A DNA stretch of 64,000 nt, from NCBI RefSeq assembly GCF_029350945.1, contig NZ_JARKMS010000004.1, forward strand, positions 62,001 to 126,000. Direction: 5' to 3'. A program made the translations under genes and the position numbers. Below are positions 1 through 64,000 of the stretch, piece by piece (the stretch's first letter is position 1; each line of letters begins with the position of its first letter). This DNA is from Maribacter huludaoensis (lineage in GTDB: Bacteria; Bacteroidota; Bacteroidia; Flavobacteriales; Flavobacteriaceae). The notes under the pieces were generated by a model, which was given only the letters and a program-made list of their open reading frames with translations, did no database searches and was not told where the DNA came from.

Positions 1-2046
1 AATAAAGAAATCAAAGAAGGTCAAAAACTGAGGTCAAATACGATATTGGTAGTGCCGGGTAAGAAAATAGTAGAGCAAACAAGCGCACCTATTTCCAATA
101 CGCCTACGACCATGTCTGCCCAAACAAAAACGACGGTCGTTCAAGATTCGGTTAAAACAAGGGAGCCAATTGGTTATACAGAGCATCGTGTAAAGAAAAA
201 GGAAACTATTTTCGGTATTGCCCAGTTGTATAATATTACGGAAGATGAGCTAAAGAAATATAACCCAAAATTGTATGCTTCGCCACTTCAAAAGAAAATG
301 GATTTACGTATTCCTAAATACCGCGAACCCAAAGTTGCAGAAGTTGTAGAAGATCAAGGTGATTTAGAAAAATACATTGTTGCGGCAAAGGAAACTAGGT
401 GGAGTATTGCCCATAAATATGGTATTACTATTGAACGTATGCTAGAATTGAATCCGGGTCTGTCCGCAGCAAATAACTATTTGTCTGAAGGCTATGAGCT
501 GTTAATGCCCAAAATAGCCGGTAGTACCGTAAAGAACCAGGTAACCCAACTTTATACTTCATACACCGTACCTGCCAAAATGAATTTTTATCGTTTGGAA
601 AAGGAGTTTGGGGTAAAGTCAGATGAAATTGTTCGTTTAAACCCAGAGATAACGGAACGTGGCGGATTAAAAGAAGGTATGGTTATACGTATTCCTGAGC
701 AAAAAGTAGAGACTGGGGAAATTAATACGGATAACTACATTTTTTACGAGGTAAAGCCAAAACAGAACGAGTTTCGATTGACTAGAAAATTCGGGATGAC
801 ATGGGCAGAGTTGGTAGCCTTGAATCCTGATTTAAAGGACGGTCTAAAGGCTGGTATGGTCCTCAAATTACCAAAAAACAAAGTTGGTGATTTTGAAGTG
901 AGAAATGCCTTGGTTTTAGATAAGGTAAACTTGTTGGATAGCATAAATATTGCCGTAAAACCCAAAGTATTGTTCTTGTTACCTTTCAGGTTAGATAAAC
1001 TTGACCTTAGTAACAAGGAAGAGACAGAAAGAATTATTGACAATAGAAATAGTTTAAAATACAGCCTTGGCCTTTATTCTGGAGCGTTGGTCGCTATTGA
1101 TTCTATGAAATCTTTGGGCGTTTCCATAGATGTAAAGACTTTTGATAATCAATTAGATTTAGGTAAAACAAAACAAATTTTACAAGGAGAACAACTTGGA
1201 GGGTATAGTGCCGTTTTTGGTCCTTTGGATATGCCTTCGCTTAAAGAAACTGCTGTACAGGCTTCAAAATTTAATGTTCCTGTAATTGCTCCCGTACCTG
1301 CCAAAAGTGATTTAAGTTTAGACAATGTATTCTTTTCCTATACTGACGAAGAAGTACTGTGGAAGCATATGTTGGATTATGTAGAGACCAATCATACGAT
1401 AGAAACGCTTTTAATAATAGCGGATGAGGATAATAGTAAGGAGAAAGATGCTATCCTTAAAAGATTTCCAATGGCAAAAGTGGTCGTTGTAAAAGAAGAG
1501 GAGAAAAATATTGGTATCAACAGGGATAAACTACAAACGTTATTATCTGATCAAGTTCCAAATTGGGTGTTTGTAGAGTCTGATAATTATAAATTAATTG
1601 CCAGTGTTGTCTCTATTTTAAATTCATTTAACAATACCGCTTTTGATCCTTTGTTAGGTAAAGATAAAGTGAGTGTAAGAATGTTTACGACAGATATGAA
1701 CTCGGGCTTTGAAAACGATGTAATTTCAAATACACATTTGTCTAATTTAAAATTTACATATCCTTCCGTAAATCGCCAGGTGGCCAATAATTCATTTGTT
1801 GAACGTTATAGAAAACGCTTTGGTGACGATCCGGATAAATATGCCGTAAGAGGATTTGACTTAACATATGACCTTTTACTGAAATTGGCTTACAATAACA
1901 GTTTGATAGATGTTTCGAGATTTATTGGTGAAACGGAGTATAGCGGTAATAAGTTCAATTACCAAAGAAAAGGTGTTGCCGGGTATTATAACCAGTCTTC
2001 TTATATTATGATGATAGACGATTTACGAATTAAAACAATAGAGTAG
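1..2046 (+). CDS. LysM-repeat protein with periplasmic-binding-like domain (5' end outside window)
   Basis: The reading frame is open from base 1, so the gene starts upstream; the TTG at 46 is internal, because the preceding codons read as the end of another LysM unit. After that fragment come four full LysM units (about residues 55-105, 110-160, 170-220 and 230-280 counted from base 1), each with the N-P-x-L/I pattern and a closing I/L-P. LysM modules bind peptidoglycan. The rest, about 380 residues, looks like a type 1 periplasmic-binding (amino-acid ABC substrate) fold. No transporter genes adjoin, so a cell-wall-anchored sensor or structural role is more likely than uptake. OsmC follows after one base, suggesting one transcript. 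Confidence 0.85.
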   Translation, partial: NKEIKEGQKLRSNTILVVPGKKIVEQTSAPISNTPTTMSAQTKTTVVQDSVKTREPIGYTEHRVKKKETIFGIAQLYNITEDELKKYNPKLYASPLQKKMDLRIPKYREPKVAEVVEDQGDLEKYIVAAKETRWSIAHKYGITIERMLELNPGLSAANNYLSEGYELLMPKIAGSTVKNQVTQLYTSYTVPAKMNFYRLEKEFGVKSDEIVRLNPEITERGGLKEGMVIRIPEQKVETGEINTDNYIFYEVKPKQNEFRLTRKFGMTWAELVALNPDLKDGLKAGMVLKLPKNKVGDFEVRNALVLDKVNLLDSINIAVKPKVLFLLPFRLDKLDLSNKEETERIIDNRNSLKYSLGLYSGALVAIDSMKSLGVSIDVKTFDNQLDLGKTKQILQGEQLGGYSAVFGPLDMPSLKETAVQASKFNVPVIAPVPAKSDLSLDNVFFSYTDEEVLWKHMLDYVETNHTIETLLIIADEDNSKEKDAILKRFPMAKVVVVKEEEKNIGINRDKLQTLLSDQVPNWVFVESDNYKLIASVVSILNSFNNTAFDPLLGKDKVSVRMFTTDMNSGFENDVISNTHLSNLKFTYPSVNRQVANNSFVERYRKRFGDDPDKYAVRGFDLTYDLLLKLAYNNSLIDVSRFIGETEYSGNKFNYQRKGVAGYYNQSSYIMMIDDLRIKTIE

Positions 2047-2047
2047 T

Positions 2048-2452
2048 ATGACATCAAAAGTAACGTACAACGGTGAGTTAAGAACTGAGTGTGTTCATTT
2101 AAAATCCAACGATTCTTTTGTTACGGATGCACCAGTAGATAACAACGGATTGGGACAGGCATTTTCACCTACCGATACCGTTGCAACAGGTTTGGCAAGT
2201 TGTATGTTGACAATGATGGGTATTAAGGCAAACGGGTTGAAAGTAGACCTGAAAGGTGCTACCGCCGCCGTAACAAAACACATGGCGGCTTCACCTAGAA
2301 GAATATCTAAGATTGAAGTAGAAGTACATTTGCCAAAAGATATTTCAGATAAGAATAGAAAAATATTGGTGCACACGGCAAATACATGCCCTGTGCACTA
2401 TAGTTTGCATCCAGATATAGAGAAAGTAATCACTTATAATTGGGACTTATAA
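2048..2452 (+). CDS. OsmC family peroxiredoxin-like protein
   Basis: The 134-residue protein is full length for the OsmC/Ohr superfamily. The two redox cysteines are visible: Cys52 in GLASCMLTMMG and Cys114 in ANTCPVHYSL. OsmC-like proteins are cytoplasmic thiol peroxidases that reduce organic or inorganic peroxides. The ATG lies one base after the upstream stop, and the next gene starts inside this one, so the three genes probably form an operon. The exact subfamily (OsmC versus YhfA-like) cannot be settled by eye. Confidence 0.88.
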   Translation: MTSKVTYNGELRTECVHLKSNDSFVTDAPVDNNGLGQAFSPTDTVATGLASCMLTMMGIKANGLKVDLKGATAAVTKHMAASPRRISKIEVEVHLPKDISDKNRKILVHTANTCPVHYSLHPDIEKVITYNWDL

Positions 2453-2976
2453 AAAGGGCACATTTCATTTTCTTTTTTCTAACGCTACTGACCATTTTTA
2501 ATGTTCAGGGTCAAGAAGTGGTGTCATGGGAACCAGATTTTAGATTTACTTGGAATGATTTTAAAGGTGAAGCTCCAATTACCTCAAGGGCTGCAGCAAC
2601 CACGGCAAGTGGTATAACCTATCGCTTTTCTACATTTTACGAGAATAATGAACTTCAGGTAGATTGTAAAGTGTTTGCCTATTTTTATCCAACAAAATCA
2701 TGGTACAAACCCGAGCTTTGCAATGAGGTAACCTTATTGCACGAACAGTTGCATTTTGATATTACAGAGCTCTACGCCCGTAAACTGCGTAAGAAATTGG
2801 CGGAGACTAAATTTACCAAAAATGTAAAGGAAGAAATTCGTAAAATCTATAAAGCTACCATTCGCCAGCTGAACGACTTCCAAAATAAATACGATTCAGA
2901 AACAAATTATTCAAGAAATTTACCGGTACAAAAACGTTGGGCCAAAGAAATAGAAGAGGCTTTAATCAAATCTTAG
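2440..2976 (+). CDS. DUF922-type putative secreted zinc protease
   Basis: This 178-residue protein has a signal peptide (hydrophobic residues 8-22, cleavage near VQG-QE). An HExxH motif, HEQLH, lies at residues 101-105 with a Glu five residues later, followed by a helical basic C-terminus. The WNDFKGEAP segment near residue 38 is typical of DUF922, a family predicted to be zinc-dependent proteases. The start is TTG at 2440, overlapping the OsmC gene by 13 bases; no later start would keep the signal peptide. Its substrate is unknown. The overlap points to translational coupling with OsmC. Confidence 0.8.
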   Translation: MGLIKRAHFIFFFLTLLTIFNVQGQEVVSWEPDFRFTWNDFKGEAPITSRAAATTASGITYRFSTFYENNELQVDCKVFAYFYPTKSWYKPELCNEVTLLHEQLHFDITELYARKLRKKLAETKFTKNVKEEIRKIYKATIRQLNDFQNKYDSETNYSRNLPVQKRWAKEIEEALIKS

Positions 2977-3033
2977 CTTAATGGTTTGAAAGTGAATTAG
3001 TTCGTTAGTGAAATAGTGAAATAGTGAAATAGT

Positions 3034-3069
3034 CTTTATCAAAAAACAGCAAGCTGTTTTTTGATAAAG
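3034..3069. terminator. Perfect 17-bp hairpin between convergent genes
   Basis: The arms at 3034-3050 and 3053-3069 are perfect reverse complements around a 2-base AA gap. A/T runs inside the stem give U-rich sequence in both directions. Its position between convergent genes ending at 2976 and 3156 fits a bidirectional terminator. Confidence 0.75.
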
Positions 3070-3071
3070 AG

Positions 3072-3151
3072 CACACTAGCACACTAGCACACTAGCACAC
3101 TAGCACACTAGCACACTAGCACACTAGCACACTAGCACACTAGCACACTAA
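3072..3151. repeat. 8-bp tandem array, ten copies of CACACTAG
   Basis: Nine perfect copies of CACACTAG run from 3072 to 3143, and a tenth (3144-3151) ends in A. The array ends four bases before the minus-strand stop codon at 3156-3158. On the other side of the hairpin, 3011-3034 carries a related 8-bp unit (AAATAGTG, three copies). An outer inverted repeat of 13 bp joins 2998-3010 to 3146-3158. There are no spacers, so this is a simple-sequence array and not CRISPR. Confidence 0.95.
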
Positions 3152-3155
3152 CGAA

Positions 3156-4025
3156 CTACACATCACAAATAGTGACACCTTGTTTTAGAGCATCAATTTT
3201 GTTTTCCCAGCTAGGTACGAATTCTTGTGCAACGTGGCCTTTGTAGCCAGTCTTTAAAATAGCCTTCATTACTGCAGGGTAGAAAATTTCTTGAGTTTCA
3301 TCTATTTCATGTCTTCCAGGGTTTCCTCCAGTATGATAATGACCGTAATATTGGTGGTAATTTTCAATGTTTCTAATAATATCACCTTCCATTATTTGCA
3401 TATGGTAAATATCATATAAGAGCTTAAAATGTTCAGAACCAATAGCTTCACAAAGAGATACGCCCCATTCAGAAGTATCGCACATATAGTCTTTGTGGTC
3501 AACTTTACTGTTCAGAAGTTCCATTTGTAAAACAACGCCGTGCTTCTCTGCCAAAGGCATTAATTTTTTTAGTCCAATGGCACAATTGCGCAATCCTACT
3601 AAGTCGTTCATTCCATTTCTATTGCCACTAAAACAGATGAGGTTGGTATAACCAGCCTCGGCTACCAAAGGAATAACACGTTCGTAGTCTGCAATTAATT
3701 CATCGTGTAAAGAAAGGTCGTTAAAGCCCTTTGTAATTCCCATGCCGGCGCCCCAACACATAGAGGCATGGATGTTATATTTTTTTAAAAGCGGAAATTC
3801 ATCTGGTCCTACAAGGTCTATTGATCGTATATCCAGTTCAACTAAATTTTTAAGAAAATCTTCAAAAGGAATGCTTCCATAGCACCAATAACAAACACTA
3901 TGGTTAATATTGTATTTTAATTTGGCGGTTGCCGAAGTTTGGGTATTGTTTGCCATTGCCGCAGATGTAGTTAACAGACCAACGGACGCGGCGGCCGAGG
4001 TACCAATAAAATTTCTTCTTTTCAT
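3156..4025 (-). CDS. Secreted hydroxypyruvate-isomerase-like TIM barrel protein
   Basis: The 289-residue protein starts with a twin-arginine-type leader (KRRNFIG, then a small-residue hydrophobic stretch to about residue 26), so it is probably exported folded. The body matches the xylose-isomerase-like / hydroxypyruvate isomerase (Hyi) TIM-barrel group. Likely metal-binding acids and histidines sit in QMELLNS, LLYDIYHMQ, YGHYHTGG and AQEFVPSW. Such proteins convert or epimerise keto-sugars; the substrate here is unknown. It stands alone on the minus strand, and its 3' end touches the 8-bp array. Confidence 0.83.
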   Translation of the reverse strand: MKRRNFIGTSAAASVGLLTTSAAMANNTQTSATAKLKYNINHSVCYWCYGSIPFEDFLKNLVELDIRSIDLVGPDEFPLLKKYNIHASMCWGAGMGITKGFNDLSLHDELIADYERVIPLVAEAGYTNLICFSGNRNGMNDLVGLRNCAIGLKKLMPLAEKHGVVLQMELLNSKVDHKDYMCDTSEWGVSLCEAIGSEHFKLLYDIYHMQIMEGDIIRNIENYHQYYGHYHTGGNPGRHEIDETQEIFYPAVMKAILKTGYKGHVAQEFVPSWENKIDALKQGVTICDV

Positions 4026-4073
4026 GTTGTTTTGAGATGTTGATTTTTTAAAGATAATTTTTTAGATTAAAAA

Positions 4074-4316
4074 ATGGAAATTAATCCTGATAAGGAAAAA
4101 TTAATTGAATTGGCACATTACCGTATGCCATTTGGTAAATATAAGGGTAGGTTTTTGGTAGATTTACCAGAGCCTTACTTGGTTTGGTTTCAACAAAAAG
4201 GATTTCCTGATGGTAAATTGGGAGATTTGTTGCAATCTATGCTAGAAATTAAAACAAACGGTCTAGAATCGATAATTCGGAAAATACAAAAACATTTTCC
4301 TAAGGAAACCCGTTAA
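4074..4316 (+). CDS. DUF3820 family protein
   Basis: This 80-residue soluble protein contains the MPFGKYKGR...LVDLPEPYLVWF block typical of DUF3820. The family has been annotated elsewhere as a putative quorum-sensing-regulated factor, but its function is not established. There is no signal peptide or membrane segment. It lies 50 bases upstream of pyrG, which appears to have its own promoter in the gap. The 48-base gap to the divergent gene at 4025 must hold promoters for both. Confidence 0.8.
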   Translation: MEINPDKEKLIELAHYRMPFGKYKGRFLVDLPEPYLVWFQQKGFPDGKLGDLLQSMLEIKTNGLESIIRKIQKHFPKETR

Positions 4317-4333
4317 GTTCTCACCTCAATTTG

Positions 4334-4341
4334 TAACTTTG
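4334..4341 (+). promoter_or_regulatory. Flavobacterial -7 box upstream of pyrG
   Basis: TAACTTTG matches the Bacteroidota -7 consensus TAnnTTTG and ends 25 bases before the pyrG ATG. I see no clear -33 TTG at the right spacing, so the call rests on one element. Confidence 0.45.
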
Positions 4342-4351
4342 TGTCCCGTAA

Positions 4352-6004
<1,653 letters not shown>

Positions 6005-6020
6005 ACATGATATTTGGACA

Positions 6021-6028
6021 TATATTTG
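6021..6028 (+). promoter_or_regulatory. Flavobacterial -7 box upstream of yidC
   Basis: TATATTTG fits TAnnTTTG and lies 45 bases before the yidC ATG. No -33 TTG at 17-23 bases is evident. Confidence 0.4.
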
Positions 6029-6073
6029 CTTTCTTAAAAATTCAAAATATTCCCAATTAATTAGAAATACCAC

Positions 6074-7927
6074 ATGGAAGAAAAGAAATTTGATGTACAA
6101 TCCATCATAGGCTTTGTGCTTATTTTTGGAATACTCATCTTTATGTTTTACCAAAATCAGCCAACCCCGGAAGAGATTGAGGCAGAAAAGGCAAAGCAAG
6201 AACAGGTAGAGGCTGCGAAGGCATCAGAAAATTCAGAAACTGAAACTGTTATTAATGATGTACCGCAATTAGATTTAAAAGATTCTACTGCAGTTGCCAA
6301 TTACCAAGGAAAAATTGGTGCTTTTGGTTTTACAAAACCTTCTAACGACATTACTACTTTTGAGAATGAAGTTCTATTACTGAAGATCAGCAACAAAGGT
6401 GGGCAGATTGTAGAAGCGAAAATGAAACAATTTGTTACTTATGATTCTGTGCCGGTATATTTGGTAAAAGATGGTAATGCTTCATTTGGTTTAGATTTTG
6501 CGACATCTGATAATAGAATGTTGAATACTCAAGATCTATACTTTGAGCCTACAATGTCAAATGACAATGGTAACAAGGTGTTATCATTGAAGGCAAAAAC
6601 ATCTAATAGTCAATATTTAGAATATAGATATGTTATTAAACCGAACGACTATTTGGTAGATTTTACCATTAAGTCTAAAGGTTTGGATAATGTTATCAGT
6701 ACTAGTAAGCCAGTAACTTTAGATTGGAAGTTAAAAGGTATACGCCACTCAAAAAGTATTGAGTATGAGAATAGGTATACAAGATTGACCTATAATCATG
6801 AAGATGGTAAAATTAGCAAATTGTCTGAAGGAAGTGATGATGAGGAAACTGAGGAAGATATAAAGTGGATTTCTTATAGGCAGCATTTTTTTAGTAGTAT
6901 TCTAGCGGCAGATGAGCCTTTTAAAAATGGTGATTTAACATCTGTAAATTTAGTTGAGGAAGAAAGTAGAACTTTCGGTTTCACAAAAAAGTATGGTTCA
7001 AAGTTAGCGGTAGATTTAGAAGGTGGAGAACTATCTAAAGATTTACATTGGTATTTTGGCCCTACTGATGTAGATACCTTATCTAAGTACGAGGATTTAG
7101 GTCTGGTAGATTCCATTCCTTTTGGCTGGGGAATATTCGGTTGGATCAACCGTTACTTTTTCACCCCATTTTATAGTTTGATCAGTTCGTATTTTCCTTA
7201 TGGTATTGCCATTGTAATTATGACCATATTGGTACGTTTGGCAATGTCGCCAGTAACTTATAAGTCTTACCTGTCTCAGGCAAAAATGAAGGTTTTAAAA
7301 CCGGAAATTACGGAGCTAGGGGAGAAGTATAAGGATAATGCGATGAAAAAGCAGCAAGAAACCATGAAATTGTATGGTAAAGCAGGGGTAAGTCCTATGA
7401 GCGGTTGTATACCCGCGGTCATACAAATGCCAATTTTCTATGCACTGTTCATGTTTTTCCCCACATCGTTCGCATTACGCCAAAAACCATTTTTATGGGC
7501 AGATGACCTTTCTTCTTTTGATACTATTTATCAATTTCCAGAAGGATTCTCTATTCCATTCTATGGTGATCATGTTAGTTTATTTCCAATTTTGGCTTCT
7601 ATAGCTATATTCTTTTATATGAATATGACTACGGGTCAGAATATGCCAACGCAGCCAGGTATGCCCAACATGAAATTTATCATGTACCTAATGCCGTTTA
7701 TGATGTTGTTTTTCTTTAACAATTACGCAAGTGGTCTTAGTTTGTATTACTTTGTATCTAACCTTATTACCATAGGTATAATGTTGGTGATCAAGAATGT
7801 TATTATAGATAATGATAAGATCCATGCACAGATACAGGAGAACAAGAAGAAACCCAAGAAAGAAAATAAGTTCCAAAAGAAAATGCGCGAAATGATGGAA
7901 CAAGCAGAAGCGCAGAAAAAAAATTAA
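6074..7927 (+). CDS. yidC: Membrane protein insertase YidC
   Basis: YidC inserts and folds inner-membrane proteins, alone or with SecYEG. The 617 residues show the Gram-negative layout: an N-terminal membrane helix (about 13-31), a large periplasmic beta-sandwich domain (about 70-330), then the conserved hydrophobic core from about residue 360 with SPVTYKSYLSQAKMK and SPMSGCIPAVIQMPIFYALF. The C-terminal tail is lysine-rich, as in ribosome-binding versions. Length and start fit the family. A strong terminator follows. Confidence 0.97.
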   Translation: MEEKKFDVQSIIGFVLIFGILIFMFYQNQPTPEEIEAEKAKQEQVEAAKASENSETETVINDVPQLDLKDSTAVANYQGKIGAFGFTKPSNDITTFENEVLLLKISNKGGQIVEAKMKQFVTYDSVPVYLVKDGNASFGLDFATSDNRMLNTQDLYFEPTMSNDNGNKVLSLKAKTSNSQYLEYRYVIKPNDYLVDFTIKSKGLDNVISTSKPVTLDWKLKGIRHSKSIEYENRYTRLTYNHEDGKISKLSEGSDDEETEEDIKWISYRQHFFSSILAADEPFKNGDLTSVNLVEEESRTFGFTKKYGSKLAVDLEGGELSKDLHWYFGPTDVDTLSKYEDLGLVDSIPFGWGIFGWINRYFFTPFYSLISSYFPYGIAIVIMTILVRLAMSPVTYKSYLSQAKMKVLKPEITELGEKYKDNAMKKQQETMKLYGKAGVSPMSGCIPAVIQMPIFYALFMFFPTSFALRQKPFLWADDLSSFDTIYQFPEGFSIPFYGDHVSLFPILASIAIFFYMNMTTGQNMPTQPGMPNMKFIMYLMPFMMLFFFNNYASGLSLYYFVSNLITIGIMLVIKNVIIDNDKIHAQIQENKKKPKKENKFQKKMREMMEQAEAQKKN

Positions 7928-7953
7928 AAATAAACTTCTGATAATAGTAAATA

Positions 7954-7983
7954 AAAAGCCCTTTCAAATTTGAAAGGGCTTTT
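7954..7983. terminator. Terminator after yidC
   Basis: A perfect 30-base palindrome (AAAAGCCCTTTCAAA and its complement) lies 27 bases after the yidC stop, with a GC-containing stem and T-run. Confidence 0.85.
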
Positions 7984-8127
7984 GCCATTGGTTAAGGCTT
8001 GGTTTGGTAAGATTTGGGATGTTAAAGATGTAATTAAATTAAAGTTTTATAAAAAGTAAGTTGTAAAGGGTGGGTTATTGTATGTTAAAAGAGTCTGTAC
8101 TGATGTTAGCAGAAATTGGACATAAAA

Positions 8128-8153
8128 AAACCTTCTAGAATTCTAGAAGGTTT
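8128..8153 (-). terminator. Terminator after the fasciclin gene
   Basis: A perfect 26-base palindrome (AAACCTTCTAGAA plus complement) lies just downstream of the minus-strand gene ending at 8175, followed on that strand by a T-run. The stretch between this and the yidC terminator (7984-8127) shows no gene. Confidence 0.8.
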
Positions 8154-8174
8154 AAAATATGGAGAAATATTTTT

Positions 8175-10202
8175 TTAATGTAAAGCGTCAATAGCTGCTT
8201 GTGGTAAAAGTACCTTGTTGATTACATGTACAACACCGTTGCTAGCCTCAACATCGGCAATAACAACTGATGCATTGTCCTCGCTTGCATCCTCTACATG
8301 TACGGTACCGTCTTTAATATTAATACCTACATTTTCACCTTGTACGGTTGCTATAGCTTGGCCATCACTTAAATCCGTAGAAAAAGCAGCTGTTCCAGAT
8401 ACTACGTGAAAAGTTAAAATAGTAGTTAATAATTCTTTTTCAGCTTCGGTATCAAAATCAGCAATACTATTATAATTTTCACCTAAAGCATCCAATAAGG
8501 CTACAAAGGCATCATTAGTTGGTGCAAAAACGGTAAATGGACCGTCACCACTTAAGGTTTCAACCAATCCGGCATCTGCTTGCCCTAATGCATCGACCAA
8601 AACACTAAGGTCATCTGTATCAACTGCAATTTCAACAATAGTTCTTAGACTCATTGCCGCCAACATGTCTAACACTTCTTGAGGTAAAATTACTTTATCG
8701 ATAACATGAACAACACCATTGGTGGCAGCAACGTCCGCTAAGGCAACGTTGGCGTTGGTTTCTGTAGCATCCATAATTTCAACTCCATTATCTGTCAATG
8801 CAATACTAATAGTTTCACCTTGCACGGTTTCTATAACTTGACCATTGCTTAAATCAGTGGAGTAGGCAGAAACACCCGCTACTACATGATAGGTAAGAAT
8901 TTTTGTCAATAATGCCTTTTCCTCATCTGTATCAAAATCAGCAACGCTGTTAAAATCATCGCCAAGAGTTTCTAATAATGCTACAAAGGCTGCATTCGTG
9001 GGGGCAAAAACTGTGAAAGGTCCCTCACTGTTCAATGTTTCTACTAAGCCTGCATCTGCTTGTATCAATGCTTCTACCAGTAAACTTAAGTCATCGGTTG
9101 CAACTGCTGTGTCAACAATAGTCTTCAATTGTAAACTTGTAACAAAATCAATAGCTGCTTGTGGCAATAACACTTTGTCAATAGTATGTGCAACACCGTT
9201 AGACGCCATAATATCTACACCTGTAATATTTGCGTTTGTGTCTGAAGCATCACCGATCACAAAAGTATCTCCAGAAGATATTATTTCAACACTGTTGTTC
9301 TCAAATGCAGTAGCTACCTGACCTGCGGCCAAATCGGTAGATTTTACTTCTGCGGCAACCACATGAAACAACAATATGTTTTTTAGCAAGGCAATTTCCT
9401 CATCCGTATCAAAATCATCAAGGCTATTATAGTCGTCGCCTAAAACTTCTAACAATGCTACAAAGGCATCATCTGTAGGTGCAAATACGGTAAATGGTCC
9501 ATCAGAACTTAAAGTAGCGACTAAATCAGCCTTAATTACCGCTGCCTCTAAAAGGGATAAAGGTTCAGTAGCTACAACAATATCTACCAATGTGCCATTT
9601 TCTTCAGGCATTTCCTCTCCGTTCAAAGCATCTATAATAGCTTGTGGTAGTAATACTTTATCAATAACATGAACAACTCCATTACTGGCCTCTACATCTG
9701 CAATAACAACTTTGGCATCGATTTCCGTTGCATCATCGATAAAAACATCACCATCAATATTAATGGTTAAATCTTCACCTTGTACCGTAGTGACCATCAT
9801 ACCGTTAGATAGATCAGAAGAACTAGCTGAAACACCTGCAACTACATGATACGTTAATATTGAAGTTAAAATCGCTCTCTCTTCGTCCGTATCAAAATCT
9901 GCCAAAGTATCAAAATCATCTAATTGATTCAATAGTTCGGTAAAGGCATCATTGGTCGGTGCAAAAACGGTAAAAGGACCGTCGCCGCTTAATGTGCCTA
10001 CTAAATCAGTGCCTTCTGAGTTGTCAGCAGTAGTAAGGGCAGAAACCAAAGAAGAAAGTGCATCTTCTGCCTGTGCCGTTTCAACGATAGTCAAATCATT
10101 GGCGGCCATAGGTTCTACATCATCATCGTTACTACAAGACCATGTAATCATGGTAATGGAGAGCAACAACATAAAATTTCTTAGTTGTAACATTTTTTTC
10201 AT
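8175..10202 (-). CDS. Four-domain fasciclin (FAS1) lipoprotein
   Basis: The 675-residue lipoprotein has a signal peptide ending in a lipobox (TWSC-SNDDD, Cys23), then four FAS1 domains at about residues 38-195, 203-345, 350-510 and 515-675. Each repeats the GPFTVFAPT(N/D)DAF, LL..IL.(Y/F)HVV and NGV(V/A)H.I(D/N)KVLLPQ motifs. FAS1 domains mediate adhesion or protein contact at the cell surface. The protein is strongly acidic and poor in lysine, as is usual for marine secreted proteins. The close likeness of the units suggests fairly recent tandem duplication. It is a single-gene transcript with its own terminator. Confidence 0.95.
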   Translation of the reverse strand: MKKMLQLRNFMLLLSITMITWSCSNDDDVEPMAANDLTIVETAQAEDALSSLVSALTTADNSEGTDLVGTLSGDGPFTVFAPTNDAFTELLNQLDDFDTLADFDTDEERAILTSILTYHVVAGVSASSSDLSNGMMVTTVQGEDLTINIDGDVFIDDATEIDAKVVIADVEASNGVVHVIDKVLLPQAIIDALNGEEMPEENGTLVDIVVATEPLSLLEAAVIKADLVATLSSDGPFTVFAPTDDAFVALLEVLGDDYNSLDDFDTDEEIALLKNILLFHVVAAEVKSTDLAAGQVATAFENNSVEIISSGDTFVIGDASDTNANITGVDIMASNGVAHTIDKVLLPQAAIDFVTSLQLKTIVDTAVATDDLSLLVEALIQADAGLVETLNSEGPFTVFAPTNAAFVALLETLGDDFNSVADFDTDEEKALLTKILTYHVVAGVSAYSTDLSNGQVIETVQGETISIALTDNGVEIMDATETNANVALADVAATNGVVHVIDKVILPQEVLDMLAAMSLRTIVEIAVDTDDLSVLVDALGQADAGLVETLSGDGPFTVFAPTNDAFVALLDALGENYNSIADFDTEAEKELLTTILTFHVVSGTAAFSTDLSDGQAIATVQGENVGINIKDGTVHVEDASEDNASVVIADVEASNGVVHVINKVLLPQAAIDALH

Positions 10203-10507
10203 AATTGTGTTTTTAAAGATTGTTTAATTAAAAATGAAAGATGTTTAACATTGTATACTATAAATTACATTTATGATATTAAAACATCTACAATGCTAAA
10301 AATACAATAGATATTTATTGTTTAACTAATTTTTAAAAAAGTTTAACAAAATATTTTTAACTCAAAAAAATTACGAATTCAAAAAAAAGGTTTTCAGATA
10401 TCTGTTTTTACTAAGGTTATTGTTAAAGGTTTACATGAAAAGTGCCGATGTAAAAAAAGAAGGTTTGAATTGAAATTTTGTAATTTTGTTGCGACCAAGA
10501 TGAAGAG
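10203..10507. other. AT-rich divergent intergenic region
   Basis: This 305-base gap separates the divergent fasciclin and mnmA genes. It is very A/T-rich, with long A and T runs between 10320 and 10400. Apart from a -7 box for mnmA (10481-10488) I see no gene, hairpin or RNA in it. It must hold both promoters. Confidence 0.6.
10481..10488 (+). promoter_or_regulatory. -7 box upstream of mnmA
   Basis: TAATTTTG fits TAnnTTTG and lies 19 bases before the ATG. A TTTG at 10464-10467 is only 13 bases upstream, short of the usual 17-23. Confidence 0.4.
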
Positions 10508-11698
10508 ATGAAAAAAGTAGTAATAGGACTTTCTGGGGGAGTAGATTCAAGTGTAGCGGCATACCTTTTAAAAGAGCAAGGTTATGACGTTATTGGCCTG
10601 TTTATGAAGAATTGGCATGATGATTCGGTAACCATATCAGAAGAATGTCCGTGGTTAGAAGATAGTAACGATGCCTTGATTGTTGCGGAGAAGTTGGGTA
10701 TTCCATTTCAAACGGTTGATTTAAGTGCTGAATATAAAGAACGTATAGTTGACTATATGTTCAGGGAATATGAAATGGGGAGAACCCCAAACCCTGATGT
10801 GTTATGCAATAGGGAAATCAAATTTGATGTCTTTATGAAAATAGCTATGCAGCTTGGGGCAGATTATGTAGCTACGGGTCATTACTGTAGAAAAGGCACC
10901 ATCAAAAATACAGACGGTACGGAAACCTATCAGTTATTGGCAGGGAAAGATGGTAATAAAGATCAGTCTTACTTTTTATGTCAATTATCGCAAGAGCAAT
11001 TATCAAAAACCTTATTTCCCATAGGGGAGTTGACCAAGCCACAGGTGAGGGAAATTGCTGGAAAAATGAATTTGATCACTGCTGATAAAAAAGATTCTCA
11101 GGGTTTATGTTTTATTGGTAAAGTAAGATTGCCTGAATTTTTACAACAACAATTAAAACCTAAGACCGGTAAAATTGTTGAGGTTCCTGCCGGGTTTGGT
11201 GCTTATGAACAAATAGCGCCAAGTTTCGACGATAAAAAATCAGAGTTGGCCTACTATGCGGAGAAACCGGTATATCATTTAAATGATGGTAAAGTAGTAG
11301 GTGAGCACCAAGGGGCACATTATTTTACCAAAGGGCAGCGTAAAGGTCTGCATGTTGGTGGAACAAAAGAACCTTTATTCGTAATTGATACTGATGTTAG
11401 TGAGAATATCATTTATACAGGTCAAGGCAAGGCACACCCAGGTTTGTATAGAAGAACTTTGTTTGTAAAGGATGAAGAAATACATTGGGTTCGTGAAGAT
11501 TTGGCTTTGAAAATTGATGAGAAGTTAGAGGTGAAAGCACGTATAAGATACAGACAAGAACTACAGGAAGCTACCATATATAGAGTAGAAGGTGGTATGT
11601 ACGTAGATTTTAAGGAAATGCAATCTGCCATTACCGAAGGTCAGTTCGTAGCTTGGTATTTAGAAGATGACCTTATAGGGTCTGGGGTTATTTCTTAA
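10508..11698 (+). CDS. mnmA: tRNA-specific 2-thiouridylase MnmA
   Basis: MnmA adds the 2-thio group to uridine 34 of tRNAs for Lys, Glu and Gln, using ATP and a persulfide relay. The 396-residue protein begins with the PP-loop motif [12 protein letters not shown] (8-19). It has the catalytic Cys in [11 protein letters not shown] (near 101) and the second Cys in SQGLCFIGK (near 200). [13 protein letters not shown] beta-barrel sequence fills the C-terminal third. Length is somewhat over the enterobacterial form, as is normal in Bacteroidota. It is a single gene; the 153-base gap after it shows nothing clear. Confidence 0.96.
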
Positions 11699-11851
11699 AA
11701 TATATATGGCGTTATAGGAGGATTCATAATATCTAAATCTGTATCATATTATTCCATAGTAGGTATTAAGTAGAATCAATGCTTGCGTTGAAAACTATAG
11801 TAACTATTCATTATAACCCTTTGGTGTTTTCCAGGGTAATTTACCTAGCTC

Positions 11852-12793
11852 ATGCAAAATAGAATTTCTGAACTTTTCAAAATAGAATTTCCAATAATTC
11901 AAGGAGGTATGATTTGGACCAGCGGATGGCGATTAGCCAGTGCGGTGTCCAATGCTGGTGGTCTGGGAGTTATTGGTGCCGGTAGTATGTATCCAGGTGT
12001 TTTACGCGAGCATATTCAAAAATGTAAAAAAGCGACTTCAAAACCTTTTGGAGTGAATATACCAATGTTGTATCCTGATATTGATAAGTTGATGGATATT
12101 ATTGTTGAGGAAAACGTCAAAATCGTATTTACATCCGCGGGAAACCCAAAAACGTGGACATCCTTTTTAAAGGAAAAAGGCATCACGGTTGTACATGTGG
12201 TCAGTAGTTTAAAGTTTGCTTTAAAGGCACAGGATGCGGGAGTAGATGCCATTGTAGCAGAAGGTTTTGAGGCAGGTGGACATAATGGTCGTGATGAAAC
12301 AACAACTATGGTTTTAATTCCGGCGGTTAAAGAGAAAATTCATATTCCCCTAATAGCCGCCGGTGGTATAGCAACTGGGAAAGCAATGTTAGCGGCAATG
12401 GTCTTAGGTGCAGATGCGGTGCAGGTTGGTAGTAGGTTTGTGGCAAGTGAAGAAGCGTCTAACCATATGAACTTTAAAGAAGTTGTGGTTAAAGCCAAAG
12501 AAGGTGATACCCATTTGACGTTAAAGGAGCTTGCCCCTGTTAGACTAGTAAAGAACAAGTTCTATAATGATGTACAAAAAGCCTACGCTACCGGAGCAAA
12601 TATTGAAGAACTAAAAACTCTTTTAGGAAGGGGGCGTGCCAAAAAAGGTATGTTTTTAGGCGACTTAGAAGATGGCGAACTAGAAATAGGTCAAGTATCT
12701 GCGTTGATACATGACATAAAACCGGCTGGTGAAATTGTTAGGGCGCTGATGAAAGAGTTTAATGAGAGGAAAGCAGAACTTTCCTCTCTATAA
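11852..12793 (+). CDS. Nitronate monooxygenase / FabK-like flavin oxidoreductase
   Basis: The 313-residue TIM-barrel flavoprotein has GGMIWTSGWRLASAVSNAGG at its start, the catalytic-His region AGGHNGRDE near residue 145 and the FMN-phosphate loop AAGGIATGKAM near 170. These occur both in nitronate monooxygenases (2-nitropropane dioxygenases) and in FabK-type enoyl-ACP reductases, which are hard to tell apart by eye. Expected cofactor is FMN with NAD(P)H or oxygen. No fatty-acid genes adjoin, so I leave the reaction open. It converges on the next gene with one base between stops. Confidence 0.85.
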   Translation: MQNRISELFKIEFPIIQGGMIWTSGWRLASAVSNAGGLGVIGAGSMYPGVLREHIQKCKKATSKPFGVNIPMLYPDIDKLMDIIVEENVKIVFTSAGNPKTWTSFLKEKGITVVHVVSSLKFALKAQDAGVDAIVAEGFEAGGHNGRDETTTMVLIPAVKEKIHIPLIAAGGIATGKAMLAAMVLGADAVQVGSRFVASEEASNHMNFKEVVVKAKEGDTHLTLKELAPVRLVKNKFYNDVQKAYATGANIEELKTLLGRGRAKKGMFLGDLEDGELEIGQVSALIHDIKPAGEIVRALMKEFNERKAELSSL

Positions 12794-12794
12794 A

Positions 12795-15700
12795 TTAAAC
12801 CTCCTTATCTTCCCCTTCGATCACCCGCTTTTTATTTCTCAAAGATCCAAGGTATTCTATAAGATCACGAAGTTCTCTTCTTGAAATCATTCTACCCATT
12901 GCAGGCATTGCCGACATGGAATTCTCTCTACTGGCAATTCTCATTAAAGGAACTCTTAAAGGCTCCGCTTCAGAAGTTCTTAGTAGCAATTCTTTGTCAT
13001 TTTCCTCAATAAGAACACCTTGTACTTTTTGTCCGTCTTTCAGCGTAATGGTTACGGTGCCATAGCCTGGTGCCAAACGTACACTAGGTTCTATAAGCGC
13101 TTCTAGCAATTGTTGTCTGTTCAAGATCTTGCCAATATTGTCCAATTTTGGTCCAACCTCTCCACCGGAACCATTTACTGAGTGGCAACGTACACATTGT
13201 GCCGTGGGGTTATTGTTGAATACAGATCGCCCGGCCCACCAATTTCCGCCATATAATGTTTCTTGATAAGAATCGGCAGAATAACCAGCCTCCTTAAGTT
13301 TGTCTAATTGAGCTATTAATTTTGGGTTTTCGGTTGCGTTTACAGATTCCATTAAATCTAATAATATACCCTGTTTAAGTTGGTCTTTACTGGCTTTATT
13401 AATTAAACTAGATAGTAATGCATTGCTGTTTTCTACAGGTAGGTCACCTAAAACATTTAACATTCTTTGTTGTTCAGATATAGAGCCTCTTTTAAATATG
13501 GGGTCTACAATATTAGGAAGTTTTTCTTTAGGTATATTTAATTGCGCCAATAGACCTACAGCTGCTGTTCTTACTTCTTCATTGCTGTCTTTCATACCAA
13601 TGGACATGGCAGTTTCCATTTGTTCGAATTTTAATTGCCCTAAAGTGTTCAATACTGTAGCACGTACATCTGCAGATTTGTTCGATTTAAAGATAGCGTA
13701 TAACTCATTGTTATAATTGGTAATACCTACTGCACTCAATGTCTTTGAAATACCAATTAAAATTTCAGGTTGGCGTTCATTTAAAAATGAAGGGATATCT
13801 TTTCTGATCTTCTCTTCTAGTTGACCGTTTTGCCTAATTATTTCCCCTCTATATCTACCATCTACACGGTCTAAGAGAGAAGGATTGTTCCAAGTTCCCA
13901 AGGCGGCAAGAGCCTCGCCACGTAAATCGCTGGAAACACTTTTACGCTTTGCAAAATTGATAAGGAAATCTAGTTGTTCATCACCACCAACGCGTAAAGC
14001 TGCATTGATCGCTCTTCTCAATAATGGTTCTGAGGTGAATTTCTCATTATTAAGTGTAGCTGCCAATGCCGGCAATGCAGCCTCTATAGAAAGATCATCG
14101 TTTATGGCACGAGCGGCTTCCGTTACTATATACTCATCTTTATCAGATAAAAATATTGAAATATTAGGGTCTTGTAATTTTCTCAAGACAAGAACTGCTG
14201 CAATACGCAAACTTCTGTTCTCATTATTAGCAAGCGCTACAATTGGTTCTGCTTTTCCTATTCTTGCAAGAGCCAATACGGCGGCATGTCTTAGGTAAAG
14301 ATCTTGATCATTATTTGCTTCGATCATTGCCAAAAGTGGTTCAATGGCGTTTTCATGTTTTAATCTTCCTAATGCTTGGGCAGCATAGAACTTAACCCGA
14401 TCGTTCTGGTGGGTGGTCAATGCTATTAAACTATCGGCAGCTTTCCCGTACCTTACATCACCAAGAACTTTTGCACTTTGCGCAACAATTTCAGGATCTT
14501 CGTCACTTAATAGATTTAATAAAGGTTGAGCATCATCAACATCTTTTGCCGCAATTTGCCCAATACCCCATATGGCGTGAATACGTGCAAATTGGTTTTC
14601 TTCTTCAGTTAAAGCCTTTTCTAAGGCTCTATATCCCCAAAAAGTTCTTTTGGCAAGTTCAAATTGTGCTTTTTGCCGAATTCTCATATCATCATATGAG
14701 AGTAGTTTTATAAGATTATCAGTTTTGTCATCTTCATAATTATGGGTCATTAACCGTTGTGTTTCTAACCTTTCTTGTTCAAGATCATTGGTTTGGTCCG
14801 TAACGTCTAATTTCCATACTCTTCCGTAGTTTTTGGTTCCCCAACCATTTACCCAATCGGCAAGGTATAGTGCGCCATCTGGACCAAAATCAATACCTGT
14901 AGGCAATACTCCGGATAAGATGGATTCCTCACTCTTTAGTTCAAAAGAGGCACCTTTCGGTTTTAGATCAAAAGACCAAATATGTGATCTGCTGGGGTCA
15001 CCTACAAATTCTACTAAGAAAAATTTGTCCATCCACTTTTTGCCCAACGCGGTACCAGGGTTATAGATCATTCCCGTAGGTCCGTTATGAAAATTCTGAA
15101 TAGGAGGTATGATATACGCGGCTTGATCATTCCAACGTGGGGTAAAGAGTTTTTCATCCATCCAAACATTATAGCTATTGTTCTTTGGGTCCGTATATTT
15201 TCCATACTGCCAGTTGGCTCTCCACCCAGCATCTGAACCTTCTACGATATGAACCAGGCGTTCACTTTCACCCTTATGGTCACCGTCGTTATCGGAAGAA
15301 ATAATATTTCCGTAGGCATCAAAAACAAACTCATGCGTATTGCGCAGACCGTGAGCAAAAACCTCAAAATTGCTACCATCTGGGTTACTTCTTACAATTA
15401 CCCCTTCATTTGGGTACTTATGGTTTTCACCATCAACGGTAGTAATATTTGCACCAATATCACCAATGCCCCAATATATTTTACCATCTGGACCTTCTAT
15501 GGCACCGGACATACCGTGACCACTAAATCCTATATGTACGGCAAAACCCTCTGCAATACTGGTTTTTTCGTCTAAAATTTTATCGCCATTAGTATCTGTT
15601 AAGCGATACATACCTGGACCAATACCAACAAAAATATCATTATCACGTACTAAGAGTGCGCCTGCCACATCATTGATTTCATCACTAAAATCGTTCATGA

Positions 15701-16223
15701 TCTGGGTAGAAATATCTGCAATACCATCATTGTCGGTATCTTGTAACATCCAAATTTCATCTTGTTCAACGGCAAGATCTTGCCAATCGTGAATGCTATC
15801 ATTATTTAGGTCAGGTAACCATTCATTTTCTTTACTAAGTTCAGGAGCAAAAGTTTTATGAAGAAAAGCTCTTCTATCTTCCACAGATTCTAGGGAGATA
15901 GATTCTGTCATCCAATCTCTATGGCCCCTAATATCAAATTCTGAGTTTTTGGCTCTATTGGTACGTGTAATGTATACATTGCCTTCATTGTCAATATCAA
16001 GTGCAATGGGGTCTGGAGCTAAGGAATCAGAAGCCCAAAGACTTAGTTCTAGTCCGTCTGCAACTTCAGCAGTAATAGTTTCCCGTGCCAATTTTGCCAT
16101 TTCAATAAGGTCGGTACTATCTTGTTGAATGGTTAATGGAATTTCAACGGGTTTTTTATTGAAACATGAAACACAAGAAGATAGGGCTATTATCCCTAAA
16201 AGGAATTTTCTTAAAAATGTCAT
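12795..16223 (-). CDS. Large lipoprotein: dehydrogenase-like propeller, HEAT repeats and cytochrome c
   Basis: This 1142-residue protein has an N-terminal lipoprotein signal (lipobox near SSCVSC, residues 16-21). An NHL/PQQ-like beta-propeller (about 50-490) carries DNDGDHKGESER and GPDGALYLADWVNGWG. HEAT-like repeats (about 510-960) contain PLLNLLSDEDPEI and similar units. A C-terminal cytochrome c domain has one haem site, CVRCH, near residue 1025, with an axial Met likely in MPAMG. This is the putative membrane-bound dehydrogenase / PVC-type haem-binding layout, thought to oxidise sugars or similar substrates outside the membrane. The substrate is unknown. A DUF1080 protein is encoded divergently next to it. 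Confidence 0.87.
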   Translation of the reverse strand: MTFLRKFLLGIIALSSCVSCFNKKPVEIPLTIQQDSTDLIEMAKLARETITAEVADGLELSLWASDSLAPDPIALDIDNEGNVYITRTNRAKNSEFDIRGHRDWMTESISLESVEDRRAFLHKTFAPELSKENEWLPDLNNDSIHDWQDLAVEQDEIWMLQDTDNDGIADISTQIMNDFSDEINDVAGALLVRDNDIFVGIGPGMYRLTDTNGDKILDEKTSIAEGFAVHIGFSGHGMSGAIEGPDGKIYWGIGDIGANITTVDGENHKYPNEGVIVRSNPDGSNFEVFAHGLRNTHEFVFDAYGNIISSDNDGDHKGESERLVHIVEGSDAGWRANWQYGKYTDPKNNSYNVWMDEKLFTPRWNDQAAYIIPPIQNFHNGPTGMIYNPGTALGKKWMDKFFLVEFVGDPSRSHIWSFDLKPKGASFELKSEESILSGVLPTGIDFGPDGALYLADWVNGWGTKNYGRVWKLDVTDQTNDLEQERLETQRLMTHNYEDDKTDNLIKLLSYDDMRIRQKAQFELAKRTFWGYRALEKALTEEENQFARIHAIWGIGQIAAKDVDDAQPLLNLLSDEDPEIVAQSAKVLGDVRYGKAADSLIALTTHQNDRVKFYAAQALGRLKHENAIEPLLAMIEANNDQDLYLRHAAVLALARIGKAEPIVALANNENRSLRIAAVLVLRKLQDPNISIFLSDKDEYIVTEAARAINDDLSIEAALPALAATLNNEKFTSEPLLRRAINAALRVGGDEQLDFLINFAKRKSVSSDLRGEALAALGTWNNPSLLDRVDGRYRGEIIRQNGQLEEKIRKDIPSFLNERQPEILIGISKTLSAVGITNYNNELYAIFKSNKSADVRATVLNTLGQLKFEQMETAMSIGMKDSNEEVRTAAVGLLAQLNIPKEKLPNIVDPIFKRGSISEQQRMLNVLGDLPVENSNALLSSLINKASKDQLKQGILLDLMESVNATENPKLIAQLDKLKEAGYSADSYQETLYGGNWWAGRSVFNNNPTAQCVRCHSVNGSGGEVGPKLDNIGKILNRQQLLEALIEPSVRLAPGYGTVTITLKDGQKVQGVLIEENDKELLLRTSEAEPLRVPLMRIASRENSMSAMPAMGRMISRRELRDLIEYLGSLRNKKRVIEGEDKEV

Positions 16224-16387
16224 TGTTGTTTGGTTGAATTGAAACTTAAATGTAGCGAATAATGGAGATAATTAGGTAAGAAATTGAATAGTTGTTAAGT
16301 TATTAACCATATATGATATAGATTTATCAATTTGAAATATAGACGACATTTAAATTCGTGTGATGAAAGTCTAATTAAAAGTTCTGC

Positions 16388-16395
16388 TATATTTG
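16388..16395 (+). promoter_or_regulatory. -7 box upstream of the DUF1080 gene
   Basis: TATATTTG fits TAnnTTTG and ends 23 bases before the ATG at 16419. This supports that start over the in-frame TTG at 16332, which lies upstream of the box. Confidence 0.45.
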
Positions 16396-16418
16396 ATTTT
16401 TATAAAACTAACAATGAT

Positions 16419-17354
16419 ATGAATACTATTAAAACAGCTGTATTTGCCTTACTGATGACTATCGGTTTAACACTTGTACAAGCGCAAGAAGGTCATCCTT
16501 TAGAGGGGAAATGGAATTTGACAATTGACCAAGAAGGAAAGAAACTACCTTCATGGTTAGAAATTAGGCACTCAGGTACCAATACATTGATCGGAAGATT
16601 TACATATGCTTTTGGTAGCGCAAGACCTATAGCCGAAATTGAAAAGCACGGAGAATTATTTTCTTTTATGATACCGCCGCAATGGGAGCCGGGAGCTGCC
16701 AATATGGAATTTGAAGGAAAAATAGTTGGAGAAGGGCTAGAAGGAACCATGATATATGCAGATGGTAAAACATATAATTGGACAGCAATAAAATCACCAA
16801 AACTTCCATATTATGAAAATGCAAAGGAAGGGAAGACCATAAAACTTTTTAATGGAAAGAACTTAAATGGATGGGAGATGAAACCAGGCAATCAATGGGC
16901 GGTGTTAGATGGTATATTGACCAGTTCTAAACCTGGAGTCAATTTAGTATCTGAAGAAAAATTCAAGGATTTTAAATTGCATGCAGAATTTAGGTATCCT
17001 GAAAATAGTAATAGCGGACTTTATTTAAGAGGGCGTTATGAAGTGCAAATAGCTGATAACATTGGGTTGGAACCTTCTTCAATTTATTTTGGAGGAATCT
17101 ATGGATTGTTGACCCCAAATGAAAATGCCGCTAAGAAAGCGGGCGAATGGCAAACCTATGATATTACGCTGATAGGTAGAAGAGTTACTATTGTAGCAAA
17201 TGGAAAAACAATTATCTCTAATCAAAATATTGTAGCAATGACTGGTGGAGCTTTAGATAATAATGAAGCAGAGGCCGGACCTATAATGATACAAGGTGAT
17301 CACGGACCTGTAGAATTTAGAAAATTGGAAATAGTTCCTTTAACCAAGGGATAA
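16419..17354 (+). CDS. DUF1080 (3-keto-disaccharide hydrolase-like) secreted protein
   Basis: I start this at ATG 16419, giving 311 residues with a clean signal peptide (MNTIKTAVFALLMTIGLTLV, then QAQ-EG). An earlier in-frame TTG at 16332 would bury it. The C-terminal half is a DUF1080 laminin-G-like jelly roll: LFNGKNLNGWEMK, NSGLYLRGRYEVQI and GPVEFRKLEIVP. Family members include 3-keto-glucoside hydrolases. The N-terminal part (about 22-120) looks like a small lipocalin-like beta domain. It is divergent from the haem-linked dehydrogenase-like gene, which suggests, but does not prove, a shared role in oxidative sugar breakdown. Confidence 0.87.
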   Translation: MNTIKTAVFALLMTIGLTLVQAQEGHPLEGKWNLTIDQEGKKLPSWLEIRHSGTNTLIGRFTYAFGSARPIAEIEKHGELFSFMIPPQWEPGAANMEFEGKIVGEGLEGTMIYADGKTYNWTAIKSPKLPYYENAKEGKTIKLFNGKNLNGWEMKPGNQWAVLDGILTSSKPGVNLVSEEKFKDFKLHAEFRYPENSNSGLYLRGRYEVQIADNIGLEPSSIYFGGIYGLLTPNENAAKKAGEWQTYDITLIGRRVTIVANGKTIISNQNIVAMTGGALDNNEAEAGPIMIQGDHGPVEFRKLEIVPLTKG

Positions 17355-17378
17355 TTTCAAATTAATATCGGACAATAT

Positions 17379-17406
17379 AAAAAGCCTCTATTTATAGAGG
17401 CTTTTT
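17379..17406. terminator. Bidirectional terminator
   Basis: Arms AAAAAGCCTCTA (17379-17390) and its complement (17395-17406) surround a 4-base loop between convergent genes ending at 17354 and 17413. Confidence 0.85.
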
Positions 17407-17412
17407 ATATAA

Positions 17413-17634
17413 TCAACTATTAAGTTCTGCAATTATGGCCAAAGCTTTTTCTTCTTCATCTTTATTAATGTAGATTTCAACGAGATCGGGCAATGGTGAT
17501 CCAAAGCCTGCCAAACGTGCAGATTCCTTTTCATCTTTTAGTATAGGTGAGATGTTATTCTCTATTAATGCTAGTTCTATCCGTTTTGCTTCAATAGAAT
17601 TGCCACCAAATATTTTTATATAATTTTTGTCCAT
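17413..17634 (-). CDS. DUF2007 small putative signal-transducing protein
   Basis: The 73-residue soluble protein begins YIKIFGGNSIEAKRIELALIE and contains DLVEIYINKDEEEKALAII, the pattern of DUF2007, a small ferredoxin-like fold often annotated as putative signal transducing. No catalytic residues are known. It follows the histidine kinase gene by 65 bases on the same strand, so the two may be co-transcribed. The function is unknown. Confidence 0.75.
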   Translation of the reverse strand: MDKNYIKIFGGNSIEAKRIELALIENNISPILKDEKESARLAGFGSPLPDLVEIYINKDEEEKALAIIAELNS

Positions 17635-17699
17635 AGTTCCATAATTGAATTGTTCTAAAAATACGAATAATGTTTACTTCGAATTTTAGAAGTATTCTT

Positions 17700-19091
17700 T
17701 TAATTGAGCACTGTAGGCTGTTTTTCATTCTGCTTAAGTTCCAAAGAATTGGTGTTAATCGTAAAATAAAAAGTACTACCATTATTTTCTTCTGACTCTA
17801 CCCATATTTTACCTAGGTGATGGTCCACTATTTTTTTGCTGCCGTATAGACCAATACCCGATCCCTCAAATTTAGACTGATTGTGTAGTTTATGAAAAGC
17901 ATTAAAGATTTTAGCTTGTTGCTCTTTAGGTATTCCTATACCGTTATCGGTAACGCTGAAGAGATATTCGTTTTCTTTTTTTTCAGAAGCTATGGTAATT
18001 ATAGGATCTGTGCCAGTGTTCCTGAATTTTAATGCATTATGGATCAAGTTTTGAAAAAGCATACCTATATCATTAGGTCTTACGGTAATTATAGGTAATT
18101 CGCCAATGGTAATCGTGGTATTCGTTTCTTTAATTATTTCTGAAAAATCATCTACCACAAGGCGTACCACTTTAGAAATGTCCACGCTTTCCATTTCGCT
18201 AGAATTACCGATTTCGGCATATTTTAAAAGTCCCTCCACCAAATTTGTCAATCTGGTAGAACTACTTTGTAAATGCTTTAAATAGCTGTTGAAATTTGTA
18301 TAATTAGAAGTGTCATGTTGTTTTTCCAATTCTTTGGCAATAACATTTATATTATTGAGCGGTCCCCTTAAATCATGTGTGACTATAAAAGTAAATTCCT
18401 CTATATGTGTATTTTTTAATTCCAGTTCATTGTTCAAAACGGCTAATTTGCTGTTTTGAAGTTTAAGATCATTTTGGGCTTTCTTTAAATTCAATTCGCT
18501 TTCTTTTAGAGCTTCCAAATGATTTTCTAAATCTGTAGTGTATGTTCTTGTTTTGTTTTGATCGTACATTCTAAAGGTTAACGATAGCCAGCCCAAACAA
18601 GCCAAAAAAGCAAAAATTTCATCAAAAGGTACATCTATGGTACCTAAAATTGGTCCATAAATAGAAATATAAACTGTGGGTACAATGAATGCTAGAATAT
18701 CAAAGGCGATAATGGCATTGCGTAATTTAGGGTTTCTTCTAAAGCCTATAAAAGCTAAAAAACCCATTGTCGCAAATGCCACTGCTTGACCAAAAAAGCC
18801 ACCTATCAAAAAAATAAGGGTCATGAACATCACTGGAGGAAACAATGTCATGTAAATTCTGGTTGCACGATGACGTTTTAAGCGGTTTAGTAAAAAGCCT
18901 ATTGCAAAACCAATAGCTACTATACCTGCTAGAATCTGTTCGGTAGCAGAATGAAATACAAGCGTATAAATGAATACGACAAAGGTGAAAACAGTGGACA
19001 CAATGGTTATAAGACCAAATTCGTCTAAAAAGTTTCTGCTTTTGAAATTGTTATTTTCTGATGTCGAATTAAGTTTAGACAAGCTATTCAA
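17700..19091 (-). CDS. Membrane sensor histidine kinase
   Basis: This 463-residue kinase has an N-terminal membrane domain of about six helices (residues 25-180) and a coiled-coil linker (about 190-235). The HisKA domain has the phospho-acceptor His in FIVTHDLRGPLNN (near 240). The HATPase domain has N box NLIHNALKFR, G1 DNGIGIP and G2 GSGIGLYG. No PAS or periplasmic sensor domain is seen, so the signal is probably sensed within the membrane. No response regulator gene adjoins; it is an orphan whose partner lies elsewhere. The start is TTG at 19091. Confidence 0.93.
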   Translation of the reverse strand: MNSLSKLNSTSENNNFKSRNFLDEFGLITIVSTVFTFVVFIYTLVFHSATEQILAGIVAIGFAIGFLLNRLKRHRATRIYMTLFPPVMFMTLIFLIGGFFGQAVAFATMGFLAFIGFRRNPKLRNAIIAFDILAFIVPTVYISIYGPILGTIDVPFDEIFAFLACLGWLSLTFRMYDQNKTRTYTTDLENHLEALKESELNLKKAQNDLKLQNSKLAVLNNELELKNTHIEEFTFIVTHDLRGPLNNINVIAKELEKQHDTSNYTNFNSYLKHLQSSSTRLTNLVEGLLKYAEIGNSSEMESVDISKVVRLVVDDFSEIIKETNTTITIGELPIITVRPNDIGMLFQNLIHNALKFRNTGTDPIITIASEKKENEYLFSVTDNGIGIPKEQQAKIFNAFHKLHNQSKFEGSGIGLYGSKKIVDHHLGKIWVESEENNGSTFYFTINTNSLELKQNEKQPTVLN

Positions 19092-19328
19092 GTTAGTGTA
19101 TAGTGACTTTTTTAATTTATTGTATGTATGTTCTATATAATTTTAAAAACTACACTTAAAAATAAATATTTTGTTGTTTACGTTAAATCTGAATTAAAAA
19201 ATATGTTTAACTGGGGGGAGAGGTTTTAGTGTCAGATTTTACTTAAATATAAGAAAGTGATAGCATTATTAGCTAAAAAAAACTCTTTTTTAGTACATTT
19301 TTAGTGATCACTTTTAATGTAAAACGTT

Positions 19329-20042
19329 TTAAAAAGTCATAGGAACTTCCATAAAAAGGAGCTTGGATTCTTTGTGTACTTTGAAATTAAACGTTGTGGT
19401 ATCCCAAATTCCAAATCCGTCACGTTTATCAAGTATTTCATTTGCTATTTCTACTTCACCTTCTAAGACAAACATGTATACTCCGTTCTTTTTGTTCTTT
19501 AATTGATATGAGTCTGTTTTTCCAGATTCATAGTCGCCAAGATAAAACCATGCGTTTTGATGAATCCATACACCGGCATCATCTGGGCTGGGAGAAAGTA
19601 TTTGATATAGACTGTTTTTTGTTGCAAGATCCTTAATTGATATTTGATCATATCTTGGGGTAACCTCTTCTTTATTTGGAATAATCCATATCTGTAAAAA
19701 TTTGACCTCTTTATCTTGGTTCTTATTATACTCGCTATGCGCTACACCTGTTCCTGCACTCATTAACTGCACATCTCCAGATTTTATAACTGTAGAATTT
19801 CCCAAATCATCCATATGTTGAAGGTCTCCTTCTAATGGTATAGATATGATTTCCATATTTTTATGTGGGTGAGTTCCAAACCCACGGCCAGCAGCTACCG
19901 TATCATCATTTAGAACACGTAGCGCCCCAAAGTTCATACGATTGGGGTCATAGTAATTTCCAAAACTAAAACTGTGGTAAGAATTTAACCAACCGTGATC
20001 TGCATGTCCTCTAGAGTTAGATTTATGTACTATAGTTTTCAT
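19329..20042 (-). CDS. Pirin family protein
   Basis: The 237-residue bicupin has the pirin metal site His58 and His60 (GFGTHPHKNMEI) and His102 and Glu104 (GVAHSEYN), which would bind Fe or Ni. HADHGWLNSYHSFSFGNYYDP near the start is diagnostic of the YhaK-type pirins, some of which act as quercetin dioxygenases or redox sensors. The true substrate is unknown. It is a lone minus-strand gene; the 237-base gap on its 3' side (19092-19328) holds only A/T-rich sequence with a small AGTGATCACT palindrome. Confidence 0.93.
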   Translation of the reverse strand: MKTIVHKSNSRGHADHGWLNSYHSFSFGNYYDPNRMNFGALRVLNDDTVAAGRGFGTHPHKNMEIISIPLEGDLQHMDDLGNSTVIKSGDVQLMSAGTGVAHSEYNKNQDKEVKFLQIWIIPNKEEVTPRYDQISIKDLATKNSLYQILSPSPDDAGVWIHQNAWFYLGDYESGKTDSYQLKNKKNGVYMFVLEGEVEIANEILDKRDGFGIWDTTTFNFKVHKESKLLFMEVPMTF

Positions 20043-20210
20043 TCTGCTATTTTTTGATGGTGATTTAGTCGTAGTTTGGTATTAAACATTACCAAAGCTA
20101 ATACCTATTATAGTATAAAGGTTAAGTGATTTTTTTACAACTTCCAAATTAAGGCTTGCATACTTTTCATTGAATAAAAACGTTATTCACAAAAAAAATC
20201 CCTCGGTATT

Positions 20211-20681
20211 ATGAAATATTTCATTACTACATTACTGTTGTTTTTTTTGATCAATATATATGCGCAAGATAGCGCAGATGCCGTTAAACACTTGGGCGCT
20301 GGTATAGTAATTGGAGGCGTTGGCGGTTACACGGCACATAAACTATCTAATGGAGAAAGGGCATGGACCTGGGCAGGTGCGGTAGGTAGTGCTTTTGCGG
20401 CAGGTTTGGCAAAAGAAGCTATTTATGATTCTTCTAGAGGAGGTGTTTGGGAAACAAGAGACGTAGTATTTACCACACTGGGCGGAGTTATATCTGCTTT
20501 AGCCTTAGAAGTTTTTACTGGTAACGGAGGTAGTGGTAGGGGTAGAAATAGAAGAGGTAAAAGCTGTGGTTGCCTTGTGGTGCAAGTAGACCACTTAAAT
20601 CAAATTCAGCTACCCGCTTTTGTTGAAAATGGAACGGGGGATATTACTTCGGAATTACAGGCGGCGTATCTTCTTAGGTAG
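20211..20681 (+). CDS. Small exported protein, YfiM/DUF2279-like
   Basis: The 156-residue protein has a signal peptide (1-18, cut after IYAQ). The core then reads KHLGAGIVIGGVGGYTAHK, AGLAKEAIYD and TRDVVFTTLGGVISALAL. The small-residue helices with a K-E-x-x-Y-D motif resemble the YfiM/DUF2279 lipoprotein group, but that is a loose match by eye. A basic glycine-rich stretch (GGSGRGRNRRGKSCGC, near 105-120) follows. It may sit in or on a membrane. It is divergent from pirin and converges with the DUF58 gene, one base apart. The function is unknown. Confidence 0.6.
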   Translation: MKYFITTLLLFFLINIYAQDSADAVKHLGAGIVIGGVGGYTAHKLSNGERAWTWAGAVGSAFAAGLAKEAIYDSSRGGVWETRDVVFTTLGGVISALALEVFTGNGGSGRGRNRRGKSCGCLVVQVDHLNQIQLPAFVENGTGDITSELQAAYLLR

Positions 20682-20682
20682 T

Positions 20683-22017
20683 TTATAGAAGTCCTTTCGC
20701 TTTGATCTCCAGGTATTTGTTAATGGTATTAATGGTCAAATTTTCAGGTTTGGTCAAAATAGTCTGTATACCATACTTTCTTAGTTCATTGACTACTAAT
20801 TGTTTTTCATAGATAAATTTTTCTGCAATAGCCTGTTCATAGACTTCCAAGGTATTTTTTGGGCTCTCTTGTGCGTAAGAGAAGAGCTCCGTATTTTCAA
20901 AGAAAATAACGACCAATAAATGTTGTTTTGCTATAGCCTGCAAATAAGGTAGTTGGCGGTGCAACGCATCTAAGGTTTCAAAATTGGTATATAATAGTAA
21001 AAGACTGCGTTGAGGTAAATGTCTTTTTACATCAATATATAATCTACTAAAATCACTTTCTACAAAATTGGTCTTTAGGTTATAAAGCGTTTCAAGAATA
21101 AGGTTCATTTGAGAACTTCTACGTTCTGCAACCACCCTGTTCTCTATTTTATTGCTAAAAGAAAACATACCTGCCTTATCGTTTTTTTTCAAGGCAATAT
21201 TACTGATGACCAATGTTGCATTTATGGCGTAATCTAATAAGCTAAGAGATTTAAAGGGCATTTTCATCACCCTTCCTTTATCTATAATTGAATATATGGG
21301 CTGTGATTTCTCATCTTGAAATTGGTTGACCATCAATTGACCTCTTTTGGCGGTCGCCTTCCAATTTATATTTCTAATATCATCACCCTGTATATAATCT
21401 TTGATCTGTTCAAACTCCATCGTATGCCCAATACGTCTTATTTTTTTAATTCCAAACTCCATTAAGCGATTGCTAAAAGCTAAAAGGTCATATTTGCGAA
21501 GTTGCAAAAACGATGGGTATACAGGTACTTCTTTACCTTGATCAAACGCATATCTTTTAGCTAAAAAACCAATAGGTGAAGTAGCAAATACGTTTAAGTT
21601 GCCAAAGCTATACACACCTCGTTCAACGGGTCTAACAGTATAGGAATAGAACTTTTGTTCTCCGGATTTTAATAAGCTATGGAAATTAAAATCTCGCTTT
21701 TGAAATTGAAACGGAAGCTCATCTATTATATTGACGCTACTAGAGAAAAGATACTGATTGGTAACCTTTATTTCTATTTTGTTTTCATCTCCGTTAGAGA
21801 GTTTATCAGGTACTATTCTGTCGGCAATGACACTTCCTTTTGATAAAAATAAAAGTATGATATCTACAATTGTAAGCGCCAAGAACAAGTAAAAAAGTAA
21901 TTTGGCGATAAATAGGATATTCTCAAAAATATAGGATAGCAAAAAGCAAAGGATAATCCCTGTTAATACCAGAAAAAACCTTTTTTTAAGAAATATATTT
22001 TTGAATATGTTTTTCAC
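20683..22017 (-). CDS. DUF58 domain protein
   Basis: The 444-residue protein has two N-terminal membrane helices (about 12-60), a beta-rich domain, then the DUF58 signature around GDDIRNINWKATAKRGQLMVNQF (in two parts, near 210-235) and a vWA-like fold with YSIIDKGRVM. DUF58 proteins are partners of MoxR AAA+ ATPases and are thought to help assemble or activate envelope complexes. It is the last gene of the six-gene minus-strand operon. It starts with GTG, seven bases after the MoxR gene. Confidence 0.93.
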   Translation of the reverse strand: MKNIFKNIFLKKRFFLVLTGIILCFLLSYIFENILFIAKLLFYLFLALTIVDIILLFLSKGSVIADRIVPDKLSNGDENKIEIKVTNQYLFSSSVNIIDELPFQFQKRDFNFHSLLKSGEQKFYSYTVRPVERGVYSFGNLNVFATSPIGFLAKRYAFDQGKEVPVYPSFLQLRKYDLLAFSNRLMEFGIKKIRRIGHTMEFEQIKDYIQGDDIRNINWKATAKRGQLMVNQFQDEKSQPIYSIIDKGRVMKMPFKSLSLLDYAINATLVISNIALKKNDKAGMFSFSNKIENRVVAERRSSQMNLILETLYNLKTNFVESDFSRLYIDVKRHLPQRSLLLLYTNFETLDALHRQLPYLQAIAKQHLLVVIFFENTELFSYAQESPKNTLEVYEQAIAEKFIYEKQLVVNELRKYGIQTILTKPENLTINTINKYLEIKAKGLL

Positions 22018-22023
22018 AATTGT

Positions 22024-23022
22024 TTATCTAGGAATTTCTATGGTCTGTATAAGGTCATTGATCATTTTTTCGGCCGTATAGCCTTCCATTTCCCTTTCCG
22101 GCGTCAAAATAATTCTATGTCCTAGTATTGGACCCACTACTTTCTTGATATCATCTGGTGTAATAAAGTCCCTTCCATTAATGGCGGCAACCGCTTTGGA
22201 AGCGTCTAAAATGGCAATAGAGGCTCTTGGAGAAGCACCTAGGTATAAATTGGCATTAGTTCTGGTATTGTCAACTATGGCGGCAATATACCGTAGTAGA
22301 TTATCTTCAACAATGATATCCTTTATCACCAGTTGGTATGCGGCAATTTGTTCTGCAGAAAGAACGGAATTGATCATTGCTTCAACATTGGTATTTTTCT
22401 GTTGATGCTTGTTCTCCAGTATTTGAATTTCTTCTTCTAATGTAGGGTAGTGCACGTTAATTTTAAATAAGAACCGGTCTAATTGCGCTTCCGGTAGTCT
22501 GTATGTTCCTTCTTGTTCTACGGGGTTTTGAGTTGCAAAGACCAGAAAGGGCGGTTGCATGTCAAATTCATTTCCATCAATGGTAATCTGTCTTTCGGCC
22601 ATGGCCTCAAAAAGGGCGGCCTGGGTTTTTGCGGGTGCACGGTTTATTTCATCAATTAGAATAATATTAGAGAAAATAGGTCCTTTTTTAAACTCAAATT
22701 CAGATGTTTTTACATTGAAGATAGAAGTACCTAAGATATCACTTGGCATTAAATCTGGCGTAAATTGTATTCTACTAAAATCTACATTCATTGTTTTTGC
22801 CAAAAGTTTTGCCGTTACCGTTTTAGCTACGCCAGGTACACCTTCAATAAGCGAGTGCCCGTTCGCCAAAATGGAAACGATCAATAACTCGATCATTTCT
22901 TGTTGACCTATAATAACCTTGCCCAATTCTGATTTTACCTTGGCAACGGATTCTTGAAGTTTGGTGAGATCTATACGCGAATTAAATTCTACGTTGTTGT
23001 CATCTTGCGTGTTATCTTCCAT
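22024..23022 (-). CDS. MoxR family AAA+ ATPase
   Basis: The 332-residue ATPase has Walker A in EGVPGVAKTVTAK (near 60-72), Walker B in IILIDEINRAPAK (near 120) and arginine-finger/sensor sequences in LPEAQLDRFLFK. MoxR ATPases act as chaperones for maturation of protein complexes, usually beside DUF58 or vWA proteins. Here it overlaps the upstream DUF4350 gene by 11 bases and precedes DUF58, so the three are tightly coupled. The target complex is not known. Confidence 0.96.
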   Translation of the reverse strand: MEDNTQDDNNVEFNSRIDLTKLQESVAKVKSELGKVIIGQQEMIELLIVSILANGHSLIEGVPGVAKTVTAKLLAKTMNVDFSRIQFTPDLMPSDILGTSIFNVKTSEFEFKKGPIFSNIILIDEINRAPAKTQAALFEAMAERQITIDGNEFDMQPPFLVFATQNPVEQEGTYRLPEAQLDRFLFKINVHYPTLEEEIQILENKHQQKNTNVEAMINSVLSAEQIAAYQLVIKDIIVEDNLLRYIAAIVDNTRTNANLYLGASPRASIAILDASKAVAAINGRDFITPDDIKKVVGPILGHRIILTPEREMEGYTAEKMINDLIQTIEIPR

Positions 23023-24232
23023 AAGATTGTTTAAATGTATTTATTTTTTGTACCAGTACTAAAGAGTCTTTTTCTGTATGTACAGGTTTATTTTTTAGAC
23101 TTTCTATAAGTTCTATCAATGCTTTTGTCTCATCTTTGGATTTTGAAGCCTTGGCACTTAATTGTGTAATTAAATTTTCATCTAAAATTGTAGTGTTGAC
23201 GTAATACCTATTTCTAATGTAGGTTAAAAAATAGGTGATCTTTTTGTTGTTTAAATTGGTATAATCCCTGTTCTGGTAATAGAGAGATCCAACAGTTTTT
23301 GCAAATGCTACAGATGAATTCTCTAATGGTTTTATTACCGGAATAATTCGTTGCTCTCGTTTTGCTTTGAACACTACAAATAATAACAAACCGATTACCA
23401 ATAGATAATAACCCCATTTTAATGCGGGCTGATTTAATACAAATCGCATAGGCGAAGTAATCACTTTTCTTCCAGATTTTTTATAATCGTCCCAATATAA
23501 AAAGTGATTATTTAGATAAGAAAGACTCTGGGTAGTATAGTTTTTGTTATTGCCTAAAATGTAAAAATTGGTGTAAGCGACCGGTAAGGTGTTAATGATG
23601 AAATTACCTTTTCCAAAAGATGTTTTTATAAAATTTGGGCGCACATTGGTTTCTTCTTCGTTGGTCTCTAACAATGAGGAAGATTTGAATTCCAAGTGTC
23701 CTAATATTTCTGTATTTAAGGTATCCAAACTTACAAAATAGCTGGGGTTGACCCCTCTGGTAAAAAAGAAATCTTTCTGCTGGAAACTTTTGTTCGTAAA
23801 AGAAGCTTTGACCGAATCTTCTTGAATACCATACTGTTGTGTAACTTCAATGTTTAAAGTATCGGCTAATTTTCCTGTAAGATTATTGGTAGCTATAAAA
23901 ACGTGATTACCGTTGGCAACATATTTTAAAACCTGATTTGTTTCCTGTTCGTCTAAGTAGATATAATCGTTTATGATAAGATAATTAGAAAGTATTGTGC
24001 TATCTCTTTGTAATAAGGCATCGTACATGCTACTTTCAACAGATTTTACTTCGCTATTGGAAAAAATATTAGGTAGTTCGTTAAACAGCACAAAGCAGCC
24101 AAAGGGTATTTTAGAAACAGACGTGTATGAAGGTCTCCAATTAATGGGTCTAGGACGCACAATTTCTATAACGATGATACCAATTAGCACCGCAATCAAA
24201 AGCCCGAGTATTATTTTAGAACGCTTACCCAA
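23012..24232 (-). CDS. DUF4350 membrane protein
   Basis: This 406-residue protein has one helix near the N-terminus (8-25), a large extracytoplasmic domain with a GATase-like DUF4350 fold (about 35-250, including YVANGNHVFIATN), a second helix (about 275-292) and a cytoplasmic tail. That layout and its place between DUF4129 and MoxR are standard for the cluster. It starts with TTG at 24232, two bases before the end of the upstream gene. The molecular role is unproven; it may bind a ligand outside and signal to the MoxR/DUF58 pair. Confidence 0.82.
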   Translation of the reverse strand: MGKRSKIILGLLIAVLIGIIVIEIVRPRPINWRPSYTSVSKIPFGCFVLFNELPNIFSNSEVKSVESSMYDALLQRDSTILSNYLIINDYIYLDEQETNQVLKYVANGNHVFIATNNLTGKLADTLNIEVTQQYGIQEDSVKASFTNKSFQQKDFFFTRGVNPSYFVSLDTLNTEILGHLEFKSSSLLETNEEETNVRPNFIKTSFGKGNFIINTLPVAYTNFYILGNNKNYTTQSLSYLNNHFLYWDDYKKSGRKVITSPMRFVLNQPALKWGYYLLVIGLLLFVVFKAKREQRIIPVIKPLENSSVAFAKTVGSLYYQNRDYTNLNNKKITYFLTYIRNRYYVNTTILDENLITQLSAKASKSKDETKALIELIESLKNKPVHTEKDSLVLVQKINTFKQSYGR

Positions 24233-24233
24233 A

Positions 24234-24956
24234 TTATGGTTGAATTTGTTTGTTTATCGATTCAAAATCCAAAACCGATTTCGTGTATTTAACATCATCT
24301 ATAATCTGCTCACCATACCATATATAATCATATAGGTAAGCTATTTTTTTGAATCCTCTTTTAATTTCAGGTTGCTTGATTTCCGTGAAATAATCTGTAT
24401 TTGTCTTATCAAAATGCCACGTTATAATATCATTTTTAGATAATTTTTGAAGCGTAAGCAGAAATTGATAACGTATGGCAAGACGGTAGTCTTTTTGTTC
24501 AACGGCTTCATGCAATAATTTGTTGATATCAATACCTTCAATATGCTCTTCGGTTAAATTGATATCGTTTACCGTTTTTGCTTTTTTCTGAAAAAGGGAA
24601 TTGAAATTTTCGTTGATCAACAACTTTACAACAAGGTATATTACCAAGATTATCAATAAAAAATAGATAAAGTATTCTATAAGTTCCAGTAATTGTGGCG
24701 ATATATTGATACCAAAAATATTACTTAGTCCTTGCCCCACCCAATTAATAAACCGGGCAAGTAGATTTTGGGATTCCCCGGTTTTAAAAGTATAATCAAA
24801 CTCATCTCCCGTATATTTATTAGAGAGATTTTCATTAATAGTACGTACGGTAAGTACAGATGACGAATCTATTTTGACGATGCTGTCATTTGTACCTTGT
24901 GCAACGGACACCAAGGTGATCAATAAAAAGAATATGATAGAAACGGTATACCTCAA
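24234..24956 (-). CDS. DUF4129 membrane protein
   Basis: The 240-residue protein has a signal peptide (1-19), a short extracytoplasmic part, one strong membrane helix (about 93-115) and a cytoplasmic domain with the DUF4129 pattern (AVEQKDYRLAIRYQFLLTLQ, then IWYGEQ near 220). DUF4129 is often found fused to or beside transglutaminase and MoxR genes. It starts with TTG at 24956, one base after the previous stop. The role in the complex is unknown. Confidence 0.82.
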   Translation of the reverse strand: MRYTVSIIFFLLITLVSVAQGTNDSIVKIDSSSVLTVRTINENLSNKYTGDEFDYTFKTGESQNLLARFINWVGQGLSNIFGINISPQLLELIEYFIYFLLIILVIYLVVKLLINENFNSLFQKKAKTVNDINLTEEHIEGIDINKLLHEAVEQKDYRLAIRYQFLLTLQKLSKNDIITWHFDKTNTDYFTEIKQPEIKRGFKKIAYLYDYIWYGEQIIDDVKYTKSVLDFESINKQIQP

Positions 24957-24957
24957 C

Positions 24958-25896
24958 TTAATCGTTTTGACCTATTTGTTCAATTGCTGCCCTAGTATTT
25001 TCGTTGTAAGCTTTTTCATGTAATGCATAATAAAGAATACCGTTTACAAATTGCGATAGGCACTGCCCATAAACTGCAATTATTAAAACCATACAAGTGC
25101 CTAAAGTGTACACTATGGTAGACACAATAGAGTGGGAGTAGTCTACATTGTTTTCTACCACATGAAAGGTGTAGATGCCTATAATAATGCCTGGAACGAT
25201 CAATGCTATCATAAGTAAGATGCCTAGTAAAATTCCCAATATAAAATTGACGCCTACGGATTTCCAAAAGTTAGTGGTCACTAGTTTCCAACCTTCGCCT
25301 AACGCCTCTGTAACTCCTTTTTTCTTTTGAAGCATGTCAAAAAACGATACACCTACCCAAGCGGTCAAAAAGAACTGAACTATATATTGCCCAATAAAAC
25401 CCAAGAGGGGAATAATGGCCAATATTATAGCTACAATAAGAAATACCAGGTAAATGGGTATTAACAATAATACAAATAGAAAGATATTGCCAAATTGACT
25501 TTTAGCTAGGTGCCAAACCTCTTTTTTATCTACATTTTTGTCCTTGGTCTCAATATATTTGATCATGTAGCTGGTAGATAATGAATAGTTCAAGAACGCT
25601 ACACCTAAAAAAATGATGACGAACAAAAAACCACCTATTCCCAGGTACAAATAGTAATCCTGTTCAAATTCATTTCCGGCGGCAAAAGAATTACTGCTAG
25701 ATTCTTGGGCGATCATGCCTAAAAATCCGGATACCAATAAGTAACTGGTAATTAAAAGTCCTATTATGAACACACCGTTATAGCTTATAAAAACATTGGT
25801 GAAGTTTTTAATATTCTGTTTAAAAAAATCGAAATAAACGGTTACTAATCCGCTAAAATCACGGTTTACTTGTAACGGTATGTAATTGTCTTTCAT
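24958..25896 (-). CDS. Multi-helix membrane protein of the MoxR operon
   Basis: The 312-residue protein has about six membrane helices (residues 40-65, 90-115, 140-200, 218-250, 260-285) and a short soluble N-terminus. It resembles the integral-membrane proteins usually found between SpoIIM and DUF4129 in this cluster. I see no catalytic motif. The gene starts 38 bases inside the end of the SpoIIM-like gene, so translation is probably coupled. Function unknown. Confidence 0.78.
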   Translation of the reverse strand: MKDNYIPLQVNRDFSGLVTVYFDFFKQNIKNFTNVFISYNGVFIIGLLITSYLLVSGFLGMIAQESSSNSFAAGNEFEQDYYLYLGIGGFLFVIIFLGVAFLNYSLSTSYMIKYIETKDKNVDKKEVWHLAKSQFGNIFLFVLLLIPIYLVFLIVAIILAIIPLLGFIGQYIVQFFLTAWVGVSFFDMLQKKKGVTEALGEGWKLVTTNFWKSVGVNFILGILLGILLMIALIVPGIIIGIYTFHVVENNVDYSHSIVSTIVYTLGTCMVLIIAVYGQCLSQFVNGILYYALHEKAYNENTRAAIEQIGQND

Positions 25897-26845
25897 GTTG
25901 GTTGTTAAGTATGGTGGGGTATACTATGTAATAGAATATGATCAAGAATAAAGAAGCGCCTATAATTAGAAATGCCAACCAATTTGGCATATCCGTATAT
26001 CTGGTAATGAACCCTTCAATAAAGCCTGCAATGATAAAAAACGGAATAGTGCTAACTACAACTTTGAGGGCGTCTTTAGCACCCTTCATAAAAGAAACGC
26101 GCCTAGAGTACGTTTTTGGAAAAAGAATACTGTTTCCCATAATTATACCGGCGCAACCGGCAATTATAATTACTGAAATTTCAATGGTACCATGCAACCA
26201 AATTTGCTTGTTCGCCTCAAAAAATACACCCTTTGTATAAAAAAAAGTTATAAAGGCACCTAGCATTACCCCGTTACTAAAAAGAATATAACCGGTACCA
26301 ATGCTGGTAATTACCCCAAATGCAAATGCTAAGAATGCAACACGTATATTATTAATGGTAATCCCTAAAAATGTACCAATTTCACTGCCCCCCTTGTAAA
26401 TAGCGGCAGGATCACCGTTAGCAATATTGTTAAGGGTTTCATTTACATAGGCATCACCCAAAATTAAACGAACAAATGTAGCGTCGTTCAAGGCAGATAA
26501 AGAACCAATGGCGGTAGCAATGGCAAAAATTAAAAAAGCGATGCCCAGCGTATTGTGGTATTGTTTAAAAAAAAGAGGAAATTCCGTAACCCAAAAACTT
26601 TTGATACGGTTTTTGCTTTCTTTTTTGTTCTTGTAAATTTTTTGGTGTGCCTGTGAAGCTAATTCATTTAAATACAATAAAGTCTTACTTTCTGCGTAAT
26701 ACGTTTGCGCGTAAGCTAAATCATTGGTCAGTTGAATGTAGCCATTGGCAAGTTCATCTGGGTTTGAAGTAGCACCAAGGTTGACAGCTTTTTCAAATGC
26801 TATCCATTTTTCCTTATTTTGCTTTACAAAAGCGGCTTCGCGCAT
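25859..26845 (-). CDS. Stage II sporulation protein M-like (SpoIIM/DUF95) membrane protein
   Basis: The 328-residue protein has a cytoplasmic N-terminal helical domain (1-100), then five or six membrane helices with the SpoIIM-like LHGTIEISVIIIAGCAGI near 218-235. The family name comes from a Bacillus cell-wall hydrolysis complex, but this organism does not sporulate; in Bacteroidota the protein is a regular partner of MoxR/DUF58 clusters. It is the first gene of the operon, 33 bases from the divergent RDD gene. Confidence 0.9.
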   Translation of the reverse strand: MREAAFVKQNKEKWIAFEKAVNLGATSNPDELANGYIQLTNDLAYAQTYYAESKTLLYLNELASQAHQKIYKNKKESKNRIKSFWVTEFPLFFKQYHNTLGIAFLIFAIATAIGSLSALNDATFVRLILGDAYVNETLNNIANGDPAAIYKGGSEIGTFLGITINNIRVAFLAFAFGVITSIGTGYILFSNGVMLGAFITFFYTKGVFFEANKQIWLHGTIEISVIIIAGCAGIIMGNSILFPKTYSRRVSFMKGAKDALKVVVSTIPFFIIAGFIEGFITRYTDMPNWLAFLIIGASLFLIIFYYIVYPTILNNQHERQLHTVTSKP

Positions 26846-26878
26846 AAACTATATTTACCTTGTTAAATTTAAGACTTA

Positions 26879-27604
26879 ATGAATAACCTTCAAATCAATA
26901 CAACGCAAAATGTGAACCTTAATTATACTATTGTTAGTATTGGTGAGCGAATAGTGGCTTTTTTTATAGATGCATTTATTTTATATCTCTATTATTTTTT
27001 AGTGAATTTAGTAGGCGATGCCATAGGTTACATATATGATGATGGCTGGACACAGAGAGGTGTTATGGGTTTAATTGCGTTACCTGCAATGTTTTACAGT
27101 TTGCTTATGCACATTATTTTCAATGGCAGAACTGTAGGTAAAATGATTATGAAGATGAGGGTCGTATCTGTCGATGGGTCGCCCGTAAATTGGAGTAATT
27201 TTTTAATTCGATGGATGCTTCGTTTGGTAGATATTTGGATTTTTGTGGGTTCTATAGGTATCCTAACCATCTTATTTTCAGAAAAAAGACAAAGATTGGG
27301 CGATGCCGCGGCAGGTACCGTGGTGATCAGTACTAAGAATAAAACTAAAGTTTCACATACCATCTTAGAAGAGGTAGAAGATACATATGTACCTAAATTT
27401 GTAAACGTTACCATGCTGACCGACAAAGATGTAAGACTGATCAAGGAAACCTTTGGTATAGCCCAAAAAAGTAATGATTTTAAAACGATGAAAGCGCTTA
27501 GGGACAAAGTAGATAGTATATTGCAGACCAATTCAGATCTGTATGATAAACAGTATTTAGATACTGTTCTAAAAGATTATAATTACTTTACTCAAAAGCT
27601 ATAA
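26879..27604 (+). CDS. RDD family membrane protein
   Basis: The 241-residue protein has an N-terminal RDD domain: GERIVAFFIDAFILYL with the conserved Arg and Asp pair, three helices, then GRTVGKMIMKMRVV and RQRLGDAAAGTVVI. The C-terminal 80 residues are soluble. RDD proteins are small membrane proteins, some acting as cation exchangers, and are common neighbours of SpoIIM/MoxR clusters. It faces away from that operon across only 33 bases and is followed by the TRIC gene after three bases. Confidence 0.9.
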   Translation: MNNLQINTTQNVNLNYTIVSIGERIVAFFIDAFILYLYYFLVNLVGDAIGYIYDDGWTQRGVMGLIALPAMFYSLLMHIIFNGRTVGKMIMKMRVVSVDGSPVNWSNFLIRWMLRLVDIWIFVGSIGILTILFSEKRQRLGDAAAGTVVISTKNKTKVSHTILEEVEDTYVPKFVNVTMLTDKDVRLIKETFGIAQKSNDFKTMKALRDKVDSILQTNSDLYDKQYLDTVLKDYNYFTQKL

Positions 27605-27607
27605 TGA

Positions 27608-28219
27608 ATGTTCTATTTCATCATTGATATTTTAGGAACCATTGCCTTTGCAATTTCCGGGGTTTTGGTTGCTATGGATAAAAGACTGGATGCTTTTGGT
27701 GTATTTATTATTGCATTTGTAACGGCAGTAGGTGGGGGAACTTTACGGGACCTATTAATAGGTATAAGACCCGTAGGATGGTTAAATGCACCCATGCACT
27801 TAATGATAATTGTAATCACTGTTTTGTTGGCTATCATATTTTTTAAGCAATTGAAATATGTGAGGAAATCACTATTTCTTTTTGATACTATAGGAATTGG
27901 TCTCTATACTATGGTTGGTATTGAAAAAGGTTTGGCAGCAGATCTACCACCGGTTATGTGTATTGCCCTGGGTACTATTACAGCATCTTTTGGTGGTGTG
28001 ATCAGAGATATTTTGTGTAATGAAATACCGGTAATATTTAGAAAAGAGATTTATGCAACCGTTTGTATCTTAGGGGGCTTGGTATATTTTCTTTTAATTC
28101 AATTTCCAATACAAAATACCATAGCTTATAGCATGGCAATTGTAACTATCATTATTATGAGAGTATTGGCAGTGCGATTTAAAATCTCGCTACCAAATAT
28201 CTATCGAGAAGAAGTGTAA
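27608..28219 (+). CDS. Trimeric intracellular cation (TRIC) channel family protein
   Basis: The 203-residue membrane protein has seven helices in two related halves. Each half carries the glycine-rich motif of the family: AVGGGTLRDLLIG (near 38-50) and ASFGGVIRDILC (near 122-133). Prokaryotic TRIC channels (older name UPF0126) conduct monovalent cations. The ATG at 27608 lies three bases after the RDD stop, so the two are probably one transcript. The gene ends before a hairpin and a 7-bp repeat array. Confidence 0.9.
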   Translation: MFYFIIDILGTIAFAISGVLVAMDKRLDAFGVFIIAFVTAVGGGTLRDLLIGIRPVGWLNAPMHLMIIVITVLLAIIFFKQLKYVRKSLFLFDTIGIGLYTMVGIEKGLAADLPPVMCIALGTITASFGGVIRDILCNEIPVIFRKEIYATVCILGGLVYFLLIQFPIQNTIAYSMAIVTIIIMRVLAVRFKISLPNIYREEV

Positions 28220-28233
28220 AATTTTTTTTGATT

Positions 28234-28250
28234 ATTTGGCGAAGCCAAAT
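28234..28250. terminator. Short hairpin next to the 7-bp array
   Basis: ATTTGGC (28234-28240) and GCCAAAT (28244-28250) pair around GAA. It lies between convergent genes. The stem is only 7 bp; a T-run precedes it at 28223-28229, which on the minus strand becomes an A-run, so termination strength is doubtful. Confidence 0.5.
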
Positions 28251-28260
28251 AGCTAAATTT

Positions 28261-28344
28261 CAACCATCAACCATCAACCATCAACCATCAACCATCAACC
28301 ATCAACCATCAACCATCAACCATCAACCCACAACCCACAACCAA
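28261..28344. repeat. 7-bp tandem array, twelve units of CAACCAT and variants
   Basis: Nine perfect CAACCAT copies (28261-28323) are followed by two CAACCCA and one CAACCAA. The array ends three bases before the stop codon (28348-28350) of the minus-strand cyclophilin gene, so it is the first part of that gene's 3' untranslated region. No spacers are present. Confidence 0.95.
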
Positions 28345-28347
28345 CTG

Positions 28348-29067
28348 CTACTCTAAAACTTCGGCTTTTTGAATATAAATGTTCTGTAACGGCCAATCTC
28401 CTTTTTCTACAGGCACATTGTTAATTTTATCTACTATATCCATGCCTTCTATCACTCTTCCAAAAGGTGTGTATTCGTCATCTAAATGATAAGAGCCCGG
28501 ATCGGTTACCACGATAAAAAACTCAAATGGGCTTGCTAACATGTGTGGGTTGTCCATTTCACTACTTGGCATAGAAACCGTACCTCGATGGTGCTTATGG
28601 CCTTTTCGTGTATCTGGCGGTAAAAGATATCTTCCTAGATCATTTCTTTTTTTTCCGGTTCTTTCATCGTCTGAATTTCCGCCTTGAATAATAAAATTTT
28701 TAACTACCCTATGAAATTGAGTGTAATCAAAATATCCGTTTTCGGTAAGGTAAATGAAATTGGCCCTGTGGTAGGGTACGTTCTCATATAATTCTATGGT
28801 AAAGCTACCTAAGCTGGTGGTTATCTTAACTTTGTTTGATTTTAAAGTTTTTTCATAGTTATAAAAGAAGTCTATGGCATTGTCCTCGGTAAGTTCAAAA
28901 GCTTCTTCTTGCGCATCTTTAGTAACCCCTTTTTCCGTAATTTTAGTAGAGTCTATAGTAGGTGTAGCGTTAGAAGTTGTGCTGTCTGCTTTCTTAGGGG
29001 TATCTTTGCAGCTAGCAAAAGTGACTGTAGCCACAAAAAGCGATATATAGAATTTAAGTGAACGCAT
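28348..29067 (-). CDS. Cyclophilin-type peptidyl-prolyl isomerase, lipoprotein
   Basis: I place the start at ATG 29067, giving 239 residues with a lipoprotein signal (MRSLKFYISLFVATVTFASC, Cys20). A longer frame to 29142 has no signal and overlaps the divergent gene. The cyclophilin domain (about 80-239) shows FHRVVKNFIIQGGN and a C-terminal FGRVIEGMDIVDKI. It would help fold proteins in the periplasm. The loop GKKRNDLGRYLLPPDTRKGH replaces the usual GxGG segment, as in other secreted Bacteroidota cyclophilins. Its start codon shares the CATG with the Nudix gene. Confidence 0.93.
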   Translation of the reverse strand: MRSLKFYISLFVATVTFASCKDTPKKADSTTSNATPTIDSTKITEKGVTKDAQEEAFELTEDNAIDFFYNYEKTLKSNKVKITTSLGSFTIELYENVPYHRANFIYLTENGYFDYTQFHRVVKNFIIQGGNSDDERTGKKRNDLGRYLLPPDTRKGHKHHRGTVSMPSSEMDNPHMLASPFEFFIVVTDPGSYHLDDEYTPFGRVIEGMDIVDKINNVPVEKGDWPLQNIYIQKAEVLE

Positions 29068-29707
29068 GGATTTCAATTTTTTTGAACAACGAATATCAAA
29101 AATAAAAGATCTGCCGCTACCGGGAGAAGCTTCGCAGTACAAAATGGCTCCAGAAAGTAGAATTGAAGATTTACAAAGAATAAATCTAAAAAAGAAGAAC
29201 CCAAGGAAGGCGGCAGTTATGGCATTGTTTTATCCAACGGTAAATAAAAACACCAATTTACTGTTGATATTACGAAAAACGTATGAAGGTGTACATTCTA
29301 ACCAAGTAGGTTTTCCGGGTGGTAAAGCAGAGAAGTCAGATGATGGCCTACTGACCACGGCACTTAGGGAAACTTATGAAGAAGTAGGGGTAGCCCCCAA
29401 CGATGTTACCTTGGTAAAGGAAATATCCGAAATATTTATACCGCCAAGCAATTTCATTGTACAGCCCTATATTGGCTTATATAAAGAGCCAAAACCTTTT
29501 GTAAAACAAGAGTCAGAAGTAGAATTGATCTTAGAGGTACCGGTACATGATTTTTTGGACGAAGCAAAAGTAGTTAGTAAAAAAATTACCACCTCTTATG
29601 CCGTAGACATTGAAGTACCTGCCTTTAAATTAAATGGTTATATAGTTTGGGGAGCAACGGCAATGATGCTGAATGAGATTAAAGAGTTATTAAAGCAGGT
29701 GTTGTAA
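29066..29707 (+). CDS. Nudix hydrolase, CoA pyrophosphatase-like
   Basis: The 213-residue protein has the Nudix region GFPGGKAEKSDDG...TALRETYEEVGV (near 90-115), with the FPGGK start typical of the CoA-diphosphatase (NudL/YeaB) branch. Those enzymes split CoA or acyl-CoA into phosphopantetheine and 3',5'-ADP. The family N-terminus (SKIKDLPLPGEASQYKMAP) supports the ATG at 29066, which overlaps the divergent cyclophilin start. The acyltransferase gene follows after 26 bases, and the two are probably co-transcribed. Confidence 0.9.
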   Translation: MDFNFFEQRISKIKDLPLPGEASQYKMAPESRIEDLQRINLKKKNPRKAAVMALFYPTVNKNTNLLLILRKTYEGVHSNQVGFPGGKAEKSDDGLLTTALRETYEEVGVAPNDVTLVKEISEIFIPPSNFIVQPYIGLYKEPKPFVKQESEVELILEVPVHDFLDEAKVVSKKITTSYAVDIEVPAFKLNGYIVWGATAMMLNEIKELLKQVL

Positions 29708-29733
29708 GTCATATTTATTTATTTTAGCATTCT

Positions 29734-30540
29734 ATGGGATTATTTGATAAAAACCCTTTTGGGCATAACTTATTCATTAAAAAGTGGCTAATTAGAATAT
29801 TGGCAGTGCTTTCGCATCAGCGTTATAAAAGATTTAATACGTTAGAGATCGAAGGTTCGGATATTATTAGAAATCTGCCAGATAAGAATGTATTGTTCGT
29901 AAGTAACCATCAAACGTATTTTGCAGATGTTGTAGCAATGTTCCATGTATTCAACGCTAGTTTAAGCGGTAGGGAAGATTCCATTAAAAACCTAGGGTAT
30001 ATTTGGCAGCCTAAATTGAATATGTATTATGTTGCGGCGGCAGAGACTATGAGAAAAAGTCTTTTGACCAAGATTATGGCCTATGCCGGTTCTGTTAGTG
30101 TAGAGAGAACTTGGAGATCTGAAGGTAAAGATGTTAAGCGTCAAGTAAAAATGAGTGATATCTCTAGTATTGGTAAAGCTTTAAACGATGGTTGGGTAAT
30201 TACTTTCCCTCAAGGAACCACTACACCTTGGAAACCTTTAAGAAAAGGAACTGCACATATTATTAAAAAATATAAACCAGTAGTGGTACCAGTGGTTATT
30301 GATGGATTTAGACGTTCTTTTGATAAAAAAGGATTGCGTGTCAAGAAAAAGGGAATTCTTCAATCTATGGTTATTAAAGAGCCGTTACAAATAGATTATG
30401 AAAATGAATCTTCAGAATCTATTATTGAAAAATTAGAATATGCCATAGAGCAGCATCCCTCATTTTTAAAGGTAATCTCTAAGAAAGATTTATTGGCTGT
30501 TGAAGAAGAGAACAAACAACGAAAATGGAGACAGTCTTAA
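29734..30540 (+). CDS. PlsC-like 1-acyl-glycerol-3-phosphate acyltransferase family protein
   Basis: The 268-residue protein is an acyltransferase of the LPLAT/PlsC superfamily. Motif I reads SNHQTYFADV (near 67-76) and motif III reads FPQGTTTPWKPL (near 165), followed by a VVPVVIDGFRRSF segment. In motif I there are five residues between His and Asp instead of the usual four (HX4D). Such enzymes transfer acyl chains to lyso-phospholipids. Aminolipid acylation is also possible. The gene overlaps the convergent membrane-protein gene by four bases. Confidence 0.85.
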   Translation: MGLFDKNPFGHNLFIKKWLIRILAVLSHQRYKRFNTLEIEGSDIIRNLPDKNVLFVSNHQTYFADVVAMFHVFNASLSGREDSIKNLGYIWQPKLNMYYVAAAETMRKSLLTKIMAYAGSVSVERTWRSEGKDVKRQVKMSDISSIGKALNDGWVITFPQGTTTPWKPLRKGTAHIIKKYKPVVVPVVIDGFRRSFDKKGLRVKKKGILQSMVIKEPLQIDYENESSESIIEKLEYAIEQHPSFLKVISKKDLLAVEEENKQRKWRQS

Positions 30541-31187
30541 ACTGCCAAATGTTTTAGTTCACTATAATTTTTCTTCAGTTTTCTTAGTAGCAGGCCATAG
30601 AGTAAAAAGTATATTCCGCCCATTACCAAAGTTAAGATAATACCAAAAATACCTATGGAAAGCATTACGGTTATTTTTAGTTTTTCTGCAGATATATTTT
30701 CTAGACTATCTTTTAGTTCAGGAAAAGCAGAAATAATATTATCGTTCAAATAGACACCAATGATCATTACGATTATGGTAACCATAATCATGGATAATGA
30801 AAAGATGACGTAGTGTTTAACGGTCTTTCTGGTCTTTATTATTTTCTTCATCAAGTTCTTGGAATTATCTAAAACTGAGATTTCCTTAAACCTTTTGTAA
30901 AATTGGAAGATAAAGTAAAATGCTACCAAATAAGTTAAGCCAGATAATACTTTTAAGTATTTGGCAATACCTATATTCTCATAGATTTCCATGCCCTCTT
31001 GAAACGATGGTAGAAGATACAATAGTTGAGGTACGGTAAATTCTAAAATGCTAATGATGAGAATCCATTTTACAATAGAGGAAGATTTCTTCCATATCAT
31101 TTTATGTATTTCATCATAGCTCAATTTAGGAACGTTAAATTCCTTTTTTTGCCAGTCTTTTTTCAATAATTCCAGTTCGTCCGTCAT
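30537..31187 (-). CDS. Four-helix membrane protein paired with ECF sigma factor
   Basis: The 216-residue protein has a short soluble N-terminus (1-30, containing LKKDWQKKEFNVPKLSYDEI) and four membrane helices (about 36-60, 82-105, 125-148 and 168-198). It follows the ECF sigma gene by four bases, the usual place for an anti-sigma factor, and the soluble N-terminus could hold sigma. No classical ZAS zinc motif (HxxxCxxC) is seen. Function is inferred only from position. Confidence 0.7.
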   Translation of the reverse strand: MTDELELLKKDWQKKEFNVPKLSYDEIHKMIWKKSSSIVKWILIISILEFTVPQLLYLLPSFQEGMEIYENIGIAKYLKVLSGLTYLVAFYFIFQFYKRFKEISVLDNSKNLMKKIIKTRKTVKHYVIFSLSMIMVTIIVMIIGVYLNDNIISAFPELKDSLENISAEKLKITVMLSIGIFGIILTLVMGGIYFLLYGLLLRKLKKNYSELKHLAV

Positions 31188-31191
31188 ATGC

Positions 31192-31686
31192 TTATGGATT
31201 CAAAATGGTTCTTAATTTTGTTTTGATACGGTTCATCTTCACACGTGCATTTACTTCGGTAATACCCAAAGTTTCTGAAATTTCAGTATAATTTTTATCC
31301 TCCAGATATAAAAAAACCAAAGCTTTGTCAACATCGTTCAATTGCTTAACGGCTTTATACATAAGCTTTAATTGCAATTCTTCGGTCTCGTCATACTCAT
31401 CTGCCTTTATTTTAAAAATAATAGACTCATAATCGGCGGTATCAATTCTTCTTTTATTTTTTCGGTATAACGTAATGGCGGTGTTCAATGCCACACGATA
31501 CATCCATGTACTAAACTTTGCATCTCCCCTAAATTTAGGATACGCTTTCCATAGTTGAATAGTAATTTCTTGAAACAGATCATTGTGAGAGTCGCGGTCA
31601 TTTGTGTACAGGGTACAGACTTTATGGACAATATTTTGATTATCCTGTAACTCGGTCACAAATTTGTGTTCAAGGTCTTTCTTCAC
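31192..31686 (-). CDS. ECF RNA polymerase sigma factor
   Basis: The 164-residue sigma-70 family factor of the extracytoplasmic-function type has region 2 (about 20-85) with DLFQEITIQLWKAYPKF and STWMYRVALNTAI, and region 4 (about 105-160) with YTEISETLGITEVNARVKMNRIK as the helix-turn-helix. The start is GTG at 31686. A motif TGTAACAAA lies 45-53 bases upstream and also occurs before the other ECF gene of the window. It would direct RNA polymerase to its own regulon under control of the following membrane protein. Confidence 0.93.
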   Translation of the reverse strand: MKKDLEHKFVTELQDNQNIVHKVCTLYTNDRDSHNDLFQEITIQLWKAYPKFRGDAKFSTWMYRVALNTAITLYRKNKRRIDTADYESIIFKIKADEYDETEELQLKLMYKAVKQLNDVDKALVFLYLEDKNYTEISETLGITEVNARVKMNRIKTKLRTILNP

Positions 31687-31730
31687 TATTGGTTGGTTGT
31701 TGTTAGCTTGTTAGTCTAACAAAAGTCTAT

Positions 31731-31739
31731 TTTGTTACA
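31731..31739 (-). promoter_or_regulatory. TGTAACAAA motif upstream of ECF sigma gene (site 1)
   Basis: Read on the minus strand, TGTAACAAA lies 44 bases before the GTG. The same nine bases occur 38 bases before the ECF gene at 54266-54820. It looks like an ECF -35 element and may mark autoregulation. An inverted repeat TTGTTAG-T-CTAACAA (31708-31722) lies between it and the start. Confidence 0.35.
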
Positions 31740-31760
31740 AGAATTCTTTAATAAAATAAA

Positions 31761-31790
31761 AAAAGTGCCAAAATTGACTTTGGCACTTTT
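31761..31790 (-). terminator. Terminator after the M20 amidohydrolase gene
   Basis: AAAAGTGCCAAA (31761-31772) pairs perfectly with 31779-31790 around a 6-base loop, and the minus strand continues into a T-run. It separates the amidohydrolase from the sigma gene downstream. Confidence 0.85.
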
Positions 31791-31809
31791 TATAGTATAT
31801 TTTTTAGAA

Positions 31810-33237
31810 TTATTTTCTGTAATCTAGTGCTGGAGCTCTATCCCCCAAAAGCGGAATATACTTAAAATCTGCCCCTCTTTTTTCTAAGAACTCAGTTTTG
31901 GACGCTGCCACTAGTTTTTTGTCCTTAAATAAATCTATTGCTGTCATGGTCAATGTTTTTGCAGCGATCATCATACCCTTATTGCCAATAGAAGTTCCGC
32001 CGGCGGCAACAGCTTGCCAGCTATGTGCCGGCGTGCCCGGTACCCATGTTGCTGTACTAAAGCCAACCGTTGGTACGGTAAAACTAACATCGCCAACGTC
32101 AGTAGATCCAAATGCTTTAGCTTCTGTCTTATAAGGCTGTACATTTTTAGCGGTTGCAAGATCGGCCTTTTCTTGGCCCAAGGTTTTTGCTATTTTGTCT
32201 GCAAAGACTTTTTCTTCGTCAGAATAGTCCATTCCGCCTATTTCAGATAAGTTATCATGCATCACTTTTTGTAAAGTAAGGTTTGGCAATAACTCATGTG
32301 TACCACCGATCATTTCATAATCCATAGTAGTACCGGTACCTAGTGCGGCACCTTCGGCAGCTTTTACCATGCGGTCAAAAATTTCTATAACTACGTCACG
32401 TCTATTGTGGCGAGCGTAATAATATACTTCCGCAAAATCAGGAATAACGTTCGGTGCTTTACCGCCATCTGTAATTACATAATGGATTCTAGCTTCTTGC
32501 GGAATGTGTTCACGCATCATATTGATCATCATGTTCATAGCTTCAACACCATCTAATGCTGAACGCCCTTTGTCAGGTGATGCTGCGGCATGAGCGGAAA
32601 TACCATGAAATCTAAATTTAGCCGACTTATTTGCTAAAGCAGCACCGGCACTTGCGGCATTTTGGGCTCCAGGATGCCAATGTAAAGCAATGTCTACATC
32701 GTTAAAAAGTCCTTCACGAACCATATATACCTTTCCTGATCCACCTTCTTCTGCCGGTGTACCGTAAAAGCGAATGGTACCTTTGGAGTTGTTTGCTTCT
32801 AGCCACTCTTTGGTAGATATGGCGGCAGCTGTAGATGCGGTACCGAATAAATGATGACCACATGCATGGCCTGCAGCAGCGCCTGCAGATGTTTTCTCTG
32901 GAACCGCTTTTTGGGAAAGGCCCGGTAGTGCATCGTATTCGCCCATAATGGCAATTACAGGGCTGCCGCTGCCATATTCCGCTATAAATGCCGTTGGTAT
33001 ACCTGCAACTCCCTCCTTAATTGTAAAACCGGCATTTTTCAATGTTGTTTGAAGAAGATCGGAACTCTGTTCTTCTTGGTATCCCATTTCTGCGAATTCC
33101 CAAATATTCTGCGCTATTGTTCCGTAATCTTCACTTTTTTGCTCTAAATTTTTAATAATATCCTTTTCGCTCTTTTGAGCGTTCAGCGAATAAACGGTAG
33201 TACCGAGTATCGCCAATAAAATAAGGGAGTTACGCAT
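31810..33237 (-). CDS. Secreted M20-family amidohydrolase (AbgB-like)
   Basis: The 475-residue protein has a signal peptide (1-20, cut after SLNA) and an M20 metallopeptidase fold. Metal-binding residues are in GHACGHHLFGTA (near 125), GTPAEEGGSGK (near 160) and DIALHWHPG (near 182), with the dimerisation (lid) domain in between. The closest named relatives are p-aminobenzoyl-glutamate hydrolase subunit B and other amide-cleaving aminoacylases. The substrate is probably an N-acyl amino acid or similar amide, outside the cytoplasm. Single-gene unit with its own terminator. Confidence 0.9.
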   Translation of the reverse strand: MRNSLILLAILGTTVYSLNAQKSEKDIIKNLEQKSEDYGTIAQNIWEFAEMGYQEEQSSDLLQTTLKNAGFTIKEGVAGIPTAFIAEYGSGSPVIAIMGEYDALPGLSQKAVPEKTSAGAAAGHACGHHLFGTASTAAAISTKEWLEANNSKGTIRFYGTPAEEGGSGKVYMVREGLFNDVDIALHWHPGAQNAASAGAALANKSAKFRFHGISAHAAASPDKGRSALDGVEAMNMMINMMREHIPQEARIHYVITDGGKAPNVIPDFAEVYYYARHNRRDVVIEIFDRMVKAAEGAALGTGTTMDYEMIGGTHELLPNLTLQKVMHDNLSEIGGMDYSDEEKVFADKIAKTLGQEKADLATAKNVQPYKTEAKAFGSTDVGDVSFTVPTVGFSTATWVPGTPAHSWQAVAAGGTSIGNKGMMIAAKTLTMTAIDLFKDKKLVAASKTEFLEKRGADFKYIPLLGDRAPALDYRK

Positions 33238-33337
33238 TTTTGTGTTTGTTTGAGTTAGAGCTTAAAGATACTAAAAACACATTATTATTTTAAAGTAGGA
33301 GTCCATTTGTTTAATTTAGCATTTAAGTATTTATACT

Positions 33338-34630
33338 ATGAACATACCCCTTTCAAGCTATCCTAGAATCGTAATTATAGGAGGTGGTTTTGGCGGAGTT
33401 TCTCTGGCTAAAAAATTAAGTAAACAAGAAGTACAGGTAGTTCTTATCGATAGGAACAATTACCATACTTTTCAACCTTTATTGTACCAAGTATCAACTG
33501 GTGGTCTTGAGCCGGATTCTATAGCGTACCCATTACGTAAGGTATTGATCGGATACGACAATTTTTATTTTCGTTTGGCGGAAGTTGATTATATAGATAC
33601 CGCAAATAAAAAGGTGAATACAAACATTGGGGATATTAGTTTTGACTATTTAGTGGTGGCAACCGGTTCTGAGACCAATTTCTTTGGCAATAAGGAGATT
33701 GAAAAGAATGCTATGTCCATGAAATCTATTCCACAATCGTTGAATCTTCGTAGTTTAATCTTAGAGAATTTTGAACAAGCGCTTTTAACAGATGATTATC
33801 ACGAAAGAGATGCGTTGATGAATTTTGTGATCGTAGGTGGCGGGCCTACCGGTGTAGAATTGTCCGGGGCATTGGCGGAAATTAAAAAAGGGATATTGCC
33901 AAAAGACTATCCGGATTTGGATACTAGAAGGGCCCAGATAAATATTGTACAAGGTGGGGATTGCTTATTGCCAGGTTTTAGTGCGCAAGCATCTAAAAAG
34001 GCAGAAGATTTTTTAGAAAAACTTGGGGTTCAAGTATGGAAAGGAGTTCGGGTTACCGGGTATGATGGTAAAACGGTAACCACAAAAACCGATTTAAAGT
34101 TTGATGCTGCAACCGTGGTTTGGGCGGCAGGAGTAAAAGGGGCCGGAATTAAAGGGTTGGATGCCGAAGATGTTATTGCAGGTGGAAATAGAATAAATGT
34201 CAATGAATTTAACCAGGTTGTAGGACATCCTAATATTTTTGCAATAGGTGATATAGCTTGTATGGCTACCGAAGATAACCCTCGTGGCCATCCAATGGTG
34301 GCGCAACCGGCAATTCAGCAGGGCAAACTATTGGGTGAAAATTTAGTAAATTTAATAGAGAACAAACCAATGAAACCCTTTGTCTATTTTGATAAAGGAA
34401 GCATGGCTACCATTGGTAGAAACAAAGCGGTTTGTGATATTAAGAAATTTAGGTTCCAAGGTGTTTTTGCCTGGTTTGTTTGGATGTTCGTTCATCTGTT
34501 CTTTTTGATCGGCTTTAGAAATAGAATGGTAGTATTTATAAACTGGGTCTATAATTATATTCGGTTTGATCGCGAGGCACGTTTGATAATACGCCCGTAT
34601 AAAAGAGATTACGGCCAGTTTAAGGATTAA
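33338..34630 (+). CDS. Type II NADH dehydrogenase (Ndh)-like FAD oxidoreductase
   Basis: The 430-residue protein has an FAD-binding motif at the N-terminus (IIGGGFGGVSLAKKL, 11-25), a second Rossmann motif for NADH (FVIVGGGPTGVELSG, near 163-177), FAIGDIACM near residue 300 binding FAD, and a hydrophobic C-terminal segment (about 365-395) that anchors it to the membrane. This is the single-subunit, non-proton-pumping NADH:quinone oxidoreductase. The YHTFQPLLYQVSTGGLEP segment is typical. It stands alone. Confidence 0.93.
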   Translation: MNIPLSSYPRIVIIGGGFGGVSLAKKLSKQEVQVVLIDRNNYHTFQPLLYQVSTGGLEPDSIAYPLRKVLIGYDNFYFRLAEVDYIDTANKKVNTNIGDISFDYLVVATGSETNFFGNKEIEKNAMSMKSIPQSLNLRSLILENFEQALLTDDYHERDALMNFVIVGGGPTGVELSGALAEIKKGILPKDYPDLDTRRAQINIVQGGDCLLPGFSAQASKKAEDFLEKLGVQVWKGVRVTGYDGKTVTTKTDLKFDAATVVWAAGVKGAGIKGLDAEDVIAGGNRINVNEFNQVVGHPNIFAIGDIACMATEDNPRGHPMVAQPAIQQGKLLGENLVNLIENKPMKPFVYFDKGSMATIGRNKAVCDIKKFRFQGVFAWFVWMFVHLFFLIGFRNRMVVFINWVYNYIRFDREARLIIRPYKRDYGQFKD

Positions 34631-34767
34631 TAAACACTGATAAACAATTGCATTACAGTACGAAGCGTTTTTTTGTGTAAGAGTTAATTTTTTGCTAAGT
34701 ATTTCGTTAGGTCCTGTTATTCAAATATCTTTTGTAGGAATTTATTTCAATAACCGATTTTTGACCT

Positions 34768-35283
34768 ATGAAAGTTCTTATACATAGTTTTCTATTCTTG
34801 TTTTTAATTGTTTCAAAGGGTCAGACAATAGAAGAGCCACCAGTAACAAATTTACCATCTTCATTAACCGGATTATCAATTACAGGGCACGCGTACCCTG
34901 TATCTGCAATTGGTGATGTTCATAAGTCTTTTATGTTGCAATATGGTATTTCAAAATCGTTTCAATTAGAACTTCAAGGTTTTTATGATACATATATTTT
35001 AAGTGAAAGATTTAGATCTAGCGTATTAGCTAAAGTGTATTTGAATAAGCGATTATATTTACTGGGTGGTGTAGAAGCAGAGATAGCTACAGAAAATGCG
35101 GGAGTTGGACAAATACCGTATCGTCTTGGTTTTGTAGCTGGTGCTGGTTATGATGTAAGTGAGAATTTTATGATTGAATTGAAAAGTAATGTACAATTAA
35201 ACCAATCTACCATTGGTGCTTTTGGTGAAACTCAATTTGTAATGCCATCTGTTTATACCATTGGTAGTAAATTGAAATTTTAA
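34768..35283 (+). CDS. Small outer-membrane beta-barrel-like protein
   Basis: The 171-residue protein has a signal peptide (1-18, cut near VSKG-Q) and a mature part of alternating hydrophobic and polar residues ending in Phe, as in small eight-stranded outer-membrane barrels. No named family is recognised. The gene is alone and overlaps the 3' end of the convergent recombinase gene by four bases. Function unknown. Confidence 0.6.
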   Translation: MKVLIHSFLFLFLIVSKGQTIEEPPVTNLPSSLTGLSITGHAYPVSAIGDVHKSFMLQYGISKSFQLELQGFYDTYILSERFRSSVLAKVYLNKRLYLLGGVEAEIATENAGVGQIPYRLGFVAGAGYDVSENFMIELKSNVQLNQSTIGAFGETQFVMPSVYTIGSKLKF

Positions 35284-36182
35284 TAACTCTTTCTTGGGTG
35301 GTATGTATTCATGACCTCGGCTAAATGAGAGCGGTCTACATGCATATATATTTCTGTAGTGGTAATACTTTCATGGCCTAACATTTGCTGAATTGATCTT
35401 AAATCGGCTCCATTTTCAAGTAAATGCGTAGCAAACGAATGTCTAAAGGTGTGTGGACTTATACTTTTTTGCAACCCGATTGTTACCGCTAAATTCTTTA
35501 CAATGGTAAATATCATTGCTCTGGTAAGTTGCCTGCCGCGTCGGTTAAGAAAAAGAATGTCTTGATAACCTTCTTTGATATTTAAATGGACTCTTACTTC
35601 ATTTCTATAAATATCAATGTATTTTTTATTGACAGCGCTTATTGGTACAAAGCGTTGTTTGTCACCTTTGCCCGTAACTTTAATAAAGTCTTCTTCAAAA
35701 TATAAGTCGGATATCTTTAACCCGATAAGTTCGGAAACTCGTAGTCCACAACCATATAAAGTTTCTAGCATAGCCCTATTACGTTCTCCTTCTGCAGAAC
35801 TTAAATCAATGGCACTTATTAATTTATCTATTTCATTTTCAGAAAGGGTATCAGGTAATTTGCGTCCAATTTTAGGAGATTCAATTAAATCTAAGGGATT
35901 GTCTTTGCGGTAATCTTCAAAAATTAAATAATTGAAAAAACTTTTTAGTCCAGATATGATACGTGCTTGAGACCTTGGATTCACCACCTTGGCAATTTCA
36001 TAAATAAACTGTTGTACAATGTTTTTGTCAATTAGTATTGGGGTAGTATTAATGTCATGGATTTCAAGAAAGGACATTAATTTTTCAATATCCATAGTAT
36101 AGCTCTGAATAGAGTTTTTAGATAGACCACGTTCAAGCTTAAGATAGGTGGTGTAATCTTTCAGGGCATGTTTCCATTTCAT
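35280..36182 (-). CDS. xerD: Tyrosine recombinase, XerD-like
   Basis: The 300-residue site-specific recombinase has the SAM-like N-terminal core-binding domain (1-95) and the catalytic domain. The catalytic set is visible: Arg in YGCGLRVSELIGL, His-x-x-Arg in SPHTFRHSFATHLLENG, His in MLGHESITTTEIYMH and the Tyr at its end. Full length and lack of nearby mobile-element genes point to the housekeeping XerC/XerD pair that resolves chromosome dimers at dif, and site-specific integrase roles are less likely. XerD is favoured over XerC by overall pattern only. Confidence 0.92.
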   Translation of the reverse strand: MKWKHALKDYTTYLKLERGLSKNSIQSYTMDIEKLMSFLEIHDINTTPILIDKNIVQQFIYEIAKVVNPRSQARIISGLKSFFNYLIFEDYRKDNPLDLIESPKIGRKLPDTLSENEIDKLISAIDLSSAEGERNRAMLETLYGCGLRVSELIGLKISDLYFEEDFIKVTGKGDKQRFVPISAVNKKYIDIYRNEVRVHLNIKEGYQDILFLNRRGRQLTRAMIFTIVKNLAVTIGLQKSISPHTFRHSFATHLLENGADLRSIQQMLGHESITTTEIYMHVDRSHLAEVMNTYHPRKSY

Positions 36183-36363
36183 GGTTTAAAGATAAAGAAT
36201 ACATTATTTCTGTTGGGTATAATATATATTCTATAACTGTGAAAATGATAAGAGGTAGGTTAGATTCTTTGGTTCATATTTTATGCAACCTATTTAAATG
36301 TAAGATGCACAACTACTTTAATGGCATTCACAACAAATATGTCGGTAACCATAGTCTTACCTT

Positions 36364-36371
36364 TATTTTTG
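36364..36371 (+). promoter_or_regulatory. -7 box upstream of porin-family gene
   Basis: TATTTTTG fits TAnnTTTG, ending 22 bases before the ATG at 36394. No clear -33 TTG is seen. Confidence 0.45.
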
Positions 36372-36393
36372 CAGAAAACAAACCAATCAAACC

Positions 36394-36912
36394 ATGAATA
36401 AGTATTTCATTTTATTATTAGCCTTAGGTCTTTCAACCGGAATTTTTGCTCAAGAAGGGTTTAAATTCGGAATTCAAGGCGGTATTCCTCTAGATGATTA
36501 TAATGAAGCGGTAAGTGTTGTACTTGCAGCAGATTTCTCATATATGTATCCATTGGGCGAGGTGGTAGATGTTGGTCCTGCAGTAGGTTATATACATGGT
36601 TTTGCAGAAACGTTTCAAACAACCATTGTTAGGGAAGAACAGGAAGCTGTACAATTTTTACCATTGTCTGCCGGTGTTCGTTTTTGGACATCAAACTATT
36701 TTTCATTTGGTGGAAATATAGGTTATGCCATGGGTGTAAATGATGGTAATGAAGGTGGTCTTTATTATAGACCTACAATTGCATATTTAATGAGTTCAAG
36801 TGTAGAGGTTAACTTGTCCTATACAGGTATTGATGTTGAGGATACCACTTGGTCTACAGTTACTTTGGGTATCGTTTATAATTTTGAGCCTAAGTATAGA
36901 ACCCGTCGCTAG
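36394..36912 (+). CDS. Outer-membrane beta-barrel (porin family) protein
   Basis: The 172-residue protein has a signal peptide (1-20, cut after IFAQ) and glycine/aromatic-rich strands (FKFGIQGGIPL, VGPAVGYIHGF, SFGGNIGYAMG, TLGIVYNF), the usual look of a small OmpA/OmpW-like barrel in Bacteroidota. It ends in basic residues after the last strand. Function unknown. The gene stands alone, 67 bases before aroQ, which has its own promoter-like box. Confidence 0.75.
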   Translation: MNKYFILLLALGLSTGIFAQEGFKFGIQGGIPLDDYNEAVSVVLAADFSYMYPLGEVVDVGPAVGYIHGFAETFQTTIVREEQEAVQFLPLSAGVRFWTSNYFSFGGNIGYAMGVNDGNEGGLYYRPTIAYLMSSSVEVNLSYTGIDVEDTTWSTVTLGIVYNFEPKYRTRR

Positions 36913-36967
36913 AGAAATACTTTAGTTTACTTCTAGTATTTCTAATTCATTGTAAGGTAACATTCGT

Positions 36968-36975
36968 TATTTTTG
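36968..36975 (+). promoter_or_regulatory. -7 box four bases upstream of aroQ start
   Basis: TATTTTTG (TAnnTTTG) ends four bases before the aroQ ATG, so transcription would begin at or next to the start codon. A TTG at 36950-36952 lies 15 bases upstream, slightly closer than the usual 17-23. Confidence 0.45.
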
Positions 36976-36979
36976 AAAT

Positions 36980-37396
36980 ATGAAGATTATCATTATAAAT
37001 GGTCCCAATCTAAATCTTTTAGGAAAAAGGGAGCCAGAAGTATACGGTTCAGAAACTTTTGAAGATTACTTTTCAAAACTACAATTCAAATATAAAAATG
37101 TTGAATTGGAATATTTTCAATCAAATATTGAAGGTGAGTTGATTTCTAAAATACAGGAAACCGGCTTTTCTTATGGTGGTATCGTGTTGAACGCAGCGGC
37201 ATATACACATACATCAGTAGGCATTGGCGATGCGGTAAAGGCGGTAGAAACTCCTGTAATAGAAGTTCATATATCTAATACACACCAGCGCGAAGAGTTT
37301 AGGCATATATCTTATATTTCTCCAGCAGCAAGTGGTGTTATACTTGGTTTTGGATTAAAAAGTTATGATTTGGCTATTGAGAGCTTTTTATTTTAA
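36980..37396 (+). CDS. aroQ: 3-dehydroquinate dehydratase, type II
   Basis: AroQ removes water from 3-dehydroquinate in the shikimate pathway. The 138-residue protein has INGPNLNLLGKREPEVYG at its start with the catalytic Tyr, LNAAAYTHTSVGI with conserved Asn/His sites, and VEVHISNTHQREEFRH-like sequence (here EVHISNTHQREEFRH) near residue 95. It is full length for the type II family. The promoter-like box almost touches the ATG, so the mRNA may be leaderless. Confidence 0.96.
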   Translation: MKIIIINGPNLNLLGKREPEVYGSETFEDYFSKLQFKYKNVELEYFQSNIEGELISKIQETGFSYGGIVLNAAAYTHTSVGIGDAVKAVETPVIEVHISNTHQREEFRHISYISPAASGVILGFGLKSYDLAIESFLF

Positions 37397-37515
37397 GTAG
37401 CCTAATATTTAAAAAAGCAATTTTAGTACCTACTTCTATATTTTTAAAATGGATTTTAAGAGCCATTTTGATCATTTCTTATACAAGATAGTAATGATGA
37501 AATGGGGAATGAGCC

Positions 37516-37803
37516 TTAAGCGTTGTCTTCAGGTCTTAAATATTTCTCTTCTACGTAGAACGTTGCAAAGGGTAGAAGTGAAGCTATACCAAAAATGAAA
37601 ACTTTCTTAAATGACCACTTATGGGTAAAACCTACTATTAACGTTAGTGCTATGAACGCGATAAAAAGTACGCCGTGGGCGTAGCCAACGTATTTATTGG
37701 GTTCTGGTATTTCTGCCCAATATTTTAATGGCATGGTTACTCCGAACAACGCCAAATAGGAAATTCCTTCTAAAATTGCCGTTGCTCGAAATAATTTTAA
37801 CAT
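37516..37803 (-). CDS. DUF3817 small membrane protein
   Basis: The 95-residue protein has three membrane helices (about 8-27, 42-61, 68-85) with EGISYLALFGVTMPLKY and YVGYAHGVLFI, the DUF3817 pattern (YdzA/YniB-like). Function unknown. It lies 21 bases downstream of lpdA on the same strand and is probably co-transcribed. The 119-base gap to the convergent aroQ shows only a weak 7-bp hairpin (37446-37469). Confidence 0.83.
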   Translation of the reverse strand: MLKLFRATAILEGISYLALFGVTMPLKYWAEIPEPNKYVGYAHGVLFIAFIALTLIVGFTHKWSFKKVFIFGIASLLPFATFYVEEKYLRPEDNA

Positions 37804-37824
37804 GCTATACTAAATTGTAATTAA

Positions 37825-39216
37825 TTATAAGTGAATAACCTCGTCATAAGCAGCTGCAGTTGCCTCCATAACAGCTTCGCTCATAGTTGGGTGAGGATGA
37901 ACTGCTTTTAACACTTCGTGTCCCGTAGTTTCAAGTTTACGGCCCAAAACTGCTTCTGCGATCATATCGGTAACACCTGCACCGATCATATGGCAACCTA
38001 GCCATTCACCGTACTTGGCATCATAGATAACCTTAACAAATCCTTCATAAGCACCCGCAGCTTTGGCCTTACCACTTGCAGAGAAAGGAAATTTACCAAC
38101 TTTTATGTCAATACCTTTTTCTCTAGCTTGTTTTTCCGTTAAACCAACAGAAGCAATTTCAGGAGAACAGTAAGTACAACCCGGTATATTTCCATAATCC
38201 AATGGCTCAACATGCATGTCCGCTATTTTCTCAACACATAAGATACCTTCGGCAGAGGCAACATGTGCAAGTGCCGGTCCTGGTGTAACATCACCAATAG
38301 CAAAGTATCCTGGTATGTTCGTTTGGTAATAATCATTTACCAAAATCTTATCTTTATCGGTAGCAATACCAACATCTTCTAATCCTATATTTTCAATATT
38401 GGTTTTAATACCAACGGCAGACATTACTATGTCAGCTTCAAGAACTTTTTCCCCTTTGGCAGTTTTTACCGTAGCTTTTACACCATCACCAGAAGTATCA
38501 ACAGAGGTAACTTCTGCAGAAGTCATAATCTTAACTCCAGCTTTTTTAAAGCTTCTTTCCAATTGTTTGGAAACGTCTTCATCTTCAACAGGAACAATGT
38601 TAGGTAAATATTCAACAACGGTAACCTCGGTTCCCATAGAGTTGTAGAAGTAAGCGAACTCTATACCGATTGCACCACTACCAACAACAATCATTTTCTT
38701 TGGTTGCTTGTCTAGCGTCATTGCTTGTCTGTAGCCAATAATTTTCTTGCCATCTTGTGGTAAGCTAGGTAGTTCACGGCTTCTTGCGCCAGTAGCGATA
38801 ATGATATTAGTTGCACTGTACTCAGAAGTAGAACCATCTTCAGCCTTAACCGAAACTTTCTTTCCTGGTTTTAAAGTACCGTAACCTTTAATTACTTCAA
38901 TTTTATTCTTTTTCATCAAGAATTGAACACCTTTGCTCATTCCGTCGGCAACACCGCGACTTCTTTTTACAACGGCATCAAAATCTTTATCTGCACCTTT
39001 AATTTTTAAACCGTAATCTTCTGCATGTTTCAAGTATTCAAATACTTGCGCAGATTTCAACAAAGCTTTGGTAGGTATACAACCCCAATTTAAGCAAACG
39101 CCGCCTAAACTTTCTTTTTCAATAATGGCAGTCTTAAAGCCTAATTGTGCAGCCCTGATAGCGGTAACATATCCGCCTGGACCACTACCTAAAACGATAA
39201 TATCGAAAGTGCTCAT
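37825..39216 (-). CDS. lpdA: Dihydrolipoyl dehydrogenase
   Basis: E3 component of 2-oxoacid dehydrogenase complexes: it reoxidises dihydrolipoamide with NAD. I start at ATG 39216 (463 residues, MSTFDIIVLGSGPGGYV); the frame's extension to 39258 adds 14 residues before the FAD motif that the family lacks. The redox disulfide is in GGVCLNWGCIPTKALL (near 40-55), the NAD motif in MIVVGSGAIGIEFA and the C-terminal catalytic His in AVHPHPTMSEAV. No E1/E2 genes are nearby. Followed by the DUF3817 gene. Confidence 0.96.
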   Translation of the reverse strand: MSTFDIIVLGSGPGGYVTAIRAAQLGFKTAIIEKESLGGVCLNWGCIPTKALLKSAQVFEYLKHAEDYGLKIKGADKDFDAVVKRSRGVADGMSKGVQFLMKKNKIEVIKGYGTLKPGKKVSVKAEDGSTSEYSATNIIIATGARSRELPSLPQDGKKIIGYRQAMTLDKQPKKMIVVGSGAIGIEFAYFYNSMGTEVTVVEYLPNIVPVEDEDVSKQLERSFKKAGVKIMTSAEVTSVDTSGDGVKATVKTAKGEKVLEADIVMSAVGIKTNIENIGLEDVGIATDKDKILVNDYYQTNIPGYFAIGDVTPGPALAHVASAEGILCVEKIADMHVEPLDYGNIPGCTYCSPEIASVGLTEKQAREKGIDIKVGKFPFSASGKAKAAGAYEGFVKVIYDAKYGEWLGCHMIGAGVTDMIAEAVLGRKLETTGHEVLKAVHPHPTMSEAVMEATAAAYDEVIHL

Positions 39217-39362
39217 ATTTTGATTTTTTGTAGTTTTAATTGAAGTGCAAAAATACAAAACCTAATTGAGATTGATTGTAGGTTTTTAAAATATGACCTT
39301 TATGTTGAAATTGTGATATTTTAAAACAGTGCCAATACTATTTTAATATGAATGATAGGAAT

Positions 39363-39392
39363 AAAAAAGAGACTTGATCAAGTCTCTTTTTT
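39363..39392. terminator. Palindromic terminator between lpdA and msrB
   Basis: Perfect 15-bp inverted repeat AAAAAAGAGACTTGA with its complement and flanking T/A runs, 16 bases downstream of the minus-strand msrB stop, so it most likely ends that gene. Confidence 0.8.
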
Positions 39393-39408
39393 TTAATTTA
39401 TTCCAATA

Positions 39409-39906
39409 CTATTCTGCCGGTACAAAATCTAAGGCAACACCATTTATACAGTGTCGTAGACCGGTTGGTTCTGGGCCATCTTCAAATACATGGCCTAAAT
39501 GACCTCCACAGGTAGCGCAATGTTCCTCGGTTCTTTTGTAACCAATTTTATAATCAACATCATAGGCAACGTTGCCTTCTATCTCCTCATAGAAGCTTGG
39601 CCATCCGGTACCTGAGTCAAATTTAGTATAACTTTTAAATAGTGGCGTTGCGCATGCGGCACAAACGTATGTCCCTTTTTCGTTATTCTTTAAAAGCTCG
39701 CTTGTAAACGGATTTTCTGTAGCAGCTTCCCGTAGTACGTAATATTCCGCATCTGTCAATTCTTTTTTCCATTCAGTATTGGTTTTTTGTATAGCAAATT
39801 CTTTTTTATCACCTGCTTCTGTTTTGGTGGCTACTTCTTTTTCTTGTGATGTACCCTTACAACTTACAAAAAGTACCAATAGGGCACTTAGAATATTTAT
39901 TTTCAT
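39409..39906 (-). CDS. msrB: Peptide-methionine (R)-S-oxide reductase, lipoprotein
   Basis: MsrB reduces R-methionine sulfoxide in proteins. I start at ATG 39906 (165 residues), giving a lipoprotein signal with lipobox LFVSC-K; the frame extends to 39954 without support. Zinc-binding pairs are CAAC and CATC, the catalytic Cys is in GLRHCINGVALDF, and FDSGTGWPSFYEE and GGHLGHVFEDGP are family hallmarks. The lipid anchor suggests it repairs periplasmic or surface proteins. Confidence 0.95.
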   Translation of the reverse strand: MKINILSALLVLFVSCKGTSQEKEVATKTEAGDKKEFAIQKTNTEWKKELTDAEYYVLREAATENPFTSELLKNNEKGTYVCAACATPLFKSYTKFDSGTGWPSFYEEIEGNVAYDVDYKIGYKRTEEHCATCGGHLGHVFEDGPEPTGLRHCINGVALDFVPAE

Positions 39907-40007
39907 CTTTTCAATTTTTTTATTTCTGTCGGTGAAATTATCAATTCCTTTCAAGGTATTATATCTACGAGGTTTTTAGAGTTAAAGTTTTAATAAATGG
40001 GTATAAA

Positions 40008-40036
40008 AAAGCCTTTGAGAAATGCTCAAAGGCTTT
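40008..40036 (-). terminator. Terminator after the collagen-like lipoprotein gene
   Basis: AAAGCCTTTGAG (40008-40019) pairs perfectly with 40025-40036 around a 5-base loop; A-run at 40005-40010 gives a T-run on the minus strand, 30 bases past the stop at 40066. Confidence 0.8.
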
Positions 40037-40065
40037 AGCTTAAATAGGTTAATTACCCAGGGATA

Positions 40066-40638
40066 TTATTGTAAGGTTACTTTCTGTACATCATCTTCGG
40101 TAACACCCAAATGTGCCATTACAGAATTGATGTTAGAAGTATCTAATTTTCCAGTTGTTGATTCTGCTGGTAAAACGGCAATTCTAAAAACTTGATTGTC
40201 AGTATCTCCAGGCTGTAAAGTTGAAAGGTCAAAATCTGACTCTAAGAATATATTTACGTCTAAAAAGGTATAGTCAAAGTTGTATTGTAGCAACCCTTGA
40301 TCTAAAATTCTTGTTTGTGGCATCAATCTCCAGATATCAACAGATTCACCATTGCTATCTTCGGTTACGTCCCAAAGCATATAAACCAAAACTACATCAG
40401 TTTCAAAAACTTCTACCGTTTGCGGAAACTCATAAAATATAGAATAGTCATTTTCTAAAGTAAAGGTACCTTCAATGTCCATTACCTTACCTAGAATGTT
40501 TATCCCGTCCTGGCCGTCAAGACCATCCAAACCATCCACACCATCAAAGCCGTCAAAACCAGGAGGTCCCTGTGGTCCTTCACAGGAAATTATAAATAAG
40601 GCGGCAAGTACTCCAATAAATAAATTCAGTTTTCTCAT
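40066..40638 (-). CDS. Collagen-like lipoprotein
   Basis: The 190-residue protein has a lipoprotein signal (lipobox FIISC-E, Cys19) followed at once by about eight G-x-y collagen-type triplets (GPQGPPGFDGFDGVDG and so on, 21-45), mostly G-F/V/L-D. A beta-rich C-terminal domain (about 50-190) of unknown family follows. Short collagen-like stalks after a lipid anchor are common in Flavobacteriaceae and probably trimerise the protein at the cell surface. Function unknown; single gene with its own terminator. Confidence 0.8.
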   Translation of the reverse strand: MRKLNLFIGVLAALFIISCEGPQGPPGFDGFDGVDGLDGLDGQDGINILGKVMDIEGTFTLENDYSIFYEFPQTVEVFETDVVLVYMLWDVTEDSNGESVDIWRLMPQTRILDQGLLQYNFDYTFLDVNIFLESDFDLSTLQPGDTDNQVFRIAVLPAESTTGKLDTSNINSVMAHLGVTEDDVQKVTLQ

Positions 40639-40810
40639 AATGTTAAAATTTTCGGTTTGAGTTTTAATTTTTGAAAGTTATTTCAAAAAGCGTTCCATTT
40701 TTGGTATTTAGATATTTAAATCGGATATTAACCTTTATATTTTCAACAAAAAATAATTAAAGTCCGTCGTCTATAAAAGATGGTTAGCTTTACAAAAATA
40801 AACACTCTAT

Positions 40811-42706
40811 ATGCCTAACGTACAAGTTCACTCACTTTTCACAGATTTTGACATTGATCTTTTTAAAGGAGGAAAGCATTATCGACTGTATGAAAAGTTG
40901 GGTTCACATTTAGTAGAAGTTGATGGTGTAGCCGGTACGTACTTTGCTGTGTGGGCTCCTTCTGCAAAATCTGTTTCAGTTGTAGGTAATTTTAATTCCT
41001 GGAATGCAGCAGAACACCAATTAAATGTTAGATGGGATTCTAGCGGTATTTGGGAAGGATTTATTCCCAATATTGGAAAGGGTGAGATCTATAAATACAA
41101 AATACAGTCTAACAATAATGATATTTGGACTGAGAAAGCAGATCCTTTTGCCAGGTATTGCGAGCATCCACCAAATACGGCGTCTATAATCTGGAATGCA
41201 GAACATGATTGGAAAGATGATGCTTGGATGGGGTATAGAAAAGATAAAAACGGGTTGGATAAACCCTATTCCGTATATGAAGTTCATTTGGGGTCGTGGA
41301 AAAAGAATGCCGGCAACAAGTTTTTAACCTATAAACAGTTTGCGGTAGACCTTGTAAATTATGTAAAGGAAATGGGGTATACCCATGTAGAATTTATGCC
41401 GGTGATGGAATATCCTTACGATCCATCTTGGGGATATCAGCTTACCGGTTATTTTGCGCCAACGTCAAGATTTGGTTCTCCAGAAGAATTTAAGTTTTTG
41501 GTAGACACTTTTCACCAGAACGATATAGGTGTAATTTTAGATTGGGTGCCGTCTCATTTTCCAGAGGATGCCCATGGTCTAGGTTTTTTTGATGGTTCTA
41601 ATTTGTATGAGCACCCGGACAGAAGAAAAGGCTACCATACAGATTGGAAGAGTTTGATCTTCAACTACGGTAGAAACGAGGTTAGGGCCTTTCTTATAAG
41701 CAATGCCCTATTTTGGTTAGATCAATTTCATGTAGATGGCCTTCGTGTAGATGCAGTTGCGTCTATGTTATATTTAGACTATTCTAGGGAAGAAGGAGAG
41801 TGGGAGCCTAATATGTACGGTAACAACGAGAATTTAGAGGCAATGTCCTTTATTCGAGAATTGAACGAAGCCGTTTATGCTAATTTTGATGGCGTGCAGA
41901 CCATTGCAGAAGAATCTACGGCATTTGCAGGTGTATCAAAACCTGTTGAACATGGTGGCTTGGGTTTTGGTATGAAATGGATGATGGGTTGGATGCATGA
42001 TACATTACAATTTTTTCAAAAAGAACCTATCTACAGAAAACATCATCAAAACGATCTAACCTTTAGTATGACCTACGCTTTTACGGAGCACTTCATGCTG
42101 CCTTTTTCACATGATGAGGTAGTTTATGGCAAACAGTCGTTGGTATATAGAATGCCAGGTGATGAATGGCAACGTTTTGCAAATCTAAGATTGTTGTTTG
42201 GGTATATGTTTACGCACCCGGGTACCAAATTAATGTTTATGGGCGGTGAATTCGGTCAAACAGCAGAATGGAATTTTGAGCAAAGTTTAGACTGGCATTT
42301 GTTACAGTACAATGGGCATAAAGGAATTCAGGATTTTGTAATAGATTTAAACCATTTATACAAAAGCGCACCGGCTTTGTATGAAAAACAATTTAGCCCA
42401 GAAGGCTTTCAGTGGATAGATTATAGTGACCATGAAAATTCTGTTTTAACTTATGTGCGTAAAGGACATGACGAAGAGAACGATTTGGTCATAGCATGTA
42501 ATTTTACCCCTATACCAAGAGAGAATTACAGGATAGGTAATCCTAAAAAAGGGAAATTGACAGAGGTTTTAAATAGTGATGCTACCAAATATGGAGGTGG
42601 CGGTAATGTTAACAGCAAAGTAAAATCATCTAGTAAGCCATCGCACGGGTTTAAAAAATCGTTTGAAATTACAATTCCGCCTTTAGGTATTGTAATACTG
42701 AAATAA
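40811..42706 (+). CDS. glgB: 1,4-alpha-glucan branching enzyme
   Basis: GlgB makes the alpha-1,6 branches of glycogen. The 631-residue protein has a CBM48 domain (about 25-110; FAVWAPSAKSVSVVGNFNSW) and a GH13 barrel: nucleophile Asp in GLRVDAVASMLY, acid Glu in TIAEESTAF, and the third carboxylate in FSHDEVVYGK. It lacks the extra N-terminal domain of the E. coli enzyme, as in many bacteria. A GH31 glucosidase gene follows after 82 bases, giving an alpha-glucan pair; other glg genes are not in the window. Confidence 0.96.
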   Translation: MPNVQVHSLFTDFDIDLFKGGKHYRLYEKLGSHLVEVDGVAGTYFAVWAPSAKSVSVVGNFNSWNAAEHQLNVRWDSSGIWEGFIPNIGKGEIYKYKIQSNNNDIWTEKADPFARYCEHPPNTASIIWNAEHDWKDDAWMGYRKDKNGLDKPYSVYEVHLGSWKKNAGNKFLTYKQFAVDLVNYVKEMGYTHVEFMPVMEYPYDPSWGYQLTGYFAPTSRFGSPEEFKFLVDTFHQNDIGVILDWVPSHFPEDAHGLGFFDGSNLYEHPDRRKGYHTDWKSLIFNYGRNEVRAFLISNALFWLDQFHVDGLRVDAVASMLYLDYSREEGEWEPNMYGNNENLEAMSFIRELNEAVYANFDGVQTIAEESTAFAGVSKPVEHGGLGFGMKWMMGWMHDTLQFFQKEPIYRKHHQNDLTFSMTYAFTEHFMLPFSHDEVVYGKQSLVYRMPGDEWQRFANLRLLFGYMFTHPGTKLMFMGGEFGQTAEWNFEQSLDWHLLQYNGHKGIQDFVIDLNHLYKSAPALYEKQFSPEGFQWIDYSDHENSVLTYVRKGHDEENDLVIACNFTPIPRENYRIGNPKKGKLTEVLNSDATKYGGGGNVNSKVKSSSKPSHGFKKSFEITIPPLGIVILK

Positions 42707-42713
42707 CTTAGTC

Positions 42714-42736
42714 AATTGCATAGTGTTTATGCAATT
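42714..42736 (+). terminator. Weak hairpin between glgB and the GH31 gene
   Basis: AATTGCATA (42714-42722) and TATGCAATT (42728-42736) form a 9-bp A/T-rich stem with a 5-base loop and only a short T-run. It may attenuate or end the glgB transcript. Confidence 0.35.
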
Positions 42737-42788
42737 CTTTAGTATTTCTGTAGTTATTATAATTTGATATTTATTAATATAAAAGTTC

Positions 42789-45191
42789 ATGATTACAAAT
42801 ACAGAGCTTGAGTATAAAGGTAATTTATACCCAAACCATATCGTTGAATTTTCACAAGACTCAGATAAATTATATTTCACTACGGACAACGGTGTGGTTT
42901 TGCAAATAACCATATTAAGGGGCAGTATCATTCGCTTTAGATATGCTACCAATTATAATTTTCAACCAGATTTTTCATATGCCATAGATCCAGATGCCAC
43001 AATGGGTTATAGTAAATTGGAAGTGGTAGAAAATGATACGGATTATGTTATTTCTACGGCAAGGTTGAGTATCCTAGTAGACAAAATGACCCTGAGAACC
43101 CAAATTTCTGATTTGGAGGGCAACATAATTTGCGAAGATGAACTAGGTTTTCATTGGGAAGAGAATTATGAGTACGGAGGTAATACCGTAAAATTGAGTA
43201 AAATAACTCAATCAGGAGAAAGTTTTTACGGCATGGGTGATAAAGCCATGCACAGTAACTTAAAAGGTAAAAGAGTAGAAAATTGGGTCACCGATCAATT
43301 CGCATTTGCCAAAGAGCAAGACCCGCTTTATAAAGCAATACCATTTTATGTAGGCTTAAATAAGGGAAAAGCCTATGGTATTTATTTTGATAACAGTTTT
43401 AGAACAGGTTTTGACTTTTCGCAAGAACGAAGAAATATTACCAGCTTTTGGGCAGATGGTGGAGAAATGAATTATTATTTCATTTTTGGTCCAGATATGT
43501 CAAAAGTAGTTAGTTCATATTCTAGTCTTACCGGTACACCGGAGTTACCGCCTATGTGGGCTTTAGGTTTTCATCAGTCTAAATGGAGTTATTATCCAGA
43601 GAGTAATGTAAAAGAGATAGCTAGCGAATTTAGAAAATTACAAATACCATGCGATGCCATTTATTTGGATATTGATTATATGGATGGTTTTAGATGCTTT
43701 ACTTGGGATAAAAATCATTTTCCCGATCCAAAGCGAATGATTCAAGAGTTAGAAGATGACGGATTTAAAACCGTTGTAATGATCGATCCGGGTATAAAGG
43801 TAGATCGTAATTACTGGATTTATAATGAAGCTTTGGAAAAAGACTATTTCTGTAAAAGGGGAGATGGTCCTTTAATGCATGGTAAAGTGTGGCCTGGAGA
43901 ATGTAATTTTCCGGATTTTACAAATCCTGCCGTTAGGGAATGGTGGGCAGAGCTTTATAAAGAGTTTATGTCAGAATTAGGTGTGCATGCCGTTTGGAAC
44001 GATATGAACGAACCCGCAGTGATGGAGGTACCAACAAAAACGGCACCGTTAGATACCCGTCATGATTATGATGGTCACCCTTGTACACATCGTAAGGCAC
44101 ACAATGTGTACGGTATGCAAATGGTAAGGGCTACCTATGAGGGAGTTAAAAAATATGTTTATCCTAAAAGACCTTTTGTAATTACAAGGGCAGCCTTTGC
44201 GGGTACTCAAAGATATTCTTCTACTTGGACAGGAGATAATGTGGCTACTTGGGAGCATTTATGGATAGCCAACGTACAGGTACAGCGTATGTGCTTAAGT
44301 GGATATTCTTTTGTGGGATCTGACATTGGAGGCTTTGCAGAACAGCCAGATGGAGAGTTGTTTGCAAGATGGGTGCAATTAGGAATTTTTCATCCTTTTT
44401 GTAGGGTGCATTCAAGTGGTGATCATGGCGATCAAGAACCATGGTCGTTTGGTACGGAAATTACGGATATTGTTAGAAAATTCGTGAACCTTCGTTATCA
44501 ATTAATGCCTTATCTGTACACAATGTTCTATAAGTACACAAAAGAGAATATACCTATGATCCAGTCTTTAGTGTTCTTTGATCAAGAAGATAACCAGACC
44601 CATTTTAGGACAGATGAATTTATTTTTGGAGAAAAAATACTGGTTTGCCCCATACAGGAACCTAATGCTCAAGGACGTAGAATGTACATTCCCAGAGGGT
44701 TTTGGTATGACTTTTGGACAAACGAGCATGTAGAAGGGGGAAAAGAGAAATGGGTAACGGCAGAAATAGATATGCTTCCAATTTTTGTAAAAGCAGGAGC
44801 TATAATTCCAAAATATCCAATTCAACAATATGTTGGGGAAAAGAGGATTGAAGAATTGGTTCTAGAAGTATATTACAAAGAAGGTACGGAAACGTCAGAG
44901 GTGTATGAAGATGCGGCCAACGGTTATGATTATAAGAAGGGAAGATATTCTTTAAGTAATTATAAGTTGACAGGAAAGGATAATTCGTTGACCATACAGC
45001 TTTTTAAGGATGGCACCTTTGAGACGGAATATGAGAAAATGAGACTAAATTTTCATGGTCTACCGTTTAAAATTGATAAGGTTATGATAGATAATGAAGA
45101 GGTGCTGTTGCATACCATAGCAACCAATGAAAGTAATGATTTGCTTTTAGACAAAAATTTTACGCTATTGCATTTATCAGGAAATCAATAA
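42789..45191 (+). CDS. Glycoside hydrolase family 31 (alpha-glucosidase-like)
   Basis: The 800-residue enzyme has an N-terminal beta-sandwich (about 1-235) and a catalytic barrel with the GH31 nucleophile Asp in AVWNDMNEPAVME (near 400) and the acid/base Asp in WTGDNVATWEHLW (near 480). Beta-rich C-terminal domains follow (about 590-800). It most resembles alpha-glucosidases acting on malto-oligosaccharides or glycogen ends; other alpha-glycosides are possible. No signal peptide is seen, so it should act in the cytoplasm, in keeping with glgB next to it. Confidence 0.93.
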   Translation: MITNTELEYKGNLYPNHIVEFSQDSDKLYFTTDNGVVLQITILRGSIIRFRYATNYNFQPDFSYAIDPDATMGYSKLEVVENDTDYVISTARLSILVDKMTLRTQISDLEGNIICEDELGFHWEENYEYGGNTVKLSKITQSGESFYGMGDKAMHSNLKGKRVENWVTDQFAFAKEQDPLYKAIPFYVGLNKGKAYGIYFDNSFRTGFDFSQERRNITSFWADGGEMNYYFIFGPDMSKVVSSYSSLTGTPELPPMWALGFHQSKWSYYPESNVKEIASEFRKLQIPCDAIYLDIDYMDGFRCFTWDKNHFPDPKRMIQELEDDGFKTVVMIDPGIKVDRNYWIYNEALEKDYFCKRGDGPLMHGKVWPGECNFPDFTNPAVREWWAELYKEFMSELGVHAVWNDMNEPAVMEVPTKTAPLDTRHDYDGHPCTHRKAHNVYGMQMVRATYEGVKKYVYPKRPFVITRAAFAGTQRYSSTWTGDNVATWEHLWIANVQVQRMCLSGYSFVGSDIGGFAEQPDGELFARWVQLGIFHPFCRVHSSGDHGDQEPWSFGTEITDIVRKFVNLRYQLMPYLYTMFYKYTKENIPMIQSLVFFDQEDNQTHFRTDEFIFGEKILVCPIQEPNAQGRRMYIPRGFWYDFWTNEHVEGGKEKWVTAEIDMLPIFVKAGAIIPKYPIQQYVGEKRIEELVLEVYYKEGTETSEVYEDAANGYDYKKGRYSLSNYKLTGKDNSLTIQLFKDGTFETEYEKMRLNFHGLPFKIDKVMIDNEEVLLHTIATNESNDLLLDKNFTLLHLSGNQ

Positions 45192-45196
45192 CTTTG
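45168..45196 (+). promoter_or_regulatory. Complete -33/-7 promoter for the M48 gene inside the end of the GH31 gene
   Basis: TTG at 45168-45170 and TAACTTTG at 45189-45196 are 18 bases apart, which fits the flavobacterial TTG-N17-23-TAnnTTTG consensus. The -7 box starts on the GH31 stop codon. Confidence 0.6.
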
Positions 45197-45227
45197 TAGT
45201 TTAATACCATTAACTAAATTTAATAAT

Positions 45228-46037
45228 ATGAGAAAATTAGTATTAATAGCATTCGTCTTTTTAGGCGTAAGCGCTTGTAAGGTTAACCCCTTTACAGGTC
45301 AAAAAACATTGAATTTTTATCCTAATAGTCAGGTGTTTCCGTCTGCATTTGCACAATATGATCAGTTCTTGACAGAGAACAACGTGGTAAGCGGTACGGC
45401 AGACGCTCAAATGATTACAAGGGTAGGCCAGCGAATCTCAAGCGCTGCGGAGCGTTGGTTGACCGCAAATGGGCATCCGGGTTATTTGGCTGACTATAAA
45501 TGGGAATATAATTTGGTAAAAGATGAAACGGTAAACGCTTGGTGTATGCCAGGGGGTAAAATTGTATTTTATACCGGTATTTTGCCAATTACCCAAACAG
45601 AAACAGGTGTAGCCGTAGTTATGGGTCATGAGGTAGCCCATGCATTGGCAGATCATGGCGCACAACGTATGAGTGCAGGTACATTACAACAGTTAGGTGC
45701 TGTGGCAGGTAATGTTGCAATTAAGAACCAACAAACTTTAGGGTTGTTCAACCAAGCCTACGGTGTAGGTACGCAATATTTAGGTATGCTTCCATTTAGT
45801 AGAAGCCATGAGACCGAAGCGGATAGAATTGGTTTGCAGATTATGGCTATTGCCGGTTATGATCCTTATGAAGCTGCAGAGCTTTGGAAACGAATGAAGG
45901 CAAACAGTGGGGGGCAAGCTCCACCGGAATTTATGAGCACGCACCCTTCAAATGATACAAGAATAAATAACCTAACGGCTTGGGCACCAGATGCCGCTGC
46001 GGAGGCAGCAAAATTTGGAGTAACAAATTTTAAGTAA
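45228..46037 (+). CDS. M48 family metalloprotease, lipoprotein
   Basis: The 269-residue lipoprotein (lipobox GVSAC-K, Cys17) has the M48 zinc motif HEVAHALADHG (near 130) and the third ligand Glu in SHETEADRIGLQIM (near 200), followed by STHPSNDTRI. It resembles the LoiP/BepA-type peptidases that guard outer-membrane protein quality. It has its own promoter and terminator, so it is a single-gene unit despite the 36-base gap to GH31. Confidence 0.94.
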   Translation: MRKLVLIAFVFLGVSACKVNPFTGQKTLNFYPNSQVFPSAFAQYDQFLTENNVVSGTADAQMITRVGQRISSAAERWLTANGHPGYLADYKWEYNLVKDETVNAWCMPGGKIVFYTGILPITQTETGVAVVMGHEVAHALADHGAQRMSAGTLQQLGAVAGNVAIKNQQTLGLFNQAYGVGTQYLGMLPFSRSHETEADRIGLQIMAIAGYDPYEAAELWKRMKANSGGQAPPEFMSTHPSNDTRINNLTAWAPDAAAEAAKFGVTNFK

Positions 46038-46061
46038 AACGTAAAGGATTATTGTATATTG

Positions 46062-46085
46062 AAGCCGTTCAGAAATGAACGGCTT
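46062..46085 (+). terminator. Terminator after the M48 gene
   Basis: AAGCCGTTCA (46062-46071) pairs with 46076-46085 around GAAA, followed by TTTATTTTT. It occupies the place where an upstream start (46075) of the next gene would lie. Confidence 0.88.
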
Positions 46086-46098
46086 TTTATTTTTATAT

Positions 46099-47445
46099 AT
46101 GGGAAAGACACTTATTGCAAAAGGAAGTAAAAAATTGTTGAATGCATGGGCCTTTTACGATTGGGCAAATTCAGTGTATACCTTGACCATAGCTTCCTCT
46201 ATTTTTCCCATTTATTATGCAACGCTCTTTGCCGATAAAGAGGAATTGGTTTCTGCTTTTGGCTTTGAAATGAAACAGACGGTACTTATTTCTATCGTTA
46301 CCGCTTTTACCTTTCTTGTAGTTGCCTTTTTATCGCCAATATTATCAGGTATAGCAGATTACGTTGGTAATAAGAAAATGTTTATGAAGTTCTTTTGCTA
46401 TACGGGTAGCGTTGGTTGTATTGGATTGTATTGGTTTGATCTTGGGCAAATTCATTTAAGCCTTTTGTTTTATTTTATGGGATTGATAGGGTATTGGGGT
46501 AGCCTTGTTTTCTATAATTCTTATTTGCCAGATATAGCTTATGAACATCAGCAAGATAGTATTAGTGCTAAAGGTTTTTCATTAGGATATTTTGGTAGTG
46601 TTCTTCTATTATTATTAAATCTGGCAATGGTCATGAAACCGGAATGGTTCGGATTTAATATTGGTGAAACGGAAGACACGTTAAATATGGCTAAGGTAGA
46701 GGCTATGAGAATTTCTTTTATAACAGTTGGTGTGTGGTGGCTGATTTTTAGTCAATATACGTTTTGGGTATTGCCCAAGGGAGTTGGCAAGGGTCATAAA
46801 ATAACGCGAGATATTCTGTTTAACGGACTTAAGGAGCTTAAGGTTGTCTGGGCTCAATTAAAAGAGAACGAAAGATTAAAGCGTTATTTAAATGCTTTTT
46901 TTGTATTTAGTATGGCAGTACAAACTATTATGCTAGTTGCCGTATACTTTGGGGAAAAAGAAATTGCATGGGGTACGGATGGTGAAAAAACCACAGGTTT
47001 GATCATTAGTGTTTTGGTCATACAGTTAGTAGCTATAGTGGGTGCTGTAATAACATCTAAGGCTTCTGATACATATGGCAATATTAAAACCCTTGTCGTA
47101 ATAAATGCAATTTGGATGTTGCTTTGTATCTATGCATATTTTATGGTAACGCCCATGCAATTTTATATTGCGGCGGGCTTTGTTGGTCTGGTAATGGGAG
47201 GTGTACAATCGTTAGGCCGTTCCACATATTCAAAATTTTTACCGGAAACAGACGACACTACGTCATATTTTAGTTTTTATGATGTTGCGGAGAAAATTGG
47301 TATTGTTATAGGTATGGCACTCTTTGCCATAATAGACCAGGTAAGTAACATGCGAAATGCAATACTGTTTTTATTCATATTCTTTTTGGGCGGTATTTTG
47401 TTGTTGTTACGAGTACCAAAAGAAAAGGGGGAACCTGAAAATTAA
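46099..47445 (+). CDS. UMF1-family MFS transporter
   Basis: The 448-residue protein has about twelve membrane helices and begins with the UMF1/Atg22-like signature NAWAFYDWANSVYTLTI. Start is ATG 46099; the frame's extension to 46075 would put the start inside a terminator hairpin. Members are major-facilitator exporters or effluxers; fungal Atg22 exports vacuolar amino acids, but the bacterial substrate is unknown. It is followed 49 bases later by the lipoprotein that precedes speD; a polyamine link is possible but not shown. Confidence 0.92.
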   Translation: MGKTLIAKGSKKLLNAWAFYDWANSVYTLTIASSIFPIYYATLFADKEELVSAFGFEMKQTVLISIVTAFTFLVVAFLSPILSGIADYVGNKKMFMKFFCYTGSVGCIGLYWFDLGQIHLSLLFYFMGLIGYWGSLVFYNSYLPDIAYEHQQDSISAKGFSLGYFGSVLLLLLNLAMVMKPEWFGFNIGETEDTLNMAKVEAMRISFITVGVWWLIFSQYTFWVLPKGVGKGHKITRDILFNGLKELKVVWAQLKENERLKRYLNAFFVFSMAVQTIMLVAVYFGEKEIAWGTDGEKTTGLIISVLVIQLVAIVGAVITSKASDTYGNIKTLVVINAIWMLLCIYAYFMVTPMQFYIAAGFVGLVMGGVQSLGRSTYSKFLPETDDTTSYFSFYDVAEKIGIVIGMALFAIIDQVSNMRNAILFLFIFFLGGILLLLRVPKEKGEPEN

Positions 47446-47494
47446 TAAGTATATTAGCATTAAATAACCTAGTACAACCAGTAAACCATTAACA

Positions 47495-48031
47495 ATGAAA
47501 TATTTATTTAGTCTCCTAAGTTTATCGTTACTATTAGTCTCTTGTGGTACCAACAGTGTAGATTTGGCTATTGACAACCCAACGACCGAACCTGTTATTA
47601 TCAAAGTAGATTCATTAGAAGTTGAAATACCTGCAGAACAAGTAGTTTGGGTTGAAATGGGTAAGGGTATGCATTCTTTGACTTTAAAGAACGATAGTAT
47701 TGTAGATTTTAATTTTCAGGAAGATGTGTATATGGTCAATCCAACTTTAACGGAATATTTAATGGCTGGTGAATATTACGGCAGTAATAATTCTTACTCT
47801 ATATATCAATTGACCAATAAAAGAACTGTTGAGTTTTTAGGTGTTGAGCTTGAAGGCGATTATGCAATTGTTGATGGTCTGATCAACCCGGTTACTTGGG
47901 ATTATGGACCACGGGAAACGTTACCAGAGACAGTGCAAATGGAATCTACTGCTGGTTATGAGGTGCTTCAAAAACTATTTTCTCCCATAGAATTCATCAA
48001 TTTGGTTTCTGCATCAAGAGAGCTAGAGTAA
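47495..48031 (+). CDS. Lipoprotein of unknown function upstream of speD
   Basis: The 178-residue protein has a lipoprotein signal (LLLVSC-G, Cys17) and a beta-rich acidic body (IDNPTTEPVIIKVDSLEVEI; EQVVWVEMGKGMHSLTLKN), which looks like a small immunoglobulin-like domain followed by a helical end. I recognise no family. Only 22 bases separate it from the TTG of speD, and no terminator lies between them, so the two are probably co-transcribed and it may belong to the polyamine cluster. Confidence 0.7.
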   Translation: MKYLFSLLSLSLLLVSCGTNSVDLAIDNPTTEPVIIKVDSLEVEIPAEQVVWVEMGKGMHSLTLKNDSIVDFNFQEDVYMVNPTLTEYLMAGEYYGSNNSYSIYQLTNKRTVEFLGVELEGDYAIVDGLINPVTWDYGPRETLPETVQMESTAGYEVLQKLFSPIEFINLVSASRELE

Positions 48032-48053
48032 TTAAAACTTAAATCTTTAAATT

Positions 48054-48428
48054 TTGTTCATAGGTATTCATGCTACTTGGGATGTGTATAATTGTAATGC
48101 AGAAAAGCTTTCTTTTGTCCCTTATATAAAGGAATCTTTACATACAATTACGGCTACTCTTAATTTAGAAGAACTAAATGAAGCATTCAAGCAATTTGAA
48201 CCTATTGGTGTAACAGGTTTTATTCTTTTGGCAGAAAGTCATATTAGTATTCATACATGGCCAGAGCATAATTATGCAGCTGTAGATGTATTTTCATGTA
48301 AAGAATTTGATGCCAATGTGGTTACCGGATTGTTGAAAAAGCTATTTGAATCTAATAAAATAGAGCTGAACAAATTGAACAGGGGCTCATTGGATTTGGT
48401 GAAACCTTCCAATTTGGATATTAGATAA
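48054..48428 (+). CDS. speD: S-adenosylmethionine decarboxylase proenzyme
   Basis: SpeD makes decarboxylated AdoMet, the aminopropyl donor for spermidine. The 124-residue protein has the class 1B size. The self-cleavage site is LLAE-SHISIHTWPE, with the pyruvoyl-forming Ser62, and the expected His67 and Cys82 (DVFSC) match the Thermotoga enzyme's Ser63/His68/Cys83 as I recall them. The start must be TTG 48054, since an in-frame TAA lies at 48048-48050. The 3' end overlaps the convergent ATP-grasp gene by eight bases. An aminopropyltransferase gene lies 1.8 kb away. Confidence 0.94.
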   Translation: MFIGIHATWDVYNCNAEKLSFVPYIKESLHTITATLNLEELNEAFKQFEPIGVTGFILLAESHISIHTWPEHNYAAVDVFSCKEFDANVVTGLLKKLFESNKIELNKLNRGSLDLVKPSNLDIR

Positions 48429-49599
48429 TATAATGGGAAATAAATTCACAATCATCTGATATAATCGGGTTTTCTTCTGCTCGTAAATTTAGGGCAGAAG
48501 GCTTATCCGTAAAAAACAGTCCTGTTTGATAGTAGTAATTCTCCATGTCTTTTTCTAAAGGGTAAAACTTTTGATACACTTTTTCTTGCCCATCAAAATC
48601 ACCTTTAGATTTAGAATTTAATTTACCCGTAATGGTTATGTTTTCGCCCAACCTCCCGTACACTGGCTTAGTTACGTAATTCTCAAGACTAGGAGGGTTT
48701 AAAAATGTTTGCGCTATTGTATCATTAGGAAAATGCTGGGTAATATAGCTCATGAATTTTTTATTTTGCCAGATAGCGCTATAAGGAGGATTAAATACTG
48801 TGCAAAGATCTTTGCAAATTATAGTGGAGAGCTCTTTTGCCAATTGAGGTTCTTCATTGAACATCCAATCCCAAGGAATCATTTTAAACCAGACATCTAC
48901 CATTTGGTATTCCCCGTTTATTTCATATAGAATTCCGTTTTCTTCAGAGAAAATGACATCTTCAAGATTTACATAGAATGATTTATACCCTTGGTCATGC
49001 GCAATATCCAATATAGAATTTACATTTAAGACATCTTCTTTATACCCAAATGAAGAGCCCAGTATAAATGGGTTTGAATGATTGATGGTACTTTTTAAAC
49101 TGTGTAATATACTGCCTATATCCTTGGTCAGATTGTTGAATTGGCTGTGGTCATTGCCTTTTAATTCTTTGTTCTGTAAAGATTGCCAATGAATGGTTTC
49201 AGGTAATGTGCTACATGTATCGGCATTAAATTCAATTATACGGGATTCCGGCTGTTTTATACCTCCGTTAATATCAAATCGTCCATATAAAAAAGGATGC
49301 TTGCTTCTGTTTTTCCAAGTATGCCGTATACAGTCATGAAAGAACTCAGGTATACCCAAGTCTGTTAACTTGTTCTCGTTGATAATTTTATCGGTAGCTT
49401 TTTCAAATAAATCATATGCCCCTGTACTTAGTTTTTTATAATTTTCTATTTCAAAATTATAAAGCCCTAGTAATTCATCCGTAAAATAATCTTGCTTTAA
49501 GTACCAAAGTAAATGATGGGAGACATGCTTTTTTTTTAATCGTTTTATTTCTTTAAAACGATTATCCTCCAAACGACCTAAACGATTTTCCGCTTCCAT
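48421..49599 (-). CDS. Glutathionylspermidine synthase-like ATP-grasp ligase (YgiC/YjfC type)
   Basis: The 392-residue protein matches the synthetase half of glutathionylspermidine synthase without the amidase domain. Visible landmarks are RFDINGG and RIIEFNADTCSTLPET (near 105-135), KMIPWDWMFNEEPQ (near 240), VYGRLGENITI (near 320) and FFTDKPSALNLRAEENPI before the ISHYI end. Such ligases use ATP to make an amide between a carboxylate and a polyamine. I prefer ATG 49599; an in-frame TTG at 49623 is also possible. It overlaps the end of the lipoprotein gene by 38 bases. The acceptor here is not known. Confidence 0.88.
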   Translation of the reverse strand: MEAENRLGRLEDNRFKEIKRLKKKHVSHHLLWYLKQDYFTDELLGLYNFEIENYKKLSTGAYDLFEKATDKIINENKLTDLGIPEFFHDCIRHTWKNRSKHPFLYGRFDINGGIKQPESRIIEFNADTCSTLPETIHWQSLQNKELKGNDHSQFNNLTKDIGSILHSLKSTINHSNPFILGSSFGYKEDVLNVNSILDIAHDQGYKSFYVNLEDVIFSEENGILYEINGEYQMVDVWFKMIPWDWMFNEEPQLAKELSTIICKDLCTVFNPPYSAIWQNKKFMSYITQHFPNDTIAQTFLNPPSLENYVTKPVYGRLGENITITGKLNSKSKGDFDGQEKVYQKFYPLEKDMENYYYQTGLFFTDKPSALNLRAEENPIISDDCEFISHYII

Positions 49600-50128
49600 A
49601 TCCTTTTGATGATGCTCCTGCAACTCTAATTTTTCTTGAAGTAGCGGAACTTTTTAAATCATTTTTTAAATCTGTCGATTTGTTATAGGCAGTAGAATTT
49701 TTATAGTAACTGGAATTTGGTGTTACGTTAGATAAATTTCTGTTGAAATAAGAAGAAGCTAATGAGTAATATAAAATAGTTCTAAGACCGGATCTGTTAC
49801 GGTAATTTGTTTCGTTAGAATTATTATCGATTTTGGCCAATGACAAAGTATCTATTTGGCCATCTAGACCATGTACTATAGCAATAGAATTTTCTTTCTT
49901 GTCAATAATGCGTTCGTCTATAATTTTATAGTCATCGCCCGGTTCAATTTCCTCAACTTCGGTAACTGTACCTTTTGTAGCCTCGTAAATTGTTTTTTCT
50001 TCAGAGTCTTTAATTCTTGGGCTTCCGTCATTATCACCACAACTGGTCAATAAAATAGAAGTGCCTAAAGCGGTGGTTAGCATTAATTTTCTTGAAAATG
50101 CCAATCCAGTCATCATTTTTTTATTCAT
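49562..50128 (-). CDS. YgiB-like lipoprotein with C-terminal Gly-Gly
   Basis: The 188-residue protein has a basic N-terminus (FSRKLML), a hydrophobic stretch and a lipobox (ILLTSC-G, Cys30). The mid-section is acidic, then Ser/Asn/Tyr-rich, and the end is basic: GYGSGKSFRSFGG. E. coli YgiB (DUF1190), encoded beside the ligase YgiC, has a similar N-terminal pattern and, as I recall, ends in RSMGG. By context this is the YgiB counterpart. The ligase gene overlaps its 3' end. The terminal glycine could be the ligase's acceptor carboxylate; that is inference. Body sequence similarity to DUF1190 is weak by eye. Confidence 0.7.
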   Translation of the reverse strand: MNKKMMTGLAFSRKLMLTTALGTSILLTSCGDNDGSPRIKDSEEKTIYEATKGTVTEVEEIEPGDDYKIIDERIIDKKENSIAIVHGLDGQIDTLSLAKIDNNSNETNYRNRSGLRTILYYSLASSYFNRNLSNVTPNSSYYKNSTAYNKSTDLKNDLKSSATSRKIRVAGASSKGYGSGKSFRSFGG

Positions 50129-50179
50129 CTTTGAAACGGTTTTCTATTGTAGAATAGTAATCAAACTTAACTAAATTTT

Positions 50180-51706
50180 ATGAGAAATAGAGTACTTATT
50201 TCGTTTGCTGTTTTTATTGCCGGTCTTTGTTCCATCATATATGAACTTTTGATCAGTACTACAGCAACTTATTTTTTAGGTGATGGTGTTAGGCAATTTT
50301 CGATAATTATAGGTGTTTACTTGTTTTCAATGGGTATTGGGGCATTTTTATCAAAATTTCTACGAGAAATGCCTTTGAAATTTTTTGTACACATAGAATT
50401 TTTATTGGGTTTAATAGGTGGCATATCGGTACCGTTACTTTTTTATTCATTTGTGTCGGTCAATGCCCTTGCCTTACAAATAATATGTTTGGTAATAATA
50501 TTATTGATAGGTCTTTTAACGGGTATGGAAGTGCCTTTGTTGACATTTGTGTCTAATGAAGTTGATTTTAAAAATAATTTATCCAATGTTCTGTCTTTGG
50601 ATTATATAGGCGGGCTGATCGCTACATTATTGTTTCCTTTTATTTTATTGCCATTTGTTGGGTTGTATTATTCCTCATTAATTTTTGGAATAATCAATAT
50701 TCTATTAGGGTTGGTTTTAAATCATTTTCTATTAGAAAAATCTAAAAAAACATTGGTGTTGGGTATAGCTTCTATGACCGTTCTAGTTATTTTGGTAGTC
50801 TTTGGAGGTAAATTTTTGAAAATATGGGACCAAGCTATATATAAAAACCCCATTGTTTTAAATGAACAAACGCCCTATCAAAAAATAGTAGTTACAAAAA
50901 AAAAGGAAGATGTTAGGTTGTATTTGAACAGGGTCATACAATTTTCTTCTTCTGATGAATATAGGTATCATGAACCTTTGGTGCATATACCGATCTCTTT
51001 ACATAAAAATCCAAAATCAGTATTGATCCTTGGTGGTGGTGAAAATTTGGCAAGTAGGGAAGTGTTGAAGCACCCTGGTATTACGCGCGTAGATGTTGTG
51101 GATATTGATAGTACAATGTTTCATTTAGCTAAAAGAGATCCATATTTTACGAAAATAAATGAAGGTGCAGCGAAGGATATACGTGTAAATTTAATTGCAC
51201 AAGACGCTTTTACGTTTTTGTATAATGAAGCTAAAGGATATGATATTATAATTGCCGATCTGCCCGACCCTACAAATGAAGCTTTGGCAAGGTTGTACAG
51301 TAAACAATTTTTTCTTCTGGCCAAGCAATGTTTAAATAAAGATGGGTTGTTCGTAACCCAATCTGGTGAAATATACTTTTCCAATTCTGTGTTCAGTTGT
51401 ATCAACAATACCTTAGCGCCAATTTTTAATTATGTAAAGCCATACCATTCTTATATTCCGTCATTTGGAGATTGGGGTTTTGTAATGGCAAGTGATGAAG
51501 AAATAGAAGAGGAGAATATAAAATCTGTACTGCCTTCAGATTTAAAATTTTTGACGGAAAACCAATTTCAAATGGCTTTTCAATTTCCAAAAGATATTAC
51601 CATTAAAGAAACTAAGGTCAATACTCTTGATAGCCCCATAATTTTGAATTATTTCATTGATGATTGGAATAAATGGAAAACCGATCTGCAATCGGGTACA
51701 AAATAA
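50180..51706 (+). CDS. Membrane-anchored spermidine synthase-like aminopropyltransferase
   Basis: The 508-residue protein has an N-terminal domain of about seven membrane helices (residues 5-215; AGLCSIIYELLISTTATYFLG) and a C-terminal spermidine synthase fold (about 225-430): PYQKIVV, LYLNRVIQFSSSDEYRYHEP, LILGGGENLASREVLKHPG, VDIDSTM and ADLPDPTNEALARLYS. It would transfer aminopropyl groups from decarboxylated AdoMet to a diamine or other acceptor. The AdoMet loop has GGGEN where most enzymes have GGGDG. It is divergent from the YgiB-like lipoprotein gene by 51 bases; SpeD in the same cluster supplies its donor. Confidence 0.9.
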   Translation: MRNRVLISFAVFIAGLCSIIYELLISTTATYFLGDGVRQFSIIIGVYLFSMGIGAFLSKFLREMPLKFFVHIEFLLGLIGGISVPLLFYSFVSVNALALQIICLVIILLIGLLTGMEVPLLTFVSNEVDFKNNLSNVLSLDYIGGLIATLLFPFILLPFVGLYYSSLIFGIINILLGLVLNHFLLEKSKKTLVLGIASMTVLVILVVFGGKFLKIWDQAIYKNPIVLNEQTPYQKIVVTKKKEDVRLYLNRVIQFSSSDEYRYHEPLVHIPISLHKNPKSVLILGGGENLASREVLKHPGITRVDVVDIDSTMFHLAKRDPYFTKINEGAAKDIRVNLIAQDAFTFLYNEAKGYDIIIADLPDPTNEALARLYSKQFFLLAKQCLNKDGLFVTQSGEIYFSNSVFSCINNTLAPIFNYVKPYHSYIPSFGDWGFVMASDEEIEEENIKSVLPSDLKFLTENQFQMAFQFPKDITIKETKVNTLDSPIILNYFIDDWNKWKTDLQSGTK

Positions 51707-51735
51707 AAGGCTCCTTTTATAGAAAAAGAAGCCTT
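51707..51735. terminator. Hairpin after the aminopropyltransferase gene
   Basis: AAGGCTCCTTTT (51707-51718) and its near-complement (51724-51735) form a 12-bp stem with one mismatch. The minus-strand side has the better T-run. It probably separates this cluster from the surface-protein operon. Confidence 0.5.
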
Positions 51736-51854
51736 AGTTGCTGTTCGATTTTTGATTGTTCGTAGCGCTACTATAAATTTTGAAACTTAAGTATAGGTCT
51801 ATATCTAGTTTTTGGTACTTTGCATTTAGTATCTGCCACGAGGTTTTTTGCTTT

Positions 51855-52589
51855 TTAGTTTTTAGAAATACTGCCCGATCCAGAACTTTTTGTGTTTACT
51901 TTATCTGGATTGCCTTTATATGAAATATCACCAGAGCCAGATACACGGGCTTTGATAGATTTGTTTGCGGTCACTTCTATATCTGCAGAACCGGAAACTG
52001 TAGCTTCTACATTATCCGCTTCTAGATCATATGCCTCTATATCTCCACTACCAGAGATAGTAGCTTCAAAGTTATTTGTAGTACCACTTAAGGTTATATT
52101 GCCTGACCCTGACATTGAAGTAGAAAGTGAGTTAGAATCTATATCTAGTGTAATATCTCCAGAACCGGACATTGCCGTACTGAAATTATCGGCTTTTATT
52201 TTTGTTTTTCCAACAATATCACCTGAACCTGATAGGGCAACATGGTCAATAGATTCTACTGGAACGGTAATAAGAATTTTTGATTTCCAATTGCTGGTTT
52301 TTAGATTAAAACCTTTTTCCGTCCTGATTATTAGTTTTCCATCTTTTACTTCTGTAATAATATATTCTAAAAGGTTTTCTTCGCCATTTAGGGTAATCTC
52401 CCCTTCGTTACCAGAAACCAAGTCAACATCAAACCAGCCGGATACTGCTACTCCGTCATAATCGCCGGTGTTTCTTTCAATGGTAATATTGTTTCCGTTT
52501 CCTTTAATGGTCTTTCCCCATTGTGCAGAACAAGAAAATGAGATTAATGCTGCACTTAGTAATACACTTAATTTTTTCATGATTTTCAT
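51855..52589 (-). CDS. Head-GIN (DUF2807) surface protein
   Basis: The 244-residue protein has a signal peptide with lipobox-like end (ISFSC-SAQ) and a right-handed beta-solenoid of repeated GSGDI/GSGNI units (about 120-240: ALSGSGDIVGK, AMSGSGDITL, SMSGSGNITL, TISGSGDIEAY and so on). DUF2807 / putative auto-transporter adhesin, head GIN, fits. Function unproven; probably surface-exposed. It is the last gene of the sigma/anti-sigma operon. ATG 52589 or ATG 52580 may be used; an ATTG array lies just upstream. Confidence 0.9.
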   Translation of the reverse strand: MKIMKKLSVLLSAALISFSCSAQWGKTIKGNGNNITIERNTGDYDGVAVSGWFDVDLVSGNEGEITLNGEENLLEYIITEVKDGKLIIRTEKGFNLKTSNWKSKILITVPVESIDHVALSGSGDIVGKTKIKADNFSTAMSGSGDITLDIDSNSLSTSMSGSGNITLSGTTNNFEATISGSGDIEAYDLEADNVEATVSGSADIEVTANKSIKARVSGSGDISYKGNPDKVNTKSSGSGSISKN

Positions 52590-52594
52590 TTTTA

Positions 52595-52628
<34 letters not shown>

Positions 52629-52630
52629 AT

Positions 52631-53725
52631 TTATTTTTTGGTAAAACTTATTCCGCCATAATCACTTGAAAGCGTCATTTTATTTCCCTTTCCTTTAGAG
52701 CCATAAAAGCCTTCATAATGCTTGTCCGAAGATTTTTCTGTGCTAATATTAATGGTAAAGTCGTCTTTTCCGCTTACACCCGCATAACTGGTAGATATAT
52801 CAAAATCGAAATGATATTGGCTGTTATATCCTATTTTAATACCTGTATAATCCGTTCTTATTTCTACATTGCCCGCATCTGCCGCCAATTCGTCTATACG
52901 AACAGAACCATAGTCTGCCACGATAGAAACGTTTCCATGAATGGTGCCCAGTTTTATGGTAATGTAATCGCCATTTCCATCTATATTGTTCAATTCGGAA
53001 ACATCCATATTTCCATAATTACTGGTATATTCTAAATTATCCATGGTGCCGATACTTGCATTTGTATAGTCGGCGTTGATAGCAAGGTTACCGGCTTTTT
53101 CAATAGTAAAGCCAGAATAGTCGGCTCTAATTTCTGCACTATTAATGTACCCTATCGTAGATTTAGAAGTGTAGTCAAAGTTTAATTTATTGTTTCTGCC
53201 TCTAAGTTCACCAAGTTCCAATCTGCCATAATCACAATTAATTCTTGCATGCCCATCAATTCTGTCCAATATAATATTTCCGTAATCGTTACTTAGGTCT
53301 ACATTATTCTTGACAGGGACTTTTATGGTGTAGTTGATCTGCATATTTACATTACCATTATTTCCCCAGCTCCATCCCCAACCATTGTTATTTTTGTTAA
53401 AAATGGTTTTTGCGGAAACGCGTTCGCTGCTAGCTTCAAAATCAACGGATATTTCATCCAATTTTTTCTGAACCTTATCTTCGTTGTTGCCGTTAGTTTT
53501 AATATGTACTTCTATCACTACCTTATTTTCGTTCCAAGAAGTAATGTTTAAATTGCCGTAAGAATTGTTGATCTTAAGCAATGCATTGGCATTGACGTTG
53601 AATTCTTTTTTTATGGTTTTTTCTCTAGTGTGTTTACCGTCAAAAGAGGTGTCATTGGCATTGGCAGCAGTAGTAAATACAAGCATAAGTAGCCAAGTAT
53701 ATTTATATAGTAAAGTTTTCATCAT
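52631..53725 (-). CDS. DUF4097-like putative adhesin
   Basis: Starting at ATG 53725 (364 residues), the protein has a signal peptide (to about residue 24, ANA-ND) and a long repeated beta-helix with Asp-Tyr-Gly/Asp-Tyr-Thr turns (SYGNLNITS, NDYGNIILDRI, CDYGRLELGEL, ADYGSVRIDEL). This resembles DUF4097 / bacterial adhesin-like solenoids. The frame's extension to 53755 lies in the upstream gene. It overlaps the anti-sigma-like gene by 23 bases. The role is unknown; the operon suggests it responds to envelope stress. Confidence 0.8.
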   Translation of the reverse strand: MMKTLLYKYTWLLMLVFTTAANANDTSFDGKHTREKTIKKEFNVNANALLKINNSYGNLNITSWNENKVVIEVHIKTNGNNEDKVQKKLDEISVDFEASSERVSAKTIFNKNNNGWGWSWGNNGNVNMQINYTIKVPVKNNVDLSNDYGNIILDRIDGHARINCDYGRLELGELRGRNNKLNFDYTSKSTIGYINSAEIRADYSGFTIEKAGNLAINADYTNASIGTMDNLEYTSNYGNMDVSELNNIDGNGDYITIKLGTIHGNVSIVADYGSVRIDELAADAGNVEIRTDYTGIKIGYNSQYHFDFDISTSYAGVSGKDDFTINISTEKSSDKHYEGFYGSKGKGNKMTLSSDYGGISFTKK

Positions 53726-54266
53726 TTGCTTTTTTAATTGATTTAATATTTTCAATTTGAATCATAACCTCATTTAATAGGTCGATCCTTGTTTGGAAAT
53801 TGGTGATCATGGCACTTAAAATTAACCTGCTGTTACCTCCATTTAAAAGGTCTTGCTCCATTTGGGTATAATTCAGCTGTAGCTTCTTTAATTGGACCAT
53901 GGTGTCATTAATAATTTTTTCTGTTTCGGGTGATTTTTCCGAATTCAGTTCTTTTACTTGCTCTTCTATTAAATTGGCAAAATAGAATTGCGTTTTTGAT
54001 GCTTCTGGCGAAATCTCGGCAACTTTTTCTTCAATACTTGATGCTGTTTTGAATTGGGATAAGCCAACCGTTAATAAAATGGCAAGTGATGCCGCAACCG
54101 ATAGAAATAGTAACCAATTGTTCTTTTTCTTGGTTTCAAGTGTAACTACGCCTTTAGATTCGTTTAGTTTTTCTAAAAATCGCTGTTGGTGCCCACTGGC
54201 GGGTTCGGCATAATCCAATTGGTCCTGTAGCTTATTAAAAAGCTCGTCAATAGTATCTTTCTTCAT
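53703..54266 (-). CDS. Anti-sigma-like single-pass membrane protein
   Basis: The 187-residue protein has a cytoplasmic N-terminus (1-46), one membrane helix (about 48-66; WLLFLSVAASLAILLTVGLS) and an extracytoplasmic helical, coiled-coil-like domain rich in Glu/Lys/Gln (about 80-180). Its ATG overlaps the sigma stop (TAATG), the classic sigma/anti-sigma pairing. No zinc motif is visible, so the sigma-binding mode is unclear. Function is by context and topology. Confidence 0.75.
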   Translation of the reverse strand: MKKDTIDELFNKLQDQLDYAEPASGHQQRFLEKLNESKGVVTLETKKKNNWLLFLSVAASLAILLTVGLSQFKTASSIEEKVAEISPEASKTQFYFANLIEEQVKELNSEKSPETEKIINDTMVQLKKLQLNYTQMEQDLLNGGNSRLILSAMITNFQTRIDLLNEVMIQIENIKSIKKANDENFTI

Positions 54267-54820
54267 TAGACTACGAGTGTTAGTTTTTTTCTTAAACTTT
54301 CTTTTGCTCTAGAAACGGTAGTTCTGCAATTGGCATAACTAATGTTCATAATTTCACTGATTTCATCATAATCAAACCCTTCAATTAGATGTAAGGTCAA
54401 AGAAATTCTGTAGTTGTCTTTTAAATCTTTCATGGTTTCCATCACTTTTTGAGCCTTTAGTTCTGTAAACACATGGTCAGATGCAATTCCGTCATTATCT
54501 TCGACCTTGTACAATACTTCATCTAAAGCAACTTCGTTCTTTTTTTGTTGCTTTCTATATTGATGTATACTGTTATTGATAACAATACGCTTTAGCCAAG
54601 ATCCAAAAGTTACTTCCCCTTTAAAAGTATGCAGCTTCGTAAATGCGCTTAAAAACGATTCTTGCATAATGTCTTCCGCTTGGGCAGTATCTTTTACAAT
54701 TCTAAGTGATGTATTGTACATAGCCTTGTAATACCTGTTGTACACTTCTAGCTGTGCACTTTGTTTACCGGCTAAGCACAATTGCACTAGCTCATCAATA
54801 TGTTCTCTTTGTTGGCTCAA
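54266..54820 (-). CDS. ECF RNA polymerase sigma factor
   Basis: The 184-residue ECF sigma has region 2 (about 20-90; AEDIMQESFLSAFTKLHTF and SWLKRIVINNSIHQYRK) and region 4 (about 120-175; DYDEISEIMNISYANCRTTVSRAKE). It starts with TTG at 54820. It heads a four-gene operon: sigma, anti-sigma-like, adhesin-like, head-GIN. The motif TGTAACAAA lies 38 bases upstream and is shared with the other ECF gene. Confidence 0.93.
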   Translation of the reverse strand: MSQQREHIDELVQLCLAGKQSAQLEVYNRYYKAMYNTSLRIVKDTAQAEDIMQESFLSAFTKLHTFKGEVTFGSWLKRIVINNSIHQYRKQQKKNEVALDEVLYKVEDNDGIASDHVFTELKAQKVMETMKDLKDNYRISLTLHLIEGFDYDEISEIMNISYANCRTTVSRAKESLRKKLTLVV

Positions 54821-54858
54821 AAAGTGATTGGTTTATTGAAAGATGATTCAATTTACGG

Positions 54859-54867
54859 TTTGTTACA
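54859..54867 (-). promoter_or_regulatory. TGTAACAAA motif upstream of ECF sigma gene (site 2)
   Basis: On the minus strand TGTAACAAA lies 38 bases before the TTG start; a related TAACAAAC precedes it. It is identical to the motif before the ECF gene at 31192-31686. The 256-base gap 54821-55076 shows no gene and must also carry the lon promoter. Confidence 0.35.
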
Positions 54868-55076
54868 GTTTGTTAGAATTATTATTGAAAATTCTTTATA
54901 ATGGTAAACTTCATTTTTTAAAAACGAAATAATTCAGTTGGCACAAGAATTGAAATAGATAATAGCAAATGAAAGTGCAAAAAGCCGTATTTCACTGATT
55001 TTCATTGTTTTTACGGCAATTATGTATAATTTATAAAAACTAAATTCTGTTGGTTTAATGACAGAATGACCGATAT

Positions 55077-57533
55077 ATGAGTATGGGAGATTCTAAATTT
55101 TCAAATTTTGACAATATGTCTTTACAAGGAATTGATCAAGATTCTGAGCTTATACCACTATTGACCCCGGAAGATGAGGAGCAAATGAATAGTGAGATAC
55201 TGCCAGAAACATTACCGATTTTACCTTTAAGAAACACCGTGCTTTTTCCTGGTGTAGTAATTCCTATTACTGCTGGCAGGGATAAAAGTATACAATTGAT
55301 AAAAGACGCCAATAATGGATCTAAGGTCATAGGTGTGGTTTCCCAGAAAGATGAGGAAACGGAAAACCCAGATGTTCAAGATATCAATACCTTGGGTACG
55401 GTAGCAAGAATATTACGCGTACTACAAATGCCGGATGGTAATACTACCGTAATCATACAAGGTAAAAAGCGTTTTGAGATTGCTGAGGTTTTGACCAAAA
55501 AGCCATATTTTACGGCAACTGTTAGAGAGACCGAGGAAGTAAGACCAGAAAAGAACGACAAAGAATTTTTGGCCATAATTGAATCTATCAAAGAATTGGC
55601 TTTAAAAATCATAAGGGATAACCCTAATATACCAAGTGAAGCATCTTTCGCCATAAAAAATATTCAGAGCAATTCGTTCTTGATAAATTTTGTATCGTCC
55701 AACTTAAACCTAGATGTTAAGGCAAAGCAAGAGCTATTGGAAATTGGTAGTTTGCAAGAAAGAGCATTGGCAACATTGAAATATATGAATGTTGAAATGC
55801 AAAAGCTTGAACTTAAAAATGATATACAGTCTAAGGTCAGGAATGACTTGGACCAACAACAGAGAGAGTATTTCTTGCACCAGCAGATGAAGACCATTCA
55901 AGAAGAATTAGGTGGGGTTTCTTATGATGAGGAGCTTGAGGAAATGAAGGAGAAGTCCAAGAAAAAGAAGTGGGGCAAGAAAGAAAAAGAGCATTTTGAT
56001 AAGGAATTATCCAAAATGAAGCGGATGAATCCGCAGGTGGCAGAATATTCTATTCAAAGAAATTATTTGGACCTGTTATTGGATTTGCCATGGAAAGAAT
56101 ATTCTAAGGATAAGTTCGATTTAAAAAGAGCGGAAAGAATTCTTGATAGAGACCACTATGGCTTAGAAGATGTAAAGAAAAGGATCATTGAATACTTAGC
56201 GGTTCTGAAGCTGCGCAACGATATGAAATCACCTATACTTTGTCTATATGGTCCACCGGGAGTGGGTAAGACATCATTGGGCAAATCTATTGCAGAGGCT
56301 TTAGGAAGAGAGTATGTAAGAATGTCATTGGGCGGATTAAGAGATGAAGCTGAAATTAGAGGTCACCGTAAAACTTATATTGGTGCAATGCCTGGTAGAA
56401 TTATTCAAAGTCTTAAAAAGGCAGGTACATCAAACCCTGTCTTTATACTGGATGAGATAGATAAGTTATCCAATAGTAACCAAGGTGATCCTTCTTCGGC
56501 AATGTTAGAGGTGTTAGACCCGGAGCAGAACAGTGACTTCCATGATAACTTCTTGGAGTTGGGTTATGATCTATCTAAAGTAATGTTCGTTGCTACGGCA
56601 AATAATCTAGGTAGTATTCAGCCGGCATTAAGAGACCGTATGGAAATCATTAATGTAACCGGTTATACCATTGAAGAAAAAGTAGAGATCGCTAAGAAGC
56701 ATTTACTACCTAAGCAATTGACCGAGCATGGCCTAGATGCTAGCCACTTAAAAATTGGTAAGCCGCAATTAGAAAAGATTGTTGAAGGGTACACACGTGA
56801 ATCTGGAGTACGCTCTTTGGAAAAACAAATTGCCAAAATGGTACGTTATGCAGCTAAATCTATTGCTACGGAAGAAGAATATGATGTTAAGGTCAGCAAT
56901 GAAGATATAATTGAAGTATTGGGAGCACCAAAAATGGAGCGTAACAAATATGAAAATAATGAAGTTGCTGGCGTAGTCACAGGTTTGGCCTGGACTAGTG
57001 TAGGAGGTGATATATTATTCATAGAGTCTATTCTTTCTAAAGGTAAAGGGTCCATGAGTATAACCGGAAACCTTGGTAAAGTCATGAAGGAGTCTGCCAC
57101 CATTGCAATGGAATACATAAAATCTAATGCAGAACGTTTTGGTATTGATCCTTCTATTTTTGAAAAATACAATGTGCATATACACGTACCAGAAGGTGCT
57201 ACTCCGAAAGATGGTCCAAGTGCAGGTATTACTATGTTAACTTCTTTGGTATCATTATTTACACAAAAGCGCATTAAAAAGAGTTTGGCGATGACCGGAG
57301 AAATTACGCTACGTGGTAAGGTGTTACCGGTTGGCGGAATTAAAGAGAAGATTCTTGCGGCCAAGAGAGCAAAGATCAAAGAGATAATTCTTTGTGCGGA
57401 TAATGAGCGTGATATCAAGGAGATTAAAGAATCTTATTTAAAAGGGCTTACCTTTCACTATGTAAAAGAAATGTCTGAAGTAATAGATATTGCCATTACC
57501 GATGTTAATGTAAAAAACGCAAAGGAACTATAA
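55077..57533 (+). CDS. lon: ATP-dependent protease Lon
   Basis: Lon degrades damaged and regulatory proteins. The 818-residue protein has the LonA layout: an N-terminal substrate domain (about 42-240; [19 protein letters not shown]), an AAA+ domain with Walker [13 protein letters not shown] and Walker [12 protein letters not shown], and a protease domain with the Ser of [11 protein letters not shown] and Lys of the [13 protein letters not shown] loop. The acidic N-terminal extension (1-40) is typical of flavobacteria. Cytidylate kinase follows after 28 bases. Confidence 0.98.
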
Positions 57534-57561
57534 TCTTGCTTTTCTTTATATTTTTGGAACA

Positions 57562-58257
57562 ATGAAAAAAATTACCATTGCAATTGACGGATTCTCCTCT
57601 ACGGGAAAAAGTACCTTGGCAAAGCAACTAGCTAAAAAGCTGGAATATGTTTACGTAGATACGGGTGCCATGTACCGTGCAGTCACTTTGTTCGCTATGA
57701 AATCAGGATTTGTAAATGCTGGTGAGATCGATGAAGATGCATTGGTAAAGTCATTAGGCGACATTGAGCTGAATTTTATTTTTAATTCGGAACTAGGTTT
57801 TGCGGAAATGTACTTGAATGGTGAAAATGTAGAGAAAGAGATTAGAACCATGCCGGTTTCTAAGAATGTAAGTCAAGTCTCTATAATAAAAGCTGTACGG
57901 GAAAAATTAGTTGCAATGCAGCAAACAATGGGTGATGGTAAAGGAATAGTGATGGACGGCAGGGATATTGGTACTGTAGTATTCCCAAATGCAGAACTTA
58001 AAATTTTCATGACAGCTTCACCAGAAAAAAGAGCGGTAAGAAGATATAAAGAATTACTGGATAGGGGTGAGGATGTTGATTATGAAGATATTCTTGAAAA
58101 TGTTCAAAAACGAGATTATATAGACAGTAACCGGGCAATTTCGCCTTTAAAAAAGGCAGAAGATGCCATTGAGTTTGATAATAGTGATCTAGGGCTAGAA
58201 GATCAATTTCAAAGAATTTATGAACATTCGCTTCGGGTTATAGAGAAGCAAGCATAA
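57562..58257 (+). CDS. cmk: Cytidylate kinase
   Basis: Cmk phosphorylates CMP and dCMP. The 231-residue protein has the P-loop IDGFSSTGKSTLAK (8-21), YVDTGAMYRAVT, the CMP-binding VMDGRDIGTVVFP and the lid Arg in SPEKRAVRRYKE. Full length. The P-loop carries GFSSTGKST where E. coli has GPSGAGKGT-like sequence, normal for this phylum. It is followed by a strong terminator; in many bacteria cmk precedes rpsA, and rpsA is indeed the next plus-strand gene here. Confidence 0.96.
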   Translation: MKKITIAIDGFSSTGKSTLAKQLAKKLEYVYVDTGAMYRAVTLFAMKSGFVNAGEIDEDALVKSLGDIELNFIFNSELGFAEMYLNGENVEKEIRTMPVSKNVSQVSIIKAVREKLVAMQQTMGDGKGIVMDGRDIGTVVFPNAELKIFMTASPEKRAVRRYKELLDRGEDVDYEDILENVQKRDYIDSNRAISPLKKAEDAIEFDNSDLGLEDQFQRIYEHSLRVIEKQA

Positions 58258-58258
58258 A

Positions 58259-58287
58259 AAAAGAGGTTAGCATTGCTAACCTCTTTT
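58259..58287. terminator. Terminator between cmk and the Kbp-like gene
   Basis: AAAAGAGGTTAGCA (58259-58272) pairs perfectly with 58274-58287. It sits between convergent genes ending at 58257 and 58309 and can serve both. Confidence 0.88.
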
Positions 58288-58308
58288 CATTTTATATTCT
58301 ATTGAATA

Positions 58309-58689
58309 TTATTTGTTCGGTATAACCAACACTTGGTCTGGGTGAATTACATCCGGATTTTTTAAGATACCGGTGTTCGCTTCAAAAATTGCCTTGTATT
58401 TCATAGGGTCACCATAATAGTGCTTAGCTATTTTACTAAGAGACTCACCACCTTTAACTACGTGTCTGTGATAAACGGAATCATCTTCAACCGTAATGTT
58501 GGCTTTGATATCAGAAGGGCTTTCGCCGCCTAGTTGTTTAATCTTATCCCACATTAGGTCTTTTTCATAAGGTGTTTTTGCTTGTCCTTTAACTTTAAGA
58601 ACATCACCTTCAACAGTTACATTACCGTCTTTTATACCTAATTGCTCACCAAGATCTAAAACACCTTGATATTTTGCCTTAACACTCAT
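58309..58689 (-). CDS. BON/LysM protein, Kbp (YgaU)-like
   Basis: I start at ATG 58689, giving 126 residues; the frame's extension to 58857 overlaps the rpsA promoter and has no family support. The N-terminal half has a BON-like strand pair (GNVTVEGDVLKVKG) and the C-terminal half a LysM module (VVKGGESLSKIAKHYYGD, then NPDVIHPDQVLVIPNK). This matches E. coli Kbp/YgaU, a cytoplasmic potassium-binding protein. No signal peptide is present, consistent with a cytoplasmic site. Whether it binds potassium here is inferred. Confidence 0.85.
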   Translation of the reverse strand: MSVKAKYQGVLDLGEQLGIKDGNVTVEGDVLKVKGQAKTPYEKDLMWDKIKQLGGESPSDIKANITVEDDSVYHRHVVKGGESLSKIAKHYYGDPMKYKAIFEANTGILKNPDVIHPDQVLVIPNK

Positions 58690-58801
58690 AATTTTACTTT
58701 TTTTAATGGTTATTATAATACTTCTAAGATAAGCATATTTAGGATATTTTACTCCAAAATCATGCCATAATTCATAATTGAACGTGTAATAAGTCGTTCT
58801 G

Positions 58802-58832
58802 TTGTCTAATTTAAATAAAATGATTATTTTTG
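58802..58832 (+). promoter_or_regulatory. Complete -33/-7 promoter for rpsA
   Basis: TTG at 58802-58804 and TATTTTTG at 58825-58832 are 20 bases apart, a full match to TTG-N17-23-TAnnTTTG. It predicts a leader of roughly 115 bases before the rpsA ATG, with a short AACTA/TAGTT hairpin inside. Confidence 0.65.
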
Positions 58833-58954
58833 CACACCTTTTTTGCAAGGAAGTCAAGAAAAAAAGGGATTAGATAAACAAATAAATATAACTACTTTCA
58901 TAGTTGTTGCCTAAGTCTTGATAAGGTTATGGAATACAAATTATTAATCAGCAA

Positions 58955-60790
58955 ATGGCTGAAGAAAAAACAAACGCTGAGGTAGAAGCTACTACTGAAG
59001 CAACACAACAAGCTGTTGAAACTCCACAGCAAGATCCAAAAGAATTCTTAGAAAACTTTAACTGGGAAAAATACGAGCAAGGAATTGAGCGTGTAGATGA
59101 TTCTAAATTAAAGGAATTTGAAGAATTAGTTGCCGAAAACTTTGTAGATACTGCCGATGAGGAAGTAGTAGAAGGTAAGGTTGTTTATATTACGGATAGA
59201 GAAGCTATCATTGATATTAACGCAAAATCTGAAGGTGTAATTTCGTTGAACGAATTCCGTTACAACCCAGGTTTAAAAGTTGGTGACAAAGTAGAGGTAT
59301 TGATCGATATTCGTGAGGATAAAAGTGGTCAATTGGTATTGTCTCACAGAAAGGCGAGAACTATTATGGCTTGGGACCGTGTAAATGCGGCTCATGACAA
59401 AGAAGAAATCGTTAGTGGTTTTGTGAAGTGCAGAACTAAAGGTGGTATGATCGTTGACGTATTTGGTATTGAAGCTTTCTTACCAGGTTCTCAAATTGAT
59501 GTTAAGCCTATTCGTGATTACGATCAGTATGTTAACAAAACAATGGAATTCAAGGTTGTAAAAATAAACCACGAATTTAAGAACGTTGTTGTTTCTCATA
59601 AAGCGCTTATTGAAGCTGATATTGAAGAGCAGAAGAAAGAAATCATTAGCCAATTAGAAAAAGGACAAGTATTAGAAGGTGTTGTTAAAAACATTACTTC
59701 TTACGGTGTGTTTATTGATTTAGGTGGTGTTGATGGTTTAGTTCACATTACTGACCTTTCTTGGAGCAGAATCAACCACCCGAACGAGGTTGTTGAGCTT
59801 GACCAGAAATTAAATGTTGTAATTCTTGATTTTGATGAAAACAAATCTAGAATTCAATTAGGTCTTAAGCAATTGGAGAAGCACCCTTGGGAAGCTTTAT
59901 CCGATGAAATTAAGATTGGTGATAAAGTAAAAGGAAAAGTTGTTGTTATAGCTGATTACGGCGCATTCATTGAAGTTGTTGAAGGTGTTGAAGGTCTTAT
60001 CCACGTTTCTGAAATGTCTTGGTCTACGCACTTGCGTTCTGCACAGGATTTCGTAAAAGTTGGTGATGAGGTTGAAGCGGTTGTATTGACATTGGATCGT
60101 GAAGATCGTAAAATGTCTCTTGGTATCAAGCAATTGACTCCAGATCCTTGGACTGATATTACAACTAAATACCCTGTAGGTTCTAAGCATAAAGGTATTG
60201 TAAGAAACTTTACAAACTTTGGTGTTTTTGTGGAGCTAGAAGAAGGTATTGACGGTTTAATTTATATCTCTGATCTTTCTTGGACTAAGAAAATCAAGCA
60301 TCCATCTGAGTTTACTAACGTAGGTGATACTTTAGAAGTTGAAGTATTGGAATTAGATGTTGATGGTCGTAAGTTAAGCTTAGGTCATAAGCAAACTACT
60401 GAAAACCCATGGGATAAATATGAAACTGAATTCGCATTGGGTACAGTTCATACAGCAACCATTTCTGATGTAGTTGATAAAGGTGCAACAATTGAATTTA
60501 ACGATGATATTACTGCATTTATTCCTCAACGTCATTTAGAAAAAGAAGATGGTAAGAAACTAGGTAAAGGTGATGAAGCTGAATTCAAGATTATTGAATT
60601 CAACAAAGACTTCAAACGTGTTGTAGCTAGTCATACTGCTATTTTCCGTGAAGAAGAGCAACGTAATGTAAAAGCGGCTGTTAAAAGACAAGCAGCTAGC
60701 GCAGATGAAGCTAAGCCTACTTTAGGTGATGCTAACGATGCGTTACAAGCGTTGAAAGACAAAATGGAAGCTGATTCTAAGAAGAAGTAA
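58955..60790 (+). CDS. rpsA: 30S ribosomal protein S1
   Basis: S1 helps the ribosome bind mRNA. The 611-residue protein has an acidic N-terminal extension (1-60) and six S1/OB-fold repeats (about 64-130, 145-210, 228-297, 313-384, 400-471 and 485-555). GVVKNITSYGVFIDLGGVDG, GKVVVIADYGAFIEV and GIVRNFTNFGVFVELEEG are the typical repeat starts. A basic tail closes it. A long leader and its own promoter suggest growth or autogenous control. A strong terminator follows. Confidence 0.97.
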   Translation: MAEEKTNAEVEATTEATQQAVETPQQDPKEFLENFNWEKYEQGIERVDDSKLKEFEELVAENFVDTADEEVVEGKVVYITDREAIIDINAKSEGVISLNEFRYNPGLKVGDKVEVLIDIREDKSGQLVLSHRKARTIMAWDRVNAAHDKEEIVSGFVKCRTKGGMIVDVFGIEAFLPGSQIDVKPIRDYDQYVNKTMEFKVVKINHEFKNVVVSHKALIEADIEEQKKEIISQLEKGQVLEGVVKNITSYGVFIDLGGVDGLVHITDLSWSRINHPNEVVELDQKLNVVILDFDENKSRIQLGLKQLEKHPWEALSDEIKIGDKVKGKVVVIADYGAFIEVVEGVEGLIHVSEMSWSTHLRSAQDFVKVGDEVEAVVLTLDREDRKMSLGIKQLTPDPWTDITTKYPVGSKHKGIVRNFTNFGVFVELEEGIDGLIYISDLSWTKKIKHPSEFTNVGDTLEVEVLELDVDGRKLSLGHKQTTENPWDKYETEFALGTVHTATISDVVDKGATIEFNDDITAFIPQRHLEKEDGKKLGKGDEAEFKIIEFNKDFKRVVASHTAIFREEEQRNVKAAVKRQAASADEAKPTLGDANDALQALKDKMEADSKKK

Positions 60791-60827
60791 TTTCATTAGC
60801 ATACATCCTTGAAAAAGGATAGTTTAT

Positions 60828-60856
60828 AAAAGCCCGGATGCATAATCCGGGCTTTT
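60828..60856 (+). terminator. Terminator after rpsA
   Basis: AAAAGCCCGGAT (60828-60839) and its complement (60845-60856) form a GC-rich 12-bp stem with a 5-base loop and T-run, 38 bases past the rpsA stop. Confidence 0.92.
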
Positions 60857-61085
60857 TGTATTTATGAATGTTTGTTGTTTCGTAAAGGTAAGTTGCAACG
60901 GAACTACACGTCATTCTAATTAATTTCGTTTTGCCTTTGGAATAGATGATAATCAAAAGGCTATCAACAAAGCAAATAGGTTTTACTATTTTAAGTTTAG
61001 AATTTTAATTTCTGAAATAAGTAAACAACATAGATATGTTGAAGAAATGAATATATTTAAATGTTTTGTTAATAGGGTAAATAGT

Positions 61086-61116
61086 AAAAGCCTAGATTGT
61101 TCATCTAGACTTTTTT
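61086..61116. terminator. Second hairpin downstream of rpsA
   Basis: AAAAGCCTAGAT (61086-61097) pairs with 61103-61114 with one G-T type mismatch and a 5-base loop, followed on the plus strand by six T. It may end the minus-strand gene 126 bases away or an unseen plus-strand transcript. Confidence 0.55.
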
Positions 61117-61241
61117 CAATATCCATAATTCTCAGTTCCTATTAGGGTTCCAAAAAAAATGAATTACTAATGGAGATTTTAATAATAGAAGTATAATTCA
61201 CTTCATAATTTATTGTTTTAATAAGTATTTCTTTTTTTTAA

Positions 61242-62492
61242 TTAGTACACCTTCTTCTTTACAAACCAGATATCTTCAAGGCTTAAGTTCAAGGAAAGTA
61301 AGTGATAGTTCTCCTTTACCAAAACGTTTTGTAATAGACCTTTAGATCCATAGCTATATGAAAGGTTGATCATAGAATGGGTTCCTCTACTTGTTGGTAT
61401 ACCAATACCTGCTGTAAAATTGTAGCCCTCAATTTTTTCATCACTAATGGCTAAATATCCATTGTCATAATTATAACCTAATCTATATGCTATTCTTTGA
61501 CCATATTTATAGCTGGTTGGGTCTTGAATATATTCTAATCCAAAAGCATAGATGTCTTGGTCTTCATAACTACCTATATTTTCAGATTGATCGGTGTTGG
61601 TCCAAAAATTCTTTTTGTAATCTGCGCTAAATGTCAGCTCTTCAATAGGTTTAATGCTCATGCCAAATCCCAACTCAAGGGGTAATTTAAAGTCTGATAC
61701 GGTATCTGAACTCTCGTCCTCTACAGTAATTTCAATACCGGATAACGACTTGTTGATAGACCTTTTTAAATTGCCGTTTAAACTTGTAGGTAGTTGTACA
61801 GTGCTACCTATGGTAATTTTTTCGTTAACATCATATTGCAGCCCAAAGCCAAGTCTTGCACCACTATAATTTGTTTTTTCTATAGATTCAAAAGCAGTTG
61901 CATTGTAAGTAAAAGATTCCGTCTCTTCAATGTTACCGAATAGGAATGAAGCACTTAGACCTAACCTAAGCTTAGGAATTAAGGCATAACCAATATTAAG
62001 TTTAATATCATTTAGACCGCCCAAACCGGTTACGTTACTTTCAAATGAATTTGTAGACCCTTCAATGTTGCTACTTACACCAAGTAGGGAATATCCAACA
62101 TCACTATAAGGTACCATGGTTATGCCTGCACCAAAATTTTCTGCAATTCTAAAACCAAAGGCGATATTGGAAAAATTGACATTTGATTTTTCTTCAGTGT
62201 CCGAGGTATTGCTGTAATTATTAAATTCTCCGGTAACCCCAATATCATACAGGAAAGAGTTTTGGGGTATTAAGGCGTAATTGGCAGGGTTTAAGTTATT
62301 CAACTCGTAAGACGATTTAATACCAATACCGCTATAGCCTAAACTATTGAACTTTCCAATACTGGTTTGGTTAATAACACCTAGTCCGTATAAGGAATAA
62401 GGAGAACTGGTTAATGCTTCTGATTGTGCTGAAATTTGCTGTATGCCAAGAAAAGCTCCTATGGTGACCACTATAATTTGGTTAATCTTCAT
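61242..62492 (-). CDS. Outer-membrane beta-barrel protein (FadL/OmpP1-like)
   Basis: The 416-residue protein has a signal peptide (1-22, ISAQ-S) and a long beta-barrel with FadL-like features: an N-terminal SSPYSLYGLGVIN plug-like segment, NLNPANYALI, then regular amphipathic strands (RLGLSASFLFGNIEE, RLGFGLQYDVNEKITIGSTV, FSADYKKNFW). FadL relatives let hydrophobic compounds cross the outer membrane; the substrate is unknown. It overlaps the upstream DUF4270 gene by 11 bases, so the two form an operon. Confidence 0.8.
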   Translation of the reverse strand: MKINQIIVVTIGAFLGIQQISAQSEALTSSPYSLYGLGVINQTSIGKFNSLGYSGIGIKSSYELNNLNPANYALIPQNSFLYDIGVTGEFNNYSNTSDTEEKSNVNFSNIAFGFRIAENFGAGITMVPYSDVGYSLLGVSSNIEGSTNSFESNVTGLGGLNDIKLNIGYALIPKLRLGLSASFLFGNIEETESFTYNATAFESIEKTNYSGARLGFGLQYDVNEKITIGSTVQLPTSLNGNLKRSINKSLSGIEITVEDESSDTVSDFKLPLELGFGMSIKPIEELTFSADYKKNFWTNTDQSENIGSYEDQDIYAFGLEYIQDPTSYKYGQRIAYRLGYNYDNGYLAISDEKIEGYNFTAGIGIPTSRGTHSMINLSYSYGSKGLLQNVLVKENYHLLSLNLSLEDIWFVKKKVY

Positions 62493-63822
62493 CGTAAATA
62501 CCGTATGTTAATTCTAAAATTGTTTCGTTTTCCCCATTACCGTTTCCGCTCATAATAAATCGATCTACAGTAGAATTATAATCAACAGGAAGTAAGATTA
62601 AAGCATCATCAATATCCCTGTCCTTTAGGTAAAGCTCTTCTAAATAATAAGACAAGGATATTTCATAATAGATGTCGTTAAATTCTTGATTGTCCCTGTT
62701 TAAAATAGCATAGGAAGTAGAGGACAGGGTTTCGGTCAAATCATTGTTTTGGTCAACGACATATACCGCAAGGGTGTCTCTTAGTTTTAGGTTATCGTTA
62801 TAAGATTGGGCAACTGGTTTTATTTTAAGGGTGCCGTCCAATATGGTGCCACTGCCAGGTATGTCGTAAAGACTCGTAATACTTGGAAATTGTACTCTCA
62901 TGGCTATTCCTACACCAGATTGAATGTAACTCTCGTTGTTAGAATCCGAACTTTCTAAGTTGACCTTACTATCTGTTAAGCCCTGTAGCGGTGTAATAGG
63001 GTCTTCTGCGGTTATGCTATTAAAGAAAGGAATTGGTGTGGTTGTTGCGTTTATTTGAATATCAAAATATTCCTGTTCAGATTCATATTCGGTTTCTGTA
63101 CTGTAATATAAGCGCATGTAAGTATTCTCGGAAGATTTTGAAAAACCGATGATTGAGCCATTGTCGGTTTCGTCAGGTAAGAGCGCTATGCCTTTAAAGT
63201 AATCCCTATATTCATCAGAATTTACAATGTCTTTCTCCTGTAGTTTGGAGAATATATCCGTACCAAAATCGTCTATCATTTTTATGGTTATAGAGTCTCC
63301 TGCCAAAGGTCTTGGGTTGTATTCGTAAAAACCCAGGTCATCTTCATCATAGCTGATTTTACTCGTATTGTAGAAATAATCATCACTTTCTGGATTCAGG
63401 TTTTCTATAATTTTTTTAATGTGAATGGTGTTTTTCTGTAGCGTGTCATTGTAGTAGTAATTATCATAGCCCAAGACCATTACCAAACTATCAAATACCG
63501 CCTCAGAATCTATGGTATAGGTCTCTGGTAAAAATTGCATGTAGCTAGATGCCCTAACGGTACCAAAAACAGCATCTGAATATTTTCCTGTAAGAATTCT
63601 TGTAGATTCAGAAGTAGCTAAACTATCGAACTTCATGGTGGATGTACTCACCGTTAATGTATCGATCAATATGAGGCGAATGTTACTATCGGTAAATGTT
63701 TCACCGGCTACAAAATCGGTATCATTATATATGTCATCACTGCAAGAGATAACGACTATTGTAAATAAACCACTGATCATTATGATGTGGAGTGCACGTA
63801 GTTTGTTTAAGAACACCTTCAT
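62482..63822 (-). CDS. DUF4270 lipoprotein
   Basis: The 446-residue lipoprotein (lipobox VVISC-S, Cys27) matches DUF4270, a Bacteroidota family with FVAGETFTDSNIRLILIDTLTV-like N-termini (split here at about residue 38-60) and SYMQFLPE near 90. Function is not known; genes are often next to outer-membrane barrels, as here. The following 178 bases to the window end show no gene and should hold its promoter. Confidence 0.88.
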   Translation of the reverse strand: MKVFLNKLRALHIIMISGLFTIVVISCSDDIYNDTDFVAGETFTDSNIRLILIDTLTVSTSTMKFDSLATSESTRILTGKYSDAVFGTVRASSYMQFLPETYTIDSEAVFDSLVMVLGYDNYYYNDTLQKNTIHIKKIIENLNPESDDYFYNTSKISYDEDDLGFYEYNPRPLAGDSITIKMIDDFGTDIFSKLQEKDIVNSDEYRDYFKGIALLPDETDNGSIIGFSKSSENTYMRLYYSTETEYESEQEYFDIQINATTTPIPFFNSITAEDPITPLQGLTDSKVNLESSDSNNESYIQSGVGIAMRVQFPSITSLYDIPGSGTILDGTLKIKPVAQSYNDNLKLRDTLAVYVVDQNNDLTETLSSTSYAILNRDNQEFNDIYYEISLSYYLEELYLKDRDIDDALILLPVDYNSTVDRFIMSGNGNGENETILELTYGIYDED

Positions 63823-64000
63823 TTAAAATTTAGTTTTCAACAAAGCTAAATACCCAATGCGGTTGTAAAAACCTGAATAGACGAATCCGTAATGTTAAGG
63901 GATGAAATCTATTATTTAAACTATTAATGAAATGTTTGTGTTCGTAGATGAAAACCTAGGATTGGTATGTTAAAAATCAATCTTAATCTATTGTGTTTTT

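Follow-up and report, generated by a model that had tools for sequence, protein, structure and literature searches.

A flavobacterial gene cluster that may build a polyamine on the Gly-Gly end of a lipoprotein

Glutathionylspermidine synthetase (GspS) links glutathione, through its glycine, to spermidine, and in glutathionylspermidine and trypanothione synthetase chemistry alike a polyamine amine is coupled to a glycine carboxylate. The synthetase domains of glutathionylspermidine synthetase/amidase and of trypanothione synthetase belong to the PF03738 family. In E. coli, two ligases of the GspS type, YgiC and YjfC, are each encoded directly after a lipoprotein-like gene of the DUF1190 family and are named peptide–spermidine ligase in RefSeq. 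The partner proteins end in Gly-Gly (YgiB in -SRSMGG, YjfM in -GHWGG). Polyamine-to-peptide ligation by enzymes of the YgiC/YjfC type is attributed to Pederick et al. 2023 in the available part of PMC12568646. A Gly-Gly end is present in 116 of the 120 listed DUF1190 matches (of 1192), which are mostly close enterobacterial relatives.

In work by Li et al. from 2019 (Biochem J 476:2579), SpeD is reportedly linked to MFS-SpdSyn fusions, which are said not to make spermidine and to give no complementation; links to GspS-family genes were reportedly also noted and the acceptor left open. In its available part, PMC11237479 cites Li et al. 2019 for 'aminopropylation of other substrates' and describes PspA-CesT/Tir polyamine operons; in the second group of these, DUF350, DUF4178 and a lipoprotein accompany a 7TM spermidine-synthase fusion. 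The third group and its variants contain a GspS-type ligase with DUF350 and DUF1190, and an AdoMet decarboxylase in variants. C-terminal residues are not mentioned in that part of the paper.

Here we describe a locus of Maribacter huludaoensis, within a 64,000-nucleotide stretch of DNA (the window), that unites SpeD and a membrane-fused spermidine-synthase-like enzyme (mSpeE) with a putative peptide–polyamine ligase and a Gly-Gly-ended lipoprotein. As at the E. coli loci, the lipoprotein gene directly precedes the ligase gene, but the lipoprotein is of the UPF0323/PF26303 type rather than DUF1190. SpeD and mSpeE are not among the neighbouring genes shown for the E. coli ygi and yjf loci, whereas the PspA-family and DUF350 genes of the yjf operon have no counterparts in the window cluster. 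The locus shares SpeD and the fused enzyme with the system reportedly studied in 2019, and its tail pattern supplies a candidate for the acceptor said to have been left open there. It differs from the operons in the available part of PMC11237479 in lacking DUF350, PspA and CesT and in combining the fusion and the ligase, which are there assigned to separate groups.

Composition of the locus

An earlier note on this DNA had placed four genes at 48054–51706, encoding an AdoMet decarboxylase with an intact pyruvoyl site, a GspS-type ATP-grasp ligase without an amidase domain, a YgiB-like lipoprotein, and a spermidine-synthase domain fused to about seven membrane helices. All four genes are found there. 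They are adjacent, as the description of a compact four-gene cluster implies, but the set is larger, with the upstream gene at 47495–48031 as a fifth member. SpeD and mSpeE lie on the forward strand and the ligase and lipoprotein on the reverse strand, so the cluster is not a single operon in this window.

SpeD (48054–48428, forward strand, TTG start) is a class 1b AdoMet decarboxylase that matches PF02675 (7e-32 in a Pfam search) and TIGR03330 (111.5 bits, the cut-off being 75.65). Its Ser62, His67 and Cys82 align with the processing and catalytic residues of the T. maritima enzyme, as named in the available part of PMC10407285, and the pyruvoyl site is intact, as claimed. PMC10407285 Fig. 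8 gives columns that are diagnostic of the substrate; judged on the AdoMetDC equivalog cut-off, which it exceeds, the protein does not look like a neofunctionalized ornithine or arginine decarboxylase, although it could be one. A whole-genome search identified no second copy.

The ligase (48421–49572, reverse strand) has PF03738 as its sole Pfam match (3e-67), which agrees with the proposed GspS-type enzyme without an amidase domain. Its best PDB sequence matches are YjfC (7uk6) and YgiC (7uk8), with PDB matches of just 44 to 57 bits. Aligned with YgiC, YjfC and five further ligases, the protein retains the GRxD-, ExNADT- and RxGxN-type motifs. Because the sequence xTG GAG GAT is conserved across 21 loci, translation probably starts at the TTG at 49572, within the final codons of the lipoprotein gene, giving 383 residues. 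In contrast to glutathionylspermidine synthetase/amidase, the likely acid substrate of this amidase-less enzyme would be a protein end and not glutathione.

mSpeE (50180–51706, forward strand, 508 residues) combines a 7-TM domain with a domain of the spermidine synthase fold, and a short gap (50129–50179) separates it from the divergent lipoprotein gene. The protein scores 553 bits against the PRK03612 equivalog cut-off of 472, and its AlphaFold2 model (mean pLDDT 76.8) has seven long N-terminal helices, in line with the predicted fusion. The best Foldseek match is 1uir, and the SpeE fold carries a conserved D..DP motif. mSpeE is the only PF01564 gene in the genome. Single copies of SpeD and of the PF01564 enzyme are what a dedicated pathway would lead one to expect.

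Conservation and genomic context

Ligase, lipoprotein and SpeD occur together in 19 of 19 named relatives, whose loci were fetched by ligase similarity. mSpeE is also kept in 18 of them, the contig of L017 ending at that point, and all five genes are together in 17 (L023 lacks the second lipoprotein and L017 is cut before mSpeE). The linkage survives changed flanks and gene order. The culturable Cellulophaga baltica (L008 and L009) is among the relatives that carry the cluster. Since the block is kept in 19 relatives, four of which are rearranged (L019–L021 and L023), the linkage is more than chance, and the co-occurrence that the earlier note had proposed as a check is borne out.

The set is rare: the ligase exceeds the cut-off in 2 of 120 Flavobacteriaceae. 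Genome G080 has a weak PF03738 match below the cut-off, at a locus of a different kind. mSpeE with SpeD is commoner without the ligase than with it: among the same 120 Flavobacteriaceae, 7 of the 9 mSpeE genomes are without the ligase.

The reported absence of DUF350 and PspA is correct for the cluster and, for DUF350, for the whole genome, whereas a PspA gene lies on a different contig. The suggestion of a minimal flavobacterial form needs changing: the lipoprotein is outside the YgiB family by Pfam, so the locus is not simply a reduced version of the YgiB/DUF350/PspA type.

The genome also has an arginase-family gene and, beside it, one for a SpeA-like decarboxylase that does not reach its cut-offs. 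These genes suggest that putrescine can be made, and hence that plain spermidine synthesis is possible. No nspC was found in the genome.

The lipoprotein and its C terminus

The lipoprotein (49562–50128, reverse strand, 188 residues) matches no Pfam family at E values up to 0.1, PF06693 included, whereas PF26303 is present in 98 of its 99 listed relatives, some of which are named UPF0323. By sequence it belongs with UPF0323/PF26303 and not with DUF1190/YgiB, and the YgiB-like assignment is ruled out. It nevertheless shares with DUF1190/YgiB proteins both a Gly-Gly tail and a gene adjoining a GspS-type ligase. Its C terminus is -SFRSFGG, and a Gly-Gly end is found in 97 of the 99 listed relatives.

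The end of the lipoprotein gene, Phe-Gly-Gly-stop (TTT GGA GGA TAA), overlaps the ligase start (TTG GAG GAT) at 49562–49573 on the reverse strand. All 21 loci of the window's group spell the two glycines GGA GGA, in codons that overlap the ligase start, so part of the Gly-Gly conservation in this group could be due to selection on the ligase. The Gly-Gly end is not merely a by-product of that overlap. It occurs with other codons and without ligase overlap (GGC GGG, GGC GGC or GGC GGT) at loci L116, L118, L120 and L121, as GGC GGA with a changed ligase start (M-A-D) at L122 and L123, and in the non-overlapping E. coli genes.

C-terminal residues of mSpeE partners

SpeD with a membrane-fused spermidine-synthase-like enzyme is a recurrent pair in bacteria. 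Across 395 sampled Bacteroidota genomes there are 29 long mSpeE matches at E<1e-100, a count that leaves out a 716-residue match in G383 and matches to the catalytic domain only. A ligase is adjacent to mSpeE in 3 of the 29 genomes, and all 3 have a Gly-Gly partner. Where mSpeE has no adjacent ligase, 25 of 26 loci have instead a membrane-anchored partner or fused tail that ends in lysine; the other locus, L182, has no recognizable partner. The lysine-ended partners fall into three unrelated sequence families; in ligase-less flavobacterial clusters of the L070 and L171 types the ends are -GFGK or -FYHK. For the lysine-tailed lipoprotein, all 120 listed matches of 512 end in -GK (the query's own copy included). 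Partners were chosen by position and family, related genomes are not independent, and whether a small partner has a single transmembrane segment or a lipoprotein signal was assessed by eye. Alignment A6 leaves out L006.

Two genomes speak for the same pattern. The mSpeE of G444 (L164) groups with the ligase-type enzymes, yet there is no ligase match and the partner ends in -GGK. In G283 the two arrangements occupy separate sites: a ligase adjoins a Gly-Gly lipoprotein at L121, and at L177 a -YHK protein is the partner of mSpeE. The acceptor-side motif PSFG.WG is common to ligase-type and -YHK-type mSpeE, with the -GK type differing, and so does not discriminate ligase-type from lysine-type enzymes.

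PF03738 is present in 32 of the Bacteroidota genomes, and flanks were taken from 20 besides the window; the weak matches (L124–L126 and 11 further ones) lie outside the tail comparison. At 9 of the 17 strong ligase loci outside the window (L107–L115) the partner ends in SS, HA or GS and mSpeE is lacking, which rules out Gly-Gly as the universal end of ligase partners. L117 shows no partner, and L119 only a doubtful frame ending in GGG. The ligase activity of this enzyme type is already known from E. coli; the present analysis adds the pattern of Gly-Gly and lysine tails. A literature search on protein aminopropylation, C-terminal spermidine and ATP-grasp enzymes with Gly-Gly returned nothing useful.

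Possible functions of the locus

The reading that we favour, with belief and doubt close to balanced, is a pathway that modifies the lipoprotein: the ligase would tag its Gly-Gly end, and mSpeE would extend the tag with the product of SpeD. We infer the following chemistry and order of steps. SpeD would provide decarboxylated AdoMet. At the expense of ATP, the ligase would couple the carboxylate of the last glycine in -SFRSFGG to a diamine or polyamine, probably before the lipoprotein is exported or while it is. With the SpeD product as donor, mSpeE would then lengthen the free amine at the lipoprotein end by one or more aminopropyl groups, which would leave a positively charged tail at the membrane. 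Where related clusters lack the ligase, the amine would instead come from the encoded C-terminal lysine. Conserved linkage, single-copy enzymes, the Gly-Gly tail and the lysine found in its place where mSpeE has no adjacent ligase speak for this reading. The SS, HA or GS ends at nine ligase loci, the frequency of lysine ends, the partnerless L182 and the possibility of plain spermidine synthesis speak against it. The topology of mSpeE poses a problem in either orientation: with the catalytic domain outside, decarboxylated AdoMet must cross the membrane, and with it inside, the end of the exported lipoprotein is out of reach. If this reading is true, the enzyme family gains a testable target, and bacteria would build polyamines directly onto their envelope proteins, as decorations of the protein ends.

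A broader proposal, which we put forward more tentatively, is that the last residue of the membrane-anchored partner is the general acceptor of these membrane aminopropyltransferases, either as an encoded lysine (-GK, -HK or -GGK) or as a (poly)amine installed by the ligase on -GG. SpeD and mSpeE would then build a polyamine on the protein, perhaps outside the cytoplasm. Such a C-terminal amine code would amount to a post-translational modification of a new kind, and it would supply the acceptor still missing for the widespread pair of SpeD and membrane-fused spermidine synthase.

A rather unlikely alternative, close to the earlier note's membrane-associated polyamine pathway, is that putrescine is first converted by SpeD and mSpeE into free spermidine or a similar polyamine, which the ligase then attaches, already complete, to the C-terminal glycine. 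The absence of second gene copies, the SpeA-like and arginase-family genes without nspC, the names of YgiC and YjfC, and the mSpeE score above a polyamine aminopropyltransferase equivalog cut-off all speak for this. An enzyme making free polyamine, however, needs no lysine-ended membrane partner of the kind found at 25 of 26 ligase-less loci, and the fusions of the 2019 work reportedly made no spermidine; the phrase 'aminopropylation of other substrates' in the available part of PMC11237479 also points away from it. Linkage, single-copy enzymes and a Gly-Gly lipoprotein that fits an envelope target agree with the earlier proposal, but free polyamine is not a required product, because ligase-less clusters pair the aminopropyltransferase with a lysine-ended membrane-anchored protein.

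We consider it improbable that the locus comprises two neighbouring modules, with the ligase tagging the lipoprotein from a general polyamine pool and SpeD and mSpeE having a lipid, a cell-wall component or the second lipoprotein as their own acceptor. Each half does occur separately, the ligase and lipoprotein being without nearby mSpeE or SpeD at L116, L118, L120, L121 and in E. coli, and mSpeE with SpeD being found without the ligase. Against this, 17 of 19 relatives keep the five genes as a group despite changed flanks and order, and the partner end at mSpeE loci changes with the ligase.

That the Gly-Gly and lysine ends stay unmodified, and serve lipoproteins that happen to accompany the enzymes as signals for docking, sorting or resistance to proteases, is the least probable reading: the tails are basic and of low complexity, lysine ends are frequent (of 640 open frames with 150 or more residues in these genomes, 102 have one) and some ligase partners end in SS, HA or GS, but the Gly-Gly and lysine ends are the most constant stretch of otherwise variable tails and differ with the enzyme present, and Gly-Gly suits known GspS-type chemistry.

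The second lipoprotein

The fifth member of the set (47495–48031, forward strand) is a lipoprotein of 178 residues with no Pfam family. A fold search of its beta-rich AlphaFold2 model gave no PDB match at E<=0.001; the best model has a pLDDT of 82.5 and the remaining four 50–59. The gene adjoins other genes of the set in 18 of the 19 relatives, the exception being L023, and in L019–L021 it is placed between the ligase and SpeD.

A putative polyamine-ligation block that survives rearrangement

The four adjacent genes that an earlier note read as a polyamine-ligation cluster are present in the window, split over both strands. SpeD (48054–48428, + strand; PF02675, 7e-32, and TIGR03330) has the hallmarks of an AdoMet decarboxylase with the intact pyruvoyl site claimed for it: Ser62, His67 and Cys82 align with the residues that serve processing and catalysis in the T. 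maritima enzyme, as named in the available text of PMC10407285. The ligase (− strand; PF03738, 3e-67) is, as described, a stand-alone GspS-type ATP-grasp protein lacking an amidase domain, with E. coli YjfC and YgiC as its top PDB sequence matches. The membrane aminopropyltransferase, mSpeE (50180–51706, + strand), scores over the PRK03612 equivalog cut-off, and its AlphaFold2 model (mean pLDDT 76.8; 63 to 73 for the remaining models) predicts seven long helices in the N-terminal part together with a domain of spermidine-synthase fold, in agreement with the proposed fusion; the model's best Foldseek match is 1uir (E 2.5e-15). SpeD and the PF01564 enzyme mSpeE were each found in a single copy in the M. 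huludaoensis genome.

The lipoprotein (49562–50128, − strand) has no Pfam match up to E 0.1, and PF26303 is present in 98 of its 99 relatives among the matches listed, some named UPF0323. By Pfam it is therefore not a DUF1190/YgiB protein, and the YgiB-like label falls. The reported absence of DUF350 extends to the whole genome, whereas that of PspA does not, a PspA gene being present on another contig. In 21 loci (the window and, from other genomes, L002 and L006–L024) the lipoprotein gene ends in TTT, TAT or CAT followed by GGA GGA TAR. Read in the other frame, this sequence gives TTG or ATG, then GAG GAT. Because this xTG GAG GAT recurs, TTG 49572 is the most likely ligase start, overlapping the lipoprotein end.

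A ligase-based scan of one genome per species gave 19 loci, all of which hold lipoprotein, ligase and SpeD together. All four families co-occur in 18, as had been expected of relatives (the L017 contig stops where mSpeE would stand), and a second lipoprotein (47495–48031) is also kept in 18, missing in L023 (Apibacter). L019, L020 and L021 carry lipoprotein, ligase, second lipoprotein and SpeD in this order on a single strand, and L023 likewise has SpeD on the ligase strand. The M48 and MFS genes that flank the block were not detected in the sequence retrieved around L016, L019–L021 and L023. Since the genes stay linked through these changes, the block remains intact through rearrangement. In Maribacter zhoushanensis (L006 11578–12111, − strand) the second lipoprotein stops one codon before that of the window.

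The block is rare: the ligase exceeds its cut-off in 2/120 Flavobacteriaceae genomes, window counted, and all four genes occur together in 3/395 Bacteroidota genomes (window, G275 and G183). A gene with a weak PF03738 match in genome G080 adjoins a look-alike of GCS2-type carboxylate-amine ligases, so labelled from its sequence start (L077 7348–11795), perhaps a separate amidoligase cluster.

Many ligase partners end in Gly-Gly

The lipoprotein ends in Gly-Gly (GG), as do 97 of 99 homologues among the matches listed, in the context SFRS[F/Y/H]GG or near variants; the other two are shortened or read into another frame. The overlapping ligase start could be a partial source of this conservation. 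Against overlap as the explanation, GG is encoded by other codons and clear of the ligase start in L116, L118, L120 and L121, and is retained in L122 and L123, where the ligase starts M-A-D. In E. coli, YgiB (RSMGG) lies beside YgiC and YjfM (GHWGG) beside YjfC, YgiB and YjfM being of another protein family than the window lipoprotein. Among 120 listed of 1192 DUF1190 matches, 116 end in GG, almost all from close enterobacterial relatives, two in GS, and the remaining two are short or irregular. RefSeq names YgiC and YjfC peptide--spermidine ligases. The ligase activity of the E. coli enzymes is already reported (Pederick et al. 2023, Biochemistry 62:899, as cited in the available part of PMC12568646), and YgiC is described as without glutathionylspermidine synthase activity (PMC12506659, in part).

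Across 17 strong Bacteroidota ligase loci, window excluded, a GG lipoprotein is found in six (L116, with one intervening gene, L118 and L120–L123), L119 has a doubtful frame ending in GGG, and no partner was seen in the flanks of L117. The nine others (L107–L115) have SS, HA or GS ends, which rules out GG as a universal partner end; acid-end specificity may therefore differ between ligase subfamilies. Several of these nine ends are preceded by a GGFGR-like motif. mSpeE and SpeD adjoin the ligase in L122 and L123 only.

Partners mostly end in lysine where no ligase adjoins mSpeE

A 20-row mSpeE profile gave long matches (E<1e-100) in 29/395 Bacteroidota genomes. The ligase adjoins mSpeE in three (window, G275 and G183), all with a GG partner. 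At the other 26 loci the partner ends in Lys in 25, related genomes being non-independent and partners chosen by position and family, not blind to ends, with transmembrane (TM) segments judged by eye. These comprise a -GK lipoprotein (8/26), a tiny single-TM protein ending in -HK that precedes a small DUF350-type gene and mSpeE (16/26), and a 78-aa TM protein ending in -GGK (G444); no partner was seen around mSpeE in G347 (L182). A profile search found no PF03738 match in 25 of these 26 genomes. The exception, G283, pairs its ligase with a GG lipoprotein at L121 and, at a separate locus (L177), carries a -YHK protein beside mSpeE. In a FastTree tree the mSpeE of the ligase-less -GGK locus L164 clusters with L122/L123 (support 0.94), and these then join the window type (0.99).

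Of the 640 open frames that reach 150 aa or more at these loci, partners included, 102 end in K and 9 in GG. As K ends are frequent, a single one means little; the weight of the pattern lies in invariance within families and agreement among three families without visible sequence similarity.

In Flavobacteriaceae, long strong PF01564 matches occur in 9/120 genomes and SpeD in 10/120; nine have both, about 4 kb apart or less, two of them with the ligase. The seven ligase-less loci (L068–L074; neighbours assigned by Pfam on representatives) carry genes for DUF4178 (7/7), an ion-channel-type protein (6/7), DUF350 (5/7), and PspA and CesT-type proteins (2/7), a layout resembling the 'second group' in the available text of PMC11237479. 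Their lipoprotein ends in [ST]RSR[SG]GG[FY]GK in 7/7, and -GK closes all 120 listed of 512 matches, the query's copy counted, after varying residues. In the Bacteroidota sample the DUF4178-type protein itself carries a fused Lys tail in two genomes, G428 (counted above with the -GK type) and G121 (counted with the -HK type; -SGSHK). Such fusions, at L161 5760–6464 and L176 about 6900–7320 (reverse strand), link the domain to the tail-bearing partner.

A candidate pathway of ligation and extension

We favour a pathway in which the ligase would couple a (poly)amine to the C-terminal glycine of the lipoprotein, and mSpeE would then lengthen the bound amine with aminopropyl groups supplied by the SpeD product. 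The ligase needs ATP and would act before or during export. In mSpeE the N terminus and loops 2-3 and 6-7 are positive, and loops 1-2, 3-4 and 5-6 are near neutral. These charges suggest an N-in protein, whose seven helices would place the catalytic domain outside; the stretch beyond helix 7 is positive too, so this placement is only a prediction. The domain would then share the side of the membrane on which the ends of exported partners lie, but dcAdoMet would have to cross.

In the leading alternative, mSpeE would produce spermidine in free form for the ligase to attach. A gene resembling SpeA, whose matches to arginine decarboxylase models fall below cut-offs, has an arginase-family neighbour, and neither nspC nor agmatine deiminase was found in the M. 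huludaoensis genome, so either route may apply. The acceptor-side motif PSFG.WG does not discriminate, being common to ligase-type and -YHK-type mSpeE. In the 2019 work of Li et al., such membrane-fused enzymes reportedly did not produce spermidine. The available text of PMC11237479 cites Li et al. 2019 for 'aminopropylation of other substrates', and describes loci that combine mSpeE with DUF350 and a lipoprotein, and others that combine the ligase with an AdoMet decarboxylase. Neither lysine ends nor protein aminopropylation by these enzymes is mentioned there or in the open-access literature searched; the GG end may have been published before, since most subscription papers fall outside that literature.

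Neighbouring genes

Adjoining mSpeE (51855–54820, − strand) are genes for a DUF2807 protein and an ECF sigma factor, and two genes without Pfam matches, one for a surface-type protein and one for a small protein anchored in the membrane. DUF2807 is part of the 'Toastrack' domain according to the available part of PMC11237479. Of the 19 relatives, 14 have DUF2807-like genes close to the cluster and 15 have sigma-like genes there. Elsewhere in the window, a lipoprotein (40066–40638, − strand) contains a short collagen-like Gly-X-Y stretch, under the Pfam cut-off.
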